DNA from: Streptomyces sp. CCM_MD2014
Lineage (GTDB): Bacteria; Actinomycetota; Actinomycetes; Streptomycetales; Streptomycetaceae
DNA length: 64,000 nt
Assembly: GCF_000772045.1 (NCBI RefSeq)
Contig: NZ_CP009754.1
Coordinates: forward strand, 4,092,001-4,156,000
Reading direction: 5' to 3'
This document shows positions 1-64,000 of this stretch, one piece after another; positions within the stretch are counted from its first letter, which is position 1, and each line of letters opens with the position of its first letter. The translations under genes were made by a program, and so were the position numbers. Below the pieces are notes generated by a model that saw only the letters and a program-made list of their open reading frames with translations, made no database searches and was not told where the DNA came from.

Positions 1-1
1 G

Positions 2-310
2 GAACTCCTCGCGGCGGAGCTGATCGGCAACGCCGTGCTGCACACGAAGGGCCCCGCCGCACTGCGGGTGCGCTGGTCGCCGCCGGAGACGCTACGGATC
101 GGCGCGTGGGACGCTGATCCCGAACCACCCGGCGCTCCCGCCCGGTTGGCGGACGTGGCCGACGACGAGAGTGGCCGGGGGCTCGCTCTCGTCAGAGCCT
201 GCTCCGACCTGTGGGGCTGGCAGCCGCTCTCCCGGTTCGGCAACCGGGGAAAATACGTGTGGTGCGAGGTCGGTGCCGGTCAGCCCGGCGTCACCAGCCG
301 CGCCTCGTAG
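2..310 (+). CDS. RsbW-like ATP-binding protein (3' part only)
   Basis: The gene enters from the left edge; about 102 codons remain. The visible part is the second half of an HATPase_c_2 domain as in RsbW/SpoIIAB anti-sigma kinases and the many Streptomyces homologues: an N-box (AELIGNAVLH) near the edge, a WDAD stretch as G1 box and ESGRGLALV as the G2 glycine loop. Family members bind ATP and phosphorylate or sequester partner proteins; the partner here is unknown. Its last 31 bp overlap the 3' end of the convergent response regulator gene. The family is clear, but the start and any N-terminal domain are out of view. Confidence 0.8.
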   Translation, partial: ELLAAELIGNAVLHTKGPAALRVRWSPPETLRIGAWDADPEPPGAPARLADVADDESGRGLALVRACSDLWGWQPLSRFGNRGKYVWCEVGAGQPGVTSRAS

Positions 311-945
311 GCGAAGACCGCCGCCTGGGTGCGGTCGCGCAGGCCCAGCTTCACCAGGACGCGACTGACGTGGGTCTTGATCGTCGACTCGGCGACGACC
401 AGGCGTTCGGCGATCTCCGCGTTGGACAGGCCCTGTGCGATCAGGACCAGGACCTCCGTCTCACGCTCGGTCAGGTCGCCGTACGCCGCCTGCGCCGAGG
501 GCATCAGGCGCGGGGCGTCGGAGAGCTTGGAGAACTCGGTGATCAGGCGCTTGGTGACCGTGGGCGCGAGGAGAGCTTCGCCGGACGCCACCACCCGGAC
601 ACCGTCCGCGAGCTGACGGGCCGAGGCGTCCTTGAGGAGGAAGCCGGACGCGCCCGCGCGCAGTGCCTGGTACACGTACTCGTCGAGGTCGAAGGTGGTG
701 AGGACCAGCACCTTGGACGTGGTGTCTGCCGCGACGATCTCCCGGGTCGCCTCGATGCCGTTCAGCTCGGGCATGCGAATGTCCATAAGGACCACGTCCG
801 GAGCGAGCTCGCGGACCTTGGCCACCGCCTCGCGGCCGTTGACCGCCTCGCCGGCGACCTCGATGTCCGGCATCGCGTTCAACAGGACCGAGAAGCCCTC
901 GCGCACCATCATCTGGTCGTCGGCGATCAGTACCCGGATCGTCAT
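280..945 (-). CDS. NarL/DesR-type response regulator
   Basis: A 221-aa response regulator. The receiver domain (about residues 3-120) shows the acidic pair D9-D10, phospho-acceptor D55 in [10 protein letters not shown], the switch Thr in LTTFD and Lys in FLLKDA. A GerE/LuxR helix-turn-helix follows (about 150-215; LTERETEVLVLIAQGLSNAEIAERL). The ATG overlaps the stop of the kinase gene by four bases (ATGA), so the pair is translationally coupled. It is very similar to the regulator at 2380-3066, which suggests a local duplication. The target genes cannot be read from the sequence. The gene converges on, and overlaps, the RsbW-like gene. Confidence 0.92.
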   Translation of the reverse strand: MTIRVLIADDQMMVREGFSVLLNAMPDIEVAGEAVNGREAVAKVRELAPDVVLMDIRMPELNGIEATREIVAADTTSKVLVLTTFDLDEYVYQALRAGASGFLLKDASARQLADGVRVVASGEALLAPTVTKRLITEFSKLSDAPRLMPSAQAAYGDLTERETEVLVLIAQGLSNAEIAERLVVAESTIKTHVSRVLVKLGLRDRTQAAVFAYEARLVTPG

Positions 946-2279
946 GCTTCGTCCTCGGTCTGCACGGTGACCGGCAGGAACACCGCCACCTCGTACCCTC
1001 CGTCGTCCGTCGGGCCCGCCGTCATCTCGCCGTTCAGCATCGAGACGCGCTCGCGCATGCCCGTGATGCCGTGTCCGGCGCCTGGTGACGGTTTGACCAG
1101 GGTGTTCGGTGGGACGGCAGTGTTGACGACGCGCAGGCCGAGGCCGCCCAGGACGTAGGAGACCTCGACGCGGGCCGTCGCGCCGGGCGCGTGCCGCAGG
1201 CTGTTGCTCAGGGCCTCCTGCACGATCCGGTACGCCGACAGCTCCACGCCGGGCGGCAGCTCGCGCACCGCGCCGGTCACCGCCTTGTCGACCGTCAGAC
1301 CGGCCTCGCGCACGTTGGCGAGCAGGGCGTCCAGGTCGGCGAGGGTCGGCTGCGGGGCGTCCGGGGCCTCGTAGTCCTCGGCGCGGACGACGCCCAGGAC
1401 GCGGCGCAGCTCGGTGAGGGCCGCCACCGCGTTCTCCCTGATTGTGGCGAAGGCACGCTCCAGCTCCTCGGGCGGATTCTCCACCCGGTAGGGCGCGGCC
1501 TCCGCCTGGATGGCGACCACCGACATGTGGTGGGCGACCACGTCGTGCAGCTCGCGGGCGATGGTGGTGCGCTCCTCCAGCAGGGTGCGGCGGGAGCGCT
1601 CGTGCGCGGTGACCGTCTGCTGGGCGGTGACCTCCTTGCGGGCGGTCTGCCGTATGTGCCAGAGACAGACCAGGAGCAGGGCGAACGCGGACGTCACCAT
1701 CATGGGCGCGCTGTTCGTGTAGTAGTACGCCCCGCCGAAGAAGACGTCGGCGAAGAAGGCGTACACGCAGGTCAGAACCCACATCCAGACGGCGGTGCGG
1801 GGCCGGGTGCGCAGCGCCACGATGATCAGCACCGCGAGGTGGCAGATGAACGCGCCCGGCATCCAGGGCCAGTCCCACCCGGCGCCGTTGACGAACGCGA
1901 CCAGCGGCGTGGCGGCGAGGGACATCCAGAACGCACCGATCGGCCGGAGCAGCGTGGCGAGCACCGGGAGGGCGCACAGGATGCCGGACAGCAGGGCCGG
2001 TACGTCACCGCCGGGCAGGCTCCCCGACACCGAGCCGACGACCAGGGCGATGAACGCGATCACTCCCACCGCGGCGTGCGGGAGGTACCGCGCGTCCGAC
2101 CTCAGCCGGCCGGGCAGCCGGCGGACGAGCGGGCCGTCCGTGTGCCGGGGCGGCAGGACGCGGTAGGCGAAGGGGTCGTGGAACAGGTCCTGGCGCAGTC
2201 CCCGCAGGGAGGTCCGGACCAGCCGGTACTCCTGGCTGCGGGTCCCGCCGTCGTGCTGCTGGTGAGTCGTCTCGGTCAC
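942..2279 (-). CDS. Sensor histidine kinase, HisKA_3 type
   Basis: A membrane sensor kinase paired with the regulator at 280-945. From the GTG at 2279 it has 445 aa: a basic cytoplasmic start, about five or six hydrophobic segments (about residues 70-210), the dimerisation/phosphoacceptor helix with H245 in [11 protein letters not shown], and a C-terminal HATPase_c domain with N-box (EALSNSLRHA) and glycine box (GAGHGITGMRER). An open frame continues upstream to an ATG-type start at 2366, but the protein before 2279 reads as non-conserved. The ribosome site is weak for both starts, so the start is uncertain. No extracytoplasmic sensing domain is visible. Confidence 0.88.
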   Translation of the reverse strand: MTETTHQQHDGGTRSQEYRLVRTSLRGLRQDLFHDPFAYRVLPPRHTDGPLVRRLPGRLRSDARYLPHAAVGVIAFIALVVGSVSGSLPGGDVPALLSGILCALPVLATLLRPIGAFWMSLAATPLVAFVNGAGWDWPWMPGAFICHLAVLIIVALRTRPRTAVWMWVLTCVYAFFADVFFGGAYYYTNSAPMMVTSAFALLLVCLWHIRQTARKEVTAQQTVTAHERSRRTLLEERTTIARELHDVVAHHMSVVAIQAEAAPYRVENPPEELERAFATIRENAVAALTELRRVLGVVRAEDYEAPDAPQPTLADLDALLANVREAGLTVDKAVTGAVRELPPGVELSAYRIVQEALSNSLRHAPGATARVEVSYVLGGLGLRVVNTAVPPNTLVKPSPGAGHGITGMRERVSMLNGEMTAGPTDDGGYEVAVFLPVTVQTEDEA

Positions 2280-2379
2280 GCTCAAACGGTAGGCCGACCG
2301 GGAGTGCCCGGTCGTCCCCGTGGAGAGGGGTTCTCCGGCATCCGTCTCAAGTACTACGGGGGCCACCGCGCATCGCTCC

Positions 2380-3066
2380 TCAGTAGCCCGCGGGGCGCAC
2401 CAGCCCCGACTCGTACGCGAACACCGCCGCCTGGGTGCGGTCCCTGAGGCCCAGCTTCACCAGGATCCTGCCGACATGGGTCTTCACCGTCTGCTCGGCG
2501 ACCACCAGGCGCTGGGCGATCTCCGCGTTCGACAGGCCCTGCGCGATGAGGGCGAGCACCTCCGTCTCCCGCTCGGTCAGCTCGCCGACGCGGGTCTTCA
2601 ACGGGGCGCGCGGACGGTCGTCCAGCCGGGAGAACTCCGCGATCAGCCTGCGTGTGATCCCCGGCGCGAGCAGGGCGTCACCGGCGGCCACCACCCGCAC
2701 CGCCTCGGCCAGCTGGTCGGCGGACGCGTCCTTCAGCAGAAACCCGGAGGCCCCCGCCCGCAGCGCTTCGTACACGTACTCGTCGAGGTCGAAGGTGGTC
2801 AGCACCAGCACCCTGACCTCCGGGGTGGCACCGGTGATGCGCCGGGTGGCCTCGATACCGCCCAGCTCCGGCATGCGGATGTCCATCAGGACGACCTCCG
2901 GCGCCAGCTCGGCGACCTTGGCCACGGCGTCCAGGCCGTCCACCGCCTGCCCGATCACCTCGATGTCCGGCTGGGTGTTGAGCAGCACGGTGAAACCCTG
3001 CCGGACCATCTGCTGGTCGTCCGCGATCAGCACGCGGATCACGCGGCCGTTGCTGCTGGTCGTCAT
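2380..3066 (-). CDS. NarL/DesR-type response regulator, second copy
   Basis: A 228-aa receiver plus LuxR helix-turn-helix protein, closely related to the one at 280-945; only the N-terminal extension and the linker differ. D16-D17 form the acidic pocket, D62 in [10 protein letters not shown] is the phospho-acceptor, and LTERETEVLALIAQGLSNAEIAQRL is the start of the HTH. The start ATG overlaps the stop of the upstream kinase (ATGA). It is the last gene of a four-gene overlapping run with the kinase, acyltransferase and hydrolase at 3063-6643, so it may report on the cell envelope; that link is inference from gene order. Confidence 0.92.
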   Translation of the reverse strand: MTTSSNGRVIRVLIADDQQMVRQGFTVLLNTQPDIEVIGQAVDGLDAVAKVAELAPEVVLMDIRMPELGGIEATRRITGATPEVRVLVLTTFDLDEYVYEALRAGASGFLLKDASADQLAEAVRVVAAGDALLAPGITRRLIAEFSRLDDRPRAPLKTRVGELTERETEVLALIAQGLSNAEIAQRLVVAEQTVKTHVGRILVKLGLRDRTQAAVFAYESGLVRPAGY

Positions 3067-4463
3067 GGAGTGTCGTCCTTGGTGAAAGGGTCGGTGAAGG
3101 AGGCGGCGGAAGAGTCGGTGAAGGGGGCGGCGGGCAGGTCGGGGCCGTCGGCCGGCAGGAAGGCCGCCACCTGGTAGCCGCCGCCCGGCAGCGGGTGCGC
3201 CGTCAGGGTGCCGTCCAGCATCGCCACCCGCTCCCGCATGCCGAGCAGCCCGTGCCCGGCCCCCTGCGAAGGCGCGGGGGCGCGCTTCGGCCGGGTGTTG
3301 GAGACCTCCACACGCAGTCCGATCGGCAGGTGGGTGAGGTGGACGCGGGCGGTCGCGCCCGGTGCGTGCCGCAGCACGTTGCTGAGCGCCTCCTGCACGA
3401 TCCGGTACGCCGACAGCTCCACGCCGGGCGGCAGCGGTCTGCGCGTCCCGCTGCTGCCCAGGGCGACGGTCAGTCCGGCGGCCCGGATGTTGTCCACCAG
3501 CGCGTCGAGCCGGTCCAGGGTGGGCTGCGGGGCGTGCGGGGCGGCGTCGCTCCCCTCGGGTGCCTCCAGCGCGTTCGGGTGCTCGGCGCGCAGCACGCCC
3601 AGCACCCGGCGCAGCTCGGTGAGCGCCTCCAGTGCGTTCTGCCGGATGCCGGCGAGGTTCTCCTTCAGCTCGTCCGGCGGGTTCTCGACGAGGAGGGGCG
3701 CGACCTGGGCCTGGATGGAGATCACCGACATGTGGTGGGCGACGACGTCGTGCAGCTCGCGCGCGATGCGGCCGCGCTCCTCCAGCAGGGTGCGCCGGGC
3801 TCTCTCCTCGGCGGTGAGCGAGGTCTGCTCGGCCAGTTGGGTGCGGGCCTCTCTGCGGCCGCGCAGGGCGATGCCGAGAAGGACGACGACCGCGAAGAGG
3901 ATGACCGCGAGCTGGCCCGTCGGGAGGTAGTTCGGGGCGCCCACCAGACCTTGCACGACGTAGGTGGGAAAGGCCGTGAGGAGCAACGCTTCCACGGACA
4001 CCCGGGTCCTGACCCGCAGGGCGAGCAGCAGCATCACGAACAGGTGCCCGATGAGCCCGGCGGCCGTCCAGGGCCAGGTGAACTCATAACCGCCCACCAC
4101 CATCTGGGCCCGCACCGCGAAGGCCCCCACCAGCATGCCCGCCATCGACAGCCACCACGCCGCGACCGGCCTCCACAGCGCGAGCACCATCGCGCCGGCC
4201 TGGGCGACGGCGATGAGGAAGGCGAAGCCCGGCTCGACCCTGCCGTTGTCCCCGAGTTGCGCGGCGTCTCCGAGCAGCACCCCCAGCGCTGCCAGGCACA
4301 CCACCCCGTGCGGGAACCAGCGCAGCCACACCGACGGCGGCAGCGGGTCGGCCCGCCAGGTCCACAGGTCGTCGTGGAGCACGCGCAGTACGCGCCCGGC
4401 CCGGGCGCGTGACCGGGCCCACTGCCGTTTCCCCCATCGCGTCACGGGCTCCACCCTAGACAT
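3063..4463 (-). CDS. Sensor histidine kinase, second copy
   Basis: A 466-aa membrane kinase from the ATG at 4463. It has a basic N-terminus, about six hydrophobic segments (about residues 50-195), phosphoacceptor H238 in [14 protein letters not shown], and an HATPase_c domain with EALSNVLRHA and GAGHGLLGMRER boxes. The C-terminal 20 residues are Ser/Thr/Asp-rich. The ATG at 4463 is preferred over the open frame reaching 4508 because it sits just inside the end of the acyltransferase gene (8-bp overlap), matching the spacing of its neighbours. It is a paralog of the kinase at 942-2279, and the two pairs lie side by side in the same orientation. Confidence 0.9.
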   Translation of the reverse strand: MSRVEPVTRWGKRQWARSRARAGRVLRVLHDDLWTWRADPLPPSVWLRWFPHGVVCLAALGVLLGDAAQLGDNGRVEPGFAFLIAVAQAGAMVLALWRPVAAWWLSMAGMLVGAFAVRAQMVVGGYEFTWPWTAAGLIGHLFVMLLLALRVRTRVSVEALLLTAFPTYVVQGLVGAPNYLPTGQLAVILFAVVVLLGIALRGRREARTQLAEQTSLTAEERARRTLLEERGRIARELHDVVAHHMSVISIQAQVAPLLVENPPDELKENLAGIRQNALEALTELRRVLGVLRAEHPNALEAPEGSDAAPHAPQPTLDRLDALVDNIRAAGLTVALGSSGTRRPLPPGVELSAYRIVQEALSNVLRHAPGATARVHLTHLPIGLRVEVSNTRPKRAPAPSQGAGHGLLGMRERVAMLDGTLTAHPLPGGGYQVAAFLPADGPDLPAAPFTDSSAASFTDPFTKDDTP

Positions 4464-5661
4464 GACGTGCACCCGCCGTGGTCCCCCGGCGCTGCGGGCT
4501 GTGCGCACGGACGACCCGGCTGCCGCGTCGTACCCCGCCGCGCTCGCAGGAGCGGAACGTGGCCCAGCAGCAGGCCAGGACCAGCGCGAACACCGGAAGC
4601 CAGGCGAGCCGGGCCGCGACCCAGTCCAGGCCGTCGGGGAGCGTGTGCAGGCCGGGCAGGCGGCCCGCGAGGAGTCCGGTGGCCGTGGTCGCCATCAGCG
4701 CCGTCTGGTGCCAGAGGAAGATCGTCATCGCGGAGAGATTGACCAGCGCGACCGCCGCCCAGGCCACGGGGCGCCGCATCGCACGGCGCAGCCGCTCGCG
4801 CAGCAGCAGGGCGAGCCCGCACTGGGCCAGGCCGAAGGTGACGGCGGCCAGGGTCGGCGGGTTGAGGTTCGACACCGACGCGCCGGGGACACCCACCATC
4901 GACGCCGGGTAGCCCGCCCAGGCCACGAGCGCCGCCGTGGCCGCCGTCCCCCCGGTCAGCAGGAGCCAGCCCGCGCGCCGCCGGTCCAGTTCGCCGCGGG
5001 TCCAGGCGGCGCCGAGGGAGTAGGGGACGAGCCAGCCGGCCGCGAGGTTGACCCAGCCGAGCCAGGACGGGGCACCGAGCCCGAAACGGAGCAGGTCCAC
5101 GTGGAGGACGACGACCAGCGGCCACAGCGGATGCAGCCGGGTCAGCAACGGGGTCGCCGCGGTCAGCGCGGCGAAGACCAGCAGGAACCACATCGGGGAC
5201 AGCGCCAGCTTCACCAGCGTGTGGACGGTCGGGTGGTCCGCGCCCGTGAACAGAAGCAGCGCGGCCGTCACCGTCCACAGGGTGAGGACGGCCAGGACGG
5301 GTCGGAAGAGCCGGGACAGCCGGGCGGTCAGCCAGCGGCCGTAGGTCTCTCCGCGCGCACGGGCCGACGCGTACCCACGCGTCGCGACGTGGCCGCCGAC
5401 CAGGAAGAACACGGCGAGGGTCTGGAAGGCCCAGGAGACCGGGGACAGCCAGGGCATGTCCTGCAGCGGGCTGGCCGCGTGCAGGCCGGTGCCGTCGGCG
5501 ACCAGGGCCGTCACCAGCCAGTGCCCGAGCACCACCCCGAGGATGGCGAGGGCCCGCAGGGCGTCCACGGCCCGGTCCCGCTCCTTGGGAGTGGCGGCGT
5601 CGATGCGGGCGACGGCGGCGCGCAGGGAGCCGCGCGGGAGCGCCGGGGTCGGGTCAGCCAT
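4456..5661 (-). CDS. Integral membrane acyltransferase (acyltransferase family 3)
   Basis: A 401-aa polytopic protein with about ten hydrophobic helices. The first conserved block (RDRAVDALRALAILGVVLGH) carries the His typical of the OafA/acyltransferase-3 family, and FFLVGGHVATRGY matches the following conserved loop. These enzymes move acyl groups onto sugars, lipids or antibiotics at the membrane. The substrate is not evident. The start ATG overlaps the upstream hydrolase stop by 8 bp and its stop overlaps the kinase start, so it belongs to a hydrolase-acyltransferase-kinase-regulator operon. The tail after the last helix is Arg-rich and probably cytoplasmic. Confidence 0.85.
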   Translation of the reverse strand: MADPTPALPRGSLRAAVARIDAATPKERDRAVDALRALAILGVVLGHWLVTALVADGTGLHAASPLQDMPWLSPVSWAFQTLAVFFLVGGHVATRGYASARARGETYGRWLTARLSRLFRPVLAVLTLWTVTAALLLFTGADHPTVHTLVKLALSPMWFLLVFAALTAATPLLTRLHPLWPLVVVLHVDLLRFGLGAPSWLGWVNLAAGWLVPYSLGAAWTRGELDRRRAGWLLLTGGTAATAALVAWAGYPASMVGVPGASVSNLNPPTLAAVTFGLAQCGLALLLRERLRRAMRRPVAWAAVALVNLSAMTIFLWHQTALMATTATGLLAGRLPGLHTLPDGLDWVAARLAWLPVFALVLACCWATFRSCERGGVRRGSRVVRAHSPQRRGTTAGARHV

Positions 5662-6643
5662 GGGTCACCTCCGTGGTCTCGCCCAGGGCGATCCGGGCCA
5701 GGTTCGTCAGGGAGGGGGAGCCGGGGTCGAAGTAGTCGCTGTGACCGCCGTCGCCGGCGTCGAAGACCCGGGCGCCGAAGCCCGGGGAGACCGGGTCGGT
5801 GCCGAAGCCGACGGTGGTGCCGAACAGGCCGGCGCTGACGTGCGGAACGTGCTCCACCCAGTCGTCGGCGCCCCGCCCCGCCCATATCCGGGCGTCGGAA
5901 CGCAGGTCGTCGGCGGTGTCCGCGCCGGTGCCCGGGCTGCCGACCAGGGCGATGTCGGAGACGGCCAGGCCGTCGGCGGCGCGGGCGCAGACCACCGAGC
6001 CGTAGGAGTGGCACACGAGGGTGACGCGGGTGTCCGGGCCCGTGATCCGGCGCAGGTCGTCGACCAGGTCGCGCAGCTCGGGGGCGGCCCGGTCGGCGCG
6101 GTCGGTCGTGGCGACGGTGGTACTGACGGTGCCCGGTGTCTCGTAGCCCAGCCAGGCCACGACGGCGGTGCGCGTCCCCGCGGGAGCCTCGGCGGCGAGC
6201 TGCCGGTGCAGGGCGAGGGCGGCGGCGCGGAAGCGGCCGTAGGTGTCGATGCCGGTGTCGGAGCCCGGGACCAGCACGGCGACGCGGTCGGCGTGCGCCA
6301 GGTCGCCGAGGACTTCGGTGACCAGCCCCGCGCCCCGGCCGTCGAACGCGAGGAGCCGGCGGGACGGGTCGGCCATCGCACGGTCCGCCGCCGCGCGGTG
6401 CCGGTCGCCGTGGTCGGCGGCCATCCGGGACGCCTGAGCCGCGTTGGCCCGGTTGGCGGCGTAGGCCCTCTCCAGTGTGGCGGCCGTCGGGGCCGCGAGA
6501 GCGGCGGGCGCCGGGGCGGGGATCTCGGGCCGCGCGGCCCCGGACAGGGGGAGGGCCACGGCGCCGGCGATGAGGGCGGCACAGCCGGCGCGGCGCCATC
6601 CGCGCACACGCCGCCGCCAACGTACCGTCGTCCCGGGCCCCAT
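5654..6643 (-). CDS. Secreted alpha/beta hydrolase (DUF1023-like)
   Basis: A 329-aa protein with a twin-Arg-rich N-terminus, a hydrophobic segment (about residues 18-37) and an Ala cleavage region, so probably exported. The catalytic core shows a nucleophile elbow (VCHSYGSVV, the Ser being the nucleophile), a DDW acidic region and a late His in GGHSDYF. The arrangement fits the DUF1023 group of actinobacterial alpha/beta hydrolases. A strong ribosome site (GGAGGGGAGAGG) precedes the ATG. It is the first gene of the overlapping operon with the acyltransferase and two-component pair, so a promoter is expected just upstream. The substrate is unknown. Confidence 0.85.
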   Translation of the reverse strand: MGPGTTVRWRRRVRGWRRAGCAALIAGAVALPLSGAARPEIPAPAPAALAAPTAATLERAYAANRANAAQASRMAADHGDRHRAAADRAMADPSRRLLAFDGRGAGLVTEVLGDLAHADRVAVLVPGSDTGIDTYGRFRAAALALHRQLAAEAPAGTRTAVVAWLGYETPGTVSTTVATTDRADRAAPELRDLVDDLRRITGPDTRVTLVCHSYGSVVCARAADGLAVSDIALVGSPGTGADTADDLRSDARIWAGRGADDWVEHVPHVSAGLFGTTVGFGTDPVSPGFGARVFDAGDGGHSDYFDPGSPSLTNLARIALGETTEVTHG

Positions 6644-6780
6644 GGCCTCTCCCCTCCAGCCCGCCCGCCCATCGGGCGCGTCTGCAGGGAAAGTTATGAA
6701 TCGGACCGGGTAACCCGCGTCCCGCCCAGGAACTCACCTGGCGGGTAGCTCTCAGGTATTACGGGTACGACGGGCAGGCA

Positions 6781-6810
6781 CGACCGACCGACCGACCGAC
6801 CGACCGACCG
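6781..6810. repeat. CGAC tetranucleotide tandem repeat
   Basis: About seven perfect copies of CGAC in a row, followed by degenerate GGCCGACC/GGGTGACC variants up to the stop codon of the hydrolase gene at 6860. It lies between two genes read leftward, in the 3' region of the formamidase-like gene. Length variation by slippage is likely between strains; no function is evident. Confidence 0.8.
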
Positions 6811-6859
6811 GCCGACCGGCCGGGTGACCGGCCGACCGGGTGACCTACCACCGACCGAC

Positions 6860-7762
6860 CTACCAGGCCAGCTGCGCGATCTCCTCCGCCACCACCGCGC
6901 AGGCGTCCGCCGCCGGATCGATCAGCGGGTAGTGCCCGACGTCCTCCAGCAGCGTCACCCCCACCACCTCCCCGGCCTTGGCCGCCGCGTCCGCGTACGC
7001 CTCGGCGACGCTCTGCGGGACGTCGACGTCGGCGCGGCCCTGCACGAGGGTCGTCGCGATACCGGTGGGCAGCAGCAGGGCGGGGTCGGCGTAGGGCCGT
7101 CGCTCGGCGAACAGTTCGCCGCCGCCGAGCAGTTGCCGCGCCGCACCACCGCACACCCCGAGCTTGTCGGCGACCTCGAAGTCGGCGATCGGCGCGAGGG
7201 CGACCACGCCGCGCAGGGGCGCCGGGCGCTCGGTCCGCCACGGGGCGTCGGCGGGCAGCAGGTGCCGCGCGGCCGCCCAGAGGGCCAGGTGGCCGCCGGC
7301 GGAGTGGCCGGTGAGCACCGTACGGCGGGCGTCGGCCCGCGGCAGGTGCTGCCGGACCAGTTCGGGCAGCGCGTCCAGCGCGGCGGCCACGTCGTCGAAC
7401 GTGTCGGGCCAGCGCCCCGCGACGGGCTCCCCGGAACCGTCGATGCCGGTCCCCTCCGCCCCGCGCCGGTACTCCACGCTGGCCACGGCGAAGCCCCGCG
7501 CGGCCAGGAAGGCCGCGAACGGGCTGATGTGCCGCCGGTCGTACGGGGCGCGCCACGAGCCGCCGTGCAGCACCACCACGACGGGAGCGGCCTCGCCCGG
7601 GCCCGCGACGCCGCGCGGCGCGTAGAAGTCGATCACCTGGTCGGGGTGGTCGCCGTAACCGGCGGTGGAGTCGGGCTCGACCGCCGGGTGGGAGAAGGCC
7701 GATTTCTCCTCCGCCGCGTTCCTCGCGGCAGCGGTGCCCGGTTCTGCGGCGGCGTCCGGCAT
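6860..7762 (-). CDS. Alpha/beta hydrolase, probable kynurenine formamidase
   Basis: A 300-aa cytoplasmic esterase-type protein. It has the oxyanion motif HGGSW (about residues 66-70), the nucleophile elbow GHSAGG (Ser about 154), and a late acidic/His pair (RADVDVP; DVGHY). HGGxW is the signature of animal-type arylformamidase, and the gene lies directly downstream of kynureninase and tryptophan dioxygenase in the same direction. It probably hydrolyses N-formylkynurenine to kynurenine and formate. The ATG at 7762 is preferred to a TTG two codons upstream because GAGAGG sits six bases before it. Without the context it would be called only an esterase. Confidence 0.75.
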   Translation of the reverse strand: MPDAAAEPGTAAARNAAEEKSAFSHPAVEPDSTAGYGDHPDQVIDFYAPRGVAGPGEAAPVVVVLHGGSWRAPYDRRHISPFAAFLAARGFAVASVEYRRGAEGTGIDGSGEPVAGRWPDTFDDVAAALDALPELVRQHLPRADARRTVLTGHSAGGHLALWAAARHLLPADAPWRTERPAPLRGVVALAPIADFEVADKLGVCGGAARQLLGGGELFAERRPYADPALLLPTGIATTLVQGRADVDVPQSVAEAYADAAAKAGEVVGVTLLEDVGHYPLIDPAADACAVVAEEIAQLAW

Positions 7763-7942
7763 GCTCAACCTCTCAGCGACGAAACGGTGTTGGCGGACCG
7801 GGGGAATGAAATCGGCCGTCGGCGGGACGTTATCAGGCCGGTGACGTGCGCGGACATGGGGATGTGACGCTGGGTGAGGGCCGGAACGACGCGTCCCGGC
7901 CCCGCACCACGAACCGAACCGTCTCGCGACCGACCGCGCGGC

Positions 7943-9154
7943 TCAGCCCGCCAGCGTCCGCGCCAGCACCCGCGCCGCCCGCTCCACGTCCGCGAAGCCG
8001 ACGTACAGCGGGGTGAAGCCGAAGCGCAGCACGTCGGGGGCGCGGTAGTCGCCGACCACCCCGCGCTCGATCAGCCGCTTCATCACCTCGCCCGCGTCGT
8101 CACAGCGCAGCGCGACCTGGCTGCCGCGCTCGGCGTGTGCCGCCGGGGTCACGGACTCCACGCGGCCGTCAGGGACGTACGCCCCGACGCAGCGCAGGAA
8201 GAAGTCCGTCAGCGCCAGCGACTTGGCCCGCACCGCCGCCACGGAGACACCGTCCTCGTCCCACACGTCCAGCGCCGCCTCCAGGGCGAGCAGGGAGAGG
8301 ATGTCCGGCGTCCCGACCCGCCCGCGCACCGCGCCGGAGGCCGGGGCGTAGCCGGACCGCATGCCGAACGGCTCGGCGTGCGAGTTCCAGCCCGGCAGCG
8401 GGGAGTCGAAACGGGGCTGGAGGTCGCGGCGCACGTACAGGTAGGCGGGCGAGCCGGGGCCGCCGTTGAGGTACTTGTACGTACAGCCGACCGCCAGGTC
8501 GACGCCGTGCTCGTCCAGCCCGACCGGCAGCGCGCCGGCGCTGTGGCACAGGTCCCACACCGCGTACGCCCCCGCCGCGTGCACCGCTGCCGTGAGCGCG
8601 GGCAGGTCGTGCAGCCGGCCCGTGCGGTAGTCGACGTGGTTGAGGAGCACGGCCGCCGTACGGTCCCCCAGCGCCGACGGCACCTCGGCCGGGGCGACCG
8701 GACGCAGGGCGCACCCCGTCATCCGGGCCGCCGACTCGGCGATGTACCCGTCCGTGGGGAACGTGGTGGCGTCCACGAGGATCTCGTCCCGCCCGGGCCG
8801 GTCCTCCTGCGCCATGCGCACCGCGGCGACGAGCGCCTTGAAGACGTTGACGCTGGTCGAGTCCCCGACGACGACCTGCCCGGCGGCCGCGCCGACCAGC
8901 GGGGCGATCCGGTCGCCGATCCGCTCGGGCGCGGTCCACCAGCCGCTCTCCTCCCAGGACCGGATGCGCAACTCGCCCCACTGACGCCGTACGACGTCCT
9001 CCACGCGCGCGGGGACGTGCACGGGGAGGGCGCCCAGCGAGTTGCCGTCGAGGTAGGTCACGTCGTCGAGGACGAAACGCTCGCGCACCGCCGCCAGCCC
9101 GTCGGCGGCGTCCAGTTGCTCCGCCTCGCCCGCGAGGCTCTTCGGCTCAGACAT
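7943..9154 (-). CDS. kynU: Kynureninase
   Basis: A 403-aa PLP enzyme that cleaves L-kynurenine to anthranilate and alanine. Family landmarks: YLDGNSLGALP near residue 34, the region around VVGDSTSVNVFK (about 95-106) that binds the cofactor phosphate, the Asp/His of WDLCHSAGALP (about 200-210) that contacts the PLP ring, and the Schiff-base lysine K227 in TYKYLNGGPGSPA. Its ATG lies within the end of the tryptophan dioxygenase gene (8-bp overlap). The formamidase-like hydrolase follows after about 180 bp. Length and motifs are typical. Confidence 0.95.
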   Translation of the reverse strand: MSEPKSLAGEAEQLDAADGLAAVRERFVLDDVTYLDGNSLGALPVHVPARVEDVVRRQWGELRIRSWEESGWWTAPERIGDRIAPLVGAAAGQVVVGDSTSVNVFKALVAAVRMAQEDRPGRDEILVDATTFPTDGYIAESAARMTGCALRPVAPAEVPSALGDRTAAVLLNHVDYRTGRLHDLPALTAAVHAAGAYAVWDLCHSAGALPVGLDEHGVDLAVGCTYKYLNGGPGSPAYLYVRRDLQPRFDSPLPGWNSHAEPFGMRSGYAPASGAVRGRVGTPDILSLLALEAALDVWDEDGVSVAAVRAKSLALTDFFLRCVGAYVPDGRVESVTPAAHAERGSQVALRCDDAGEVMKRLIERGVVGDYRAPDVLRFGFTPLYVGFADVERAARVLARTLAG

Positions 9155-9962
9155 ACGACCGCGCCGTCCACAGCTCGGGGAACACGTTGTTGCCGGCCCG
9201 CTTCTCCAGCCAGGCCACCCCGGCGGAGCCGCCCGTGCCGGTCTTGGAGCCCATCGCGCGCCGGGTGGCGACCAGGTGGTCGTTGCGCCAGCGCCACACC
9301 AGCTCGGCGACGTCGGTGAGGGCCTCGCCGAGGCGGGCCAGCTCGCCGTTCTGGTCGCCGGAGTAGACGGCCGTCCAGGCGGCCTCCACCTCCGGCGACG
9401 CCTCGTACTTCTGGGTGACGTCGCGCTGGAGCACGGCGTCCGGGATGTCGTACCCGCGCCGGGCGAGCAGCCGGACCACCTCGTCGTACAGGCTCGGCTC
9501 GTGCAGCGCCTTCTCCAGTTCCGCGTGGACGCGCGGGGCGCCGCGGTGCGGGACGAGCATGGACGCGGACTTGTCGCCGAGCAGGAACTCCAGGCGGCGG
9601 TACATCGCCGACTGGAAGCCGGAGCCCTCGCCGAGGGCGGACCGGTAGGAGTTGAACTGGGCCGGGGTGAGCTGCCCCAGCGGGGTCCAGGAGGCGTTGA
9701 GCGCCTCCAGCTCGCGCACCGAACGCTTGAGCGCGTCGGTGGCCACCGGGATCCGGTCCTCGCGCAGAGCGCGGGCGGCGGTCTCCCATTCGTGGACGAT
9801 GACGGTGAACCACAGCTCCATGACCTGGGTCGTGACCAGGAAGACCATCTCTCCGGGATCGTCGGAGAGGGTGTGCTGGAGGTGGGTGAGCACGTCCGCC
9901 TTGACGTAGTCCTCGTACGGCGTGCTGCCCTCGAAGTCGAGATTCGGGGCGTCGTGGGACAT
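9147..9962 (-). CDS. kynA: Tryptophan 2,3-dioxygenase
   Basis: A 271-aa haem enzyme that opens the indole ring of L-tryptophan to N-formylkynurenine. It has TPYEDYVKADVL at the N-terminus, the distal-pocket His in HEWE (H57), the conserved FNSYR..LGEGSGFQS block (about 103-118), the proximal haem ligand in WRNDH (H229), and RRAMGSKTGTGGSAG (about 234-248). The ATG has an AGGAGA ribosome site. It is the first gene of the kyn operon; the 147 bp upstream contain a possible operator. Confidence 0.96.
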   Translation of the reverse strand: MSHDAPNLDFEGSTPYEDYVKADVLTHLQHTLSDDPGEMVFLVTTQVMELWFTVIVHEWETAARALREDRIPVATDALKRSVRELEALNASWTPLGQLTPAQFNSYRSALGEGSGFQSAMYRRLEFLLGDKSASMLVPHRGAPRVHAELEKALHEPSLYDEVVRLLARRGYDIPDAVLQRDVTQKYEASPEVEAAWTAVYSGDQNGELARLGEALTDVAELVWRWRNDHLVATRRAMGSKTGTGGSAGVAWLEKRAGNNVFPELWTARSYV

Positions 9963-9985
9963 CGCTGTCTCCTGATGGCACTACG

Positions 9986-10010
9986 GGTAGCGGTCCGCCC
10001 TGCCGTTACC
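9986..10010. promoter_or_regulatory. Imperfect palindrome upstream of the kyn operon
   Basis: GGTAGCGG and CCGTTACC are separated by nine bases and pair at seven of eight positions. It lies 24-48 bp upstream of the tryptophan dioxygenase start, where a repressor site would be expected. No regulator gene lies next to it, so the role is a guess. Confidence 0.3.
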
Positions 10011-10066
10011 GGCACGGGGCCCCGGTCCCCAACGGCATCCTCCGCAATCGTCGCAGGAAACCGCAA

Positions 10067-10093
10067 GGCCCGCCCGCGCAGGGCGGACGGGCC
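10067..10093 (-). terminator. Hairpin after the DUF3151 gene
   Basis: GGCCCGCCC and a matching GGGCGGACGGGCC arm form a GC-rich stem with a short loop just past the DUF3151 stop codon at 10110. It is a plausible intrinsic terminator without a long U tract, as is common in Streptomyces. Confidence 0.55.
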
Positions 10094-10109
10094 AGGGCAC
10101 GTGCCCGGG

Positions 10110-10523
10110 TCAGCCCAGCACCTCGGCCGCGCTCGGCGAGGAGTCCTTCAGGAACTCGCTGCAGCGCTCGTACTCCTCCTTCTCGCCGATCGCCTGGGCG
10201 GCGCGGGCGAGGGCGTGCAGGGCGCGCAGGAAGCCGCGGTTCGGCTCGTGCTCCCAGGGCACCGGGCCGTGCCCCTTCCAGCCGCTGCGGCGCAGGGCGT
10301 CGAGGCCGCGGTGGTAGCCCGTACGGGCGTACGCGTACGACTCCACGACGCTGCCCCGCTCGAACGCCTCGTCGGCCAGGCGGGCCCAGGCCAGCGAGGA
10401 CGTCGGGTACTTCGCGGCGACGTCGGCGGGGGTGGTGCCGCCCGCCAGCAGCTCGCGCGGGCCGGGGTCGTCGGGGAGGTGGGTCGGGGGCGGTCCCCCG
10501 AGGAGGTTCTCGTGAATGGCCAT
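10110..10523 (-). CDS. DUF3151 family protein
   Basis: A 137-aa soluble, mostly helical protein of an actinobacteria-restricted family (DUF3151). The N-terminal HENLLGGPPPTHLP and the later WARLADEAFERG and YARTGYHRGLDALRRSGWKG blocks are the recognisable conserved parts; the helical pairs resemble TPR-like packing. No catalytic motif is visible and the function is unknown. The ATG at 10523 (MAIHENLLGG) is preferred to one six codons upstream because conservation starts there. It is transcribed alone, with a terminator hairpin downstream. Confidence 0.8.
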   Translation of the reverse strand: MAIHENLLGGPPPTHLPDDPGPRELLAGGTTPADVAAKYPTSSLAWARLADEAFERGSVVESYAYARTGYHRGLDALRRSGWKGHGPVPWEHEPNRGFLRALHALARAAQAIGEKEEYERCSEFLKDSSPSAAEVLG

Positions 10524-10612
10524 GGGACAAGTCTGCGGCATTGCCTGCGGCGGCTGGGCGGGGTGGGGTGGGGTGGGGTGCGTTGTCGAGTGCGGGTGCG
10601 CTGTGGTTGAGC

Positions 10613-10925
10613 GCGCGGTTCCCCGCGCCCCTTGAGGGCGTCACCCGGGCGTCGGCCAGGGCGGCGCCCCGCATTCCCTGCCGTGCGCGGTTCCCCGCGC
10701 CCCTTGAAGGCATGACCCGGGGGTCGCTCCGGGGTGGTGCCCCGCGTCACCTCTCGTGCGCGGTTCCCCGCGCCCCTTGAAGGCATGACCCGGGGGTCGC
10801 TCCGGGGTGGCACCCTGCGTCACCTCTCGTGCGCGGTTCCCCGCGCCCCTTGAAGGCATGACCCGGGGGTCGCTCCGGGGTGGTGCCCCGCGTCACCTCT
10901 CGTGCGCGGTTCCCCGCGCCCCTTG
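10613..10925. repeat. Array of four 72-73 bp direct repeats plus a partial fifth
   Basis: Units begin with GCGCGGTTCCCCGCGCCCCT at 10613, 10685, 10758, 10831 and 10904. The first unit is 72 bp and diverged; the next three are 73 bp and nearly identical; the fifth stops after about 22 bp. Each unit starts with a small self-complementary core (GCGCGG...CCGCGC). The array lies between DUF3151 and the MFS gene, and its last units supply the MFS stop codon. The core is a sequence often seen between Streptomyces genes; tandem amplification is less usual. Confidence 0.9.
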
Positions 10926-12362
10926 CTCCAGCGGCGGTGTCAGGACCGAGCCGTGGGTGCGGCACTCGGGGTGGGGGCAGTCCGGGGACGGGCGGCGCAC
11001 CGTCGTGAGGGCGATCACGGAGCCCACGACCAGGACGCCGGCGCAGATCAGCATCGCCGGTCCGAACGCGTCGTCGAAGGCCCCGGGCGACCGGTACGCC
11101 TCCTCGCCCATGCCGGTGAGCAGCGGCAGCGCGGCGACCGCGACGAGCCCCGCCGCACGGGCCGCCGCGTTGTTGATGCCGCTGGCCAGACCCGCGCGCG
11201 AGGTGTCCACGGCGGCCAGCACGCTCGCCGTCAGCGGGGCGACCAGGGTGACCATGCCGAGGCCGAGGACCAGCAGGGCGGGCAGTACGTCGGCGAGGTA
11301 GGAGGCGCCGGGGCCGACGCGCAGCATCAGCACCATCCCGGCGGCGCAGAGCAGGGGGCCGGCGGTGAGCTGGAGACGCGGGCCGAGGCGCTCGGCGAGT
11401 TCGCCCGACCGGGCGGAGAGCAGCAGCATCAGGACGGTGGTCGGCAGCAGGGCCGTACCGGCGGCCAGCGCGGACCAGCCGACGACGACCTGGAGCTGGA
11501 GCGCGGCGAGGAAGAAGAAGCCGCCGAAGGCCGCGTACACGCACAGGGTGACCAGGTTGACCGCCGTGAACTGGCGGGAGGAGAAGACGTCCAGCGGCAT
11601 CATCGGGTCCCTGCCGCGCCGCTCGACGAGGACGAAGGCCACCGCGGCCACCGCCCCGGCCACCGCGCTGAGCGCCACCGCCCAGGACGCCGTACGGGCC
11701 TCGATCAGCGCGTACGTGAGCAGGGCCAGGGCCGCCGCGCACAGGGCCGCGCCGAGCACGTCGAAGCGCGTGTGGGCACGCTCGTCCGAGGACTCGGGGA
11801 CGTGCCGCAGTGCGATCGGGACGCACAGCAGGGCCAGCGGGACGTTGAGCAGGAACACCCAGCGCCAGCCCGCGCCGTCCACCAGCCAGCCCCCGAGGAA
11901 CGGCCCCACCGCGGCGCCGACGCCCCCGAAGCCGGACCACAGGCCCACCGCCCTCCCCCGGTCGTCGGCGTGGAAGGACGCCTGGATCAGGGCGAGCGAA
12001 CCCGGCGTGAGCAGCGCACCGCCGACGCCCTGGAGGGCGCGGGCGGCGATCAGCACCCCGGCGTTCGGGGCGAGGCCGCACAGCAGGGACGCGGCGGCGA
12101 ACCACAGCACGCCCAGGACGAAGACCCGGCGGCGGCCGAACCGGTCGCCGAGGGCGCCGCCCAGGAGGATCAGGCCGGCCAGCGTGACCATGTAGGCGTT
12201 GACGGTCCACTGCAGGGCGGCGAGGTCGGCGCCGAGGTCACGGCCGATGTGGGGCAGGGCGACGTTGACGACGGTCGAGTCCAGCAGGGCCATGCTGGAG
12301 CCGAGGACGGTGGTGAGCAGGATCCACTTGCCTTGCGGTGAGGCCAGCCGGACGTCGGGCAT
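10893..12362 (-). CDS. MFS drug-efflux transporter, DHA2 (14-TM) family
   Basis: A 489-aa major-facilitator protein with about 14 hydrophobic helices. It has motif C-like GPFLGGWL, motif A GDRFGRRRVF, and LDSTVVNVALPHIGRDLG typical of the EmrB/QacA group, which exports toxic compounds by proton antiport. The last 12 residues (LEQGARGTAHER) and the stop codon are encoded by the 73-bp repeat array, so the original 3' end was probably replaced or extended. The gene is alone, with no TetR regulator beside it. The substrate is unknown. Confidence 0.9.
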   Translation of the reverse strand: MPDVRLASPQGKWILLTTVLGSSMALLDSTVVNVALPHIGRDLGADLAALQWTVNAYMVTLAGLILLGGALGDRFGRRRVFVLGVLWFAAASLLCGLAPNAGVLIAARALQGVGGALLTPGSLALIQASFHADDRGRAVGLWSGFGGVGAAVGPFLGGWLVDGAGWRWVFLLNVPLALLCVPIALRHVPESSDERAHTRFDVLGAALCAAALALLTYALIEARTASWAVALSAVAGAVAAVAFVLVERRGRDPMMPLDVFSSRQFTAVNLVTLCVYAAFGGFFFLAALQLQVVVGWSALAAGTALLPTTVLMLLLSARSGELAERLGPRLQLTAGPLLCAAGMVLMLRVGPGASYLADVLPALLVLGLGMVTLVAPLTASVLAAVDTSRAGLASGINNAAARAAGLVAVAALPLLTGMGEEAYRSPGAFDDAFGPAMLICAGVLVVGSVIALTTVRRPSPDCPHPECRTHGSVLTPPLEQGARGTAHER

Positions 12363-12378
12363 GGACCCAGGTATACAG

Positions 12379-12407
12379 CGAGCCCGGCGCGAAGGGCGCC
12401 GGGCTCG
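12379..12407 (-). terminator. Terminator after fbaA
   Basis: CGAGCCCGGCGC and GCGCCGGGCTCG form a perfect 12-bp stem with a five-base loop between the fbaA stop codon and the start of the MFS gene. Both genes read leftward, so it should separate their transcripts. Confidence 0.8.
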
Positions 12408-12432
12408 TGCCTGCGGTCGTGTCGACCGGGTG

Positions 12433-13464
12433 TTACTTGATCTTCTGGCCCGCCGAACGCAGGTGGCCGCAGGCCTCGACGACGCGCGCGGCCATGCCGG
12501 CCTCGGCCAGCTTGCCCCAGGTACGCGGGTCGTAGGTCTTCTTGTTGCCGACCTCGCCGTCGACCTTCAGGACGCCGTCGTAGTTGCGGAACATGTGGTC
12601 GGCGACCGGACGCGTGAAGGCGTACTGGGTGTCCGTGTCGATGTTCATCTTGACCACGCCGTTCTCCAGCGCGGTCGCGATCTCCTCGGCGGTGGAGCCG
12701 GAGCCGCCGTGGAAGACGAAGTTGAACGGCTTGCTGCCGGCCGGCTGACCGTACTTCGACGCGATGCCCTCGTTCAGCTCCTTGAGCAGCTCGGGGCGGA
12801 GCACGACGTTGCCCGGCTTGTACACGCCGTGCACGTTGCCGAAGGACGCGGCGAGCAGGTAGCGGCCCTTCTCGCCCAGGCCCAGGGCCTCGACGGTGCG
12901 GACCGCGTCGTCGACCGTGGTGTAGAGGGAGTCGTTGATCTCGTGGGAGACGCCGTCCTCCTCGCCGCCGGTCGGGGTGATCTCGACCTCGAGGATGATC
13001 TTGGCGGCGCGGGCGCGCTCCAGGAGCTCCTGGGCGATGGCGAGGTTGTCGGACAGGGTCTCGGCGGAGCCGTCCCACATGTGCGACTGGAAGAGCGGGT
13101 TGCGGCCGGCCTTCACGCGCTCCTCGGAGACCGCGAGCAGCGGGCGGACGTACCCGTCGAGCTTGTCCTTGGGGCAGTGGTCCGTGTGCAGGGCGACGGT
13201 GACGTCGTACTTCTCGGCGACGATGTGCGCGAACTCGGCGAGGGCGACGGCGCCCGTCACCATGTCCTTGTTGTGCTGGCCGCCCAGGAACTCGGCGCCG
13301 CCGGTGGACATCTGGATGATGCCGTCGCTCTCCGCCTCCGCGAAACCGCGCAGGGCCGCGTGCAGCGTCTGGGAAGAGGTCACGTTGATGGCCGGGTAGG
13401 CGAACTTTCCTGCCTTCGCCCGGTCCAGCATCTCGTTGTAGACCTCGGGAGTTGCGATGGGCAT
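12433..13464 (-). CDS. fbaA: Class II fructose-bisphosphate aldolase
   Basis: A 343-aa zinc-dependent aldolase of glycolysis and gluconeogenesis (fructose 1,6-bisphosphate to DHAP plus G3P). Metal and substrate residues are visible in LHTDHCPKD (His and Asp of the zinc/catalytic site), EVEITPTGGEEDG, FGNVHGVYKPGN and FVFHGGSGS, with NIDTDTQYA near the C-terminus. The ATG (MPIATPEVYNEML) and length match the long class II form of actinobacteria. The gene has its own 154-bp upstream region and a downstream terminator. Confidence 0.97.
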   Translation of the reverse strand: MPIATPEVYNEMLDRAKAGKFAYPAINVTSSQTLHAALRGFAEAESDGIIQMSTGGAEFLGGQHNKDMVTGAVALAEFAHIVAEKYDVTVALHTDHCPKDKLDGYVRPLLAVSEERVKAGRNPLFQSHMWDGSAETLSDNLAIAQELLERARAAKIILEVEITPTGGEEDGVSHEINDSLYTTVDDAVRTVEALGLGEKGRYLLAASFGNVHGVYKPGNVVLRPELLKELNEGIASKYGQPAGSKPFNFVFHGGSGSTAEEIATALENGVVKMNIDTDTQYAFTRPVADHMFRNYDGVLKVDGEVGNKKTYDPRTWGKLAEAGMAARVVEACGHLRSAGQKIK

Positions 13465-13618
13465 CTGTCCGCTCCTTGTATGTGCGGGTGGGCGTGTTGG
13501 TGCTTATGGCCCTGACCTAGGACTGGGGGGCGACGTCATCGTCGGCCCCATCCTTCCAGACGAAAGGGGAATCCCCGAGTGGACCCCGGTCCCGTCTCGG
13601 CCCCTGGTACCCCTGGCG

Positions 13619-14167
13619 TCAGTCCAGGTCCAGCTCGTCCTTGTCGTACGCGTACAGGTACGGCACCCCCGCGCCGTCCTGGATCTTCTCGGCGGCGCCG
13701 GTCGCCCGGTCGACGATCGTCGCGACGGCGACCACCTCGGCACCGGCCTCGCGCACGGCCTCGACGGCGGTGAGCGGGGAGCCGCCGGTGGTGGAGGTGT
13801 CCTCGACGACCAGGACGCGGCGGCCCTTGATCTCCGGGCCCTCGACGCGGCGCTGCAGCCCGTGCGCCTTGGCCGCCTTGCGGACGACGAACGCGTCCAG
13901 CTTCCGGCCGCGGGCGGCGGCGGCGTGCAGCATGCTCGCGGCGACCGGGTCGGCGCCCATGGTCAGCCCGCCCACCGCGTCGAACTCCAGGTCGGCGGTC
14001 AGGTCGAGCAGCACCTGCCCGACCAGCGGCGCGGCCTCGCCGTCCAGGGTGATGCGGCGCAGGTCGACGTAGTAGTCGGCCTCCAGACCCGAGGAGAGGG
14101 TCACCTTGCCGTGCACCACGGCCTTGTCCTTGATCTGCTGCAGCAGCTCGCCGCGTACGTCCGTCAT
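13619..14167 (-). CDS. pyrE: Orotate phosphoribosyltransferase
   Basis: A 182-aa enzyme of pyrimidine synthesis that joins orotate and PRPP to give OMP. The PRPP-binding motif is RVLVVEDTSTTGGSPLTAVE, and the N-terminal block VHGKVTLSSGLEADYYVDLR is the orotate-binding signature. It starts 10 bp after the stop of the aldose epimerase gene, so the two are probably co-transcribed. Typical length and motifs. Confidence 0.96.
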   Translation of the reverse strand: MTDVRGELLQQIKDKAVVHGKVTLSSGLEADYYVDLRRITLDGEAAPLVGQVLLDLTADLEFDAVGGLTMGADPVAASMLHAAAARGRKLDAFVVRKAAKAHGLQRRVEGPEIKGRRVLVVEDTSTTGGSPLTAVEAVREAGAEVVAVATIVDRATGAAEKIQDGAGVPYLYAYDKDELDLD

Positions 14168-14177
14168 GTACGCCAGC

Positions 14178-14966
14178 TTAAAGGCGGCGCCAGGCCCAGG
14201 TGGCCGTGGCCTCCAGCGGCTCCAGGGGCGTGACCAGCCGGGGAAGGGTGTTCAGGCCGTTGGGCGGTCCGGTCTGCGGCTCCACACAGACGGCGGCCTC
14301 CTGCTCGTCGTACACCACGACCCACTGCTCCGGGCTGGTCACCTTCAGCTCCAGCCGTCCCGGCCAGGTCAGCGTGACGTCGACGCCGTCGGGCATGCCG
14401 AAGCAGTCGTCCCAGGGGCCCGGTTTCGGCGCGACCCGGTTGCCGGTGGGGAGGTGGTCGTCGCCGCGCTCCTCCTGCCAGGACGGGTCGAAGGCGATCT
14501 CCACGCCGGTGCCGTCGAGGATCCGGTTGAACCAGGGGTGCCAGCCGATCTGCGCCGGGAAGGACGACTCGTACGTCTCCACGGACATCGTCAGCGTCAG
14601 CGCGTCCTCGGCGAGCGCGATCACCTGGGTGACGCGGCCGGTGTAGGGCCAGGGGTCGGTGAGGTCGTACGTGAGGACGGCCTCGTCCGCGGTGGCGCGG
14701 GCGGTGCGCCAGGCGGCGTCGCGGGCGGTGCCGTGGATGGCGTGCGGCGGGGAGTTGAGGGGCATCTGGTGGACCACGGCGCCGTCGCTGAAGCGGCCGT
14801 CGCGGATGCGGCCGCACCAGGGGACCATCGGGAAGCAGCCGTAGCGCTCGCCCTGGCGCAGCAGCTCCGTGCCGCCGACGCGGAGCCCGCCGATCCGTCC
14901 GCCGTTGCCCGGCAGCACGGTCGCCTCCGCGTCACCCGCGGTCAGCGTGATGGGTTCGTTACTCAC
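14178..14966 (-). CDS. Aldose 1-epimerase family protein
   Basis: A 262-aa galactose-mutarotase-like protein that should interconvert anomers of a sugar or sugar phosphate. It has PMVPWCGRIRDGRF near residue 47, the catalytic-type His in HAIHGTARD, a second His in IGWHPWFNR and a late Glu in CVEPQTGPPNGLN; these are the expected conserved positions of the family. It starts at a GTG and lies directly upstream of pyrE. The exact sugar cannot be told. Confidence 0.88.
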   Translation of the reverse strand: MSNEPITLTAGDAEATVLPGNGGRIGGLRVGGTELLRQGERYGCFPMVPWCGRIRDGRFSDGAVVHQMPLNSPPHAIHGTARDAAWRTARATADEAVLTYDLTDPWPYTGRVTQVIALAEDALTLTMSVETYESSFPAQIGWHPWFNRILDGTGVEIAFDPSWQEERGDDHLPTGNRVAPKPGPWDDCFGMPDGVDVTLTWPGRLELKVTSPEQWVVVYDEQEAAVCVEPQTGPPNGLNTLPRLVTPLEPLEATATWAWRRL

Positions 14967-15073
14967 GCCACGACCCTACTGGGGCGATCAACGGCGCCCC
15001 ACTCGGCCGGCGGCCCGGTGGCCCGGTGGTCCGGTTGGGTCCGGTTGGGTCCGATGGTGGGCTCGTGCGGTGG

Positions 15074-15910
15074 TCAGCGGCGTTTGCGCAGGGCGCGGCC
15101 CACCACGATCGCCGACGCCACGACCAGTGCGGCCGCCGGAGCGGCCCAGCGCAGCGGAGCGCCGACCGCGCTCGGCTGGGGCGCGGGCACGGGGGCGTAC
15201 CGGCCGCGCGGCGGGGCGTGGTCCACCTCCTCGGCGCTGCGGCCGATCATCGTGCGGCGCGCGTGCGCGGCCTCGGCGGGGGGCTGGACGACCGGCTCGT
15301 CCACGACGTGCGCGTCCTCGTCGTCCTCGTCGTCCTCGTCGTCTTCGTCGTCCTCGTCCGTGTCCATGAGGGAGGACGGGGGGATCTCGGTGTCGAAGAC
15401 GGAGGTGTGCCGCGGTTCGGGGTGCCCCTCCGGCTCCGGCTCGGACTCGGTCTCCGGCTCCGGCTCCGGCTCCGGCTGCTGGAGGGTCCGCGCCGCCGTG
15501 GCCAGGTTCTCCGCGAACCGGGTCAGCAACCGGTTCGCGGCCGACGTGACCGACTCCCCCGGCAGTTCCGACACGCGACCGTCCGCGGTGGCCGTCCCGG
15601 TGAAGGTGAGGGTGGCGCCGCCCTCGGCGTCGTCCGCTCGCAGTGTCAGCGCGAGCGTGACCGTGCCGGTGCCGCGCGACTCGGTGGCGTCACCCTCGAC
15701 GGCGTACGTGCCGTCCTCGCGCGCGGACAGGCGCAGTGATCCGCGGTAGGTGATGGAGTGACTGCCGACACGCACCTTCAGCCGGCCCGCGACGGGCTCG
15801 GCACCGGCGTCCTGCTGGAGCCCGGGAACCGCCCGGGCGACCCGGACGGGGTCGGCCAGCACGTCCCTGAGCCGCTCGGCCGGAACCGGAACGAACACCT
15901 CATGCTCCAT
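15074..15910 (-). CDS. SRPBCC/CoxG-like protein with acidic repeats and C-terminal membrane anchor
   Basis: A 278-aa protein from the ATG at 15910. Residues 1-145 are an SRPBCC (START-like) lipid- or ligand-binding fold of the CoxG type (MEHEVFVPVPAERLRDVLADP...). A Glu-Pro repeat and a run of DED/DD repeats follow, encoded by near-perfect 6- and 9-bp DNA repeats at about 15320-15362 and 15430-15478. The protein ends with one hydrophobic helix and RALRKRR, so it is probably tail-anchored with the domain in the cytoplasm. The role is unknown; CoxG relatives help load metal enzymes, but no such enzyme is nearby. Confidence 0.8.
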   Translation of the reverse strand: MEHEVFVPVPAERLRDVLADPVRVARAVPGLQQDAGAEPVAGRLKVRVGSHSITYRGSLRLSAREDGTYAVEGDATESRGTGTVTLALTLRADDAEGGATLTFTGTATADGRVSELPGESVTSAANRLLTRFAENLATAARTLQQPEPEPEPETESEPEPEGHPEPRHTSVFDTEIPPSSLMDTDEDDEDDEDDEDDEDAHVVDEPVVQPPAEAAHARRTMIGRSAEEVDHAPPRGRYAPVPAPQPSAVGAPLRWAAPAAALVVASAIVVGRALRKRR

Positions 15911-15962
15911 GTCACGGCACCCTACCCAGCGGGCGCCCGGCGCACCCCCCGTCGGCACAAAG

Positions 15963-16706
15963 TCACCCGCCGCCCGCGGCCCCCGGCGTCACCAGTCCCG
16001 TCTCGTACGCCACGACCACCGCCTGGGCCCTGCTGGTCAGGCCCAGCTTGGTCATCGTGCGGTTGAGGTGGGTCTTCACGGTGGCCTCGCTGATGAACAG
16101 GCGGTCGGCGGCCTCGGCGTTGCTCAGCCCCCGGGCCACCAGCCGCAGGACCTCCGCCTCACGGCCGGTCAGCGCGGTCAGCTCGGACGGCGGACCGGCG
16201 TCCGGTGGGGCGGCGGGCCTCGTGTCCGTCATCCGCGTGAACGCCTCCACCAGACGCCGGGTGACCGCGGGGGCGAAGAGGGCGTCGCCGCCGTGCACCG
16301 CGGTGATCGCGGCCAGCAGCCGTTCCGGTCCGGCGTCCTTGAGCAGGAAGCCGGACGCACCGGCCCGCAGGGCGCCGTACACGTACTCGTCGAGGTCGAA
16401 GGTGGTCAGGACCAGGACGCGGGGCGCGGGGTCCTCCGCCTCGGCGATGATCCGCTCGGTGGCCTGGATGCCGGTGAGGCCGGGCATGCGGATGTCCATC
16501 AGGACGACGTCCGGCCGGGTCCGGGCGGCCAGCGCCACCGCCTCCGCCCCGTCGGACGCCTCGCCGACGACCTCCATGCCGGGTGCGGCGCGCAGCAGCG
16601 TGGCGAGGCCGCTGCGGACGAGGAACTGGTCGTCGACGACGAGCAGGCGTATCGGCCCGGCGGTGTCGTGGTGCGGCCCGTCCGTCGGGCGGTCTGCGTC
16701 GGTCAT
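15963..16706 (-). CDS. NarL-type response regulator, third pair
   Basis: A 247-aa receiver plus LuxR-HTH regulator. D25-D26 form the acidic pocket, D71 in [10 protein letters not shown] is the phospho-acceptor, LTTFD and FLLKDA carry the switch Thr and Lys, and [25 protein letters not shown] begins the HTH. The linker is Pro-rich. ATGA overlap couples it to the kinase upstream. It is less similar to the two pairs at 280-4463 than they are to each other. Confidence 0.92.
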
Positions 16707-17863
16707 TCCCTGACGGCGTCTCCCCGGCGTGCGGCTTGTACCGGCGTCGGCAGGGTCAGGCGCACGCCGAATCCACCCTCGCTGCGCGGGCCGACGACGA
16801 TCGTCCCGCCGTAGAGCTTGGCCCTCTCCCGCATCCCGATCAAGCCGTGTCCGCCCCGCTCGGCAGGTGTGACCGGATCCAGCCCCTCCACCGGCCCGTC
16901 GTCGGTCACCGACACCGTTACCTCGCCCGCGCGGTAGGCGAGTTCCACGGCGGCCTCCGTGCCGGGTGCGTGCTTGAGCACGTTGGTGAGCGCCTCCTGC
17001 ACGACCCGGTACACGCAGAGCTGGACGCCGGGCGGCAGGGGGCGCGGGGTGCCCGTGACGCGCAGCTCGACGCCGACGCCGCCGGTGCGCACCCGGGTCA
17101 CCATCTCGTCGAGCTGGTCGAGGCCGGGGGCGGGGGCGCCGTCGGCGCCCTGCACGCCGTCGGCCCGCAGCAGGCCGAGCATGCGGCGCAGTTCGGCCAG
17201 GGCCTCGCCGCTGGCGCCCTCGATGGTGTCCAGGGCGCCGCGCGCGGTACGGGCGTCGGTGCGGAAGACGAAGCGGGCCAGGCCGGCCTGGACGTTGATG
17301 ACGGCGATGTGGTGGGCGACCACGTCGTGCAGCTCGCGGGCGATCCGCACGCGTTCCTCGGCGACCTCGCGCCGGGCCCGGTCGGCCTGTTCGGCCCGCA
17401 GCCGCAGCGTCAGCTCACCGGTCCGGCGGGCCACGTACCCGAACCGCCACAGCACCAGCGGGAAGCCCACGGCTTGCCCCGCCACCGAGGCCATCGACCC
17501 CGTGTCGCTGCGCAGCCCGGCGTAGATCCAGACGCCGGCGAGCAGGGCGGCGCAGGCGGCGGCGGTGCGGGTGGGGCGCAGGGAGGCGACGGTGTAGACG
17601 GCGAGCATGGGGCCGAAGGAGCCGACGACGGGCCAGTAGTCGAGGGTGACGTAGACCGCCCAGCAGGCGTGGACGGCGAGGCAGACGGTCACGGGGGCGC
17701 GGGTGCGCAGGACGAGGGGGAGGGTCAGCAGGGCGACGAGCGTCCAGGCGGGCGGGTCGAGCGCGGGCCACCCCTGGGCGACGGCCTCGGTGCCGAGCAG
17801 GACGGCCACGGTCGTCAGCGCCGCGGCGATCAGGCCGTCGGCCGCCAGGGGGTGCAGGCGCAT
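16703..17863 (-). CDS. Sensor histidine kinase, third pair
   Basis: A 386-aa kinase with about five N-terminal hydrophobic segments (about residues 10-140), a short coiled region, phosphoacceptor H179 in [14 protein letters not shown], and an HATPase_c domain with [10 protein letters not shown] and [17 protein letters not shown]. It is the partner of the regulator at 15963-16706. No sensory domain outside the membrane is seen. The 258 bp upstream, to the end of the spermidine-synthase-like gene, hold no gene. Confidence 0.9.
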
Positions 17864-18121
17864 TCCCGCAGCGTAGGTCCGCCCGCCCGGGTCGGCGTCA
17901 TCCTTCTGCCGTACCGCGGAAGTTGCAGGAACCGGCCGGATACCGCGCCGGGTTGGGTCCGGTCTCCACCCACCGCCGGATTCCGGGACGCGCGGGGCGG
18001 CCGTAGGTTCTCGGTGCGAGCGATCCGCAGGGGGGTGTGGCGGTCCGTCCCGTACCTGGGGGAGGGTCGGGCCGCCGCACGGGGACGTGGCCGCTCGCGG
18101 TCGCGGCGCCCGCGCGCCGGC

Positions 18122-19843
18122 TCAGTACCGCGGATGCACCAGCGTGGAAGGCGGCAGCCCGGGGATCCGGGTGCGGGCCGCGTCGCGGGCGTCCCGGGCC
18201 AGGGAATCCGGCGTGAGGGTGCGCGCACGGGGCGCCGCCGGGTCGAGACGCAGGGCGGGGGCGGTGCGCGCGGCCAGGAGGAAGCCCCAGGCGCGGGGAG
18301 CGCGAAGGGCAGCGGTGGTGCGGTCGGGCGCGGAACCGGGGCCGGGACCGGAGGCCGAGCCGTCATCGGAGGCAGCCGCGCCGGGATCGTCGGCGGCGAC
18401 GCGGTAGGCGACGGTCCGCAGGCCGGCCGCCCGGAGGGTGGCGTCCACCGTCCAGAAGGCCCGGGGGGCGGCAAAGACCGGGCCCGCGTGGACCACCAGC
18501 CGCCCGTCGGGCGCGAGCACCCGCCGCAGCAGGCCGTAGAACTCCTGCGAGTACAGCTTCGTACTGGCCGTGACGGACGGGTCGGGCAGGTCCGAGATCA
18601 CCACGTCGTACGCCGCGGAAGGCGTCGAGCGCAGCCGGTGGAAGGCGTCTCCCGGGGCGACGTGGACGCGCGCGTCGCCGTAGGCGTGCTCGTTGAGGGC
18701 GGACAGGCCGGGGTCCTGCCGGGCCAGCCGGGCCAGCCGGGGATCGAGTTCGACGACGTCGACGCGGCGTACGCCGGGGTGGCGCAGGACCTCCCGGACG
18801 GCGAGGCCGTCGCCGCCGCCGAGGACGAGGACGCGCGCGTGGGGGCCGTTCATGGCGGGGTGCACCAGCGCCTCGTGGTAGCGCCGCTCGTCGCTGCCGC
18901 GCACCCGCAGCCGCCCGTCCAGGAACAGGTCGAGGGGCCGGCCGTCGGTGTCGCCGGTGAGGACGACCTCCTGCACGTCCGTCCGCACGGCCACGCGGAC
19001 GTCCTGGCCGTACACGGCCTGCCGGGCGGCGCGTTCGAAGTCGTCGGCGAGGACGGTCGCCGTGGCGAGGAGCGCGAGGACGACCGCGTTGGCGGTCAGC
19101 AGCAGCCAGCGCGCCCGGCGGGTCAGGTCGCGCCGGAACAGGCCGAGGACCAGGGCGGCGCCGACGACCGCGTTGACGGTGCCGGTGAGCAGCGCGCCGG
19201 TGAGCTGGCCGAGGAAGGGCAGCAGGACGAAGGGGAAGGCGAGGCCGCCGACGAGCGCGCCGACGTAGTCCGCGGCGAACAGGTCGGCGACGGCACCGCC
19301 CGGGTCCTGTCTGCGCACCCGCTGGATCAGCTCCATCAGCAACGGCACCTCGGCGCCGATCAGCACGCCGATGGCCAGGGAGAAGGCGACCAGCAGGACG
19401 CGCGGGCCGTCGGCCCACAGGCCGCCCCAGCCGCCGGTCCAGGCGAAGACGGCGTACAGCACCATCGCGCTGGAGCCGCCGACGAGGGCGAGGACGGCCT
19501 CGAGCGCGCCGAAGCCGGCCGCGGCGAGGCCGCGCAGCCGCTTGGCGGCGAGCGAGCCGATGCCCATGGCGAAGACCATGACGGACAGGACGACGGACGC
19601 CTGGGTGACCGAGTCACCGATCAGGTACGAGGCGAGCGCGACGAGTTCGAGTTCGTACACGAGCCCGCAGGCCGCGCACACGAACACGCCCGCCAGCACC
19701 AGGAACCGCCCGACGGCCGGCCGGACGGGCAGCCGCGCGGGCGCCTCGGGGCCACCGGAACCACCACCGGTACCACCGGAACCGCAGGAGCCGCCCCAGG
19801 AAGGCGGAGAGCCGGGCGGGGCGGGCACGTGCGGTTCGATCAC
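18122..19843 (-). CDS. Membrane-anchored spermidine-synthase-like protein
   Basis: A 573-aa protein from a GTG. A Gly-rich N-terminus is followed by about seven hydrophobic helices (about residues 45-270) and then an aminopropyltransferase/methyltransferase-type Rossmann domain (about 290-500). The latter shows [19 protein letters not shown] (nucleotide-binding glycine loop), [15 protein letters not shown] and [11 protein letters not shown]. Related proteins occur across Streptomyces next to DUF2617, as here. The polyamine substrate is unproven and other uses of the fold are possible. The C-terminus has a long Ala/Asp/Gly linker and ends without known motifs. Confidence 0.82.
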
Positions 19844-19987
19844 GCAGTGACGTTACGTCACTCCCCCACTGCGCATCGTCACCCACACGTGTGAAACTCA
19901 GGTCCTCTCGGGCACCACAGGTTTATCCGGCCCCCACCTGCGCACCTGACCGGCAGTCCCCAGACACGCCGGCCCGCGCCCCTCCGC

Positions 19988-20524
19988 TCACACCGCGGAC
20001 CGGCTGAGCTGCGACGCCGGCACCCGCACGCCCACCCGGGTCCGCGTCGCCACCAACTGGCCGTCCTGCGGATAGGCGTGCCAGGTCCGCCAGTGCACCT
20101 GCCCCTCGTGCCGCTGGGCCAGCAGCGCGGTGAACGCGTGCGGACTGCCCGGGAAGACCCCGGCCAGGCCGTGCGGGTGGTCGGAGACCAGCGCGATCAA
20201 CTCCTGGGCACGACCGGCGAAGGAACCCGGCGTCAGCACCTCCACGCGGGCGGCGAACTCGTACTCCCAGTCGCCCACCCGCTTGGCGACGCCCAGCGGA
20301 AGGGGGGTACTGCTTCCGGGAATGCACGCCACCGTCTCCGAGCAGCTGCCCCGCTCCTCCTCGAGCAGGACTTGATGAGAGGCCCCCAGAAGTCTCAACT
20401 GCAGTTTGGCGTCCTTCAGTTCGACGTCGAGACAGGCGAGCGCGGGCAGCGGCTCGCGCCCCAGGGCCCAGGCCAGGTCGGCGGCGCGGGTGTCGGTGTA
20501 GGCGGTTGTCAGGGTCGTGAGCAT
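19988..20524 (-). CDS. DUF2617 family protein
   Basis: A 178-aa protein from the ATG at 20524 (MLTTLTTAYTDTRAADLAWAL); an open frame runs seven codons further. The blocks WEYEFAARVEVLTPGSFA, FPGSPHAFTALLAQ and WRTWHAYPQ match what is known of the DUF2617 family in actinobacteria. No catalytic residues can be proposed. It lies 144 bp upstream of, and reads the same way as, the spermidine-synthase-like gene, and the pair is a recurring neighbourhood. In related genomes small membrane genes also belong here; only the Gly-rich protein at 20925 could fill that place. Confidence 0.75.
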   Translation of the reverse strand: MLTTLTTAYTDTRAADLAWALGREPLPALACLDVELKDAKLQLRLLGASHQVLLEEERGSCSETVACIPGSSTPLPLGVAKRVGDWEYEFAARVEVLTPGSFAGRAQELIALVSDHPHGLAGVFPGSPHAFTALLAQRHEGQVHWRTWHAYPQDGQLVATRTRVGVRVPASQLSRSAV

Positions 20525-20848
20525 GGATCGGCTCCGCAAGCACACAAGGAGAGGAAGGTGTGGGGCCTGCGCATCCGGGGCACTGCCGGGGATGCGGCCC
20601 GCTCAGCCCAGTCGGCCGGTCAGGAGGGGGGTCAACAGGTCGTCCGAGGAGCTGCGTTGATGAACAAGAGCGAATCATGAACGGTGGCGCCGCCACAGCG
20701 TTTTTACCCAACTTCGTGGCGTTTCCATCCCTCAGGGGGCTCAACAGCTCAACTGTTCAACCATGGCGCACACCCCGTCCGTACGGCGTGCGCCGGTGCG
20801 TGGAAGCGCCCACCGGGCGGGCGGCCCGGCGGGCGCTCTGTGTGGGGG
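20525..20848. other. Intergenic region upstream of DUF2617
   Basis: About 320 bp without a supported gene. It should contain the promoter of the DUF2617 gene and receive the terminator of the Gly/Cys-rich gene. The stretch around 20640-20770 is less GC-rich than its surroundings (runs such as CGTTTTTACCC), as expected for a promoter. The short frames crossing it are not supported by codon bias. Confidence 0.5.
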
Positions 20849-20886
20849 GCTCGGGGCCCGGTCCCAGGAACGGGCCCCGCGGAGCC
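20849..20886 (-). terminator. Terminator after the Gly/Cys-rich gene
   Basis: GGCTC-GGGGCCCG pairs with CGGGCCCC-GCG-GAGCC around a ten-base loop, giving a strong stem with one bulge. It starts about 40 bp past the stop codon at 20925 in the direction of transcription. Confidence 0.65.
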
Positions 20887-20924
20887 GGATGCGGTTCCCC
20901 CTGCAGGAGCTCAGCTGCCCCGTG

Positions 20925-21218
20925 TCAGCTGCCTCCACCGCATCCGCCGCCCCCTCCTCCCCCGCAGGACGACCCGCCTCCGCAGGACGAGCCGCCACCG
21001 CAGGAGTGGTCCGAGTGGTGGCCGCCCGAGGACGAGCCGCCCCCGTCGCCGGCCCACCAGCTGTTGGTGCCGCCCCCGCTGTCGCCGCCCCCGCCCGTGC
21101 CGGGCCGGCGCGACCCCCTGCCGCTCCTCGTCCGCACCGGGCGGGACGTGCGCCGGCCCACCACGAACACCCTGACCAGCAGGGCTGCGAGCACGAACAG
21201 GATGATGCCTGTGACCAC
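20925..21218 (-). CDS. Small membrane protein with Gly/Ser/Cys-rich tail
   Basis: A 97-aa protein from a GTG at 21218 preceded by GGAGG at eight bases. Residues 2-18 form one membrane helix (VTGIILFVLAALLVRVFVV), then an Arg-rich stretch, then a low-complexity tail with GG repeats, WWAGDGGG, HHSDHS and four cysteines spaced by glycines (CGGGSSC...). Such tails may bind metal or sit in the cell envelope, but this is not established. The longer frame reaching 21359 has no ribosome site. I do not recognise a named family. Confidence 0.65.
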   Translation of the reverse strand: MVTGIILFVLAALLVRVFVVGRRTSRPVRTRSGRGSRRPGTGGGGDSGGGTNSWWAGDGGGSSSGGHHSDHSCGGGSSCGGGSSCGGGGGGGCGGGS

Positions 21219-21401
21219 GGCTCCACCCTCCTTCCCTTCCGGGCCGCGCCCGGAAGTCCCCCGAAGCAATCCCCCGTCGGACGCCTCGCTGTGTGTCGAT
21301 TGCCTGTGCTTCCCGCCGTGAAGCCCGCGGCGTGCACGGGAGATGCCCCTCGCCGCCACGCCCCAAAGCAGAGTTGAGGAAGTCCAGAGCTTCGGCGCAG
21401 G

Positions 21402-22601
21402 ATGGCCGCCATGACCTCGATGAGCTCAAGCGCCCGCCCCCTCCTGAACCGCCGGCTCGCCGAGTTCGGGACGACGATCTTCGCCGAGATGTCCGCCCTG
21501 GCGGTGAGGACCGGGGCGATCAACCTCGGTCAGGGCTTCCCCGACACCGACGGCCCCGAGGAGATCCGCGAGGCCGCCGTCCGGGCACTGCGCGACGGAC
21601 GCGGCAACCAGTACCCGCCGGGCCCGGGCGTCCCCGAGCTGCGCACCGCCGTCGCCGACCACCAGCGGCGCCGCTACGGCCTGTCCTACGACCCCGACAC
21701 CGAGGTCCTGGTCACCGCGGGCGCCACCGAGGCCATCGCCGCCGCCCTGCTGGCCCTCGTCGAGCCCGGCGACGAGGTCGTCGCGCTGGAGCCGTACTAC
21801 GACTCGTACGCGGCGTGCATCGCGATGGCGGGCGGCACGCGCGTGCCCGTCACCCTGCGCCCGCACGAGGGCGCGTTCCGCCTGGACCTGGACGAGCTGC
21901 GCGACGCCGTCACCGACCGCACCCGCCTCCTGCTGCTGAACACCCCGCACAACCCGACGGGCACGGTCCTGACCCGCGCCGAGCTGGCGGCGATCGCCGA
22001 GCTGGCCGTGGAGCGGGACCTGCTGGTGGTGACCGACGAGGTCTACGAGCACCTGGTCTTCGACGGCGCCGAGCACATCCCCCTGGCGACCTTCCCGGGG
22101 ATGCGGGAGCGCACGGTGAGCATCGGGTCGGCCGGCAAGACGTTCTCCTTCACCGGCTGGAAGGTCGGCTGGGTCACCGCCGCGCCGGCCCTGCTCACGG
22201 CGGTCCGCTCGGCCAAGCAGTACCTGACGTACGTCAGCGCGGGCCCCTTCCAGTACGCGGTCGCCGAGGCGCTCGCGCTGCCGGACTCGTACTTCGCCGC
22301 CTACCGGGAGGACATGGAGGCCAAGCGGAACCTGCTGGCCGCGGGGCTGGCCGAGGCGGGCCTCGGCGTCCACCGGCCCGCCGGGACCTACTTCGTCACC
22401 ACGGACATCCGCCCGCTCGGCGAGAGCGACGGCATCGCCTTCTGCCGCTCCCTGCCGGAGCGTGCGGGCGTCGTCGCCGTCCCCAACGCGGTCTTCTACG
22501 ACCACCGGGAGGCGGGCGCGCCGTTCGTGCGGTTCGCGTTCTGCAAGCGGATTCCGGTGCTTCAGGAGGCGGTACAGCGCCTGAAGACCCTGGCGGGGTA
22601 G
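21402..22601 (+). CDS. PLP-dependent class I/II aminotransferase
   Basis: A 399-aa fold-type I aminotransferase. It has INLGQGFPDTDGP, the cofactor site VTAGATEAIAAALL, the Asn/Pro block LLLNTPHNPTGTVL, DEVYEHLVFDG with the ring-contacting Asp and Tyr, and the Schiff-base Lys in GSAGKTFSFTGWKVGW. The C-terminal FVRFAFCK holds the carboxylate-binding Arg. The pattern fits the group that includes methionine/kynurenine aminotransferases and actinobacterial N-succinyl-diaminopimelate aminotransferase; these cannot be separated by eye. Starts at 21402, 21411 or 21420 are all possible. Confidence 0.9.
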   Translation: MAAMTSMSSSARPLLNRRLAEFGTTIFAEMSALAVRTGAINLGQGFPDTDGPEEIREAAVRALRDGRGNQYPPGPGVPELRTAVADHQRRRYGLSYDPDTEVLVTAGATEAIAAALLALVEPGDEVVALEPYYDSYAACIAMAGGTRVPVTLRPHEGAFRLDLDELRDAVTDRTRLLLLNTPHNPTGTVLTRAELAAIAELAVERDLLVVTDEVYEHLVFDGAEHIPLATFPGMRERTVSIGSAGKTFSFTGWKVGWVTAAPALLTAVRSAKQYLTYVSAGPFQYAVAEALALPDSYFAAYREDMEAKRNLLAAGLAEAGLGVHRPAGTYFVTTDIRPLGESDGIAFCRSLPERAGVVAVPNAVFYDHREAGAPFVRFAFCKRIPVLQEAVQRLKTLAG

Positions 22602-22620
22602 CCCGTCCGCACCGGTACGA

Positions 22621-22661
22621 CGAGAGCCCGGGCCCCGGTGGTGCCGGGGTCCGGGCTCTCG
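22621..22661. terminator. Bidirectional terminator between aminotransferase and YbjN genes
   Basis: CGAGAGCCCGGGCCCCGG and CCGGGGTCCGGGCTCTCG form an 18-bp stem with one G-U pair and a TGGTG loop. It lies 20 bp after the aminotransferase stop and 22 bp after the stop of the convergent YbjN gene, so it can serve both. Confidence 0.85.
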
Positions 22662-22683
22662 TCGACTCAGCCGCGGGGAGGGA

Positions 22684-23220
22684 CTACTCGCCGTCCTCGT
22701 CGGCCGGCTTCTCCGACTCGTTGACGTCCTGCTCCAGTCCGAGCTGCTCCACGAGCCACCGGTCGAACTCGATGGCGGCCCGCACCCAGCTGACCGTGGA
22801 GGAGACGAAGTGCTCCAGGCTGACGCCCATGCCGATCAGCATCTGGGCCTCGCCGATCAGACGGACCGTGCCGTCGTCGTGGGTGTGGGAGTACACCTTG
22901 GGCCACAGGGTGCGCCGGTTCCAGTCGTCGACCGACTCGAGGAGCTGGGGCTTCTCGTCGATCTGGTGGGGCCGGTCGTAGAACGTCCGCACCGAGAAGA
23001 CCTGCTGGTCGCCCTCGCCGCGGAACATGAAGTACGTGCGGAACTGCTCCCACGGCGCCGCGAGGTCGCCCTCGTCGTCGACGACGTACTTCAGCTCCAT
23101 CTGCTCGAGGAGCTGCTTCACAAGATCCTGATCCGGGACGACGGGGCCCGCCGGTCCTTGGGGCTGCGGCTCGGGCTGCTTGCCCCCGAAGTTCGGAATC
23201 GAGGACGGGTCGATGCTCAC
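22684..23220 (-). CDS. YbjN domain-containing protein
   Basis: A 178-aa acidic soluble protein from a GTG at 23220 (VSIDPSSIPNFGG); GAAGGGA lies upstream. After a Pro/Gln-rich N-terminus, residues about 45-165 match the YbjN-like fold, which resembles type III secretion chaperones (LKYVVDDEGDLAAPWEQFRTYFMF...; AQMLIGMGVSLEHFVSSTVSW). These proteins probably bind partner proteins; the partner is unknown. It lies just downstream of clpB in the same orientation, with a gap of about 170 bp. Confidence 0.8.
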   Translation of the reverse strand: MSIDPSSIPNFGGKQPEPQPQGPAGPVVPDQDLVKQLLEQMELKYVVDDEGDLAAPWEQFRTYFMFRGEGDQQVFSVRTFYDRPHQIDEKPQLLESVDDWNRRTLWPKVYSHTHDDGTVRLIGEAQMLIGMGVSLEHFVSSTVSWVRAAIEFDRWLVEQLGLEQDVNESEKPADEDGE

Positions 23221-23391
23221 CGTGAATTTCCCTTCGTACGGATCAGGCCATCCTCCACCATGCGGGGAGGGGCGTGGCAAGCCCGCCGTGAGCCTGTCAG
23301 CCCTGGGCTGACTCGATCCGGCCGGTCGGGTACCCCTGCGGGGCCCCGGCAACCCGAGGGACGGGCCGCCGGGGCGGGCGTGGCGTGACGG

Positions 23392-25989
23392 CTACAGCGT
23401 CTTGCCGCTCGCGGGGCCCACGATCAGGTCGTCGCCGAAGCGGTCCACGCGGACCGTGTCGCCGTCCTTGATCTCGCCGGCGAGGATCTCGCGGGCGAGC
23501 CGGTCGCCGATCGCGGTCTGGACGAGGCGGCGCAGCGGGCGGGCGCCGTAGGCCGGGTCGTTGCCCTCCTCCGCCAGCCAGGCGAGGGCCTCGTCGGTGA
23601 CCTCCAGGGTGAGGCGGCGTTCGGCGAGGCGCCGGGCCAGGCCGTTGATCTGCAGCCGTGCGATGCGGCTCAGCTCTTCCTTGCTGAGCGCCGAGAAGAC
23701 CACCAGGTCGTCGAGCCGGTTGAGGAACTCCGGCTTGAAGGAGGCCCGCACCACCTCCAGGACCTGCTCCTTCTTCTCCGCCTCGCCGGTGGTCGGGTCG
23801 ACCAGGTACTGGCTGCCCAGGTTGGAGGTGAGCACCAGGATGGTGTTGCGGAAGTCGACGGTGCGGCCCTGGCCGTCGGTGAGGCGGCCGTCGTCGAGCA
23901 CCTGGAGCAGGATGTCGAAGACCTCGGGGTGCGCCTTCTCCACCTCGTCGAGCAGCACGACGGTGTAGGGCCGCCGCCGCACCGCCTCGGTGAGCTGGCC
24001 GCCCTCCTCGTACCCGACGTATCCGGGCGGGGCGCCGACCAGCCGGGCCACGCTGTGCTTCTCGCTGTACTCGCTCATGTCGATGCGGACCATGGCCCGC
24101 TCGTCGTCGAAGAGGAAGTCGGCGAGCGCCTTGGCCAGCTCGGTCTTGCCGACACCGGTGGGGCCGAGGAAGAGGAACGAACCGGTCGGGCGGTCCGGGT
24201 CGGCGATCCCGGCCCGGGAGCGCCGTACGGCGTCGGAGACGGCCCGTACGGCCTCGGTCTGCCCGATGAGCCGCTTGCCCAGCTCGTCCTCCATGCGCAG
24301 CAGCTTCTGCGTCTCGCCCTCCATGAGGCGCCCTGCGGGGATGCCGGTCCAGGAGGCGACGACGTCGGCGATGTCGTCGGCGCCGACCTCCTCCTTGACC
24401 ATGGTGTCCCGGGCGACTTCTTCCTCCGCCTCGGAGGCGGCCTCCAGGTCCCGCTCCAGCGTCGGGATCTCGCCGTAGAGCAGCTTGCTGGCGGTGTCGA
24501 AGTCGCCGTCGCGCTGGGCGCGCTCGGCCTGCCCGCGCAGTTCGTCGAGCTTCTCCTTCAGCTCGCCGACCCGGTTGAGGGACTGCTTCTCCTTCTCCCA
24601 GCGGGCGTTGAGGCCGCGCAGCTCCTCCTCCTTGTCGGCGAGGTCGCGGCGCAGCCGCTCCAGGCGTTCGAGGGAGGCGGCGTCGGTCTCCTTGCCGATC
24701 GCCAGCTCCTCCATCTTCAGCCGGTCGACGGCGCGCTGGAGTTCGTCGATCTCGACGGGCGAGGAGTCGATCTCCATGCGCAGCCGGGAGGCGGCCTCGT
24801 CGACGAGGTCGATGGCCTTGTCGGGCAGGAAACGGGAGGTGATGTAGCGGTCGGAGAGGCTCGCGGCGGCCACCAGCGCGCTGTCCGCGATCTGCACCTT
24901 GTGGTGCGCCTCGTACCGCCCCTTGAGTCCGCGCAGGATCGCGATGGAGTCCTCGACGGTCGGCTCGGCGACCAGCACCTGCTGGAAGCGGCGCTCCAGG
25001 GCGGGGTCCTTCTCGATCCGCTCCCGGTACTCGTCGAGCGTCGTGGCACCCACCATGCGCAGCTCGCCGCGGGCCAGCATGGGCTTGAGCATGTTCCCGG
25101 CGTCCATGGCGGAGTCCCCGCCGGCGCCGGCGCCGACGACGGTGTGCAGCTCGTCGATGAAGGTGACGACCTGCCCGTCGGAGTCCTTGATCTCGGCGAG
25201 GACGGTCTTGAGCCGCTCCTCGAACTCGCCCCGGTACTTGGCCCCGGCGACCATGGCCCCGAGGTCCAGCGCCACCAGCCGCTTGTCCTTCAGCGACTCG
25301 GGCACGTCCCCCTTGACGATCCGCTGGGCGAGCCCTTCGACGACGGCCGTCTTGCCGACGCCGGGTTCGCCGATGAGCACGGGGTTGTTCTTGGTCCGCC
25401 GGCTCAGCACCTGCACGACGCGGCGGATCTCCTGGTCGCGGCCGATGACGGGGTCGAGCTTGCCGTCCCGGGCGGCGGCGGTGAGGTCGGTGCCGAACTT
25501 CTCCAGGGCCTTGTACTGGCCCTCGGGGTCGGGAGTGGTCACGCGGCGCCCTCCCCTCGCCTTGCGGAAGGCCTCCTGCAGCTTCTTGGCACTCGCTCCC
25601 TGCCCCTCCAGTACCTCACTGGCCGCGCCGCCCTTCGCGGCGATGCCGAGGAGCAGGTGCTCGGTGGAGAGGTACTCGTCCCCGAGTTCCTTGGCGCGGG
25701 CCTGGGCGTCGGCGACCACGGCGAGCATCTCACGGTTGGGCTGCGGGGGTGCGACGGTGGACCCGGTCACGCTGGGCAGCCCGCCGACGATGCGCTCGGC
25801 GCCGGAGCGTACGGCGGCGAGGTCGGCCTCGACGGCGGCGAGCAGGTCGGTGATGTTCTCGTTGTCCTGCCCCTGGAGCAGCGCAAGGAGCAGGTGGGCG
25901 GGGGTGAGGTCGGCGTTTCCCTCGGTCACGGCCCGGTTGCTGGCCGCGTTGATCGCGTCCCGGCTCCGGTTGGTCAGCTCGGCGTCCAC
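23392..25989 (-). CDS. clpB: ClpB disaggregase (Hsp100 chaperone)
   Basis: An 865-aa AAA+ chaperone that, with DnaK, extracts proteins from aggregates. The parts are in the right order: Clp-N repeats (about 1-145), NBD1 with Walker [14 protein letters not shown] and a pore loop [10 protein letters not shown], the long coiled-coil middle domain (about 400-520, ending before TMVKEEV), NBD2 with Walker [16 protein letters not shown] and pore GYVGYEEGG, and the C-terminal domain. The GTG at 25989 ([14 protein letters not shown]) has GAGGAGAG before it and matches the family N-terminus. A HAIR site 50 bp upstream implies control by HspR, as for the dnaK operon at 32.4-36.7 kb. Confidence 0.97.
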
Positions 25990-26038
25990 GTTCTGGCTCT
26001 CCTCCTCGCGTAGTGCTGACTCATCCAGCGTACACAAA

Positions 26039-26059
26039 GTTGAGCCTGCTCCACTCAAG
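26039..26059. promoter_or_regulatory. HAIR element (HspR operator) at clpB
   Basis: GTTGAGC-N7-ACTCAAG, against the HspR consensus CTTGAGT-N7-ACTCAAG. The right arm is perfect and the left arm matches in the TTGAG core. It lies 50-70 bp upstream of the clpB GTG, where HspR would block transcription. Confidence 0.85.
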
Positions 26060-26278
26060 GCGGACATCGCACGTCCCCGTCGGCGGACCTCGAGGTGGTC
26101 GGGAAGGGATCGGCAAGGACTCCGGACGCGCCACACGGTGCCTTTTCGGCCAGCCGCGGAACCGGCCGGTATCGCGAGATGTCCGCACATGCGACAGCGG
26201 CGTCACCGTGTTCAGGTCACGGTGACGCCGCTGCCGGGGGGAAGCACCTGAGCGATCTGTTACGACGGGGGAATCGCG

Positions 26279-26614
26279 TCAGGCACTGCGGGGGGTGGCC
26301 GAGATGGTCCTCACTTCGGGGACGTCCGGCTGCTCGAGCCGGTGGTCCCGCTGGTCCAGGTTCACAAAGATCATTCCGTACCGGACGGCACACCGCACGG
26401 GCTGCGGCGCCCCCCGAGGCCGCCGCAGACACCGGTACGCCCGCACGTCGCCGTCCTCGTCCAGCGTGACGACGACCGGCTCGCCGAAGACGGTCACCAT
26501 CAGGGAGTCACCGGCGTGCGGGATCGCGGTGACCAGGTCGATGAAGTGCCAGCCGGAGCGGTAGGCGGTGGCCATTTCTCGCCGGAAGGAGCGGTCGTCA
26601 GGTGGCGTCGTCAT
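26279..26614 (-). CDS. Rieske-fold-like protein lacking Fe-S ligands
   Basis: A 111-aa protein starting one base after the stop of the 59-aa peptide gene. The order GWHFIDLVTAIPHAGDSLMV, TVFGEPVVVTLDEDGDVRAY, RPRGAPQPVRCAVRYGMIFVNLD follows the N-terminal Rieske domain of ring-hydroxylating oxygenases. However, the two CxH / CxxH ligand pairs are missing: the first is RCLRRPRG and the second is reduced to RCAVRYGM. It therefore cannot hold a normal [2Fe-2S] cluster. It may be a repurposed binding domain made together with the peptide, or a shortened remnant with an intact frame. Codon use is normal. Confidence 0.6.
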   Translation of the reverse strand: MTTPPDDRSFRREMATAYRSGWHFIDLVTAIPHAGDSLMVTVFGEPVVVTLDEDGDVRAYRCLRRPRGAPQPVRCAVRYGMIFVNLDQRDHRLEQPDVPEVRTISATPRSA

Positions 26615-26615
26615 G

Positions 26616-26795
26616 TCACGACCACACCGTGTCGTCCGTGACGGCAGCTGTGTCTGCACCGACGGACACCGCCACTGACTCGACACCACTCGCACGCTCG
26701 TCACCCTGCACACCAGCGAGGCCATTCAGTGCTCCGAAGGCCACGACGGCGGAGAAGGCGGCGACAAGCACCGAGCGAAGCATTCTCTTAGACAT
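26616..26795 (-). CDS. Small exported peptide (59 aa)
   Basis: From the ATG at 26795 (MSKRMLRSVLVAAFSAVVAF) the peptide has a short basic start, a hydrophobic stretch to about residue 25 and an Ala/Gly region fitting a signal peptide. A tail of about 30 residues rich in Val, Ser, Asp and Thr follows and ends in DDTVWS. Only one base separates its stop from the Rieske-like gene, so the two are co-translated. It is divergent from the three-regulator operon. A role as a secreted signal or processed peptide is possible but unproven. No cysteines or class motifs are present in the tail. Confidence 0.65.
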   Translation of the reverse strand: MSKRMLRSVLVAAFSAVVAFGALNGLAGVQGDERASGVESVAVSVGADTAAVTDDTVWS

Positions 26796-26932
26796 AGTCG
26801 GCTTCGTCCTCACTTGAAGGTCCCCTCTTCCCCCGTCGGATAAGACGATGGCTCATATAGGCACGTCATGGCCACACAATCGGTGCATCATGTTCCTGCA
26901 TGTTCAGGACCCTGGGGGGTGGAGATTTAGTA
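26796..26932. promoter_or_regulatory. Divergent promoter region between peptide gene and regulator operon
   Basis: 137 bp, notably AT-richer than the flanks, must carry both promoters. Two short repeats GTGCATCATGTT and CCTGCATGTT overlap near 26882-26903, a possible operator for one of the regulators. The regulator start at 26933 has a GGTGGAG ribosome site. Confidence 0.5.
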
Positions 26933-27937
26933 ATGAATCGGACTAATGAGGCACATGCCCATGGGATTACTGAACTGTGCGAGGAGGGGGGACGTCTCTA
27001 CGCGAACGCGCTGCGCACCGGACGTATCGCTCGCGCGGAGGCGAGCCTGGCCCCTTGCCTCATCGAGCTGGCCCTGCTGCACCCCGACCCCGATGACGCC
27101 GACTGGCTGCGCCCCGTCCCCCCGTCCATCGCCCTGTCACAGCGTCTCAATCCGATCGAGCGGGAGATCGCCAACCACCGGCGGACGTCGATCAGGCTGA
27201 CGGAAGCCTTCGAGCCGTTCATGACCCTGAGCGCACAGGGGACCGCGCCGATCCACTCGATCACGGTGCTGGAAGGGCTCGACCGCATCAACTCGGCTCT
27301 CGACCTGGCCACGACACAGTGCAAGAACGAGGTACTGACCGTTCAGCCGAGCGCACGCCACCCGGAGCGCCGGCTCATCGAGGGCATGGAACGGGACAAA
27401 ACGCTGACCGGGCGCGGCGTGCGCATACGGACGCTCTACCAGCACACCGCCCGGTACAGCGCGGAACGACTGGCCTACGTGGACCGGTTCTCCAACGGCA
27501 AGGCGGAGTACCGGACCATCGACGAACTGGTCGAACGCCTCATCATCTGCGATGACACGGTCGCGTTCATCCCGGTCCGCGACGATCGTCAGGTGGCGCT
27601 GGAGATCCGTCATCCGGGCCTCGTCGGATACCTGATCAAGGTCTTCGAGTTCATGTGGGGCCGCGCCGTCCCGCTCAGCGCCGGCGCCCCCTACGAAACG
27701 GCCCCCGACGGCATCACCGACATCCAGCACTCCATCGCGAAACTTCTGGTGGAAGGTCACGTCGACGAGGCCATCGCCCGCCGCCTGGGGATGAATGTGC
27801 GGACCTGCCGGGCGCACATAGCCAAACTGGCCACCGCCCTGGGCAGCGGGAGCCGCGCCCAGCTCGGGTACCTCATAGCTCAGTCCGGAATCCTCGAACA
27901 AGGGAACCCGGACGGGGGAGAGGAAGCCCACTCATGA
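26933..27937 (+). CDS. LuxR-type HTH regulator with N-terminal helical and TrmB-like domains (copy A)
   Basis: A 334-aa protein from the ATG at 26933, chosen over an in-frame ATG at 26900 because of the GGTGGAG site. Layout: an N-terminal helical segment (LCEEGGRLYANALRTGRI; LALLHPDPDD), a helical linker ending near 110, a middle domain (about 120-245; EVLTVQPSARHPERRL, GVRIRTLYQHTARY, DDTVAFIPV) like the PLD/TrmB-type effector domain of Streptomyces LuxR-family regulators, and a C-terminal LuxR HTH (about 262-325; LLVEGHVDEAIARRLGMNVRTCRAHIAKL). First of three tandem paralogs joined by ATGA overlaps. The ligand is unknown. Confidence 0.85.
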   Translation: MNRTNEAHAHGITELCEEGGRLYANALRTGRIARAEASLAPCLIELALLHPDPDDADWLRPVPPSIALSQRLNPIEREIANHRRTSIRLTEAFEPFMTLSAQGTAPIHSITVLEGLDRINSALDLATTQCKNEVLTVQPSARHPERRLIEGMERDKTLTGRGVRIRTLYQHTARYSAERLAYVDRFSNGKAEYRTIDELVERLIICDDTVAFIPVRDDRQVALEIRHPGLVGYLIKVFEFMWGRAVPLSAGAPYETAPDGITDIQHSIAKLLVEGHVDEAIARRLGMNVRTCRAHIAKLATALGSGSRAQLGYLIAQSGILEQGNPDGGEEAHS

Positions 27938-28926
27938 CGCACGGGACGCACGGGCACCACGGCGACGAATTGTGTGAGACAGGACTCGCTCTTTACTCCC
28001 GTGCTCTGCGTGACGGTCATGTGAGCAATGGCGAGGTGTCGACCGCGCCGTGCCTCGTCCACCTCGGGTACCTGCACCCCGCCATCGACGACTTGGACCG
28101 GCTCGAGCCGGTCGCACCGGCAGTGATGTTGCAGAGGCTGCTGCGCTCCTCGGAGGACCGCATCGCCGAGGAGCGGCGCCGCGGACAACGCATGGCGGAC
28201 CTCTTCGAACCGCTCATGCGCCCGGGCGCACACCATGCCGTCACCGAGGACACTCCGGCGCTCAGAATTCTCAGCGGCAAGGAGCGGACGGGTCAGGCCA
28301 TCGAGGAAGCCATGGCCGAGGGCAGAGAAGAGCTCCTCGCGATCCAGCCGCACGACGCGCACGTGTCCAAGCGCCCCGACATTCTCGAAGGGGCCATGAA
28401 GCGGGACCAGGACTTCCTCGACCGCGGTGCCCGGATAAAGGCGTTGTACCAGCACACGATCCGCCACGCCCCCTACACGCGCGCCCGCTACGAGCGCCTG
28501 ACCGGCGACGTGGAGGCCCGCACCCTCGACGAGGTCACCGAACGCCTCATCGTCATCGACCGCACCGTCGCCTTCATCCCCGCCAGCGCCGACCGCTCAC
28601 TCGCCCTCGAAGTCCGCCACCCCGCCCTCATCGCCTACTTCGTCAACGTCTTCGACCGCCTCTGGCACCTCGCCACCCCCATGCACCCCCAAGCCGTCCA
28701 GCAACCCACCCTCAACGGCATCACCCCCCGCCAACGCGCCATAGCCGCCCTCCTCGTCGAAGGCCACACCGACTCCGCCATCGCCGACCGCCTCGGCATG
28801 AACGTCCGCACCGCCCGCGTCCACATCGCCAAACTCGCCGCCACCCTCGGCAGCGAAAGCCGGGCACAACTCGGATATCTCATCGGGCAGTCGGGAGTGC
28901 TCCAGTTCGACAACGCCGACCAATGA
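27934..28926 (+). CDS. LuxR-type HTH regulator, tandem paralog B
   Basis: A 330-aa paralog of the neighbour at 26933-27937, with the same layout: N-terminal LCETGLALYSRALRDGHV, the middle domain with EELLAIQPHDAH and GARIKALYQHTIRH, and the HTH LLVEGHTDSAIADRLGMNVRTARVHIAKL. Its ATG overlaps the stop of copy A and its stop overlaps the start of copy C (ATGA both times). A GGGGGAGAGGAAG stretch precedes the start. The last 40% of the gene, from 28497 to 28865, is almost identical in DNA to copy C, while the first 60% is clearly diverged. Confidence 0.85.
   Translation: MTHGTHGHHGDELCETGLALYSRALRDGHVSNGEVSTAPCLVHLGYLHPAIDDLDRLEPVAPAVMLQRLLRSSEDRIAEERRRGQRMADLFEPLMRPGAHHAVTEDTPALRILSGKERTGQAIEEAMAEGREELLAIQPHDAHVSKRPDILEGAMKRDQDFLDRGARIKALYQHTIRHAPYTRARYERLTGDVEARTLDEVTERLIVIDRTVAFIPASADRSLALEVRHPALIAYFVNVFDRLWHLATPMHPQAVQQPTLNGITPRQRAIAALLVEGHTDSAIADRLGMNVRTARVHIAKLAATLGSESRAQLGYLIGQSGVLQFDNADQ
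28497..28865 (+). repeat. 369-bp segment duplicated with one mismatch (second copy at 29483-29851)
   Basis: The stretch beginning CCTGACCGGCGACGTGGAGG in copy B recurs 986 bp later in copy C. I see a single difference (CTC in B, CGC in C, in the DRLWHL/DRRWHL codon). The identity covers the end of the middle domain and the whole HTH. The flanks on both sides are diverged, so this is better explained by recent gene conversion than by duplication of the whole gene. Confidence 0.9.
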
Positions 28927-29903
28927 CCACGTCCCATCCGGACCACGGGCCCGACGAGCTCTGCGTCGCAGGACAGCGGATGTATCAACGTGCTCTCCAT
29001 GAGGGCCAGGTGGCTCTACGGGACGTCGACGCGGCGCCGTGTCTCATCGGCATGGGCCTCTTGGCCCCGGCCGCCGGCGACCCGGACCGCATGGAGCCGG
29101 TCGCCCCTTTCATCGCCCTGCGGCGACTGCTCTGGGCATCCGAGGATCGCATCGCCGACGAGCGGCGACGTGGGCAGCGCATAGCCGATGCCTTGGAGCC
29201 CCTCATGCGTGCCGGAGTGCGCGCGGCAGGCACCAGCACTCCCATGCTCAGGATCCTCAGCAGCAAGGAGCAGACGAGCCGGGCCATCACCGACGCACTG
29301 GCCGAAGCGAGGGCGGAAACACTCACCATCCAGCCGTACCGCCCCCACCTCACCAGGCAGCCCGAGGTCCACGCAGCCGCCTTGGCACGAGACCAGGCCT
29401 TTCTCGACCGCGGTGCCCGCATCCGCGCTCTGTACCAACACACCGTCCGGCACATCGGCTACACGCGAGACCGCTACGAGCACCTGACCGGCGACGTGGA
29501 GGCCCGCACCCTCGACGAGGTCACCGAACGCCTCATCGTCATCGACCGCACCGTCGCCTTCATCCCCGCCAGCGCCGACCGCTCACTCGCCCTCGAAGTC
29601 CGCCACCCCGCCCTCATCGCCTACTTCGTCAACGTCTTCGACCGCCGCTGGCACCTCGCCACCCCCATGCACCCCCAAGCCGTCCAGCAACCCACCCTCA
29701 ACGGCATCACCCCCCGCCAACGCGCCATAGCCGCCCTCCTCGTCGAAGGCCACACCGACTCCGCCATCGCCGACCGCCTCGGCATGAACGTCCGCACCGC
29801 CCGCGTCCACATCGCCAAACTCGCCGCCACCCTCGGCAGCGAAAGCCGGGCTCAGCTCGGGTTTCTCATCGGGCAGTCGGGGATTCTCGACCGGGAAGGA
29901 TGA
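28923..29903 (+). CDS. LuxR-type HTH regulator, tandem paralog C
   Basis: A 326-aa third copy. Its N-terminus LCVAGQRMYQRALHEGQV and middle part (ETLTIQPYRPHLTRQPE; GARIRALYQHTVRH) differ from copy B, whereas everything after about residue 187 is the same except DRRWHL for DRLWHL and the last few residues. It overlaps the stop of B by ATGA, and its 3' end overlaps the convergent fourth paralog by 38 bp. Different sensing halves with a shared DNA-binding half suggest that B and C answer to different signals at the same operators. Confidence 0.85.
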   Translation: MTTSHPDHGPDELCVAGQRMYQRALHEGQVALRDVDAAPCLIGMGLLAPAAGDPDRMEPVAPFIALRRLLWASEDRIADERRRGQRIADALEPLMRAGVRAAGTSTPMLRILSSKEQTSRAITDALAEARAETLTIQPYRPHLTRQPEVHAAALARDQAFLDRGARIRALYQHTVRHIGYTRDRYEHLTGDVEARTLDEVTERLIVIDRTVAFIPASADRSLALEVRHPALIAYFVNVFDRRWHLATPMHPQAVQQPTLNGITPRQRAIAALLVEGHTDSAIADRLGMNVRTARVHIAKLAATLGSESRAQLGFLIGQSGILDREG

Positions 29904-30903
29904 CGGGGGCGGGAGACGTCCGCGGGGAGCCGTCCAGGCCGGCCTGGGCTATGCGGACGCCCAACTGCGTGCGGCTGGCCGCGCCCAGGGTTTCCGAGAG
30001 GCGGGCGATGTGCGCGCGGGCCGTACGGACGCTGATGCCGAGGCGTTCCGCGATCACCGCGTCCTGGTGGCCCTCCGCGAGGAGCGCCGCGATGGACTGC
30101 TCGCGGTGGGAGATGCCCTCGATGCCGGTGTCGGGGAGGGGAGCCGTCAGGGGGATCGCGAGGCGCCACAGGCGTTCGAAGACCGTGATCAGGTAGGCGA
30201 TCAGGGCCGGGTGGCGCAGCTCCAGGGCCATCGTGCGGTCGGTGTTGGCGGGGATGAAGGCCACGGTGCGGTCGAAGAGGATGAGGCGGTCGATGACCTC
30301 GTCCAGGGTGCGGGCCTCCACCGCGTCACCCATGAGTTCGAGGTAGTTGAGCAGCCCTTGCCCGTGCCGGGCCACGTGCGTGTACAGGTCCCGCATCCGC
30401 ACCCCGCGCCCGCGCAGCGCCAGCGCCCGGTGCAGCCCCTCCGACAGTTCGTGCTCGCGCCGGATGCCGCCGGGCTGGACGGTGAGCACCTCCGTCGTGC
30501 AGGCGGCCGTCGCCTCGTCCATCGCGGCCTGGATGCGGGACAGGCCGTCGAGGACGCGGATCGCGGTCGACTCGGGGGCGGCCGGGGGCTGGAGCAGGCG
30601 GCCCAGCCCGGCGTACCACTCGAAGGCCTCCACCGCCGAGCCCATCCGCCGCTGACTCGCGCTGACCTCCTCCTGGACGCCGCGCAGCAGCCGTGTCATG
30701 ACCTCCTGCGGGGAGGTCGGCACCAGCCAGTCCATGTCGTCGGGGTCGGGGTGCAGCAGGGCCAGTTCGAGCAGGCACGGGACCGGCTCGGCGTCACGGC
30801 GCGGCACCCTCCCGCGCCGTACGGCCCGGGAGTACACGCGGTCCCCGGCCGCGCAGAGCCGGTCGGCCCCGTGCGGGTGCTCCTGAGCCCCGTGCCCGGT
30901 CAT
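29866..30903 (-). CDS. LuxR-type HTH regulator, convergent fourth paralog D
   Basis: A 345-aa relative of copies A-C on the opposite strand. It has N-terminal LCAAGDRVYSRAVRRGRV and LALLHPDPDDMDWL (closest to copy A), the middle domain with EVLTVQPGGIRREHEL, GVRMRDLYTHVARHG and RTVAFIPANTDRTMALELRHPALIAYL, and the HTH LLAEGHQDAVIAERLGISVRTARAHIARL. The ATG at 30903 (MTGHGAQEHPH) fits the family; the frame extends upstream to 31020 without support. The 3' end overlaps copy C by 38 bp, so strong transcription of one could reduce the other. Confidence 0.85.
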   Translation of the reverse strand: MTGHGAQEHPHGADRLCAAGDRVYSRAVRRGRVPRRDAEPVPCLLELALLHPDPDDMDWLVPTSPQEVMTRLLRGVQEEVSASQRRMGSAVEAFEWYAGLGRLLQPPAAPESTAIRVLDGLSRIQAAMDEATAACTTEVLTVQPGGIRREHELSEGLHRALALRGRGVRMRDLYTHVARHGQGLLNYLELMGDAVEARTLDEVIDRLILFDRTVAFIPANTDRTMALELRHPALIAYLITVFERLWRLAIPLTAPLPDTGIEGISHREQSIAALLAEGHQDAVIAERLGISVRTARAHIARLSETLGAASRTQLGVRIAQAGLDGSPRTSPAPVILPGRESPTAR

Positions 30904-31053
30904 CGCCCATTCCACCCCCGGTTCCGGCCCTTCCGCAGCGCAACTATGCGCGGCCGGGACCGGCTCCGCAACACGGCTCCGCACGGAGCGGGGGTCGGTA
31001 CGCCCCTGTTTCCGCCGCAATGCCCGAGCCGCGGGCGCGGGAGGGAACGCGGC

Positions 31054-32172
31054 CTACTTCAGCCCCGCCTCCGCGCACGCGTCCTCGTACTTGGCGGTGC
31101 AGATGTCGGAGACCTTGTAGAAGCCGTCCGCGATGACCGTGTCCTCGATGTTGTCCTCGGTGAGGGCGACGACGGGGACGAGCTGGGCGGGGATGCCCTT
31201 GTGGGTGGGGCTGTCGACCTTGTCGCGGGCGAGCGCCTCGAACTGGATGTCGCGGCCCTGGACCCGGGCCACGGCCATCTCCGCGGCGTTCTCCGCCTCC
31301 TGCGGGTAGGACTTGTACACGCTCATGTACTGCTCGCCGGTGACGATCCGCTGCACCGCCGAGAGTTCCGCGTCCTGGCCGGTGATCGGGGGCAGGTCCG
31401 TGACGCCCGCGTCCTCGAGGGCCTTGATGATGCCGCCGGCCATGCCGTCGTTGGCCGAGTAGACACCCGCGATGTTCTTCTTGCCGATCTTCTCGATCGC
31501 CTCGGTCATGTTGGCCTCGGCGTTCTCCGGCTTCCAGTCCTTGGTGTCGAAGGACTGGGCGATCGTCACCTTGCCGTTCAGCTCGGCCAGCGCGCCCGCC
31601 TTGAACTGCTTGGCGTTCGGGTCGGTGGGCGAGCCGTTCATCATGACGATCTTGTCGGAGCCGGACGGGTCGCCGCCCAGCGCCTCGATCAGCGAACGGC
31701 CCTGGACCTCGCCGACCAGTTCGTTGTCGAAGGAGATGTACGCGTCGATCGGGCCCTCGGCCAGCCGGTCGTAGGCGATCACGGGGATGCCGGCGTCCTT
31801 GGCCTTCTGCACGCTGTCGGCGATGGCGTGGGCGTCGACCGCGTCCAGCACGATCACGTCGACCTTGTCGTTGATCATCTGCTGCATCTGGTCGGCCTGC
31901 TTGGTGGCGCTGGCCTCGGCGTTGGCGTACTTGACGTTGCCCTCGTCGCGCGTGAGGTCGCCGACCTTCGCCTTGAAGAAGGGGTAGTCGAACTGCTCGT
32001 AGCGCGTGTTCTCCTTCTCCGGCAGCAGCAGGCCGACGGTGATGTCGTTGCCCCTGGTCGGGCTCGCGTCGTCACTGCTCTCCGAAGCGCCCAGCACACC
32101 GCAGGAGGCCAGCGAGAGGGTCATCAGGGACGCGGCCACGGATATGGCGATACGACGGGGACGGCTACTCAC
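31054..32172 (-). CDS. XylF-like sugar-binding lipoprotein
   Basis: A 372-aa periplasmic-binding-protein homologue starting at a GTG with GGAAGG before it. The signal sequence ends in a lipobox (LSLASCG), so it should be lipid-anchored outside the membrane. The body (ITVGLLLPEKENTRYEQFDYPFF; DVIVLDAVDAHAIADSVQKA; GIPVIAYDRL; SANDGMAGGIIKAL; ITGQDAE) matches the D-xylose-binding family of ABC importers. No permease or ATPase gene is adjacent, so it either works with a transporter elsewhere or serves as a sensor. It lies just beyond the terminator of the dnaK operon and reads the same way. Confidence 0.9.
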   Translation of the reverse strand: MSSRPRRIAISVAASLMTLSLASCGVLGASESSDDASPTRGNDITVGLLLPEKENTRYEQFDYPFFKAKVGDLTRDEGNVKYANAEASATKQADQMQQMINDKVDVIVLDAVDAHAIADSVQKAKDAGIPVIAYDRLAEGPIDAYISFDNELVGEVQGRSLIEALGGDPSGSDKIVMMNGSPTDPNAKQFKAGALAELNGKVTIAQSFDTKDWKPENAEANMTEAIEKIGKKNIAGVYSANDGMAGGIIKALEDAGVTDLPPITGQDAELSAVQRIVTGEQYMSVYKSYPQEAENAAEMAVARVQGRDIQFEALARDKVDSPTHKGIPAQLVPVVALTEDNIEDTVIADGFYKVSDICTAKYEDACAEAGLK

Positions 32173-32360
32173 TGCGCTTTGCCTTCCGACACACGGGTGT
32201 GGTGGACGCACCGGATGGGCCCGGGCGGACCGGGTGGACCGAGTGGACCGAGTGACTCCGGTGCCCACTGGGGGCTCGGCGACCCCGGTGAGGGAAGCCA
32301 ACGCTGTCTTCACCAAATCGTCAAGAAGTACTAGACCAATGAGACAGCACCGTTGTGAAC

Positions 32361-32394
32361 CAGCCCCGGAGGACGGGTCGGTCCTCCGGGGCTG
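32361..32394 (-). terminator. Terminator of the dnaK operon
   Basis: CAGCCCCGGAGGAC and GTCCTCCGGGGCTG form a perfect 14-bp stem with a GGGTCG loop, about 40 bp past the hspR stop codon. It should end the dnaK-grpE-dnaJ-hspR transcript before the lipoprotein gene. Confidence 0.85.
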
Positions 32395-32432
32395 TCGATG
32401 CCGTATTCCCTTGTGCCGCCTGTGCGGTCCGG

Positions 32433-32888
32433 TCAGTCCGAGGACTGGCCGTGGCGCTTGGGGCGCCAGACCACCAACGCGCTGGTCTGCTGTACCTCTT
32501 GGTAGGGGACCAGGTCACGGCGGTACGACGCGTGCACCGCGGCCTCGCGCTGGCGCATCGCCGTGGCCGCGCCGTCGAGCGCGGCGGCCAGCTCGGCCGC
32601 CCTCGCCTGGAGGGCGGCGACCTGGTTCTCCAGCTCGATGATGCGCTTGATTCCGGCCAGGTTGATGCCCTCGTCCTGTGACAACTGCTGCACCTGTCGG
32701 AGCAGTTCGATGTCGCGGGCCGAGTACCGCCGGCCGCGGCCGGCGGTGCGGTCCGGGGAGACCAGGCCGAGGCGGTCGTACTGCCGCAGCGTCTGCGGGT
32801 GCAGTCCGGAGAGCTGGGCCGCCACCGAGATGACGTAGACCGGGGTGTCCTCGGTCAGTTCGTACGGGTTGCGTCGACGACCGTCCAT
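32433..32888 (-). CDS. hspR: HspR heat-shock repressor (MerR family)
   Basis: A 151-aa autoregulatory repressor of the dnaK operon and clpB. The N-terminus has the MerR HTH (VYVISVAAQLSGLHPQTLRQYDRLGL, then RGRRYSARDIELLRQVQQL), followed by a coiled dimer helix and a short basic C-terminus. In the known system HspR binds HAIR inverted repeats with DnaK as co-repressor; matching sites are seen at 26039, 36671 and 36723. It starts four bases after the dnaJ stop and is the last gene of the operon. Confidence 0.97.
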   Translation of the reverse strand: MDGRRRNPYELTEDTPVYVISVAAQLSGLHPQTLRQYDRLGLVSPDRTAGRGRRYSARDIELLRQVQQLSQDEGINLAGIKRIIELENQVAALQARAAELAAALDGAATAMRQREAAVHASYRRDLVPYQEVQQTSALVVWRPKRHGQSSD

Positions 32889-32892
32889 TCCG

Positions 32893-34083
32893 TCAAGCTC
32901 CCTTCGCGGCCTGGAACAACTCCGCCCGCGGATCCTCGTCCGCGGTCGCCTCGCGATACGCCTCCAGCGCCTCACGAGCCTTCCCCGTCAGGTCCTTCGG
33001 AACACTCACCTCCACGGTGACCAGAAGGTCGCCGCGCGTGCCGTCCTTGCGGACCGCGCCCTTGCCCCGGGCCCGCATCGTACGGCCGCCCGGTGTGCCC
33101 GCCGGCAGCTTCAGCGTGACGGGCGGACCGCCCAGGGTCGGCACCCTGACCTCGCCGCCGAGGGCCGCCTCGGCGTAGGTGACCGGGACGGTGACGGTGA
33201 GGTTGTCGCCCCGGCGGCCGAAGACGGGGTGTTCCTTGACGTGCACGACCACGTAGAGGTCGCCCGCCGGACCGCCCCGCTCGCCCGGCGTGCCCTTGCC
33301 GCGCAGCCGGATGCGCTGCCCGTCCGACACCCCGGCGGGGATGCGGACCTGCATCGTCCGCGAGGACTTGGCGCGTCCGGAGCCCTTGCAGACGTCGCAG
33401 GGGTCCTCGGCGATCAGGCCGCGGCCCTTGCAGTCGGGGCACGGGTCGGTGAGCGAGAAGCCGCCGCCCGAACCCCGGGCGACCTGGCCGGTGCCGACGC
33501 AGGTCGGGCACACGCGGGGCGTGCCGTTCTTGTCGCCGGTGCCCGAACAGGCCTTGCAGGGAGCCTGCGAGGACATCCTGAGCGGCACGGTGGCGCCCTC
33601 GATGGCCTCGGTGAAGCTGAGGGTGACCTCGGACTCGATGTCCTGGCCGCGCCGCGGCTGGGTGCGCGTGCCGGCGCCCGGTGAGCCGCCGGTGCGGTTG
33701 AACAGGCCGCCGAAGACGTCCCCGAGGCCGCCGCCGAAGCCGCCGGCGCCCTGGCCTCCGCCCTGGGCGCCGCCTCCGAAGAGGTCGCCCAGGTCGAAGT
33801 TGAAGGTGCCGCCGCCCGCGCCCGGCCCCGGCCTGAAGCCGCCGTTGCCGAAGAGGCTGCGGGCCTCGTCGTACTCCTTGCGCTTCTTGGGGTCACCGAG
33901 GACGTCGTTGGCTTCGGAGATCTCCTTGAAGCGCTCCTCCGCCTTGACGTTCCCCTTGTTGGCGTCCGGGTGGTTCTCGCGGGCGAGCTTCCGGTACGCC
34001 TTCTTGATCTCGGCCTCGGTGGCGTCCTTGGGGACGCCGAGAACCTTGTAGTAGTCCTTCTCGATGAAGTCCTTCGTGCTCAT
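32893..34083 (-). CDS. dnaJ: DnaJ co-chaperone
   Basis: A 396-aa type I DnaJ. J domain (about 8-75) with the HPD motif in ENHPDANKG, a Gly/Phe-rich linker with GGGAQGGGQGAGG, four CxxCxGxG zinc modules (CKACSGTG, CPTCVGTG, CPDCKGRG, CDVCKGSG) and a substrate-binding C-terminal region. It stimulates the DnaK ATPase and delivers substrates. It is third in the operon, 42 bp after grpE and four bases before hspR. Confidence 0.97.
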   Translation of the reverse strand: MSTKDFIEKDYYKVLGVPKDATEAEIKKAYRKLARENHPDANKGNVKAEERFKEISEANDVLGDPKKRKEYDEARSLFGNGGFRPGPGAGGGTFNFDLGDLFGGGAQGGGQGAGGFGGGLGDVFGGLFNRTGGSPGAGTRTQPRRGQDIESEVTLSFTEAIEGATVPLRMSSQAPCKACSGTGDKNGTPRVCPTCVGTGQVARGSGGGFSLTDPCPDCKGRGLIAEDPCDVCKGSGRAKSSRTMQVRIPAGVSDGQRIRLRGKGTPGERGGPAGDLYVVVHVKEHPVFGRRGDNLTVTVPVTYAEAALGGEVRVPTLGGPPVTLKLPAGTPGGRTMRARGKGAVRKDGTRGDLLVTVEVSVPKDLTGKAREALEAYREATADEDPRAELFQAAKGA

Positions 34084-34125
34084 CCCCGACGTCCCTCCTC
34101 TCGCGCCCTACGTGTCACTCCGGAC

Positions 34126-36691
<2,566 letters not shown>

Positions 36692-36722
36692 TGTGCATGA
36701 CGCCCGGCACCGGGTCAACAGA

Positions 36723-36743
36723 GGTGAGCCGGGCAGACTCAAC
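36723..36743. promoter_or_regulatory. HAIR-like element 2 at the dnaK promoter
   Basis: GGTGAGC-CGGGCAG-ACTCAAC, with the same 7-7-7 spacing and a recognisable ACTCAA half. The centre-to-centre distance to the first site is 52 bp, about five helical turns, so two HspR dimers could bind the same face of the DNA. Confidence 0.7.
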
Positions 36744-37060
36744 TCTTATCCGTTCCTTACGCGCAACGGCGCGCTGACCTGCACTTTCTCGGCAGCCGAG
36801 GTACGACGAACCGGAAAAATCGTCACCCGGAGGGACGCGCCGACCGGCACCCCGGTTGCCCCACCGGACACCCGGGGCACACCGGGGTCAGGGTCGCCTC
36901 AGCGACGCAGATCACCGCACGTCCGACTACAGTGCGGCAGAGGATGGGGGTAGTCTCGAACGGACTGAATAAGTTACCGCTTAGTAATACCGAGTCATCC
37001 GAGCACCACCGAGTAAACACCGCCCCCCTCGTACACCTCGCAGGCCCGAGGAGCCCCCAA
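36744..37060. promoter_or_regulatory. Divergent region between dnaK and the Fe-S oxidoreductase
   Basis: About 317 bp without a gene. It holds the outer part of the dnaK promoter on one side and the promoter and leader of the Fe-S protein on the other. An AT-richer stretch near 36955-36995 (GACTGAATAAGTTACCGCTTAGTAATACCG) is the likeliest promoter zone for the rightward gene. Confidence 0.5.
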
Positions 37061-39343
37061 ATGCAACTCGCCGCGATCATCGTGTCGCTGGTCCTGATCG
37101 TGGTCGGCGTCGCACTGTTCGGCCGCGCCGTCCTGCAGATCGTCAACTACATGCGGCTGGGCCAGCCGGTGCCGGCCGGAACACGGACCAACGACCCCGT
37201 GGACCGCACCGTCACCGTGGTCAGGGAGTTCCTCGGCCACACCCGGATGAACCGCTGGGGCATCGTCGGTGTGGCGCACTGGTTCGTCGCGGTGGGCTTC
37301 TTCTCCCTGCTGCTGACGATCGTCAACGCCGTCGGCCAGCTCTTCCAGGCCGACTGGATCCTGCCGGTCATCGGCGACTGGGCCCCGTACAACGTCTTCG
37401 TCGAGTTCATCGGCACCATGACGGTGATCGGCATCCTGGTCCTGATCGTGATCCGGCAGCTCAGCCACCCGCGCAAGCCGGGCCGCAAGTCCCGCTTCGG
37501 GGGCTCCAACTTCGGCCAGGCCTACTTCGTCGAGGCCGTCATCCTCATCGTCGGCGTCTGCATCTTCATGCTGCACGCGCTCGAGGGCGCCCTCCACCAC
37601 GTCGACGGCTACGAGGCGTCGTTCTTCATCTCGTACCCGGTCGTCTCCGCGCTCCAGGACGTGGACCTCGGCACGCTCCAGAACCTCGTCTACTTCTTCG
37701 CCGGCCTGAAGATCGCGACCTCCTTCATCTGGATGATCACGGTCGCCCTGAAGACCGACATGGGCGTCGCCTGGCACCGCTTCCTGGCCTTCCCGAACAT
37801 CTGGTTCAAGCGCGACGCGAAGGGCGGCACCGCCCTGGGCGCGCTGCTCCCGATGACCTCGGGCGGCAAGCCGATCGACTTCACCGACCCCGGCGACGAC
37901 GACGTCTTCGGCGTCTCCCAGGTCGAGCAGTTCTCCTGGAAGGGCCTGCTGGACTTCTCCACCTGCACCGAGTGCGGCCGCTGCCAGTCGCAGTGCCCCG
38001 CCTGGAACACCGGCAAGCCGCTCTCCCCCAAGCTCCTGATCATGTCCCTGCGCGACCACGCGCACGCCAAGGCCCCCTACCTGCTGGCCGGCGGCGGCAA
38101 GACGATGGAGGGCGAGGAGAAGGCGTCCGAGGAGCAGCTCAAGGACGTCCCCGCGGCCGCGCTCGCGGAGGCCGAGCGCCCGCTGATCGGCACCCTCGAG
38201 GAGCAGGGCGTCATCGACCCGGACGTCCTGTGGTCCTGCACCACCTGCGGCGCCTGCGTCGAGCAGTGCCCCGTCGACATCGAGCACGTCGACCACATCG
38301 TCGACATGCGCCGCTACCAGGTCATGATCGAGTCCGCGTTCCCGTCCGAGGCGGGCACGATGCTCAAGAACCTGGAGAAGAAGGGCAACCCCTGGGGCCT
38401 GGCCAAGAAGCAGCGCCTGGAGTGGCTCAAGGAGCTGGACTTCGAGGTCCCGGTCGTCGGCAAGGACATCGAGGACCTCACCGAGGTCGAGTACCTCTAC
38501 TGGGTCGGCTGCGCCGGCGCCCTGGAGGACCGCGCCAAGAAGACCACCAAGGCCTTCGCCGAGCTGCTCCACATCGCGGGCGTCAAGTTCGCGATCATGG
38601 GCGGCGACGAGAAGTGCACGGGTGACTCCGCCCGCCGCCTGGGCAACGAGCCCCTGTTCCAGGAGCTCGGCATGGAGAACGTCATGACCCTCAACGCCGC
38701 GTTCGGCGAGGAGATGGACGACGACGGCAAGGTCACCGAGGAGTCCCGCAAGCCGAAGTCGGCGAAGAAGATCGTCGCCACCTGCCCGCACTGCCTCAAC
38801 ACCCTGGGCAACGAGTACCCGCAGCTCGGCGGCGACTACGAGGTCATCCACCACACCCAGTTGCTCCAGCACCTGGTCGACGAGGGCAAGCTGCTCCCGG
38901 TCACCCCGGTCGAGGGCATCATCACCTACCACGACCCCTGCTACCTGGGCCGCCACAACAAGATTTACACGCCGCCGCGCGAGATCATCGCCGCCGTCCC
39001 CGGCGTCCGCAACGAGGAGATGCACCGCCACAAGGAGCGCGGCTTCTGCTGCGGCGCCGGCGGCGCGCGGATGTGGATGGAGGAGCGGATCGGCAAGCGC
39101 ATCAACAACGAGCGCGTCGACGAGGCCCTGTCCGTCAACCCGGACATCGTCTCCACGGCCTGCCCGTTCTGCCTGGTGATGCTCACCGACTCGGTCAACG
39201 GCAAGAAGAACGACGGCAAGGCCAAGGAGTCCATCCAGGTCGTCGACGTCGCCCAGCTCCTGCTGGACTCCGTCAAGACCCCGGCCGACCCGACCGGCGA
39301 GCCGGAGCCGGAGAGCGAGCCGACGCCGGAGCCGGTGAAGTAA
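37061..39343 (+). CDS. Membrane Fe-S oxidoreductase (HdrD/GlpC-like with NarI-like membrane part)
   Basis: A 760-aa protein from the ATG at 37061 (MQLAAIIVSLVLIVVGVALF; GAGGAGC upstream). An N-terminal part with about six membrane helices (to about residue 250) resembles the respiratory gamma-subunit type. Two [4Fe-4S] motifs follow (CTECGRCQSQCP, CTTCGACVEQCP), then two CCG-type domains (VGCAGALEDRAKK...; CPHCLNTLGNEYP; YHDPCYLGRH; CCGAGGARMW). This is a predicted quinone-linked or heterodisulfide-reductase-like electron carrier of actinobacteria; donor and acceptor are unknown. The C-terminus is a Glu/Pro-rich tail. Confidence 0.9.
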   Translation: MQLAAIIVSLVLIVVGVALFGRAVLQIVNYMRLGQPVPAGTRTNDPVDRTVTVVREFLGHTRMNRWGIVGVAHWFVAVGFFSLLLTIVNAVGQLFQADWILPVIGDWAPYNVFVEFIGTMTVIGILVLIVIRQLSHPRKPGRKSRFGGSNFGQAYFVEAVILIVGVCIFMLHALEGALHHVDGYEASFFISYPVVSALQDVDLGTLQNLVYFFAGLKIATSFIWMITVALKTDMGVAWHRFLAFPNIWFKRDAKGGTALGALLPMTSGGKPIDFTDPGDDDVFGVSQVEQFSWKGLLDFSTCTECGRCQSQCPAWNTGKPLSPKLLIMSLRDHAHAKAPYLLAGGGKTMEGEEKASEEQLKDVPAAALAEAERPLIGTLEEQGVIDPDVLWSCTTCGACVEQCPVDIEHVDHIVDMRRYQVMIESAFPSEAGTMLKNLEKKGNPWGLAKKQRLEWLKELDFEVPVVGKDIEDLTEVEYLYWVGCAGALEDRAKKTTKAFAELLHIAGVKFAIMGGDEKCTGDSARRLGNEPLFQELGMENVMTLNAAFGEEMDDDGKVTEESRKPKSAKKIVATCPHCLNTLGNEYPQLGGDYEVIHHTQLLQHLVDEGKLLPVTPVEGIITYHDPCYLGRHNKIYTPPREIIAAVPGVRNEEMHRHKERGFCCGAGGARMWMEERIGKRINNERVDEALSVNPDIVSTACPFCLVMLTDSVNGKKNDGKAKESIQVVDVAQLLLDSVKTPADPTGEPEPESEPTPEPVK

Positions 39344-39360
39344 CCGCCGCCCCCGCTCGA

Positions 39361-39397
39361 CGACACCCCCGCGTCCCTTCCGGACCCGGGGGTGTCG
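39361..39397 (+). terminator. Terminator after the Fe-S oxidoreductase
   Basis: CGACACCCCCG and CGGGGGTGTCG form a perfect 11-bp stem with a 15-base loop, 17 bp past the stop codon. Confidence 0.8.
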
Positions 39398-39474
39398 CCG
39401 TATCTCGAACACGTGCATCATTACCCGGTCGTTGTCGGTAATGGCGGTACGGATCGATACGGACGAGGTGAACG

Positions 39475-40776
39475 GTGCGGCGCCTGCGAAGAAACACCCT
39501 GACCGGCACGGCCGCCGTCGGCTGCCTGCTGCTGCTCGCCGCCTGCGGCCGCGGCCCGGCACCCGCGGCCGAGGACACCGCCGCACCCACCCCGGTACGC
39601 GCCGCCGACGCACCCGCCCTGCTCCCCGTCCCGCGCGGCGAGGGCAGCGAGGTCCCCGACGACTTCAACGGCGACGGCCACCGCGACCTGGTCCTCGACG
39701 ACCTGGTCACGGCGGAGAGCCACGCCGACGACGCGGGCATCGGCATCGTCTACGGCTCGCCCCGCGGACTGGTACCGGGAGCCCGGCAGTTGCTCGGCCC
39801 CGAGAAGTACGCGGCACGCGTGGACGGCCAGTTGCCGGCCGTCTTCGAGGCCGAGGCGAGCTGCGACCTCGACGGCGACGGCTTCACCGACCTGGTCGTC
39901 ACCACCGACCCGCCCTACGACGGCCAGGGCCGCCCCCCGGTCCCCCTCCAGCTCCTCTTCGGCTCCCCGTCGGGACCGGCGGACCGCGCGGTCCCGCTGA
40001 CCGTCCCCGACCAGGCCCGGTACGGCAACGACTGGCCCGAGCGCCCGGTGTGCGGCGACTTCGACGGCGACGGCGCCGAGGACCTCGTCGTCCACGCCTC
40101 GGCCGGCCGCCTCAGCTATCTGCGCGGCCCCTTCACCCGCAAGGGCGCTCCGCGGAAGGCCGGCGCGCCCATCCCCTCCCCCGGCGAGGCACCGGCCGGC
40201 CCCGCCGCCGACGTGAACCGCGACGGGTACGACGACCTGGTCGTCCGCACCTCCGCGGGCCCCGGCGAGGCGGCCGTCGTCCTCGGCGGTCCCGACGGCC
40301 CGACCCGCACCGGGGTCACCCTGCCCACGGGCGTCGACGTCGCCCTCGGCGCCTTCGGCAAGGGCAAGGCGCTGGACGCGGCCGTGGGCACCCCGGACAC
40401 CACGGCGCTGCGCTACGACCTCCCCGCCGCCGCGCGCGGCGGTGTGGACACCCCCGGCTCCCTGCTCGACGCCGCCGACTTCGACGGCGACGGCCTGAGC
40501 GAACTGGTCTCCAGCGGCTCCGCGGTACGTGTGTACCCCGGGCGCGCGACGGGCCCCACGACGCGGGGCGCGGTCACGGTGCGGCCCGCGTCGGCGGGCA
40601 CGACACGGGTGCTGACGGCCGGGGACTTCGACGGCGACGGCCTGGCGGACCTGGTCCTGCGGACCTACCGGGGCGACACCGAGGACACCGTCGAGGTGCA
40701 CCGGGGCACGGCGGAGGACGTGGTGACGGCACGGGCCGCGGTGACGTTCTCGACGTCCCAGTTCCTCACCCGGTAG
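39475..40776 (+). CDS. FG-GAP/VCBS-repeat lipoprotein
   Basis: A 433-aa protein from a GTG. A signal peptide ends in a lipobox (LLLLAACGR), so it is anchored on the outside of the membrane. The body is a series of FG-GAP-type repeats with Ca-binding-like D-x-D/N-x-D-G cores: DFNGDGHRDLVL, DLDGDGFTDLVV, DFDGDGAEDLVV, DVNRDGYDDLVV, DFDGDGLSELVS and DFDGDGLADLVL. This predicts a beta-propeller like integrin alpha heads. Partners and role are unknown; similar proteins are frequent in Streptomyces secretomes. Confidence 0.88.
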   Translation: MRRLRRNTLTGTAAVGCLLLLAACGRGPAPAAEDTAAPTPVRAADAPALLPVPRGEGSEVPDDFNGDGHRDLVLDDLVTAESHADDAGIGIVYGSPRGLVPGARQLLGPEKYAARVDGQLPAVFEAEASCDLDGDGFTDLVVTTDPPYDGQGRPPVPLQLLFGSPSGPADRAVPLTVPDQARYGNDWPERPVCGDFDGDGAEDLVVHASAGRLSYLRGPFTRKGAPRKAGAPIPSPGEAPAGPAADVNRDGYDDLVVRTSAGPGEAAVVLGGPDGPTRTGVTLPTGVDVALGAFGKGKALDAAVGTPDTTALRYDLPAAARGGVDTPGSLLDAADFDGDGLSELVSSGSAVRVYPGRATGPTTRGAVTVRPASAGTTRVLTAGDFDGDGLADLVLRTYRGDTEDTVEVHRGTAEDVVTARAAVTFSTSQFLTR

Positions 40777-40913
40777 GGGCCGGCCGCCGTACGGCCGGCC
40801 CTTAGGGGACGCCCCGGTCGACCCCCGTAAGGGATGTCACAGCTCGGCAGCAAAGGACCCCCGAACGGCCGGGCCCCGCACGTCACTCTCCGGGACCAGG
40901 TACGTTCGAAGGC

Positions 40914-41858
40914 GTGGCTGGATTCAGGATCGGACGCGGCCGGGACAACGGCGCTCCACACGCGCGACCGCAACGCCCCCCGTACGGACAGCAGGCGCCC
41001 CAGGGACCGTCGTACGGCGGCCCGGCGACGCCTCGGCAGCCGTACCCGCAGCCGCCGTACGGAGGTGGCGCCCCCGGCCCGGCCCCCGGCGGATCCCCGT
41101 GGCCCCAGGCACCCGGCGGCGCTCCCGCCGGCGGCCACGGCGAGCCGGAGTACTTCGGCGACGGCGGCTACGGGCCCGGCGGACACCCCCCGCAGGCCCC
41201 GTACGACCCGTACGCGGCCAACAACCCGGGCCACACCCAGGCGTTCACGGTCGACGACCCCTACAACCAGGGCGACACCTACCGCGCCGGTTCCGCTCCC
41301 GCCCCCGGCCCGGTCGGCCCCCGCCTGCACTGGAAGGACCTCCTGAAGGGCGTGATCCTCGCGCCCAACCAGACCTTCCTCCAGATGCGGGACTACGCGA
41401 TGTGGGTCCCGGCGCTCATCGTGACGTTCCTCTACGGCCTGCTGGCGGTCTTCGGCTTCGACGACGCCCGCGCCGAGGCGATCAACGCCACCCTCTCCAA
41501 CGCCGTCCCGATCGTCCTGACCACGGCCGTGGCACTGGTGCTCAGCGCCTTCGTCCTCGGCGTGGTCACCCACACCCTGGCCCGCCAGCTCGGCGGCGAC
41601 GGAGCCTGGCAGCCCACGGTCGGCCTCTCCATGCTGATCATGTCCCTCACCGACGCCCCGCGCCTGGTCGTCGCCATGTTCGCGGGCGGCGACGCCCCCT
41701 TCGTGCAGATCCTCGGCTGGGCCACCTGGGTCGCGGCCGGCGCCCTGCTCACCCTGATGGTCAGCCGCTCCCACGACCTGCCCTGGCCCAAGGCGCTCGG
41801 CGCGTCCGCGATCCAGCTGATCGCCCTGCTGTCGATCGTGAAGCTGGGCACGTTCTAG
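40914..41858 (+). CDS. Yip1-family membrane protein with Pro/Gly/Tyr-rich N-terminus
   Basis: A 314-aa protein from a GTG. Residues 1-135 are low-complexity (PYGQQAPQGPSYGG, PYPQPPYGGG) with no hydrophobic helix. Residues about 145-314 form the Yip1 domain: LHWKDLLKGVILAPNQTFLQMRDY followed by about five membrane helices. Bacterial Yip1 proteins are of unknown function. A terminator follows directly, so it is a single-gene unit. Confidence 0.82.
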   Translation: MAGFRIGRGRDNGAPHARPQRPPYGQQAPQGPSYGGPATPRQPYPQPPYGGGAPGPAPGGSPWPQAPGGAPAGGHGEPEYFGDGGYGPGGHPPQAPYDPYAANNPGHTQAFTVDDPYNQGDTYRAGSAPAPGPVGPRLHWKDLLKGVILAPNQTFLQMRDYAMWVPALIVTFLYGLLAVFGFDDARAEAINATLSNAVPIVLTTAVALVLSAFVLGVVTHTLARQLGGDGAWQPTVGLSMLIMSLTDAPRLVVAMFAGGDAPFVQILGWATWVAAGALLTLMVSRSHDLPWPKALGASAIQLIALLSIVKLGTF

Positions 41859-41881
41859 CCGGACACACGCGCTGCGCACGA

Positions 41882-41914
41882 AAGGGCCCCGGTGTGACGC
41901 ACACCGGGGCCCTT
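41882..41914 (+). terminator. Terminator after the Yip1 gene
   Basis: AAGGGCCCCGGTGTG and CACACCGGGGCCCTT form a perfect 15-bp stem with an ACG loop. Confidence 0.88.
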
Positions 41915-42025
41915 CCCCTGCCGCACCGCGCTCACCTCCTGCTACTGTCGGCCTGCTCACGCGGGACGAGCGGCGAACACGTGAAACGCCCCCCTGCGTG
42001 ACCGCCCTGGGGAGGGACTCCTTTC

Positions 42026-45000
42026 GTGATACGTCCGCTGAACAAGCGGGCCGTGCGCCGTCGGCGTGCGCTCGGCCGCATCGCTCTCACCGTCACGCTC
42101 GCCGTGACCGCCGGAATCGGCACCGCCGCGGCGACGGCCGCCGCCGACGCCCCCGCCGCGTCCGCCGACCCCGTCGTCGTCAGCCCGGGCGCGCGCTTCG
42201 TGCCCCGCGCCACGATCGTCCTCAACGCCGGCGAGACCGGCTTCCTCACCGCGCAGGAGGGCGACGACCGGCTCCGGTGGATCGACTACGCCACCGGCGC
42301 GACGACCGTCCTCGACCACAGGCTGCCCGAGCCGCTCACCTACGACGTCGACGACCTCCGCTTCGACCGGTACCCGGCGGACTTCGGCCACGGCTCCGAC
42401 ACCGTCGCCCTCTACACGGCGTCCCCGTCCCCGCACGTGACGCTCCAGCAGCGGGCGGGCGGCACCGGCCCGACGGTCACCGTCCCGATTCCCGCGGACC
42501 AGACGTACGTCGCGACCTACGGCGACACCGTCATCACCCGCACCGGCCCCCAGACCGCCGCGACCGGCCTGCACCTGCTGCGCATGGAGAACGGCGAGCT
42601 GCGGGACCGGAAGCTGGAGGGCCTGCCGGAAGGGTGGAACCTCACCATCAGCGCGGGCGACAGCCGCTCCGTGGCCGTACGCGCCATCAAGTGGGAGGAC
42701 ACCACGATGTCCCAGGGGTGGTGGGTCGTCGACCTCGCCACCGGTTCCCTGAAGACCCTCTCCACCCACGGCGAGCGCGTCTGGTTCGACCGGGACACCG
42801 TCTTCCACCTCGACGCACCGGAACCCTACGCCGCCCAGGTGTACCGCCGGGACGACCTGGACGCCGAGCCGACCACCGTGGACCTGCGCGAGGTGTACGC
42901 GTACGACGACACCGTCGTGCCCTTCGCCGGCGCCTTCGCCACCGTCTCCGCGCCCAACCCCGGCAACAACGAGTACCGCGGCAACACGCTCTCCCTGAGA
43001 GACACCGAGGGCAACTGGAAGTCCCTGCTGACCGTCGCCTCACCCTCGGTGCACCGCACGCCCGACGGCTCGCTGCTGGTGGCCGGCGCCGAGAAGGACA
43101 CCGACTACGGCCCACTCGACTGGGGGTACTACCTCCTCACGCCCGCCGCCGACGGCACCGTCACCCGCAAGCGCGTCGCGGACATCGAGGACCGGGAGGC
43201 CGAGCCGTACGGCATCTCGCTGGGCAGCGGCATCCTCACCACGGCCGACGACTCGAAGCTCTACATGCCGGGCACCTACGTCGGCGCCTACCGCAGCACC
43301 TGGCTGAGGACCTCCGGCCGCCCGGAGGAGCTCAAGTCGAGCGTCGACGGTCTCGTGAGCGGCCGCGACAACGACTGCGGCGACTCCGAGAACGGCCCCT
43401 GCGTGACCATGTTCGCGAGCGGCGACGGCCACCACGGCCGCGAGGCCGGCACCGAGCAGGACGTCACCATGCTCTACCGCAACGGCGACGCGTCCTGGGG
43501 ACCGCGGATCACCTCCGGTCTCCAGTCCCCGGAACTCATCGACCTCTCCGGCCGCTACGGCGTCGTGAACAACGGATCGGGCGGCACCCAGGCCGTCCTC
43601 CACTTCAAGGACGGCGACACCGGAAGCGTCCTGCAGAAGCGGCAGGTGGTCGCGGCCTCCGTGTGGGGCAACACCCTGTGGAGCGCCACCGGCAGCTGGG
43701 ACGACCCGGGCCTGGACCTGCCGACCACGGTCACGGCGAAGAACCTGTCGACCAACGCCGCCGGCGAGACCTTCGACGCGGGGTGCGTGCCCCGTGAACT
43801 CCAGGCCGTCGGCCGCTGGGTGTACTGGCAGTGCGACGACTCCTGGCCCAACTACCGGGGCGGCGGCGTCTACGACCGCCAGACCGAGCGCACCCTGAAA
43901 CTCGGCACCGACAAGACGCTCCTCGGCGACGGCTACCTGGTCCGCCAGTCGGACACGACCGGCCTGACCCTCGTCGACCTGCACGACGGCCTGCCGGCCG
44001 GCGGCACCGAGGCGGACCTGCCCCGGCGCGTCATCGCCACGGCCGCCGAGCTGGGCGACCGCACCGTGCCCCGGGCCGGGTGGACCGTCGACCGCTTCGG
44101 CGGCCACGTCGCCTACACGGGCGCGGACCGCCGGGTGCGGATCGTCCCCTCGGGCGTCCCGGCCTCCCGGATCGCCGTGATCGACGCGCAGACGACGCCC
44201 GCCCTGGACCTCAGGGCCGGCGGAGCCACGTGGGCCTCGCGCTGGTGGCTGTCGAAGCCGGCCGCCTCCTGGACGCTGACGCTGAGGAACAAGGCGAGCG
44301 GCAAGACCGTGCGCACGCTCTCCGGCGGCGAGGCCCGCGGCGCGCTCTCGGCCTCCTGGGACGGCAGGGACACGGCCGGGGCGTACGTCCCCAACGGCGC
44401 CTACACCTGGACCCTGACCGCGAAGCCGGCCGACGGCGTCGGGGCCGACCTCTCCGTGTCCGGAACCGTGCCGGTCACCGGCGGCGCCGCCGTCTGGCGG
44501 GACCTGGCGGGCGACGACGGCTTCGGCGACCTGCTGGCCGTGGACGGCACCGGTGCCGTGTCGATGTACCGGGGCAACGGAACCGGCGGGGTCTCCTCCC
44601 GCATCGCCGGGTCCGACGGCGCCTTCCCCGCCGGCTCGGTGCTCGTGCCGGCCGGCGACGTGGACGGGGACCGGTGCGCGGACGTACTGGTACGGGTCGG
44701 TGACCAGCTGCGGGCCTACCGCCCCGGCTGCGGCGAGGTCGTCGGCGCCTCGTCGCCGTACACGCTGATCGGCAACGGCTGGGGGCAGTACGACCAGCTG
44801 ACGTCCCCCGGCGACATGAACGGGGACGGCTTCGTCGACCTGATCGCCCGCCAGAGGACGACCGGCGACATCTACTTCTACGCGGGCACCGCCGACCACC
44901 ACCTGAAGACCCGGGTGCGGATCCAGGCGAACTGGAAGCTGTACAAGTGGATCACCGGCGCCGGTGACCTGAACGGCGACGGGCGCGGCGACCTGCTCGG

Positions 45001-45262
45001 GCAGGACTCCGCCGGTGTCCTGTGGCGGTACTACGGCACCGCGGCCGGCAGCGTGACCAAGCGGGAGCGGGTCGGCGGCGGCTGGAACGTCTACTCCGCC
45101 CTCGCCGGCACCGGCGACCTGTCCGGCGACGGCCGCGCCGACCTGCTGGCCCGGGACACCACCGGGAAGCTGTGGCGGTACGCGTCCGCGGGAGACGGTA
45201 CGTACGGCGGCCGGGTGCTCGTGGGCACGGGCGGCTGGAACACGTTCAAGGGCCTGTACTGA
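42026..45262 (+). CDS. Large secreted protein with propeller and VCBS repeats
   Basis: A 1078-aa protein from a GTG with GGGGAGGGA upstream. The N-terminal signal peptide (RRRRALGRIALTVTLAVTAG...) has an Ala-rich cleavage zone. The middle (about 50-760) reads as beta-propeller-like repeats with many W/Y-rich strands. A FlgD-Ig-like segment follows (SWTLTLRNKASGKTVRTLSG...PNGAYTWTLTA), then C-terminal FG-GAP/VCBS repeats (DVDGDRCADVLV, DMNGDGFVDLIA, DLNGDGRGDLLG, DLSGDGRADLLA). No catalytic domain is recognised; a surface-binding or structural role is likely. The gene ends at a strong terminator. Confidence 0.85.
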   Translation: MIRPLNKRAVRRRRALGRIALTVTLAVTAGIGTAAATAAADAPAASADPVVVSPGARFVPRATIVLNAGETGFLTAQEGDDRLRWIDYATGATTVLDHRLPEPLTYDVDDLRFDRYPADFGHGSDTVALYTASPSPHVTLQQRAGGTGPTVTVPIPADQTYVATYGDTVITRTGPQTAATGLHLLRMENGELRDRKLEGLPEGWNLTISAGDSRSVAVRAIKWEDTTMSQGWWVVDLATGSLKTLSTHGERVWFDRDTVFHLDAPEPYAAQVYRRDDLDAEPTTVDLREVYAYDDTVVPFAGAFATVSAPNPGNNEYRGNTLSLRDTEGNWKSLLTVASPSVHRTPDGSLLVAGAEKDTDYGPLDWGYYLLTPAADGTVTRKRVADIEDREAEPYGISLGSGILTTADDSKLYMPGTYVGAYRSTWLRTSGRPEELKSSVDGLVSGRDNDCGDSENGPCVTMFASGDGHHGREAGTEQDVTMLYRNGDASWGPRITSGLQSPELIDLSGRYGVVNNGSGGTQAVLHFKDGDTGSVLQKRQVVAASVWGNTLWSATGSWDDPGLDLPTTVTAKNLSTNAAGETFDAGCVPRELQAVGRWVYWQCDDSWPNYRGGGVYDRQTERTLKLGTDKTLLGDGYLVRQSDTTGLTLVDLHDGLPAGGTEADLPRRVIATAAELGDRTVPRAGWTVDRFGGHVAYTGADRRVRIVPSGVPASRIAVIDAQTTPALDLRAGGATWASRWWLSKPAASWTLTLRNKASGKTVRTLSGGEARGALSASWDGRDTAGAYVPNGAYTWTLTAKPADGVGADLSVSGTVPVTGGAAVWRDLAGDDGFGDLLAVDGTGAVSMYRGNGTGGVSSRIAGSDGAFPAGSVLVPAGDVDGDRCADVLVRVGDQLRAYRPGCGEVVGASSPYTLIGNGWGQYDQLTSPGDMNGDGFVDLIARQRTTGDIYFYAGTADHHLKTRVRIQANWKLYKWITGAGDLNGDGRGDLLGQDSAGVLWRYYGTAAGSVTKRERVGGGWNVYSALAGTGDLSGDGRADLLARDTTGKLWRYASAGDGTYGGRVLVGTGGWNTFKGLY

Positions 45263-45274
45263 CCCGAGCGCGGA

Positions 45275-45319
45275 GAGAGGGGCCCCCGGCGTGACCGCAT
45301 CACGCCGGGGGCCCCTCTC
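45275..45319. terminator. Long bidirectional terminator
   Basis: GAGAGGGGCCCCCGGCGTGA and its exact complement form a 20-bp stem with a five-base loop (CCGCA), between the stop codons of the large secreted protein and the convergent phosphoribosyltransferase gene. Confidence 0.9.
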
Positions 45320-45332
45320 CCGTCTCCGGCCG

Positions 45333-45830
45333 TCAGGCGTCGAGCACCTGCCCGTCCCGCCGCACGACGGGCGGCAGGACGCTCCACGGGAAGTTGATCC
45401 ACTCATCGGTGCGCTTCCACACGTACTCGCACTGGACGAGGGAGTGCGACTTCTCGTAGATCACCGCGCTGCGGACCTCGGCGACCGTGTCGAGGCAGAA
45501 GTCCCGCACCAGCTTGAGCGTCTTGCCGGTGTCGGCGACGTCGTCGGTGATCAGGACCTTCTTGTCGGAGAAGTCGATGACGTTCGGGACCGGCGCGAGC
45601 ATGACGGGCATGTCGAGGGTGGTCCCGACCCCGGTGTAGAACTCGACGTTCACCAGGTGGATGTTCTTGCAGTCGAGTGCGTACGCCAGCCCGCCGGCGA
45701 CGAAGACGCCACCGCGCGCGATGGAGAGCACTATGTCCGGCTCGTACCCGTCGTCGGCGACGGCCTGGGCCAGCTCGCGCACGGCGACGCCGAACTGCTC
45801 GTAGGTCAGATTCTCCCGAACATCACTCAT
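45333..45830 (-). CDS. Phosphoribosyltransferase-family protein
   Basis: A 165-aa purine/uracil-type phosphoribosyltransferase fold. The PRPP loop is VLITDDVADTGKTLK, and LSIARGGVFVAGGLAYAL is the N-terminal pyrophosphate-loop region. WKRTDEWINFPW near the C-terminus matches Gpt/xanthine phosphoribosyltransferase-like proteins. The base it uses cannot be told from the motifs. It starts 43 bp after the dcd stop in the same direction, consistent with a shared nucleotide-metabolism transcript. Confidence 0.85.
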   Translation of the reverse strand: MSDVRENLTYEQFGVAVRELAQAVADDGYEPDIVLSIARGGVFVAGGLAYALDCKNIHLVNVEFYTGVGTTLDMPVMLAPVPNVIDFSDKKVLITDDVADTGKTLKLVRDFCLDTVAEVRSAVIYEKSHSLVQCEYVWKRTDEWINFPWSVLPPVVRRDGQVLDA

Positions 45831-45873
45831 GCGCGCGTCCCGCCTGCGTTCTTGCTGCTCATACCCTGGTCGC

Positions 45874-46449
45874 TCACACCTGGGTCCGATGGAAATTGAG
45901 GAAGGACCGGGAGGCCGTCGGCCCCCGCTGCCCCTGGTAACGGGACCCGTAGCGCTCGCTGCCGTAGGGGTGCTCGGCCGGCGAGGTGAGCCGGAACATG
46001 CACAGCTGCCCGATCTTCATCCCCGGCCACAGCTTGATGGGCAGGGTCGCGAGATTGCTCAGCTCCAGCGTCACGTGCCCGGAGAAGCCCGGGTCGATGA
46101 ACCCGGCGGTGGAGTGCGTGACGAGCCCGAGCCGCCCGAGCGAACTCTTCCCCTCGAGCCGGGAGGCGAGATCGTCCGGCAGCGTGATGACCTCGTACGT
46201 ACTGGCCAGCACGAACTCGCCGGGATGCAGGATGAACGGCTCGTCGCCCTCCGGCTCCACGAGCCGGGTCAGATCCACCTGCTCGACGGAGGGGTCGATG
46301 TGCGGGTACCGGTGATTCTCGAACACCCGGAAGTAGCGGTCGAGGCGCACGTCGATGCTCGACGGCTGCACCATGGAGTCGTCGAACGGATCGATCCGCA
46401 CCCGACCGGAGTCGATCTCGGCCCGGATGTCCTTGTCTGAGAGAAGCAC
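45874..46449 (-). CDS. dcd: dCTP deaminase
   Basis: A 191-aa trimeric enzyme that makes dUTP (or dUMP in the bifunctional form) from d[16 protein letters not shown] at the N-terminus, [12 protein letters not shown], and the nucleotide-binding block [33 protein letters not shown] are highly typical, as is the C-terminal [11 protein letters not shown]. The catalytic Glu lies in [12 protein letters not shown]. Confidence 0.97.
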
Positions 46450-46542
46450 GCACCGAGGATACGCAAGGCGCGCGGAGCAACGACAACCGCCGCCGCGCCG
46501 CGCGCCCGAACCGCTCTGCGTCTGAGCTGCCGCGTCTGTCCG

Positions 46543-46701
46543 CTACCTCTTCTGAGCACCCACGGGCACGGCACTCCGCAGCCGCGCACACCGCGGACAT
46601 CGGACGAGCCGACCGGGGCCGAGTCGCTCGGCCTGCTGCATCGGGAACGAGGTGGCGGTGAACACGTGCCCATCGGCACAGCGGACGACGGTGCGCTCCA
46701 T
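46543..46701 (-). CDS. Small CxxC zinc-ribbon-like protein (52 aa)
   Basis: A short frame with good codon bias from an ATG at 46701, preceded by GAAGGA. It begins MERTVVRCADGHVFTATSFP and contains a second metal-type pair, VRCPRCARLR, near residue 36. Four potential ligands (Cys8, His12, Cys35, Cys38) suggest one zinc site. Its place between dcd and the tRNA-Gly gene fits a conserved small Streptomyces protein. Function is unknown. Confidence 0.65.
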   Translation of the reverse strand: MERTVVRCADGHVFTATSFPMQQAERLGPGRLVRCPRCARLRSAVPVGAQKR

Positions 46702-46973
46702 CAAGTCCTTCAAGTCCCTTCCCCAAGAGCCGCGTCTGGCTTACTACCCTGACGACAAAAGCCACAGTACGGGATGAAAGAGACGACTCTCCAGGCGGCG
46801 CTCCGCCCTCACGCACACCCTCTCCGAAGCCCCCACGGTACGCCCCAACCCCGGCTCCCCGCAGCCGCATCCGCACCCCGCAACGACCACCGGCCCCACG
46901 GTGCGAACACCGGGGGCCGGGCATGGGGTAGAGTGAGCGAGCGTCCAGACACCGGCCGTGGTCGGCGTCTTAC

Positions 46974-47047
46974 GCGGGTGTAGTTTAATGGTAGAACATC
47001 AGCTTCCCAAGCTGAGAGCGCGAGTTCGATTCTCGTCACCCGCTCCA
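46974..47047 (+). tRNA. tRNA-Gly (anticodon CCC)
   Basis: A complete cloverleaf. Acceptor GCGGGTG pairs with CACCCGC; the D arm contains GTTTAATGGTAGAAC; the anticodon stem TCAGC/GCTGA holds the loop TTCCCAA (anticodon CCC); and the T arm contains GCGAGTTCGATTCTCGT. The 3' CCA is encoded. The integrase-bearing element starts immediately downstream, so the 3' half of this gene is the probable attachment site. Confidence 0.95.
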
Positions 47048-47052
47048 TGCGA

Positions 47053-47079
47053 AACCCTCAGGTCATTGGCCTGGGGGTT
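47053..47079 (+). terminator. Terminator of tRNA-Gly
   Basis: AACCCTCAGG and CCTGGGGGTT pair over ten positions (one G-U) with a seven-base loop, followed by GTTTGTTGTCT, which is T-rich for this genome. Confidence 0.8.
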
Positions 47080-47379
47080 GTTTGTTGTCTAGTCCAATTC
47101 GGGAGTTCCGTGCCCTCCGCGTGCCCTAACCCGCCATAGCGGGTTCATCCAGGCGACCCGGAGCTCCACTTCGAAGGCAGCAGCGCCGTAGCTTCTCAAA
47201 TAGCGAGACGCATTCTATGTGGCCCGCATCACTCAGCGAGTGGGTGGGCGCGAAGTCGCTATCGCAATCGGGGAGTTTGCAGCGGGCCAGAGATGCCGCG
47301 TCCACGTTGCCTTCCACGACCGCGGCGAGGCGGGCAGTGGTGGATAGCCAGGCGCATTTACGCAGGGTCGGCGACGTGA
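47080..47379. other. Gene-free stretch next to the attachment site
   Basis: Three hundred bases of lower GC than the flanks. A 63-codon leftward frame at 47126-47317 has no ribosome site and no recognisable product. It probably holds attachment-site arms or decayed sequence; no repeat of the tRNA was seen in it. Confidence 0.5.
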
Positions 47380-47820
47380 CTATCGCGGCCAGTAACGAGG
47401 CGGCTGCTTGGCAGGGTCGACCCGATCGAACCGCTGCTTACTGCCGGGGTTCAAGCCTTTGATGTGCACGAGCTGCTGGCCGTGCGCCGTATCGAGCTCA
47501 CGGACGATCAGAGGCATCGCGGCGATCACAGCGCCCATGGCCAGCCCCAGACCGGCCATGCCCTTGTGACCGTGGCTGAACCGGATGTGGTGCATGCCGG
47601 ACTTCTTGATCGCGGACGTCTCCGACGGATCCTCCAGCTGACGCCCATCCTTGGTGAGAAAGACTTCGAAGCCTCTCTTCGCAGCATCGGGGAGGAGCGC
47701 GAGATCCTTCTTCCCCGCCCACTTGATCTCACTGACGTGGCGCACGTCGTGCCCGGGCAGCAGCCGCCGGAGCATCTCCAGCATCTGTACCGGGACGTTC
47801 TCGTCGATGAGGATTCGCAT
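47380..47820 (-). CDS. DUF5615 PIN-like protein, probable toxin
   Basis: A 146-aa protein beginning MRILIDENVPVQMLEML, the Asp/Glu strand that marks DUF5615 PIN-like nucleases. HDVRHVSEIKWAGKKDLALLPDA and FLTKDGRQLED give further acidic positions; the C-terminal 50 residues are poorly conserved. Its ATG overlaps the stop of the DUF433 gene by one base (TGATG), the usual antitoxin-first order. Such pairs are predicted toxin-antitoxin modules, which would stabilise the element; activity is untested. Confidence 0.75.
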   Translation of the reverse strand: MRILIDENVPVQMLEMLRRLLPGHDVRHVSEIKWAGKKDLALLPDAAKRGFEVFLTKDGRQLEDPSETSAIKKSGMHHIRFSHGHKGMAGLGLAMGAVIAAMPLIVRELDTAHGQQLVHIKGLNPGSKQRFDRVDPAKQPPRYWPR

Positions 47821-48461
47821 CAGGCAGCGCGCGGTCCCGGGCTGTAGCTGTCCACATACAGTGCGAAGGACACCGCATCGCGGGCGGCCTCCACTGTCAC
47901 GCCGGGGTAATACGCGGCGATCTCGTCGAGCGGGACGCCGTCCTCCACCAGCTCCGCGACGGCGTCGAACGGGACGCGAGTGCCGGTGATGACCGGCTGT
48001 CCCCCTTGCGTGTCCGGGTCCACACTGACGTGTTGCTTGGGCCGCAGAAGGTGTGGGACGACAACGCCGGCGCGGGGCGCGAACTCCTGGAGAATATCGT
48101 CCATGGTCGCGATGACCCGCTGCCCAGGATGCTTGACGAGATCAGTTGCGTGATCGTCCTTGCTATCGCCCACAAGGACGATGGAGTCGCCCTCGGCAAC
48201 CAGGGAGTAGCTGGACAGGTGCTCGAACTCACCGAACCGCTTCAGTGTGGCCAGAGCCTTGCGGATCTTCTGCAGCGACACGTCCTGCCGAAGGATGGCG
48301 AACGCGCGTAGCGCCAGGACATCCCGGAAGGAGTACAGAGCAGGCTTGGCCGCCAGCTCAGGGCAGAGAATCGGCCCATTGCCTCGGTCCTGCCGCCACG
48401 AGCGTAGTTGTCCAGTGGTGGCTCCGGAGAGAGCCGCAGCCATGCGAGTCGAGTACGCCAT
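47820..48461 (-). CDS. MerR-like HTH plus DUF433 protein, probable antitoxin
   Basis: A 213-aa protein. Residues 1-85 resemble a MerR-type HTH (MAAALSGATTGQLRSWRQDRG...; YSFRDVLALRAFAILRQDVSLQKIRKAL). Residues about 140-200 are a DUF433 domain (SVDPDTQGGQPVITGTRVPFDAVAELVEDGVPLDEIAAYYPGVT). Paired with the DUF5615 gene directly downstream. The N-terminal DNA-binding domain should let it repress the module. The 236 bp between its start and the integrase stop hold its promoter and no gene. Confidence 0.78.
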   Translation of the reverse strand: MAYSTRMAAALSGATTGQLRSWRQDRGNGPILCPELAAKPALYSFRDVLALRAFAILRQDVSLQKIRKALATLKRFGEFEHLSSYSLVAEGDSIVLVGDSKDDHATDLVKHPGQRVIATMDDILQEFAPRAGVVVPHLLRPKQHVSVDPDTQGGQPVITGTRVPFDAVAELVEDGVPLDEIAAYYPGVTVEAARDAVSFALYVDSYSPGPRAA

Positions 48462-48697
48462 GGTCCGCTCCCTCCAGTCGTCGCAAAATCCTCTGTCCCC
48501 AGCATCCCAGCTGCGCGCCTCAGGACGCTACAGGAAGTACGGACCGGCAGGGCCGAAAGCGGCACAAAACCCCGTAACATGCTGATGGTCGTTGCCCAGG
48601 TCGAAAGCGCGGGCAGACGCGAAGGGGCGGATCGCCTGCCCTCCTCGGCCGGGGTCCGTCTGAAAGCCGGTCCCGGGGCGGGGAGGGCAGACGACAA

Positions 48698-49852
48698 TCA
48701 TGCCTCGCGAGCACTTCTCCGTACGCCTGGCGGTGCTTCGCCGAGCCTCTCCCTCACCTCAGCATCGATACCTCGGGCCAGCCTCCGCTGATGCTTGGCC
48801 GTCGAGTGCTGGTAGATGAGCTGGGCCCGTTCCGAGGACTGGCCGGCGCGCACCATGAGGTCCTTCAGCTTGGCGCCGGTGTCGGCGGCGAGGGTGTTAC
48901 CGGTGTGCCGGAGGTCGTAGAAGCGGAAGTTGTCCGGCAGCCCCACCTTCGTCCTGGCCTTGCGCCACTTCCGTCCGAACGTCGAGCGGCGGAACGGGGC
49001 CCCCTTCTCCCCGACGAAGAGGAGCCCGTCCGGCTCCTTCTCGGCGAACCACTGCACGTGGCGACGTAGCTCGGGCAGGAGGAAGTCGGGCAGGTACACG
49101 GTGCGCTTGCCCGCTCGGGACTTGGGATCGCCGGTGACTCTCCTGCCGTTGGTCAGCTCCGGTGACGCATGCGTGATCCGCAGGGAGCATTCGTCGAGAT
49201 CGACACTGCGGCGGCGCAGTTCGGCCAGCTCCTCGGGGCGGAGCGAGGCGAAAGCGCCGAGCAGGACCATCAGGCGCCAGCGCGGACCCATGGCGTCGGC
49301 GAGGTCGAATACCTGCTCCACGGTGGCGGTCGGCCGCTCGTCGGCTTCCTCCCTACCGGCGCCCTTGATGCGGCACGGGTTGGTCCGCAGGAGGTCGTCG
49401 TCGACCGCGGTCTGCAGGATGGCCTTCAGCAGCCGGTACGACTTAGCGACCGTCGTGGCACCCGTTGCCTTGAGCCGCTCGGCTCGCCAGGTGCGGACGG
49501 AGGGCGGTGTGATCTCGTCCAGGTCCTTGCTGCCGAAGACCGGCAGGAGGTGCAGGCGTAGCAGGCCGTCGTAGCGGTCGACCGTGGTCGGGGCCAGAAC
49601 GCGCTCCTCCATCCAGCGGAGGGCGTACTTCTCGAAGTTGATCGCGCCGGCGTCCGGGTCACGCCAGTGGTCACGCTCGATGTCGGCGCGGACCAGGTTC
49701 AGCCAGTCCTGCGCGTCGGTCTTCGTGTCGAAGGTCTCGGGGGCCTTGTGGCGCTGCCCGTCCGGGCCCAGGTAGCGGGCCTGCCATCGACCAGACGGGA
49801 GCTTGCGTACGGTGCCGAACTCCCGACGACGCGGGGGCTTGCGTGTCGGCAT
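48698..49852 (-). CDS. int: Tyrosine site-specific integrase
   Basis: A 384-aa tyrosine recombinase. N-terminal AP2-like arm-binding region (RKLPSGRWQARYLGPDGQRHKAPETFDTK), a core-binding SAM-like domain (about 70-165) and the catalytic domain. The latter has R205 in FASLRPEEL, R315 in YDLRHTGN and nucleophile Y347 in LIYQHS. Two positions that are often His are Tyr312 and Gln338 here (YDLRHT, GQSS). It should recombine at the tRNA-Gly gene. Its start overlaps the excisionase stop by one base (TGATG). Confidence 0.93.
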   Translation of the reverse strand: MPTRKPPRRREFGTVRKLPSGRWQARYLGPDGQRHKAPETFDTKTDAQDWLNLVRADIERDHWRDPDAGAINFEKYALRWMEERVLAPTTVDRYDGLLRLHLLPVFGSKDLDEITPPSVRTWRAERLKATGATTVAKSYRLLKAILQTAVDDDLLRTNPCRIKGAGREEADERPTATVEQVFDLADAMGPRWRLMVLLGAFASLRPEELAELRRRSVDLDECSLRITHASPELTNGRRVTGDPKSRAGKRTVYLPDFLLPELRRHVQWFAEKEPDGLLFVGEKGAPFRRSTFGRKWRKARTKVGLPDNFRFYDLRHTGNTLAADTGAKLKDLMVRAGQSSERAQLIYQHSTAKHQRRLARGIDAEVRERLGEAPPGVRRSAREA

Positions 49853-50064
49853 CAGGCAGCCCTCCCGTACCGAGTGCGGGTGCGCCGGGTCGGCTCGACC
49901 GTGCGCGCCTCGACGTACTCGGTGACGGCACTCTCGGGGACGCGCACGGGACGTCCGAGCTTGACGTAGCGAATGCGGCGCTCGGCGATCAGACGGCGAA
50001 CGAAGCGTTCGCCGGTACCGAGCTGTTCGGCGGCTTCGGCCACCGTCAGGAGGCGGTCAGTCAT
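49852..50064 (-). CDS. xis: Excisionase / MerR-type HTH (AlpA-like)
   Basis: A 70-aa DNA-binding protein with a single winged HTH (LLTVAEAAEQLGTGERFVRRLIAERRIRYVKLGRPVRVPESAV) and a basic tail. Its position directly before int with a TGATG overlap is typical of the directionality factors of actinobacterial integrative elements. Confidence 0.88.
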   Translation of the reverse strand: MTDRLLTVAEAAEQLGTGERFVRRLIAERRIRYVKLGRPVRVPESAVTEYVEARTVEPTRRTRTRYGRAA

Positions 50065-50190
50065 GGGCGACCGCCCCCTTTCGGCTGTGCTGCTGAGTGC
50101 AACGGGCCGGGGCTATTGCGAGTCGGTGCAACGGTGAGACTTCCTTACCGAGGTCGAAACTGGAGCGAGCACGGCGGACCGGTGGTGGCT

Positions 50191-50448
50191 TCAACAGGTC
50201 GCGGAGTCCTGGAGCAGGGCGCGGGCCGGGACGCGAAGTGCCTGCGTGAGGGTGAGCAGGTCGTCGACGTCGCAGCGGCGCTGAGCGCGTTCGATGCGGG
50301 ACAGCATCGTGTTGGACATTGGCCGGCCAAGGGCGGTGACGCGAGCGGCCAGCTCTCGCTGGGAGAGGCCGCGCTCGGTGCGGAGAATTTCGATCGTGCG
50401 GGCGGCCCTTATCCCGGCTGCGCCGATTTCCAGTGAACGTGCTGCCAT
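50191..50448 (-). CDS. XRE-family repressor
   Basis: An 85-aa Cro/C1-type HTH protein (IEILRTERGLSQRELAARVTALGRPMSNTMLSRIERAQRRCDVDDLLTLTQAL). It lies upstream of xis-int and divergent from the replication genes, so it is well placed to control both. Two 20-bp repeats in the divergent region (50477 and 50684) are candidate operators. Confidence 0.82.
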   Translation of the reverse strand: MAARSLEIGAAGIRAARTIEILRTERGLSQRELAARVTALGRPMSNTMLSRIERAQRRCDVDDLLTLTQALRVPARALLQDSATC

Positions 50449-50476
50449 GACTCCAATTCTCGGCTGTGTTCGCCGG

Positions 50477-50496
50477 TTTGGTTAACCGGCGATCGT
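50477..50496. promoter_or_regulatory. Repeated operator, copy 1
   Basis: TTTGGTTAACCGGCGATCGT, about 29 bp upstream of the XRE gene start. It recurs at 50684 with two mismatches. It overlaps an inverted repeat CGCCGGTT-N5-AACCGGCG at 50471-50491. Confidence 0.65.
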
Positions 50497-50683
50497 CGGC
50501 TATGTTGCGCCGCCGTGCGTTTGGCAGGCGGGTGGCCATTTCGTCGATGGGTTCCCCGTGACGGCGGCCCGAGCAGTGCTCGACAGCGTCTCTGACGTGG
50601 GGTGTTGTGTTGTAGCTCCGCCACTCACCGGACGTCAACGCCTTGCCGGTGTGATCCTTCTGGCTTGACGCCCGGAACAACTA

Positions 50684-50703
50684 TTTGGTCAACCGCCGAT
50701 CGT
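50684..50703. promoter_or_regulatory. Repeated operator, copy 2
   Basis: TTTGGTCAACCGCCGATCGT, matching copy 1 at 18 of 20 positions in the same orientation. It lies 250 bp before the replication-initiator start. The rest of the 505-bp divergent region (50449-50953) shows no gene. Confidence 0.6.
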
Positions 50704-50953
50704 GACCTACCGTTTTCACGCCGCCCTCGCCGCCCCGATTCCCGACGGCCTTTCTGCCGACAGAGATTCGACAGGTCAGGGCTGGACTTGTGCCGCCCGG
50801 GTGTGGCTATGTTGACGACACCCCCGGAAAGCGCGACCGGCTCTCAGCCAGCCTCGCGTCAACGGCCGGCCAACTCCCCCGCCTTTGCCGTCACGACCGA
50901 CGGTGAGCCATGGGTGCCCGCCCATCGGCCACCGAGTAAGGAACACTCCGCTC

Positions 50954-51910
50954 TTGGCACGGATCCGCACCATCAAGCCCGAAGCCTTCGCCTCCGAATC
51001 CCTCGCCGTCGTCACCCTGACCGCCGAGCGCACCTTCTTCGGCCTGCTCACTCAGGCCGACGACCAAGGCCGCTATCGCGACCACGCGGCGATCATCGCC
51101 GGTCAGCTGTGGGTTCTGCGTCCGGAGCACACTCCCGCCGAGGTCGAGAAGGATCTCGCCCAGCTGGCCGACGCCGGCCTGGTCTGCCGGTACAAGGGCC
51201 CGGACGACAAGCGCTACCTGCACATCGTCACGTGGCACAAGCACCAGAAGATCAACCGGGCCAGCAAGAGCCGCATCCCGGCCTGCCCTCGCCACAACGA
51301 TCCGAACGGTGCCCCGGGCGGCACCGAGGCTGTCGAGGCCGTGGCACCCGCGCCGTCCGTAACGCACGGAGCCGTCGCGGACCATGCGCCGAACCCTCGC
51401 GGAGGTGGCAGTGAAGGGGCACGGAACCCGCACGATCCCTCGAACCAAACGGAAACCACCAGCAAAACCGCAGGTCAGGAGGCATTCAGTGAGCCCTCAC
51501 CTGAACCTCACGGACTCGTGCTTGAGGCCGCGGTGACACCTCACGGTCCGGATCTAGGACCTAGGATCATGGATCTAGGATCTACCCCTTCGGGGGGCGC
51601 AAGCGCCCCCGCGGCCAGCACCGTCTCGGCCAAGCAGCTCATCGCCGAATACAGCGCGGCATGCGCCCACCGCCCGCCCCAGGACGTCCTGGGCCATCTC
51701 GGCCGAGAGGTGCGCAAGCTGCTCGCCGAAGGCATCGGTCCCGACCACGTCAGGGCAGGGCTCGTCCTCCACAGGACCAAGGGCAAGCACCCCAGCATCC
51801 TGCCGAGCCTGGTGCACGAGGCCATGAACGCCGCCCTCGCCCAGCCCGTCATCCACAGGGCGTGGACAAACCCCGCCGACGTCGAAGCCGCCTACGGAGA
51901 ACAGCTCTGA
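50954..51910 (+). CDS. Replication-initiator-like HTH protein
   Basis: A 318-aa protein from a TTG at 50954 with AAGGA upstream; the N-terminus then reads LARIRTIKPEAFASESLAVV, the usual beginning of phage/plasmid replication proteins of this type. The N-terminal part (to about 100) is a winged-helix region with GLLTQADDQGRYRDHAAIIAGQLW and YLHIVTWHKHQKINR. A long disordered, acidic/Gly-rich linker follows, then a C-terminal helical region (about 225-310). Followed directly by a DnaC-like ATPase, as in phage replication modules. The frame extends upstream to 50885 without support. Confidence 0.78.
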   Translation: MARIRTIKPEAFASESLAVVTLTAERTFFGLLTQADDQGRYRDHAAIIAGQLWVLRPEHTPAEVEKDLAQLADAGLVCRYKGPDDKRYLHIVTWHKHQKINRASKSRIPACPRHNDPNGAPGGTEAVEAVAPAPSVTHGAVADHAPNPRGGGSEGARNPHDPSNQTETTSKTAGQEAFSEPSPEPHGLVLEAAVTPHGPDLGPRIMDLGSTPSGGASAPAASTVSAKQLIAEYSAACAHRPPQDVLGHLGREVRKLLAEGIGPDHVRAGLVLHRTKGKHPSILPSLVHEAMNAALAQPVIHRAWTNPADVEAAYGEQL

Positions 51911-52599
51911 CCTCCACCCTCACCCGCGAACCCCAGCACGTTGGCCCGCTCGCCGACCGTCTGAACGGCATACTGGCGGGCCGCGGCATCGACCCCGGCG
52001 CCGTAGCCACGGAGCCGTCCGCCGAACCCGTCACCGCCTTGGAGCTGGCCGACGCCCGCATCCCGGCCCGGTACCGCCGTGCCCTCGCCGACCACCCTCA
52101 GATCATCGCCTGGGCCGACCACATCGCCCATGCCGGACGCCCCGGCCCGAGTGGGCCCGGCATCGCCGAGGGTCCCTCCCTGCTGATCGCCGGCCCCACC
52201 GGCACGGGCAAGACGCATCAGGCGTACGGCGCCGTCCGGGCGCTCCTCACCCGCGGGGTCCGCCTGCGCTGGGAAGCCGTCACCACCGCCGACCTGTACG
52301 CCCGCCTACGTCCCCGTGCCGGCCACGACGCAGAGCGCGACCTGCGGACCCTGGCCCGCAGCCCACTGCTGCTTCTGGACGACCTCGGAGCGGCCAAGAC
52401 CAGCGAGTGGACCGAGGAGCTGACCTACCGGCTCATCAACCACCGGTACGAGCACCTGCTCCCCACTCTCATCACCACCAACCTCCCCACCGCCGAGCTG
52501 CGCACCACCCTCGGTGACCGCGTCGCCTCCCGCCTCGCGGAGATGACCGACCGCGTCATCCTCAAGGGCCCTGACAGACGACGTCACCGCTCCCCCTGA
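51907..52599 (+). CDS. DnaC/IstB-like ATPase, apparent CTG start
   Basis: A 230-aa AAA+ helicase-loader-type protein: Walker A LIAGPTGTGKTHQAYGAV (about 90-107), Walker B LLLLDDLGAAKTSEWTEE, sensor-1 TLITTNLPTAEL and the Arg-containing DRVASRLAEM. There is no ATG, GTG or TTG near the beginning of the conserved part. A CTG at 51907 overlaps the upstream stop as CTGA, mirroring the usual ATGA coupling, and has GGAG seven bases before it. It probably loads the replicative helicase on the element. The start codon is the only unusual point. Confidence 0.82.
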   Translation: MTSTLTREPQHVGPLADRLNGILAGRGIDPGAVATEPSAEPVTALELADARIPARYRRALADHPQIIAWADHIAHAGRPGPSGPGIAEGPSLLIAGPTGTGKTHQAYGAVRALLTRGVRLRWEAVTTADLYARLRPRAGHDAERDLRTLARSPLLLLDDLGAAKTSEWTEELTYRLINHRYEHLLPTLITTNLPTAELRTTLGDRVASRLAEMTDRVILKGPDRRRHRSP

Positions 52600-52616
52600 C
52601 GATGGAGGAAGACCGG

Positions 52617-52937
52617 ATGACGGAAGGGCAGTCCGCGAGCGCGCGTCCTTTTACCAGGAGGACCGGCCGCGTGCCGCGTCGAGGACCGAGCGAGGGTGTC
52701 GGGGACCGGTCCTCAATGGCCGGGGACCGGACGGCACATGCGAGGACCGAGCATCCCGGTCCCGGGACCGTGGCCGCCCGAGGTGGGGACCGGTCCTCAC
52801 CAGACATCGGGGACCGTTCCCGTACGTCTCGGGGACCGGTCCCCGACGGTCCCGTCGGACACGAGAACGGTCTCCTGGCAAAGCAGCAGGTCACAGCCCC
52901 CAGGTGGGCGGAAACAACGGTCCTGCACCGCGCATGA
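52617..52937 (+). CDS. Possible small protein spanning the GGACCGGTCC repeats
   Basis: A 106-codon frame from an ATG with GGAGGAAG seven bases upstream, 17 bp after the DnaC-like stop. The product is basic and low-complexity, with repeated GDRS/GDRT units that simply translate the DNA repeats. The good ribosome site argues for translation; the repeats and lack of any domain argue that the DNA, not the protein, is conserved. Unrecognised. Confidence 0.35.
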   Translation: MTEGQSASARPFTRRTGRVPRRGPSEGVGDRSSMAGDRTAHARTEHPGPGTVAARGGDRSSPDIGDRSRTSRGPVPDGPVGHENGLLAKQQVTAPRWAETTVLHRA

Positions 52938-53061
52938 CAGTCAATCGTGAGGGAGGACCGAGCCCTGCCGGGTCCCGGTCCTGCCGAGGACCGAAGACCC
53001 GCACAACGCGGTCCGCGGTCCCCGAGCGTGATGCACAGAGGAAGAGAGAGGACCGGTCCTC
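52660..53061. repeat. Cluster of GGACCGGTCC palindromes and half-sites
   Basis: The decamer GGACCGGTCC occurs at 52703, 52787, 52833 and 53050, the last inside a 14-bp palindrome (GAGGACCGGTCCTC). Many single GGACCG or CGGTCC half-sites lie between them. It sits between the helicase-loader and mobilization genes, where an iteron-type replication origin or a transfer origin would be expected. No AT-rich unwinding element is evident. Confidence 0.75.
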
Positions 53062-53182
53062 GCGGACCGCTCCAACCTGGAGCCCACCCCACACGGTCCC
53101 GTAACGAGCCCGCCCGGTGCCAGCCGCGCACGGCCGCCGCTACGGGTTCTCATCGTGGAACACCCACCCAGAGAAGCGACCC

Positions 53183-53812
53183 ATGCACCAACCACATCAG
53201 CACACTCCTGACGACGTGCGTCAGGGGGCCACCATCTCAGCCTCCGACGGAGCAAGTTGGTGCAAGAGCATTGCTCCCGACGGGAGCAATGCTCTTGCGT
53301 CTCCCGCCCCGAGAGCGGCGGGCCCGGAAGCGACCGAGGACGGATCGCAAACCGGCGGGGAAGAGCTACACGCGAACCACAGCATCGACTGCGCGCGCAC
53401 CTCTCCGTCACAGCCCCGCATACAGCAGCGCGAACGCCTGCGCGACGAGAACAAGCGCCTGCACCAGCCCAGCTGCCGCATGAACGACGCCGAGTACCAA
53501 CTGCTCGCCCGAGCAGCCGCCACGTGCCACATGAGCATCGCCGGCTTCCTCGCCCGCGCCGCTCTCAACGCCGCCCACGACCTCGGCCGCACCGCCGAGG
53601 ACATCGCGGGCGAGCGAGAGATGCTGCACGAGCTGTTCGCGCTGCGGCGCCACCTCGGGCAACTCGGCAACAACCTCAACCAGGTCGCCAAGGCGCTGAA
53701 CTCCGGCGCCGACGCACCGCAGGCAGAGGCGGTCCTCGCCGCCGTCCAGCGCGCCGCCAAGCGCGTCGACGCCTTCACCCAGCACCACTTGGACAATAGG
53801 AGGGCCAGGTGA
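53183..53812 (+). CDS. mobC: MobC-like mobilization accessory protein
   Basis: A 209-aa protein from the ATG at 53183 (GAGAAG upstream). The conserved part starts near residue 85 and includes CRMNDAEYQLLARAAATCHMSIAGFLARAALNAAHDL (ribbon-helix-helix-like) and the MobC signature LRRHLGQLGNNLNQVAKALNSG. It would help the relaxase at the transfer origin. The first 80 residues are unlike the family and are encoded across a long perfect inverted repeat, so translation may begin later. The stop overlaps the relaxase GTG (GTGA). Confidence 0.8.
   Translation: MHQPHQHTPDDVRQGATISASDGASWCKSIAPDGSNALASPAPRAAGPEATEDGSQTGGEELHANHSIDCARTSPSQPRIQQRERLRDENKRLHQPSCRMNDAEYQLLARAAATCHMSIAGFLARAALNAAHDLGRTAEDIAGEREMLHELFALRRHLGQLGNNLNQVAKALNSGADAPQAEAVLAAVQRAAKRVDAFTQHHLDNRRAR
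53262..53298. promoter_or_regulatory. Perfect 17-bp inverted repeat, candidate oriT or attenuator
   Basis: GCAAGAGCATTGCTCCC, a GAC loop, then the exact complement: a 37-bp cruciform or hairpin inside the 5' part of the mobC frame. Inverted repeats just upstream of mob genes are typical of oriT/nic regions bound by MobC and relaxase. As RNA it could also hide the mobC start. Confidence 0.6.
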
Positions 53813-55551
53813 TCCCCCGCATCCACGCAAGAGGCACGCGCACCATCGGCCTGCTCCACTACTTGTACGGGCCCGGCACGCACGAAGAACACACAGACCC
53901 GCACCTGGTGGGCGCCTGGGACAGCCTCGCCCCTGATCCCGGGCGCGACCTCGACGCCACGTACGGAGATCTCCAGCGGCTGCTCGACCAGCCGGTCAAC
54001 GCCCTGCCGAAGAACCGACGGCCCGCCGAGCACGTGTGGCATCTGTCGCTACGCGCCGCTCCTGAGGACCCGGTCCTGTCGGACGAGCAGTGGGCCGAGA
54101 TTGCGCGCCGAATGGTCGCCGCCACCGGCATCGCTCCCGACGGTGACGACGCCGCCTGCCGCTGGGCAGCGATTCGGCACGCCGACGACCACATTCACAT
54201 CATCGCCACCGTCGTACGAGAGGACGGCCGGCAAGCCCGCATTCGCCGGGACGGCAAGCGTTCCCAAGCGGAAGCCCGCGTGATCGAGATCGACTACGGG
54301 TTGCGCCGCCTCGCCACCGGCGATGGCACCGCAGCCCGTCGTCCGACCAGCGCAGAACGGCACAAGGCCCAGCGGGAAGGCCGGGAGCGCACGGCGCGGG
54401 AGGAACTTCGTGAGTCCGTGCGCCGGGCAGTGGCCGGTGCTGCCTCGACGGACGAGTTCTTCGACCGCCTGGCCGCCGCCGGTCTGCTGATCCGCAAGCG
54501 TCTCGCGCCTTCCGGCGACCTCCTCGGGTACAAGGTCGCCCTCCCTGATGACCGGAACAAGGACGGCGAGCCGGTCTTCTACTCAGGCTCCAAGCTGGCG
54601 CCCGACCTGTCCCTGCCCCGTGTCCGCGAACGCTGGAGCCGGCCCTCGGAGACGCCCACCGCCATCGACGGTTCGTGGCCGGATCAGCCTGCACTGCCGC
54701 CCGTGACAGGCCCCGCGTTCGCGCGGCGGCGGGCCGCGGCTGCCACGTGGCAGGCCCTGCTGGTGATCGACCACGGCGACGACGGCACCGCAGCAGCCCA
54801 GATCGCCGCGACCGGAGAGGTCCTGGACGCGCTGGCCAAGACCTCCGCCGCCCACACCCGGGCTGAACTGCGCGAGGCAGCCTCCGCGTTCGAGCGCGCG
54901 AGCCGCTCCCACGTGAAGGCGGTACGCGGGCACGACCGGGGCCTGCGACAAGCCGCCCGTGATCTCGTCCACAGCGGGCCGGTCCTGGGCCGGGGCGAAG
55001 ACGGCGCCTGCACGGCCATGCTCATCGACATGGCCTTCTTCGTCGTGACCGCCGCGGCAAAGTGGCACGCCAGGAAGCATCACACCCAGCAGGCCACAGC
55101 AGCCCAGCAAGCCGCCGAGCACCTCCGCGCCGCCTACCAGGCCGCCTCAGTCCAGCCCATGACCGCACTGAGCCAGCGAGGCCGGCGGCTGACTCAACGT
55201 GTTCGGCAACAGCAGGCGAACCTGCTCCACCAAGTGCTGCCGGAGCTGGCCGACCAGATCGAGGCTGAGGCCGGTTGGCCCGCCTTGGCCGCCACACTGG
55301 ACGATGCCCGGAGGGCCGGCCATGACCCGGCCGCCCTGCTGACCGAAGCCACGGCACGGCGCGAACTACGCTCCGCCGGATCCATGAGCGATGTCCTCGT
55401 CTGGCGCCTGCGCCGCAGCGCTCACCTGCCCGCACTACCCGACGACCGAAACGCCACGGCCCTCCGAGCCAACCGGCACACCTCGCACTCGGCGCCCACC
55501 ACGCAGTCGGCGCCCGGCCCGACAGGGAACGATCCCCGCCGTGGCCGCTGA
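53809..55551 (+). CDS. Relaxase (MobA/VirD2-like)
   Basis: A 580-aa nicking enzyme for conjugative transfer. The N-terminal domain has the three-His metal motif (AAIRHADDHIHIIATVVRED), and IHARGTRTIGLLHYLYGPG at the start offers the likely catalytic Tyr region. Residues about 190-580 are helical with Arg/Gln-rich segments and no helicase motifs. The GTG start overlaps the mobC stop. It is convergent with the methyltransferase gene, only 14 bp apart. With no transfer ATPase nearby the element is mobilizable rather than self-transmissible. Confidence 0.88.
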   Translation: MIPRIHARGTRTIGLLHYLYGPGTHEEHTDPHLVGAWDSLAPDPGRDLDATYGDLQRLLDQPVNALPKNRRPAEHVWHLSLRAAPEDPVLSDEQWAEIARRMVAATGIAPDGDDAACRWAAIRHADDHIHIIATVVREDGRQARIRRDGKRSQAEARVIEIDYGLRRLATGDGTAARRPTSAERHKAQREGRERTAREELRESVRRAVAGAASTDEFFDRLAAAGLLIRKRLAPSGDLLGYKVALPDDRNKDGEPVFYSGSKLAPDLSLPRVRERWSRPSETPTAIDGSWPDQPALPPVTGPAFARRRAAAATWQALLVIDHGDDGTAAAQIAATGEVLDALAKTSAAHTRAELREAASAFERASRSHVKAVRGHDRGLRQAARDLVHSGPVLGRGEDGACTAMLIDMAFFVVTAAAKWHARKHHTQQATAAQQAAEHLRAAYQAASVQPMTALSQRGRRLTQRVRQQQANLLHQVLPELADQIEAEAGWPALAATLDDARRAGHDPAALLTEATARRELRSAGSMSDVLVWRLRRSAHLPALPDDRNATALRANRHTSHSAPTTQSAPGPTGNDPRRGR

Positions 55552-55565
55552 CGACCGTGTCCTGA

Positions 55566-56312
55566 TCATCTGTACCGGGCCGCGGTGTACGCGGTAGGCC
55601 CGTGCAAGGTGCCTGCTCCGATCTCGTCGCTGATCTGGAGGACGTCGAAGCCGGCGAGCGTCGCGTACAGCTCCAGCTCACGCGGCCCGAGAACACGCCG
55701 ACGGATCACGTCCCGTGTTTCTTCACCTGAGTTGAACACCCAGTGCCGGCGCATGGTGTTCATCTGGGTCCGCAGGTCCCACTCGTAGGTGATGGTCACG
55801 TGGGCTGTGTCCGATCCGGTCTCGACCTCTGCTTCCTGCGGCTCATCACGCTCGATCGGGGCTACGGAACTGCAGAGTACAAGGAGCGTCCCGGGACGGG
55901 CGTGCGCTGCGAAGGTCCGGAAGACCGCCTGGATGTCCTGGTTGTCGTGCACGTAGGAGAGGGAGTTTCCCAGGCAGGTCAGCACGTCAGCGGTGTGGTC
56001 GAGTCGGATGGTGCGCATGTCGCCGAGGCGGATGTCGAGGCCGGGCCGTGTGCGGCGGGCGTAGTCGACCAGGCCGGGCTGGAACTCGACACCGATGCAG
56101 TCGAAGTGGCGGGCCAGCAGCTCCAGGTCTCTCCCGGTTCCGCAGCCCAGATCCAGCAGAGTGCGGGCGTCCGGGCGGTGCCGATGGACGAGCGCCCGAC
56201 AGCTGCTCGCGCTGGTGCTGTCGGACTGCACTCTGTCGTACAGGGCGGGGTCTCGGTAGAAGAGGTTGGAGGCTGCCAGGTGTCTGGGTTCGGCGATGTC
56301 CAGGCCGCTCAT
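55566..56312 (-). CDS. SAM-dependent methyltransferase
   Basis: A 248-aa class I methyltransferase. Motif I LLDLGCGTGRDLELLARHF, the acidic end of strand 2 in CIGVEFQPGLVDYARR, motif LGDMRTIRLDHTADVLTCLGNSLSYV and motif III-like RPGTLLVLCSS are clear. The C-terminal half has EWDLRTQMNTMRRHWVF, as in small-molecule methyltransferases of antibiotic clusters. The ATG overlaps the AsnB-like stop (ATGA). The likely substrate is the processed peptide of this operon; that is inference. Confidence 0.85.
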   Translation of the reverse strand: MSGLDIAEPRHLAASNLFYRDPALYDRVQSDSTSASSCRALVHRHRPDARTLLDLGCGTGRDLELLARHFDCIGVEFQPGLVDYARRTRPGLDIRLGDMRTIRLDHTADVLTCLGNSLSYVHDNQDIQAVFRTFAAHARPGTLLVLCSSVAPIERDEPQEAEVETGSDTAHVTITYEWDLRTQMNTMRRHWVFNSGEETRDVIRRRVLGPRELELYATLAGFDVLQISDEIGAGTLHGPTAYTAARYR

Positions 56313-57781
56313 GCGAGGCTCCGCAGTCCGACTTCCAGGGCGAGTGTGTCGCACAGCAGGTCGGGCACCGCGGGAGTCCGCTCGGCGTGGTCGCGGGCCC
56401 GGCTGAGGGCGTCGGCATCAACGTAGCCGAGATCGATCAGCAGGGAATCGGTCAGCATCTCGTCCAGGAGAGGGAGCCCGTAAGTGCGCAGTCCCGACTC
56501 CATGACCGCGAGGAAGTTCTCCGGCTCGGTCGGAGCCGCAACGGACTCGGGCAGACCCGTCCGCCGAAGTCGGTCGCGGAACATCTTCTTGTCGCGTTTG
56601 TACTCGTACGGCAGTTGCTCCATGAAGCGGATCATCCGGGGGTGGACGAGCGGGGCCACCGGCCAGATACCGAGTCTCACGTACGCCGGGTTGTGCAGGC
56701 CGAATGCCATGAGCGTCGGCACAGGCATGACCGGGATGGGAGCGAGGTTCTCGTTCACCTGGGCCAGCGCCGCGGTGGCCTTGTCGCCGAGCCATGGCAC
56801 CGGCTCCATCGGCGGGAGTCCGGCTTCCGTACGCGAGTGGTGGGCGTTGACCTCGTCCCCGCCGCCACCTGTGAAGATCAGCTCGCAGCCGTGTGCGGCC
56901 ACGTGCCCGCGCATGATGTCGAACGCTTCCTGGTAGAAGGCGCCTGCCGGATCGTGCGGCCGTCTGCGTTCCCTCACGCCTCCAGGCACGAAGGGCGGGT
57001 GCTGCATCGCCGGCACGGCGGTGTCGCGCAATCCCAGGTGGTCCACCAGGGAGCGGCGTCGGTCTCGCTGGAGCTGGCCGATCCGGCCGCCCATGAGTAG
57101 CCCGAAGGTGTGCACGGAGCCGAATCCGGCCGCTACGGCGGACAGTGCCACGTTGGCCGAGTCCGCTCCGCCTGACACCTCGACGCCGACGCGGCCGGCC
57201 GTCGATCGCCACTCGGCCACGGCCTCGGTGAGCAGTGCGTCGAACGCGGTCACGGGGTCCACTCCGCTACGGAGGCTGCGGGGTTCCAGGACGTGCTGGG
57301 CGGGCTCGGGGTAGAGGATGGAGAGCCCTGCCGGCGTGAAGACCGCGGTAGCGCGTTCGGTGAGTCGGTACACGCCGTCGAAGAGGGTGTCGGTGCTGTA
57401 GCGGTGTTGGCGGCTCAAGGTGCGGGCGACCGCTCGTGGATTGAGCTGGTCAGGTCGCAGGTGCGGCCGGAGGTCGACGATGTCCCACGCCCCGAAGATC
57501 TCGTCGCCGACAGCTGTGAGGTACAGCGGGACGGTACCCAGCATTCCCGCCGAGACCTGGATCTCGTCGGGCCGGACGAGCAGCGACGTGTAGTCGGCTT
57601 CACCGTCTCTGTCTTCTCGCACCAGCACACAGACGCTCGATCCGTCGCCTGGTATGAGGTCCGCGACCAGGACGGTTGCGTGAGCGGGCCGGATCCAGCT
57701 CTCCCCCTTGACCCAGCGGTCTGTGTCCCATCGCCAGCCGGCGTCCCGGGTGTCTGCCAGTCGCACACGAAACGAGAGCAC
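56309..57781 (-). CDS. Asparagine-synthetase/lasso-cyclase-like ATP enzyme
   Basis: A 490-aa protein from a GTG with GGAGGGG upstream. Residues 1-170 have a degenerate Ntn-type domain without the catalytic Cys2 of glutaminases (FRVRLADTRDAGWRW; VSAGMLGTVPLYLTAVGDE). Residues 180-490 are the ATP-pyrophosphatase synthetase domain with PP-loop VSGGADSAN (about 202-210) and FTGGGGDEVNAHH (about 303-315). Without glutaminase activity such enzymes adenylate a carboxylate and form an amide or macrolactam, as lasso cyclases do. It follows a 38-aa peptide gene and a hairpin, and overlaps a methyltransferase gene. Confidence 0.88.
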   Translation of the reverse strand: MLSFRVRLADTRDAGWRWDTDRWVKGESWIRPAHATVLVADLIPGDGSSVCVLVREDRDGEADYTSLLVRPDEIQVSAGMLGTVPLYLTAVGDEIFGAWDIVDLRPHLRPDQLNPRAVARTLSRQHRYSTDTLFDGVYRLTERATAVFTPAGLSILYPEPAQHVLEPRSLRSGVDPVTAFDALLTEAVAEWRSTAGRVGVEVSGGADSANVALSAVAAGFGSVHTFGLLMGGRIGQLQRDRRRSLVDHLGLRDTAVPAMQHPPFVPGGVRERRRPHDPAGAFYQEAFDIMRGHVAAHGCELIFTGGGGDEVNAHHSRTEAGLPPMEPVPWLGDKATAALAQVNENLAPIPVMPVPTLMAFGLHNPAYVRLGIWPVAPLVHPRMIRFMEQLPYEYKRDKKMFRDRLRRTGLPESVAAPTEPENFLAVMESGLRTYGLPLLDEMLTDSLLIDLGYVDADALSRARDHAERTPAVPDLLCDTLALEVGLRSLA

Positions 57782-57802
57782 TCCGCTCCCCTCCTCTACG
57801 GA

Positions 57803-57837
57803 GCGGCGGAGCAGGACGCCAGGCCCTGCTCCGCCGC
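57803..57837 (-). terminator. Hairpin between the peptide gene and the AsnB-like gene
   Basis: GCGGCGGAGCAGG and its exact complement (13-bp stem, nine-base loop) lie 13 bp past the peptide stop and end 21 bp before the synthetase GTG. Partial terminators at this place are common in peptide clusters and give more precursor than enzyme. Confidence 0.75.
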
Positions 57838-57850
57838 GTTCACCGGCCGG

Positions 57851-57967
57851 TCAGCTGCAGTGGTCGCCGTTGTTGTCGCCACCACCGGGCATCTTGTCGA
57901 GCAGCGCCGCGTCCATGCTGGGGACGCCGGTGACCAGGTCTCCCGTGAAGAGCTCGTCGATGATCAT
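57851..57967 (-). CDS. 38-aa precursor-like peptide (candidate RiPP substrate)
   Basis: A short gene with a very strong ribosome site (GGAGGAAGG seven bases before the ATG). The N-terminal two thirds, starting MIIDELFTGDLVTGVPSMD, looks like an acidic, amphipathic leader. The last 12 residues, PGGGDNNGDHCS, are Gly/Asn/Asp-rich with one His and one Cys. It lies directly before an AsnB-like synthetase and a methyltransferase. If the core began at the first Gly, an Asp would sit at position 8, the ring position in lasso peptides. However, no lasso protease or RRE gene is seen and there is no Thr at -2. The class is undetermined. Confidence 0.7.
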   Translation of the reverse strand: MIIDELFTGDLVTGVPSMDAALLDKMPGGGDNNGDHCS

Positions 57968-58081
57968 GACTGTTCCTTCCTCCTGCGGAGTGGGTGGACG
58001 GGCACCGCGAGCTGCGGAACCCGGACCCGTCCCTGCCGCCGGCGTTCACGGCGAACTGGACGGGAGCTCGTTGGGTGGGGG

Positions 58082-58166
58082 CCCGCTCTGGCCGAAGGGA
58101 GAGAGCGGCTGAGCCCTTCCCCGGTGGGGACCGGGTCTTCCCGAGGGCTCGCTCGGCCAGAGCGGG
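58082..58166. promoter_or_regulatory. Long-range 14-bp inverted repeat upstream of the precursor gene
   Basis: CCCGCTCTGGCCGA and TCGGCCAGAGCGGG are exact complements separated by 57 bp, in the 233-bp gap between the 41-aa membrane protein and the precursor. It may be a leader RNA stem or a double operator; the rest of the gap has no gene. Confidence 0.6.
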
Positions 58167-58200
58167 AGTCGGTAGGTCCGGAGCGGACCGGTGGTCTCTC

Positions 58201-58326
58201 TCAGTCGGGGGCGAGGTGCCACAGAGCCCAGGCGACCGGGGCAGTGGAGACGATGATCAGGGCCGACAGCAGCCACTGCCGCCAGCCATAGGGGCGACCT
58301 CGCCTGTTGCGCCGCCGGCTCACCAT
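58201..58326 (-). CDS. 41-aa single-helix membrane peptide
   Basis: Starts MVSRRRNRRGRPYGWRQW, then one hydrophobic helix (LLSALIIVSTAPVAWALW), then HLAPD. The positive-inside rule places the N-terminus in the cytoplasm. Its ATG overlaps the stop of the preceding 30-aa peptide by seven bases. No family recognised. It may help export the peptide product or give immunity. Confidence 0.6.
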   Translation of the reverse strand: MVSRRRNRRGRPYGWRQWLLSALIIVSTAPVAWALWHLAPD

Positions 58327-58412
58327 CCCAGGGACACCGCCACCACGATCGATCCCCCGAGCACCATGACGCACGCGATGTACATGACCTGAGCCGTGAC
58401 CTGGCCTTTCAC
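58320..58412 (-). CDS. 30-aa single-helix membrane peptide
   Basis: From a GTG (VKGQVTAQVMYIACVMVLGG) with one hydrophobic helix ending SIVVAVSLGW. The GTG overlaps the stop of the 49-aa gene (GTGA), and its stop overlaps the 41-aa gene start. AAGGA lies 11 bases upstream, a weak spacing. The overlaps on both sides are the main support. Confidence 0.5.
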   Translation of the reverse strand: MKGQVTAQVMYIACVMVLGGSIVVAVSLGW

Positions 58413-58558
58413 TGCGCGCCCTGGTCCTTGCCACGCTGTTGCCCCACGGTCGGCGCGAGGCCAGGTCGGCCGACGAAGACGCGTCGTGCTCGTTCCTGGT
58501 CGGGCAGGGTGGCGCCGATCCGGCACACCGGCGGCTCGGCCGGGGTTTGGTCAGCCAT
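58409..58558 (-). CDS. 49-aa small protein
   Basis: From an ATG with GGAGGAAGG nine bases upstream; starts MADQTPAEPPVCRIGATLPD and ends in a polar QQRGKDQGAQ. It has one Cys and many Arg and Gln, with no hydrophobic helix. Its ATG overlaps the stop of the DUF6415-like gene by 8 bp and its stop overlaps the next GTG. Unrecognised. Confidence 0.6.
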   Translation of the reverse strand: MADQTPAEPPVCRIGATLPDQERARRVFVGRPGLAPTVGQQRGKDQGAQ

Positions 58559-58922
58559 CGTTCTGGTCCTTCCTCCGGGTCGCGCGGTAGACGTCGGCGA
58601 AGCGTCTGGTCAGTGAGCCGAGATCCCGCATGTACTGGTAGGCATGGAAGTGAGGGGACTGCTCCGTCGGCCGGCGCGTCAGGTCGAGGACCCGGTAGCC
58701 CTCCCGGAACAGCGCCTGGACGGCCGGGTTCTCGTCGAAGCCGAGCTCCTCGGCCATCAGCACTCTCAGGTGGCTGACCAGGTCTCGGGTCGTGGCGTCG
58801 ATCACCGGGCGTTCGGGCATCATCAGGCGAATGGCCAGCGCGGTTTCCACGGTCTCGTCGACCGCCTCCAGGACGATCGACACTCCAGCCACCTCGAACG
58901 ACGTGACGCTTCCTGCTGCCAT
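58551..58922 (-). CDS. DUF6415-like protein, first gene of the peptide operon
   Basis: A 123-aa helical protein from an ATG with GAGAAGGGG upstream. The blocks TTRDLVSHLRVLMAEELG and FHAYQYMRDLGSLTRRFADVYRA resemble DUF6415, a Streptomyces family annotated near natural-product genes; the match is from memory of the pattern and is moderate. It is the first gene of the leftward operon, opposite the XRE-TPR regulator. Function is unknown. Confidence 0.6.
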   Translation of the reverse strand: MAAGSVTSFEVAGVSIVLEAVDETVETALAIRLMMPERPVIDATTRDLVSHLRVLMAEELGFDENPAVQALFREGYRVLDLTRRPTEQSPHFHAYQYMRDLGSLTRRFADVYRATRRKDQNDG

Positions 58923-58949
58923 TGCCCGCACCCCTTCTCCGGTCTCCAC

Positions 58950-58969
58950 CGTTGTCGTGCCTGACAACG
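58950..58969. promoter_or_regulatory. Palindrome in the divergent promoter of the peptide operon
   Basis: CGTTGTC-GTGCCT-GACAACG, perfect 7-bp arms, 28 bp upstream of the DUF6415-like start and 120 bp upstream of the XRE-TPR gene. It is a good candidate operator for that regulator. Confidence 0.65.
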
Positions 58970-59089
58970 TCCAGAAAAGCGGCTCGTGTTGGCGCAGACC
59001 ACGGCATCCGCGGGGCAGTCCTGAGACACTTCTGGGACAGCCCGGTGCCGTCGGGTTAGACGCGGGTTGGTGCGTGGAAAGGGGGCGGC

Positions 59090-60346
59090 ATGGGGCTTGC
59101 TGAGCGGCGCAGGGCGCTGGGCTACAGTCAGGAAGAGCTCGCGCACGCCCTCGGCGTGGACCGACGGACCGTCGGCCGCTGGGAAGGCCGCTCCACCACG
59201 CCGCAGCCGCCGCTGAGACCACGGCTGGCCGAGCTGCTCCACCTCGACCTTGACGAACTCGACGCCTTGGTGGGACAGCCACGAGCAGCCCACCCGGAGT
59301 CGGCAGGGCCGCCGCCTCGCGACCACCACGGCTCAGGGGACCTCGACGACATGATCCGACGCCAGTTCCTGCGCGCCATCACCGTCACCAGTGCCCTGGT
59401 GGCCCTGCCCCCCGACGAGGGCGCAGCCCTCGCGGAGGGCGCGCTGCGCGGGATGTCCGACGACTTCCTGCGCATGAACGGACACCTGTGGCAGGTCTAC
59501 CAACTCGCCCGCGCCAAGCGTTCCGTCTACCCGGTCGTCCGCGACCAGCTCACCGCCCTGAACGAGACCCTCGACGGACGGCCCGAGGTCGAAGCACAGG
59601 CCCTGTGCGGCGCGGCCGGCGACCTCTTCCAGCTCGCAGGAGAACTGGCCTTCGACGGCAACCGCTACACCGACGCCGCCGCCTCCTACACGCTCGCCGC
59701 CTCTGCCAGCCAGGAGGCGAAGTCCTACGACCTGTGGGCGTGTGCCCTCGTCCGCCACGCCTACGTCGATCTGTACGAACGCCGGTACGCCGACGCGGTC
59801 GGCACGCTGTCGGCCGCCGAGAAGGTGGCAAGGCGCGGGGACGGTTCCCTGTCCACCCGCTACTGGGTCGCTGCCGTCCAAGCCGAGGCGTACGCCGGCC
59901 TCGGCGACCTCTCCGCCTGCGAACGCGCCTTGGACGAGGCGGAGAAGGTGACCGGCCTGAGCGGGGCGGCCCACAACGGTGGCTGGCTGCGTTTCGACGG
60001 CTCCCGCCTCGCAGAAGAGCGTGGCGCGCGCTACCTCCAGCTTGGACGCCTCGACCTCGCTGAGAAGGCACTCAGCAGCGCGCTCAGCCAGGACATCCTC
60101 GCTTCCGGCCAGTCCTTGCGCCGACGCGGTGCGGTACTGACCGACCTCGCGGCCATCGGCGCCCGGCGCCAGGACCCCGACCAAGTACTCGCCTACGGCG
60201 GGGAGGCGCTGCGACTCGCCCACACGACCTCCTCGGGTTACGTCGCCCATAAACTTCAGGGGCTACGAACCGACCTCGGCCCGCTCTCCCGCGACGCTCG
60301 TGTGGCGGAGCTGGGAGCCGAGATCGACGCACTGTGCACGACGTGA
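59090..60346 (+). CDS. XRE-family regulator with TPR-like C-terminus
   Basis: A 418-aa protein. Residues 1-65 are an XRE HTH (MGLAERRRALGYSQEELAHALGVDRRTVGRWEGR); a Pro/Ala/Gly linker follows and then helical TPR-like repeats (about 100-415; YTDAAASYTLAASASQEAKSYDLWACALVRHAYVDLYERRYADAVGTL...). This is the layout of Streptomyces regulators that sense peptides or small molecules through the TPR part. Divergent from the peptide operon with a palindrome between them, so it is the likely pathway regulator. Confidence 0.85.
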   Translation: MGLAERRRALGYSQEELAHALGVDRRTVGRWEGRSTTPQPPLRPRLAELLHLDLDELDALVGQPRAAHPESAGPPPRDHHGSGDLDDMIRRQFLRAITVTSALVALPPDEGAALAEGALRGMSDDFLRMNGHLWQVYQLARAKRSVYPVVRDQLTALNETLDGRPEVEAQALCGAAGDLFQLAGELAFDGNRYTDAAASYTLAASASQEAKSYDLWACALVRHAYVDLYERRYADAVGTLSAAEKVARRGDGSLSTRYWVAAVQAEAYAGLGDLSACERALDEAEKVTGLSGAAHNGGWLRFDGSRLAEERGARYLQLGRLDLAEKALSSALSQDILASGQSLRRRGAVLTDLAAIGARRQDPDQVLAYGGEALRLAHTTSSGYVAHKLQGLRTDLGPLSRDARVAELGAEIDALCTT

Positions 60347-60360
60347 CGAGAGGGGAAGGC

Positions 60361-60726
60361 ATGTCGCAGTCCGAGGGCGCCCGACTGTTCCGCGAGGCTT
60401 GGATCACCGGGGTGCGCAAGCACTTCCCTGGCGAGCCCAAGCCCGGCTACGTCACCCCCTGGGAAGAGACTCCCGAGTGGGAGCGCCAGGCCGCCGGTGC
60501 CGTCCACGACCAGGTGCGCCAGTTCCTCGACCTCAGCGACCGCCACGCCTCCCGCCTCACCCGCGAGCAGAAGAGCCGCTTTGTCGCCACCTGCTGGACC
60601 GCGCAGATGTACAAGCACTTCGAGAACCCGAAGCCGGGCTATGTCGCCGACTGGGCTGCCCTGCCCGACTGGCAGAAAGAGACCGACGCGGACATCTTCG
60701 AGGCGATCGAGGACGCTCTGAAGTAG
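60361..60726 (+). CDS. Small protein with an internal duplication
   Basis: A 121-aa soluble protein 14 bp after the XRE-TPR gene, with a GAGAGGGGAAGG site. Two halves carry the same pattern: KHFPGEPKPGYVTPWEETPEW near residue 20 and KHFENPKPGYVADWAALPDW near residue 87. The shared core is KHF-x(2,3)-PKPGYV-x2-W-x3-P-x-W. The duplication suggests two equal binding sites or a pseudo-dimer. Family unrecognised. It is probably co-transcribed with the regulator. Confidence 0.7.
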   Translation: MSQSEGARLFREAWITGVRKHFPGEPKPGYVTPWEETPEWERQAAGAVHDQVRQFLDLSDRHASRLTREQKSRFVATCWTAQMYKHFENPKPGYVADWAALPDWQKETDADIFEAIEDALK

Positions 60727-60829
60727 TCGCACGGGGCTGCCATTCAAGTCGGCCTGCGCAACCGCCGGGCTTCCTACGGCGTCGATCGGCCCTCCCTTCG
60801 CGGCTCGTTTCCGACCGCCGCGTCACGGT

Positions 60830-61201
60830 TCAGCTCCTGTGCGACCGGCGCGGCGAGGGGGCCGGACAGCGGGCGGATCCTGTTGAGCATGCGCGCGGCT
60901 CCGAACTGTTCTGCGGGGTTTCTGGTTGTCCCTTTTCGGGACGGGCGTCATGTCCCGACTCGGGACAAACCTCTTGTCCCGACTCGGGACGGGCTTCCTC
61001 CCCCACGACCGCCGAGGCTTTGACTGTCACCATCGCGGCCGGCCCCAAAGCCGCCGCAACACCGTCGTAGCCGTAAACAGTGTGCTCGCCGTCCTGACGG
61101 TCGGCGACGACGCCTTCATCGAGCAGCATCCCGGAGATCCCGTCACCTGCTGGCCTCGCCGTCCTCGTCACGGTCCTGGCCGCGTCCGTGCTCCTGATCA
61201 T
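60830..61201 (-). CDS. Doubtful frame, possible winged-helix remnant
   Basis: A 123-codon frame from an ATG at 61201. Residues about 22-65 (GISGMLLDEGVVADRQDGEH, then TVYGYDGVAAALG) have normal codon bias and could be the end of a winged helix. The following part contains three eight-residue repeats of the type ARPESGQE encoded by 24-bp DNA repeats, and the tail is basic and unconserved. No ribosome site is seen and no upstream domain. It may be a decayed gene at the edge of the mobile element. Confidence 0.25.
   Translation of the reverse strand: MIRSTDAARTVTRTARPAGDGISGMLLDEGVVADRQDGEHTVYGYDGVAAALGPAAMVTVKASAVVGEEARPESGQEVCPESGHDARPEKGQPETPQNSSEPRACSTGSARCPAPSPRRSHRS
60927..60998. repeat. 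Three 24-bp repeats with internal palindromes
   Basis: Units begin at 60927, 60951 and 60975. The second and third contain the palindrome GTCCCGACTCGGGAC, and the first a degenerate GTCCCTTTTCGGGAC. The even 24-bp spacing resembles a protein-binding array. It lies in the 738-bp gap between the duplicated-motif protein and the SpoIIE phosphatase, near the presumed right edge of the element. Confidence 0.7.
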
Positions 61202-61464
61202 CCGACGCCCGTGCCCGGGCGGAGCTGCGCTCCTCGCGGACCGGGGCGAGGACGGCGCTGAGTACGGCTCGCCGGAGACGAGCCGACCAACCGCCCGGGA
61301 GACACTGCGTCTGGACAGACAGCGGGATGACGACTGCCCCTGGTCCGGACATACCTGGCTGGCCCGTGGGCCGTGCCCGCGCGGTGTGCGCCGACTGCCC
61401 CGGTGCCGTGCGAGCAGGGCCGCGTCGGAGCACCATCGACGGGAAGGCAGCCTCTGGAGGGTCC

Positions 61465-63192
61465 GTGCGCGGTGCGGTGGGTGATGACGTGGGGGCATGG
61501 CCGGTGGGCGAGCCGGGTTTCTGGCGGCGGGCCGTCGAGCGGCTGGGCACGGCGGTGCTGGTGCTGGACACGGCCGGACGGGTGATCGCCGCGAACCCGG
61601 CTGCCGAGCGGCTTCTGGATCGCACGACCGCGGCGATGCGGGGCGCCGACGCGCACGATCTGCTGCACCGGGACGCGGACGGCAACGAGGTGCCGCGGGA
61701 CCGGTGCCCCCTGCTCCACGCGCTGGCCGAGGGGAAGGGGGCTCAAGGGGAGGGCGGCACATACCTGCGCGGTGACGGTCGTCTGCTGGCTGTCACCTGG
61801 TCCGCGTCCCCCTTGACGGAGGACGGCTCCGTGCAGGGCATGGCGCTGCTGTTCACGGACGCCACGGGGGACCGCCGCGTCCACCAGGAGCGAACGGCGC
61901 GCACGCGCGCCCTGGAGGACCTCAACGAGCGGCTGTCCCTGGTCGCGGAGATCACGGACGTCCTGGGGCAGACCCTGGAGACCGACGAGGCGCTGGCCCG
62001 CCTGGTGCGGCTGCTCGTGCCCCGTCTGGCCGACTGGGCCGCGGTGGACCTGCGGACCGGTTCCGGCGAGGTCCACCGGGTGGCGGTGACCGGTCCGGAG
62101 GGACGGGACGCCGGATTCCAGGGCCGGAGCGTACCCGGCGCGGAGGGGGCCGGTGAGGGGGAGGACTCGCCGCTGGGCCGTGCGCTGACCGGGGGCGAAT
62201 CCGTGCTCCAGGAGCGGATGGCTGCTCCCACCCCGGCCGCCGGACACCCTCCTCTGGCCGCTCTCCACCATGGCTTTCTGACGGCGGTGGGCGCCAGCTC
62301 CGCCGTTACGGTGCCCCTCGGCGCCCGGGACCGGATCACCGGGGCGCTGACGGTGGTGCGCACCGACCCGGCGCATCCCTTAGACGAGGACGACCTGGCG
62401 GCAGTGGGCGACGTCGGCCGCCGGGTCGGCGTGCTCATCGACAACACCCGCCGCTACGGCCGTCAGCGTGCCGTCGCCGAGGCCATGCAGCGCAACCTGC
62501 TCGCCCCGCTGCCCCGGCCGGGCCACCTCCGGCTGGCCGCCCGCTACCAGCCCGCACCCGCGGGCTCCCAGGTCGGCGGGGACTGGTACGACGCCTTCAT
62601 CCTGAAGGACGGCGCGCTCGCCCTGGTCATCGGTGACGTCGTGGGCCACGACCTGACCGCGGCGGCCGGTATGGCCCAACTGCACGGCATTCTGCGTTCG
62701 CTGGCCTGGGACCACACGGGACCGCCCGGCGCCGTCGTCGACCGCCTCGACGCCGCCATGCCGGTCATCACCACCGTCCCGCTGGCCACCCTGATCCTCG
62801 CCCGCGTCGAGGGCGACCCGGACACGGGACCGTGGGCGCTCCGCTGGACCAGCGCGGGGCACCCGCCTCCGCTGCTCCTCTCCCCGGACGGCACCGCGTG
62901 CTACCTGGAAGCCGGCCAGGGACTGCTCCTTGGCACCGGACCCGTCGGCGGCGCGGGCCGACCGGACGCCACGCATCCACTGGAGCCCGGCTCCACCCTG
63001 CTGCTGTACACGGACGGGCTCGTCGAGACACCGGGCAGCGACCTCGACACGGGCCTGGACCGGCTGCGCCGGCACGCCCTCACTCTCGTCCACGAACCGC
63101 TGGACAGGCTGTGCGGAAAGGTGCTCGCCCACCTGCCGCCCGGCAGCACCGACGACGTGGCCCTGCTCGCCCTGCGCGTACCGCCGCCATGA
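61465..63192 (+). CDS. PAS-GAF-SpoIIE (PP2C-type) serine phosphatase
   Basis: A 575-aa protein from the GTG at 61465 (GGAGG four bases upstream); the frame is open to 61327. A PAS domain (about 15-120; FWRRAVERLGTAVLVLDTAGRVIAANPAAERLL), a GAF domain (about 145-310; NERLSLVAEITDVLGQTLETDEAL) and a SpoIIE/RsbU phosphatase domain (about 335-572) with metal-binding GGDWYDAF and GDVVGHD and the late YTDGLVE and DDVALL. Such enzymes dephosphorylate anti-anti-sigma factors in response to signals. No partner genes are adjacent. The 263 bp upstream (61202-61464) hold no supported gene. Confidence 0.9.
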   Translation: MRGAVGDDVGAWPVGEPGFWRRAVERLGTAVLVLDTAGRVIAANPAAERLLDRTTAAMRGADAHDLLHRDADGNEVPRDRCPLLHALAEGKGAQGEGGTYLRGDGRLLAVTWSASPLTEDGSVQGMALLFTDATGDRRVHQERTARTRALEDLNERLSLVAEITDVLGQTLETDEALARLVRLLVPRLADWAAVDLRTGSGEVHRVAVTGPEGRDAGFQGRSVPGAEGAGEGEDSPLGRALTGGESVLQERMAAPTPAAGHPPLAALHHGFLTAVGASSAVTVPLGARDRITGALTVVRTDPAHPLDEDDLAAVGDVGRRVGVLIDNTRRYGRQRAVAEAMQRNLLAPLPRPGHLRLAARYQPAPAGSQVGGDWYDAFILKDGALALVIGDVVGHDLTAAAGMAQLHGILRSLAWDHTGPPGAVVDRLDAAMPVITTVPLATLILARVEGDPDTGPWALRWTSAGHPPPLLLSPDGTACYLEAGQGLLLGTGPVGGAGRPDATHPLEPGSTLLLYTDGLVETPGSDLDTGLDRLRRHALTLVHEPLDRLCGKVLAHLPPGSTDDVALLALRVPPP

Positions 63193-63587
63193 GCGTGGTG
63201 GCCGTCGGACCGGGCCGGTGCCGCGGAGGCGCCCACCATCTCCCACGCCACTGATGACCTGCTGTCACGCCGCCTTTACTCGCCGAGGAGTAGTCTGAGG
63301 AGACCGAGGGCATCAGGCACGCCGGTGGCGGACCGGCTCCACCCCGGTATCCACCGGCGTTCGTCACGCGGAAGGGTCTCCCCCCCCTTCACCCCGCATA
63401 CGCCCGCCGACTCCCTTCTCGCGAACTCGCGGCGGTCGTCGGCGCTTTCCTCCGGCAAGAGCGGCCAGGCACGACCTCCAGCACCCGGATCCACCGGCCA
63501 CGTCCGCCGCTGCCCGACAGCCCGCGGACCGTCGGCCGCCGTGCCCTGCCGAACCGGCCGGCAACCACCTCGTCAGAAAGAACCCAC
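63193..63587. other. Gene-free region before the DUF5994 gene
   Basis: 395 bp with no supported coding frame on either strand. An AT-richer patch near 63265-63300 (CGCCTTTACTCGCCGAGGAG) is the most likely promoter for the DUF5994 gene, which would then have a leader of almost 300 bases. No hairpin with long arms was seen. Confidence 0.45.
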
Positions 63588-64000
63588 GTGCTCACCACAG
63601 TCCCCACCGCACCGTCCACCCCGCCTCCGCCCCCGCCCCTGCCCCTCGTCCGCCTGCGTCTCGCGCCACACGGCGCGCTGCCGCGCCGGATCGACGGGGT
63701 GTGGTGGCCGTACTCCCGCGATCTTCTGACACAGCTCCCGAAGATGCTCGCCGCGCTGCCGAGAGCGTGGGGCGACATCACCGGCGTCACCGTGGACGCC
63801 GCGGCCTGGTCGGCGGCACCGGGGCGCATGTTCGTCGCCAACCAGGTCGTCCGCCTGCACAAGGCCCCCGCCTCTCCGCACGCCCCGGACCGGGTCGTCC
63901 TGCTCTCCCCAGGGCTCGGCCGTTGGGATCTGCAGGTGATCCCGCCGGACGCGACGGAGGAAGCAGCCGCTCTTCTTACGGCGGCCGCCTTGGACGACCG
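63588..64000 (+). CDS. DUF5994 family protein (5' part only)
   Basis: A frame from the GTG at 63588 runs off the right edge; 137 codons are visible. After a Pro-rich start it reads RIDGVWWPYSRDLLTQLPKM, then LAALPRAWGDITGVTVDAAAWSAAP; this DGxWWPxSRDL and WxxAP pattern is characteristic of DUF5994, a small actinobacterial family of unknown function often several per genome. The later GLGRWDLQVIPPDATEEAA fits the end of the domain. The remainder is out of view. Confidence 0.75.
   Translation, partial: MLTTVPTAPSTPPPPPPLPLVRLRLAPHGALPRRIDGVWWPYSRDLLTQLPKMLAALPRAWGDITGVTVDAAAWSAAPGRMFVANQVVRLHKAPASPHAPDRVVLLSPGLGRWDLQVIPPDATEEAAALLTAAALDD

Follow-up and report, generated by a model that had tools for sequence, protein, structure and literature searches.

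A gene for a 38-residue peptide, a gene for an AsnB-like synthetase that lacks the glutaminase cysteine and a methyltransferase gene constitute one module in Streptomyces sp. CCM_MD2014. We propose that the operon probably encodes a RiPP of an undescribed class, in which the AsnB-type ligase would form a side-chain isopeptide between Lys25 and Asp31 of the peptide and the methyltransferase would tailor its GDHCS tail; this chemistry is read from sequence comparisons. The locus shows what generally identifies a RiPP system, namely a small precursor beside a modifying enzyme, the two being conserved together, with modification of the peptide as the predicted outcome.

The locus and its mobile element

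The window (the whole stretch of DNA analyzed, 64,000 nucleotides) contains all the genes described in the original prediction, each in its place. The features of the locus and of the surrounding element are the following:

57851..57967, minus strand: precursor peptide gene P0001, 38 aa, from translation; kept in 48 loci with 20 distinct DNA sequences (several loci are one place fetched twice)
57896..57967, minus strand: leader part of P0001, residues 1-24, with DELFTG motif; putative recognition region
57875..57895, minus strand: K25-MPGGG-D31, putative Lys-Asp ring; K-x5-D in relatives
57854..57868, minus strand: GDHCS tail, residues 34-38; seen only in methyltransferase-bearing clades
56309..57781, minus strand: AsnB-like synthetase P0002 without Cys2, putative Lys-Asp macrolactam synthetase (Pfam PF00733, alignments, tree)
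57158..57175, minus strand: SGGADS ATP-pyrophosphatase loop of P0002, residues 203-208; invariant in ten-row alignment A1
55566..56312, minus strand: class I SAM-dependent methyltransferase P0003 (Pfam); co-occurs with GD[HY]CS
57968..58200, minus strand: 233-nt gap with predicted hairpin, 5' of the peptide gene
58551..58922, minus strand: DUF6415-like protein, accessory; found in clade 1 only
58409..58558, minus strand: 49-aa ORF, accessory
58320..58412, minus strand: 30-aa membrane-peptide-like ORF, accessory; ends read by eye
58201..58326, minus strand: 41-aa membrane-peptide-like ORF, accessory
59090..60346, plus strand: divergent XRE-TPR regulator, NsdA family
60334..60726, plus strand: 130-aa protein with two similar halves, accessory; no family above cut-off
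47002..47048, plus strand: attachment site, the 47-bp 3' end of tRNA-Gly(ccc); repeat at window coordinate 74236, outside the window
48698..49852, minus strand: tyrosine integrase of the element (Pfam PF00589)
53117..53812, plus strand: NikA/MobC-like mobilization protein
53809..55551, plus strand: relaxase (MobA/VirD2-like)

Seven leftward genes had been described as one chain. Overlaps of 4 to 8 bp do link the upstream genes (DUF6415-like and 49-aa, 8 bp, 58551-58558; 49-aa and 30-aa, 4 bp, 58409-58412; 30-aa and 41-aa, 7 bp, 58320-58326) and the synthetase with the methyltransferase (4 bp, 56309-56312), but the chain breaks between the 41-aa gene and the 38-aa peptide gene, which lie 233 nt apart. 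A stable hairpin is predicted in this gap (z -2.4), for which Rfam gave no match. The match of the upstream protein to DUF6415 is under the Pfam cut-off (20.4 versus 27.5). We also considered a defense system and rejected it: the only PADLOC matches were one to mad2, through a methyltransferase domain, and a weak one to RmrA.

The view that these genes lie on a mobilizable element is confirmed. An integrative mobilizable element sits at tRNA-Gly, with a tyrosine integrase, a NikA/MobC-like protein, a relaxase and direct-repeat att sites, the 47-bp end of the tRNA gene being repeated identically at C1:4166236 of the genome. The module is cargo of this element.

A conserved peptide-synthetase-methyltransferase module

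Both the peptide and the methyltransferase, in which Pfam detects methyltransferase domains, are present in 28/28 rows of the GDHCS family that have a full-length synthetase (23 distinct DNAs), which is the kind of synteny that had been suggested as a check. The three genes stay together even in another family, where synthetase identity falls to 39%. The GD[HY]CS motif was seen only in three clades, all having the methyltransferase, and the four methyltransferases found among 35 further loci all accompany GDHCS-type synthetases. At the blastp cut-off used, the synthetase and the methyltransferase are the only proteins common to all three GDHCS clades, with no shared exporter or protease. This co-occurrence supports the original proposal that the precursor-like peptide, the glutaminase-less synthetase and the methyltransferase belong together; operons without the peptide, which would have spoken against it, occur only with a damaged or cut synthetase (loci L016, L017 and L092).

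Within the genus, the C-terminal peptide motif was found in 17/295 genomes, a reversed control pattern giving 0 matches. Residues 24-38 of the peptide are nearly invariant, and the leader (residues 1-24) is more variable, with 11 varying positions. The expected pattern of a conserved leader and a variable core thus fails in the genus. In the leaders of actinobacterial relatives an LF motif can be seen by eye. Some loci depart from the usual arrangement: the usual start of the peptide is missing from L009 and L060 (a single place, fetched twice), the L009 synthetase still being full-length, and L015 retains the peptide, minus one Asn, beside a synthetase frame that stops at 268 codons.

A lysine and an aspartate at fixed spacing

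The original prediction gave weight to the Gly/Asn/Asp/His/Cys tail of the peptide. Distant relatives share instead the K-x5-D motif that corresponds to Lys25 and Asp31. Small ORFs with little sequence in common precede distant synthetases in Actinobacteria, Rhizobium, Bradyrhizobium, Mesorhizobium and Xanthomonas. K-x5-D occurs in 25/25 collected precursors, a set whose ORFs were partly chosen by eye, and the next-best residue pair in 17/25. It occurs in 13/13 dissimilar representatives, for which the best of 200 shuffles reached 10/13 (260 residue pairs, 15 spacings). When ORFs were chosen by rule, which left 3/30 loci with no candidate, the motif was found in 26/27, compared with 0/6 of the other ORFs with ribosome sites. 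All six loci fetched after the motif had been conceived carry it (three distinct new sequences, the others near-copies of known ones). Upstream of the partial synthetase of L093 there is no K-x5-D ORF; at L090 the stretch for the precursor is masked. As controls, 2/19 other listed small ORFs of lasso loci carry the motif by chance, and four lasso-type precursors picked by eye (L152, L156 and L159) have T-x-G and no K-x5-D.

An AsnB-like synthetase without Cys2

P0002 is above the Pfam cut-off for Asn_synthase (34.5 versus 21 bits). The reported lack of a glutaminase cysteine holds: its N terminus reads V/M-L-S, leaving no Cys2, and the motifs SGGADS and GGGGDE are intact. Cys2 is absent in 16/16 aligned rows of the family, which keeps [ST][GA]G-x-DS, GxGGD[EQ] and a [KR]-x-x-x-[RH] block. 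In a tree, these 16 members are split by a 100/100 branch from AsnB and from five lasso-type cyclases, the controls recognized among nine loci taken from beside matches to the lasso protease family PF13471. Lasso-cyclase models score P0002 far under their cut-offs (NF033535, 27.3 versus 525 bits; NF033561, 18.3 versus 300), and the cyclase model is strict, with 0/41 relatives passing its cut-off. A PDB profile search with alignment A1 gave no match at E 0.001, an AlphaFold model from ten close relatives had a pLDDT of 37, and we found no characterized member of the synthetase clade. No relative was found in viral contigs, searched with six short P0002 patterns, or in phage records. A phylum-wide profile search found 2/396 with only about three candidates scored per genome, and thus carries little weight on spread.

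Proposed mechanism and alternatives

We keep the ATP-driven formation of an amide or macrolactam, as first suggested, as the likeliest chemistry. P0001, whose conservation with the synthetase is observed, would be the precursor, and P0002 would recognize its leader, perhaps through DELFTG. The intact SGGADS and GGGGDE suggest that the enzyme could use ATP to adenylate the side-chain carboxylate of Asp31, and the kept spacing suggests that the side-chain amine of Lys25 would then attack it, giving a seven-residue isopeptide ring, K-MPGGG-D. P0003 would subsequently methylate the GDHCS tail. An amine from the lysine side chain would let the ring close with the leader still attached, and this would account for the absence of a lasso B protease. 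It might also be that the Lys and the Asp are conserved for recognition instead of bonding.

Lasso peptides are the closest known comparison. They are made by an AsnB-family (McjC-type) cyclase on an Asp acceptor in a short leader-core precursor. These traits recur here, and a ring of about seven residues is conceivable, but no PF13471 gene is nearby, no Thr lies at position -2, a lysine is invariant and the synthetase forms a separate clade. A lasso-like route, in which an unlinked protease would cut at or near Lys25 and P0002 would join the new alpha-amine to Asp31, giving a ring of 6 or 7 residues with a short tail, is nonetheless imaginable. P0002's family is glutaminase-less and has GxGGD[EQ], 4/5 of the lasso-type control cyclases have GxGGDE, and a cut before the lysine would place the Asp as residue 7. 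We consider this route improbable. PF13471 has 0 matches in the window's genome, and the matches in 8/28 genomes or records are on another contig or more than 600 kb away (the cluster contig of G452 spans only 4 kb). With no exporter common to the three GDHCS clades either, the locus is, as had been noted, no standard lasso cluster; no RRE (PqqD-like) protein turned up among the window ORFs in a general Pfam scan. Moreover, the residue after the Lys can be M, A, S, P, K, E, C, T, I, G, R, V or F (Pro in three of the 25 precursors) and the one before it varies too, which makes it unlikely that an alpha-amine or a protease site is conserved there; Thr two residues before the Lys at the main site occurs in 0/25, and the lysine itself would need no invariance.

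The predicted side-chain isopeptide formation by P0002 can also be set against other classes. Graspetides are made by ATP-grasp ligases, for which we found no match among the window ORFs scanned. Beta-lactam and carbapenam synthetases are AsnB relatives that form an intramolecular amide, as we predict here, but on small molecules. Streptide-type RiPPs of Streptococcus lie beside an Rgg regulator; like the predicted product, streptide is a lysine-containing cyclic peptide encoded beside an XRE-TPR regulator, but its ring is a Lys-Trp carbon bond made by a radical SAM enzyme and not an amide. Side-chain macrolactams that include Lys are known among graspetides, according to the portion of the source available (PMC13097080); here such a ring is predicted from K-x5-D only and would be made by an AsnB-type enzyme. 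In the accessible literature on AsnB-like RiPP enzymes, mostly outside subscription journals, we found no case in which an AsnB-type enzyme forms a Lys-Asp isopeptide, and the accessible text of the decRiPPter paper (PMC7794033) has no mention of asparagine.

The AS-like enzyme PesC of the nitrilobacillins also acts on a ribosomal peptide, as P0002 may do. In the available part of its description, it converts the peptide C terminus to a nitrile after a required MNIO hydroxylation, takes its nitrogen from glutamine and accepts ammonia (PMC13060819). P0002 could similarly use free ammonia to amidate an Asp or the C terminus, or to form a nitrile, but we regard this as very unlikely. Its motifs differ from those of PesC as far as that source allows comparison, and the family lacks Cys2. 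The Tyr that follows the Glu of DE by five residues, essential in PesC as mapped here, is present in this genome's AsnB; among the family rows only L100 has it, with Gln in place of the Glu. The GDHCS clades vary in their C-terminal residue (S, K, A or R), and amidation leaves the invariant Lys unexplained.

It seems just as hard to accept that P0002 couples an activated Asp31 to a small molecule or another protein, with the peptide as a carrier or tag and the Lys as a recognition residue. The near invariance of residues 24-38 within the genus, as in cofactor or carrier peptides, and the lack of a common exporter would suit such coupling, but a bond between the K and the D best accounts for their constant distance in dissimilar peptides. 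Finally, the XRE-TPR regulator and the small membrane ORFs could suggest a regulatory or antitoxin role for the 38-aa ORF in place of one as substrate, but this is scarcely credible, as K-x5-D ORFs precede the synthetase in Proteobacteria, with no such regulator annotated in the stretches fetched around it, and peptide loss accompanies synthetase damage in L016, L017 and L092.

Regulator and implications

The divergent regulator belongs to the NsdA family (156.6 bits on NF053720, cut-off 75). It probably controls the module and might sense its product. NsdA-family regulators adjoin 6/9 clusters tested, including other clades, so a signaling role is possible; those of L050, L086 and L089 are not of this family by the model. 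We advance, as a doubtful extension, that the products of an AsnB-type Lys-Asp (i, i+6) macrolactam class of Actinobacteria and Proteobacteria are signals sensed by the adjoining NsdA-family XRE-TPR regulators, with rhizobial counterparts beside AHL synthase genes.

The Lys25-Asp31 isopeptide reading predicts the ring-closing reaction residue by residue. If true, it would describe a one-enzyme route to Lys-Asp rings, in which an AsnB-type ligase builds side-chain macrolactams with the leader left in place, and K-x5-D beside a Cys-less AsnB would become a rule for genome mining. It could also provide a possible peptide ligand for the NsdA-family regulators of antibiotic producers, an orphan regulator family.

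The peptide module and its synthetase family

The genes named in the original prediction are present at the locus, and the leftward genes are chained by overlaps of 4-8 bp as it had proposed. The exception is the 38-aa gene, separated by 233 nt from the 41-aa gene upstream and by 69 nt from the synthetase gene downstream.

57851-57967, reverse strand: 38-aa precursor peptide (P0001), with the tail GDHCS
57968-58200, reverse strand: gap that separates the peptide gene from the 41-aa gene, with a strong predicted hairpin (z -2.4; 14-bp perfect stem CCCGCTCTGGCCGA/TCGGCCAGAGCGGG) and no Rfam match
60915-61000: three similar palindromes in tandem, of the type TGTCCCGACTCGGGACA, just past the 130-aa gene; they may be operators, iterons or a boundary element

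By Pfam, the synthetase (P0002) belongs to PF00733, above the cut-off, and P0003 is assigned to the SAM methyltransferases; the DUF6415 match is under the cut-off. P0002 scores far below the curated models for lasso cyclases (27 bits, cut-off 525), albusnodin/ikarugamycin enzymes (18 bits, cut-off 300) and asparagine synthases (28 bits, cut-off 267), and hence lies outside all three as curated. In the synthetase tree, AsnB and five lasso-type cyclases are set apart from 16 family members by a 100/100 branch. P0002 groups with the synthetases of loci L018 and L048 (98/98), and the long branches are AsnB and L160.

We drew relatives of the synthetase from Streptomyces genomes, plasmids and further genomes. 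The predicted association of peptide, synthetase and methyltransferase was borne out in 28/28 rows of the GDHCS family (clades 1-3) with a full-length synthetase, which represent 23 distinct DNAs. Peptides of the P0001 type occur at 48 loci, some of them places counted twice, with 20 distinct DNA sequences, and an exact degenerate pattern finds the peptide in 17 of 295 genomes of the genus. Residues 24-38 (DKMPGGGDNNGDHCS) are identical in all distinct sequences except L015, and the leader has eleven variable positions. Clade 3, from another family of the same order, has peptides with ...EKAPGDADGEDKGDHCSVQA and ...EKSPGDGDGEDKGDYCSVQR. Some loci are degraded or incomplete: the synthetase frame of L015 stops at 268 codons, L016 has a 457-aa ORF with a 405-residue match, and L017 and L092 keep just the C-terminal part. 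No peptide was seen in the last three.

A Lys-Asp spacing shared by the precursors

The idea that precursors share a Lys followed by an Asp six residues later (K-x5-D; Lys25 and Asp31 in P0001) was recorded before further loci were collected, and it held in 6/6 later loci, among which only three sequences were new and distinct. This spacing is found in 25/25 collected precursors, the next residue pair in 17/25, and other K-D spacings up to 14 in at most 12/25. All 13 low-similarity representatives have it, while the best score in 200 shuffles, across 260 residue pairs and 15 spacings, was 10/13. A rule that accepts the closest ORF before the synthetase, provided it has a ribosome site and encodes 25-75 aa, gave a candidate in 27/30 loci, and K-x5-D was present in 26 of them, against 0/6 other ORFs passing the rule. 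In the single miss, L086, it sits in an ORF that the rule rejected. As a lasso control we took nine loci beside matches to PF13471, the lasso leader (B) protease, and recognized the cyclase in five. From these we picked four control precursors visually, one each in L152 and L159 and two in L156; they follow the T-x-G pattern of lasso peptides, and K-x5-D is absent from all of them.

Proposed mechanism

The family retains the ATP-pyrophosphatase loop and GxGGD[EQ] (16 rows), and the N-terminal Cys2 is found in 0/16 of them; the window genome's own AsnB has MCG and GADELFAGY. PMC13060819 describes Glu363 and Tyr368 as conserved in five AS-like enzymes, and a Y368F change as abolishing activity. 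Matched by spacing, these residues would be the E and Y of DELFxGY. The Tyr is absent from the family rows, except L100 (which has Gln in place of Glu), and from four lasso-type cyclases in which the motif was located. This absence favors lactam formation over amidation. Since the residues at -1 and +1 of the Lys are variable, with Pro among the latter, its side-chain amine would be the natural nucleophile. A side chain-side chain Lys-Asp isopeptide bond would require no new N-terminus, which agrees with the absent B protease: the window's genome gave no PF13471 match, and in the 8/28 genomes or records with a match, this is either over 600 kb away from the cluster or on a different contig.

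Tailoring, regulation and export

The methyltransferase occurs in 4/35 further loci, three with a GD[HY]CS peptide (L047, L048, L082) and the clade-2-type remnant L092. Given this distribution, that tail is the enzyme's probable target. In the other actinobacterial branch, 13 loci have a gene for a GNAT acetyltransferase near the synthetase, and four rhizobial loci have a different GNAT. Of nine clusters tested, six (the window, L018, L047, L020, L049 and L083) adjoin an XRE-TPR regulator that scores above the curated cut-off for the NsdA family; the regulators of L050, L086 and L089 are not of this family by the curated model, and that of L048 passes it as well (261 bits). With 13 matches in the window's genome (8.27 Mb) and 42 in another relative (5.1 Mb), chance adjacency in most clades seems unlikely. 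Upstream of the L086 cluster, a TPR protein (7998-9437, reverse strand) weakly matches HaaT, the TPR protein that belongs to cyclophane RiPP systems (33 bits, cut-off 1125). The three GDHCS clades have no exporter or protease in common.

The mobile element

The module is carried by an element of about 27 kb encoding a tyrosine integrase, a NikA/MobC-like protein and a relaxase.

47002-47048 and window-equivalent 74236-74282: element ends, where 47 bp of the tRNA-Gly(ccc) 3' end are repeated
47380-48461, reverse strand: DUF433/MerR-like and PIN-like (DUF5615) genes next to the tRNA-Gly site, a pair reminiscent of toxin-antitoxin systems

Past the window, at about 67.6-73.0 kb in its coordinates (L151), the same element seems, by eye, to carry an ACR3-type arsenite-efflux-like gene and flavin monooxygenase-like genes. 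The clade-2 cluster L061 adjoins a relaxase that is 44% identical, and one clade-2 copy is on a plasmid typed as conjugative.

The wider family

Most of the wider synthetases, 24-37% identical to P0002, also have a small ORF upstream, and these ORFs, compared side by side, have K-x5-D in common. They include HEYKKxSGSSD...YDT peptides in several actinobacterial families; ...YRDKPAGTED... and ...DDKAAETSD... peptides on Streptomyces plasmids, followed downstream by an ABC-cassette protein; a 52-aa Rhizobium peptide, described below; 31-aa peptides on other Rhizobium and Bradyrhizobium plasmids; and further peptides in Mesorhizobium, Bradyrhizobium and Xanthomonas. No precursor was found at L093, where the synthetase is partial, and the stretch before the L090 synthetase is masked. 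On Rhizobium plasmids (L102, L103, L105, L128), a 52-aa peptide (end KGGKPGDMDKLDV) and the AsnB-like gene lie directly 3' of an AHL synthase gene, which suggests peptide production under quorum control in legume symbionts. Loci L123-L126, on Rhizobium/Bradyrhizobium plasmids, share one block of peptide, AsnB-like, phosphotransferase, GNAT (unannotated in L126) and GntR genes, in which the kinase and acetyltransferase could possibly serve tailoring or self-protection.

There is precedent for each of the components: AsnB-type macrolactam enzymes, RiPPs and Lys-Asp isopeptides. In open-licence PMC papers, we found no AsnB-type enzyme for side-chain Lys-Asp rings. Around 300 RiPP-associated AS-like candidates are still uncharacterized, according to PMC13060819, and the P0002 family may be among them. 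If the Lys-Asp bond is shown, these systems would possibly constitute a new RiPP class.
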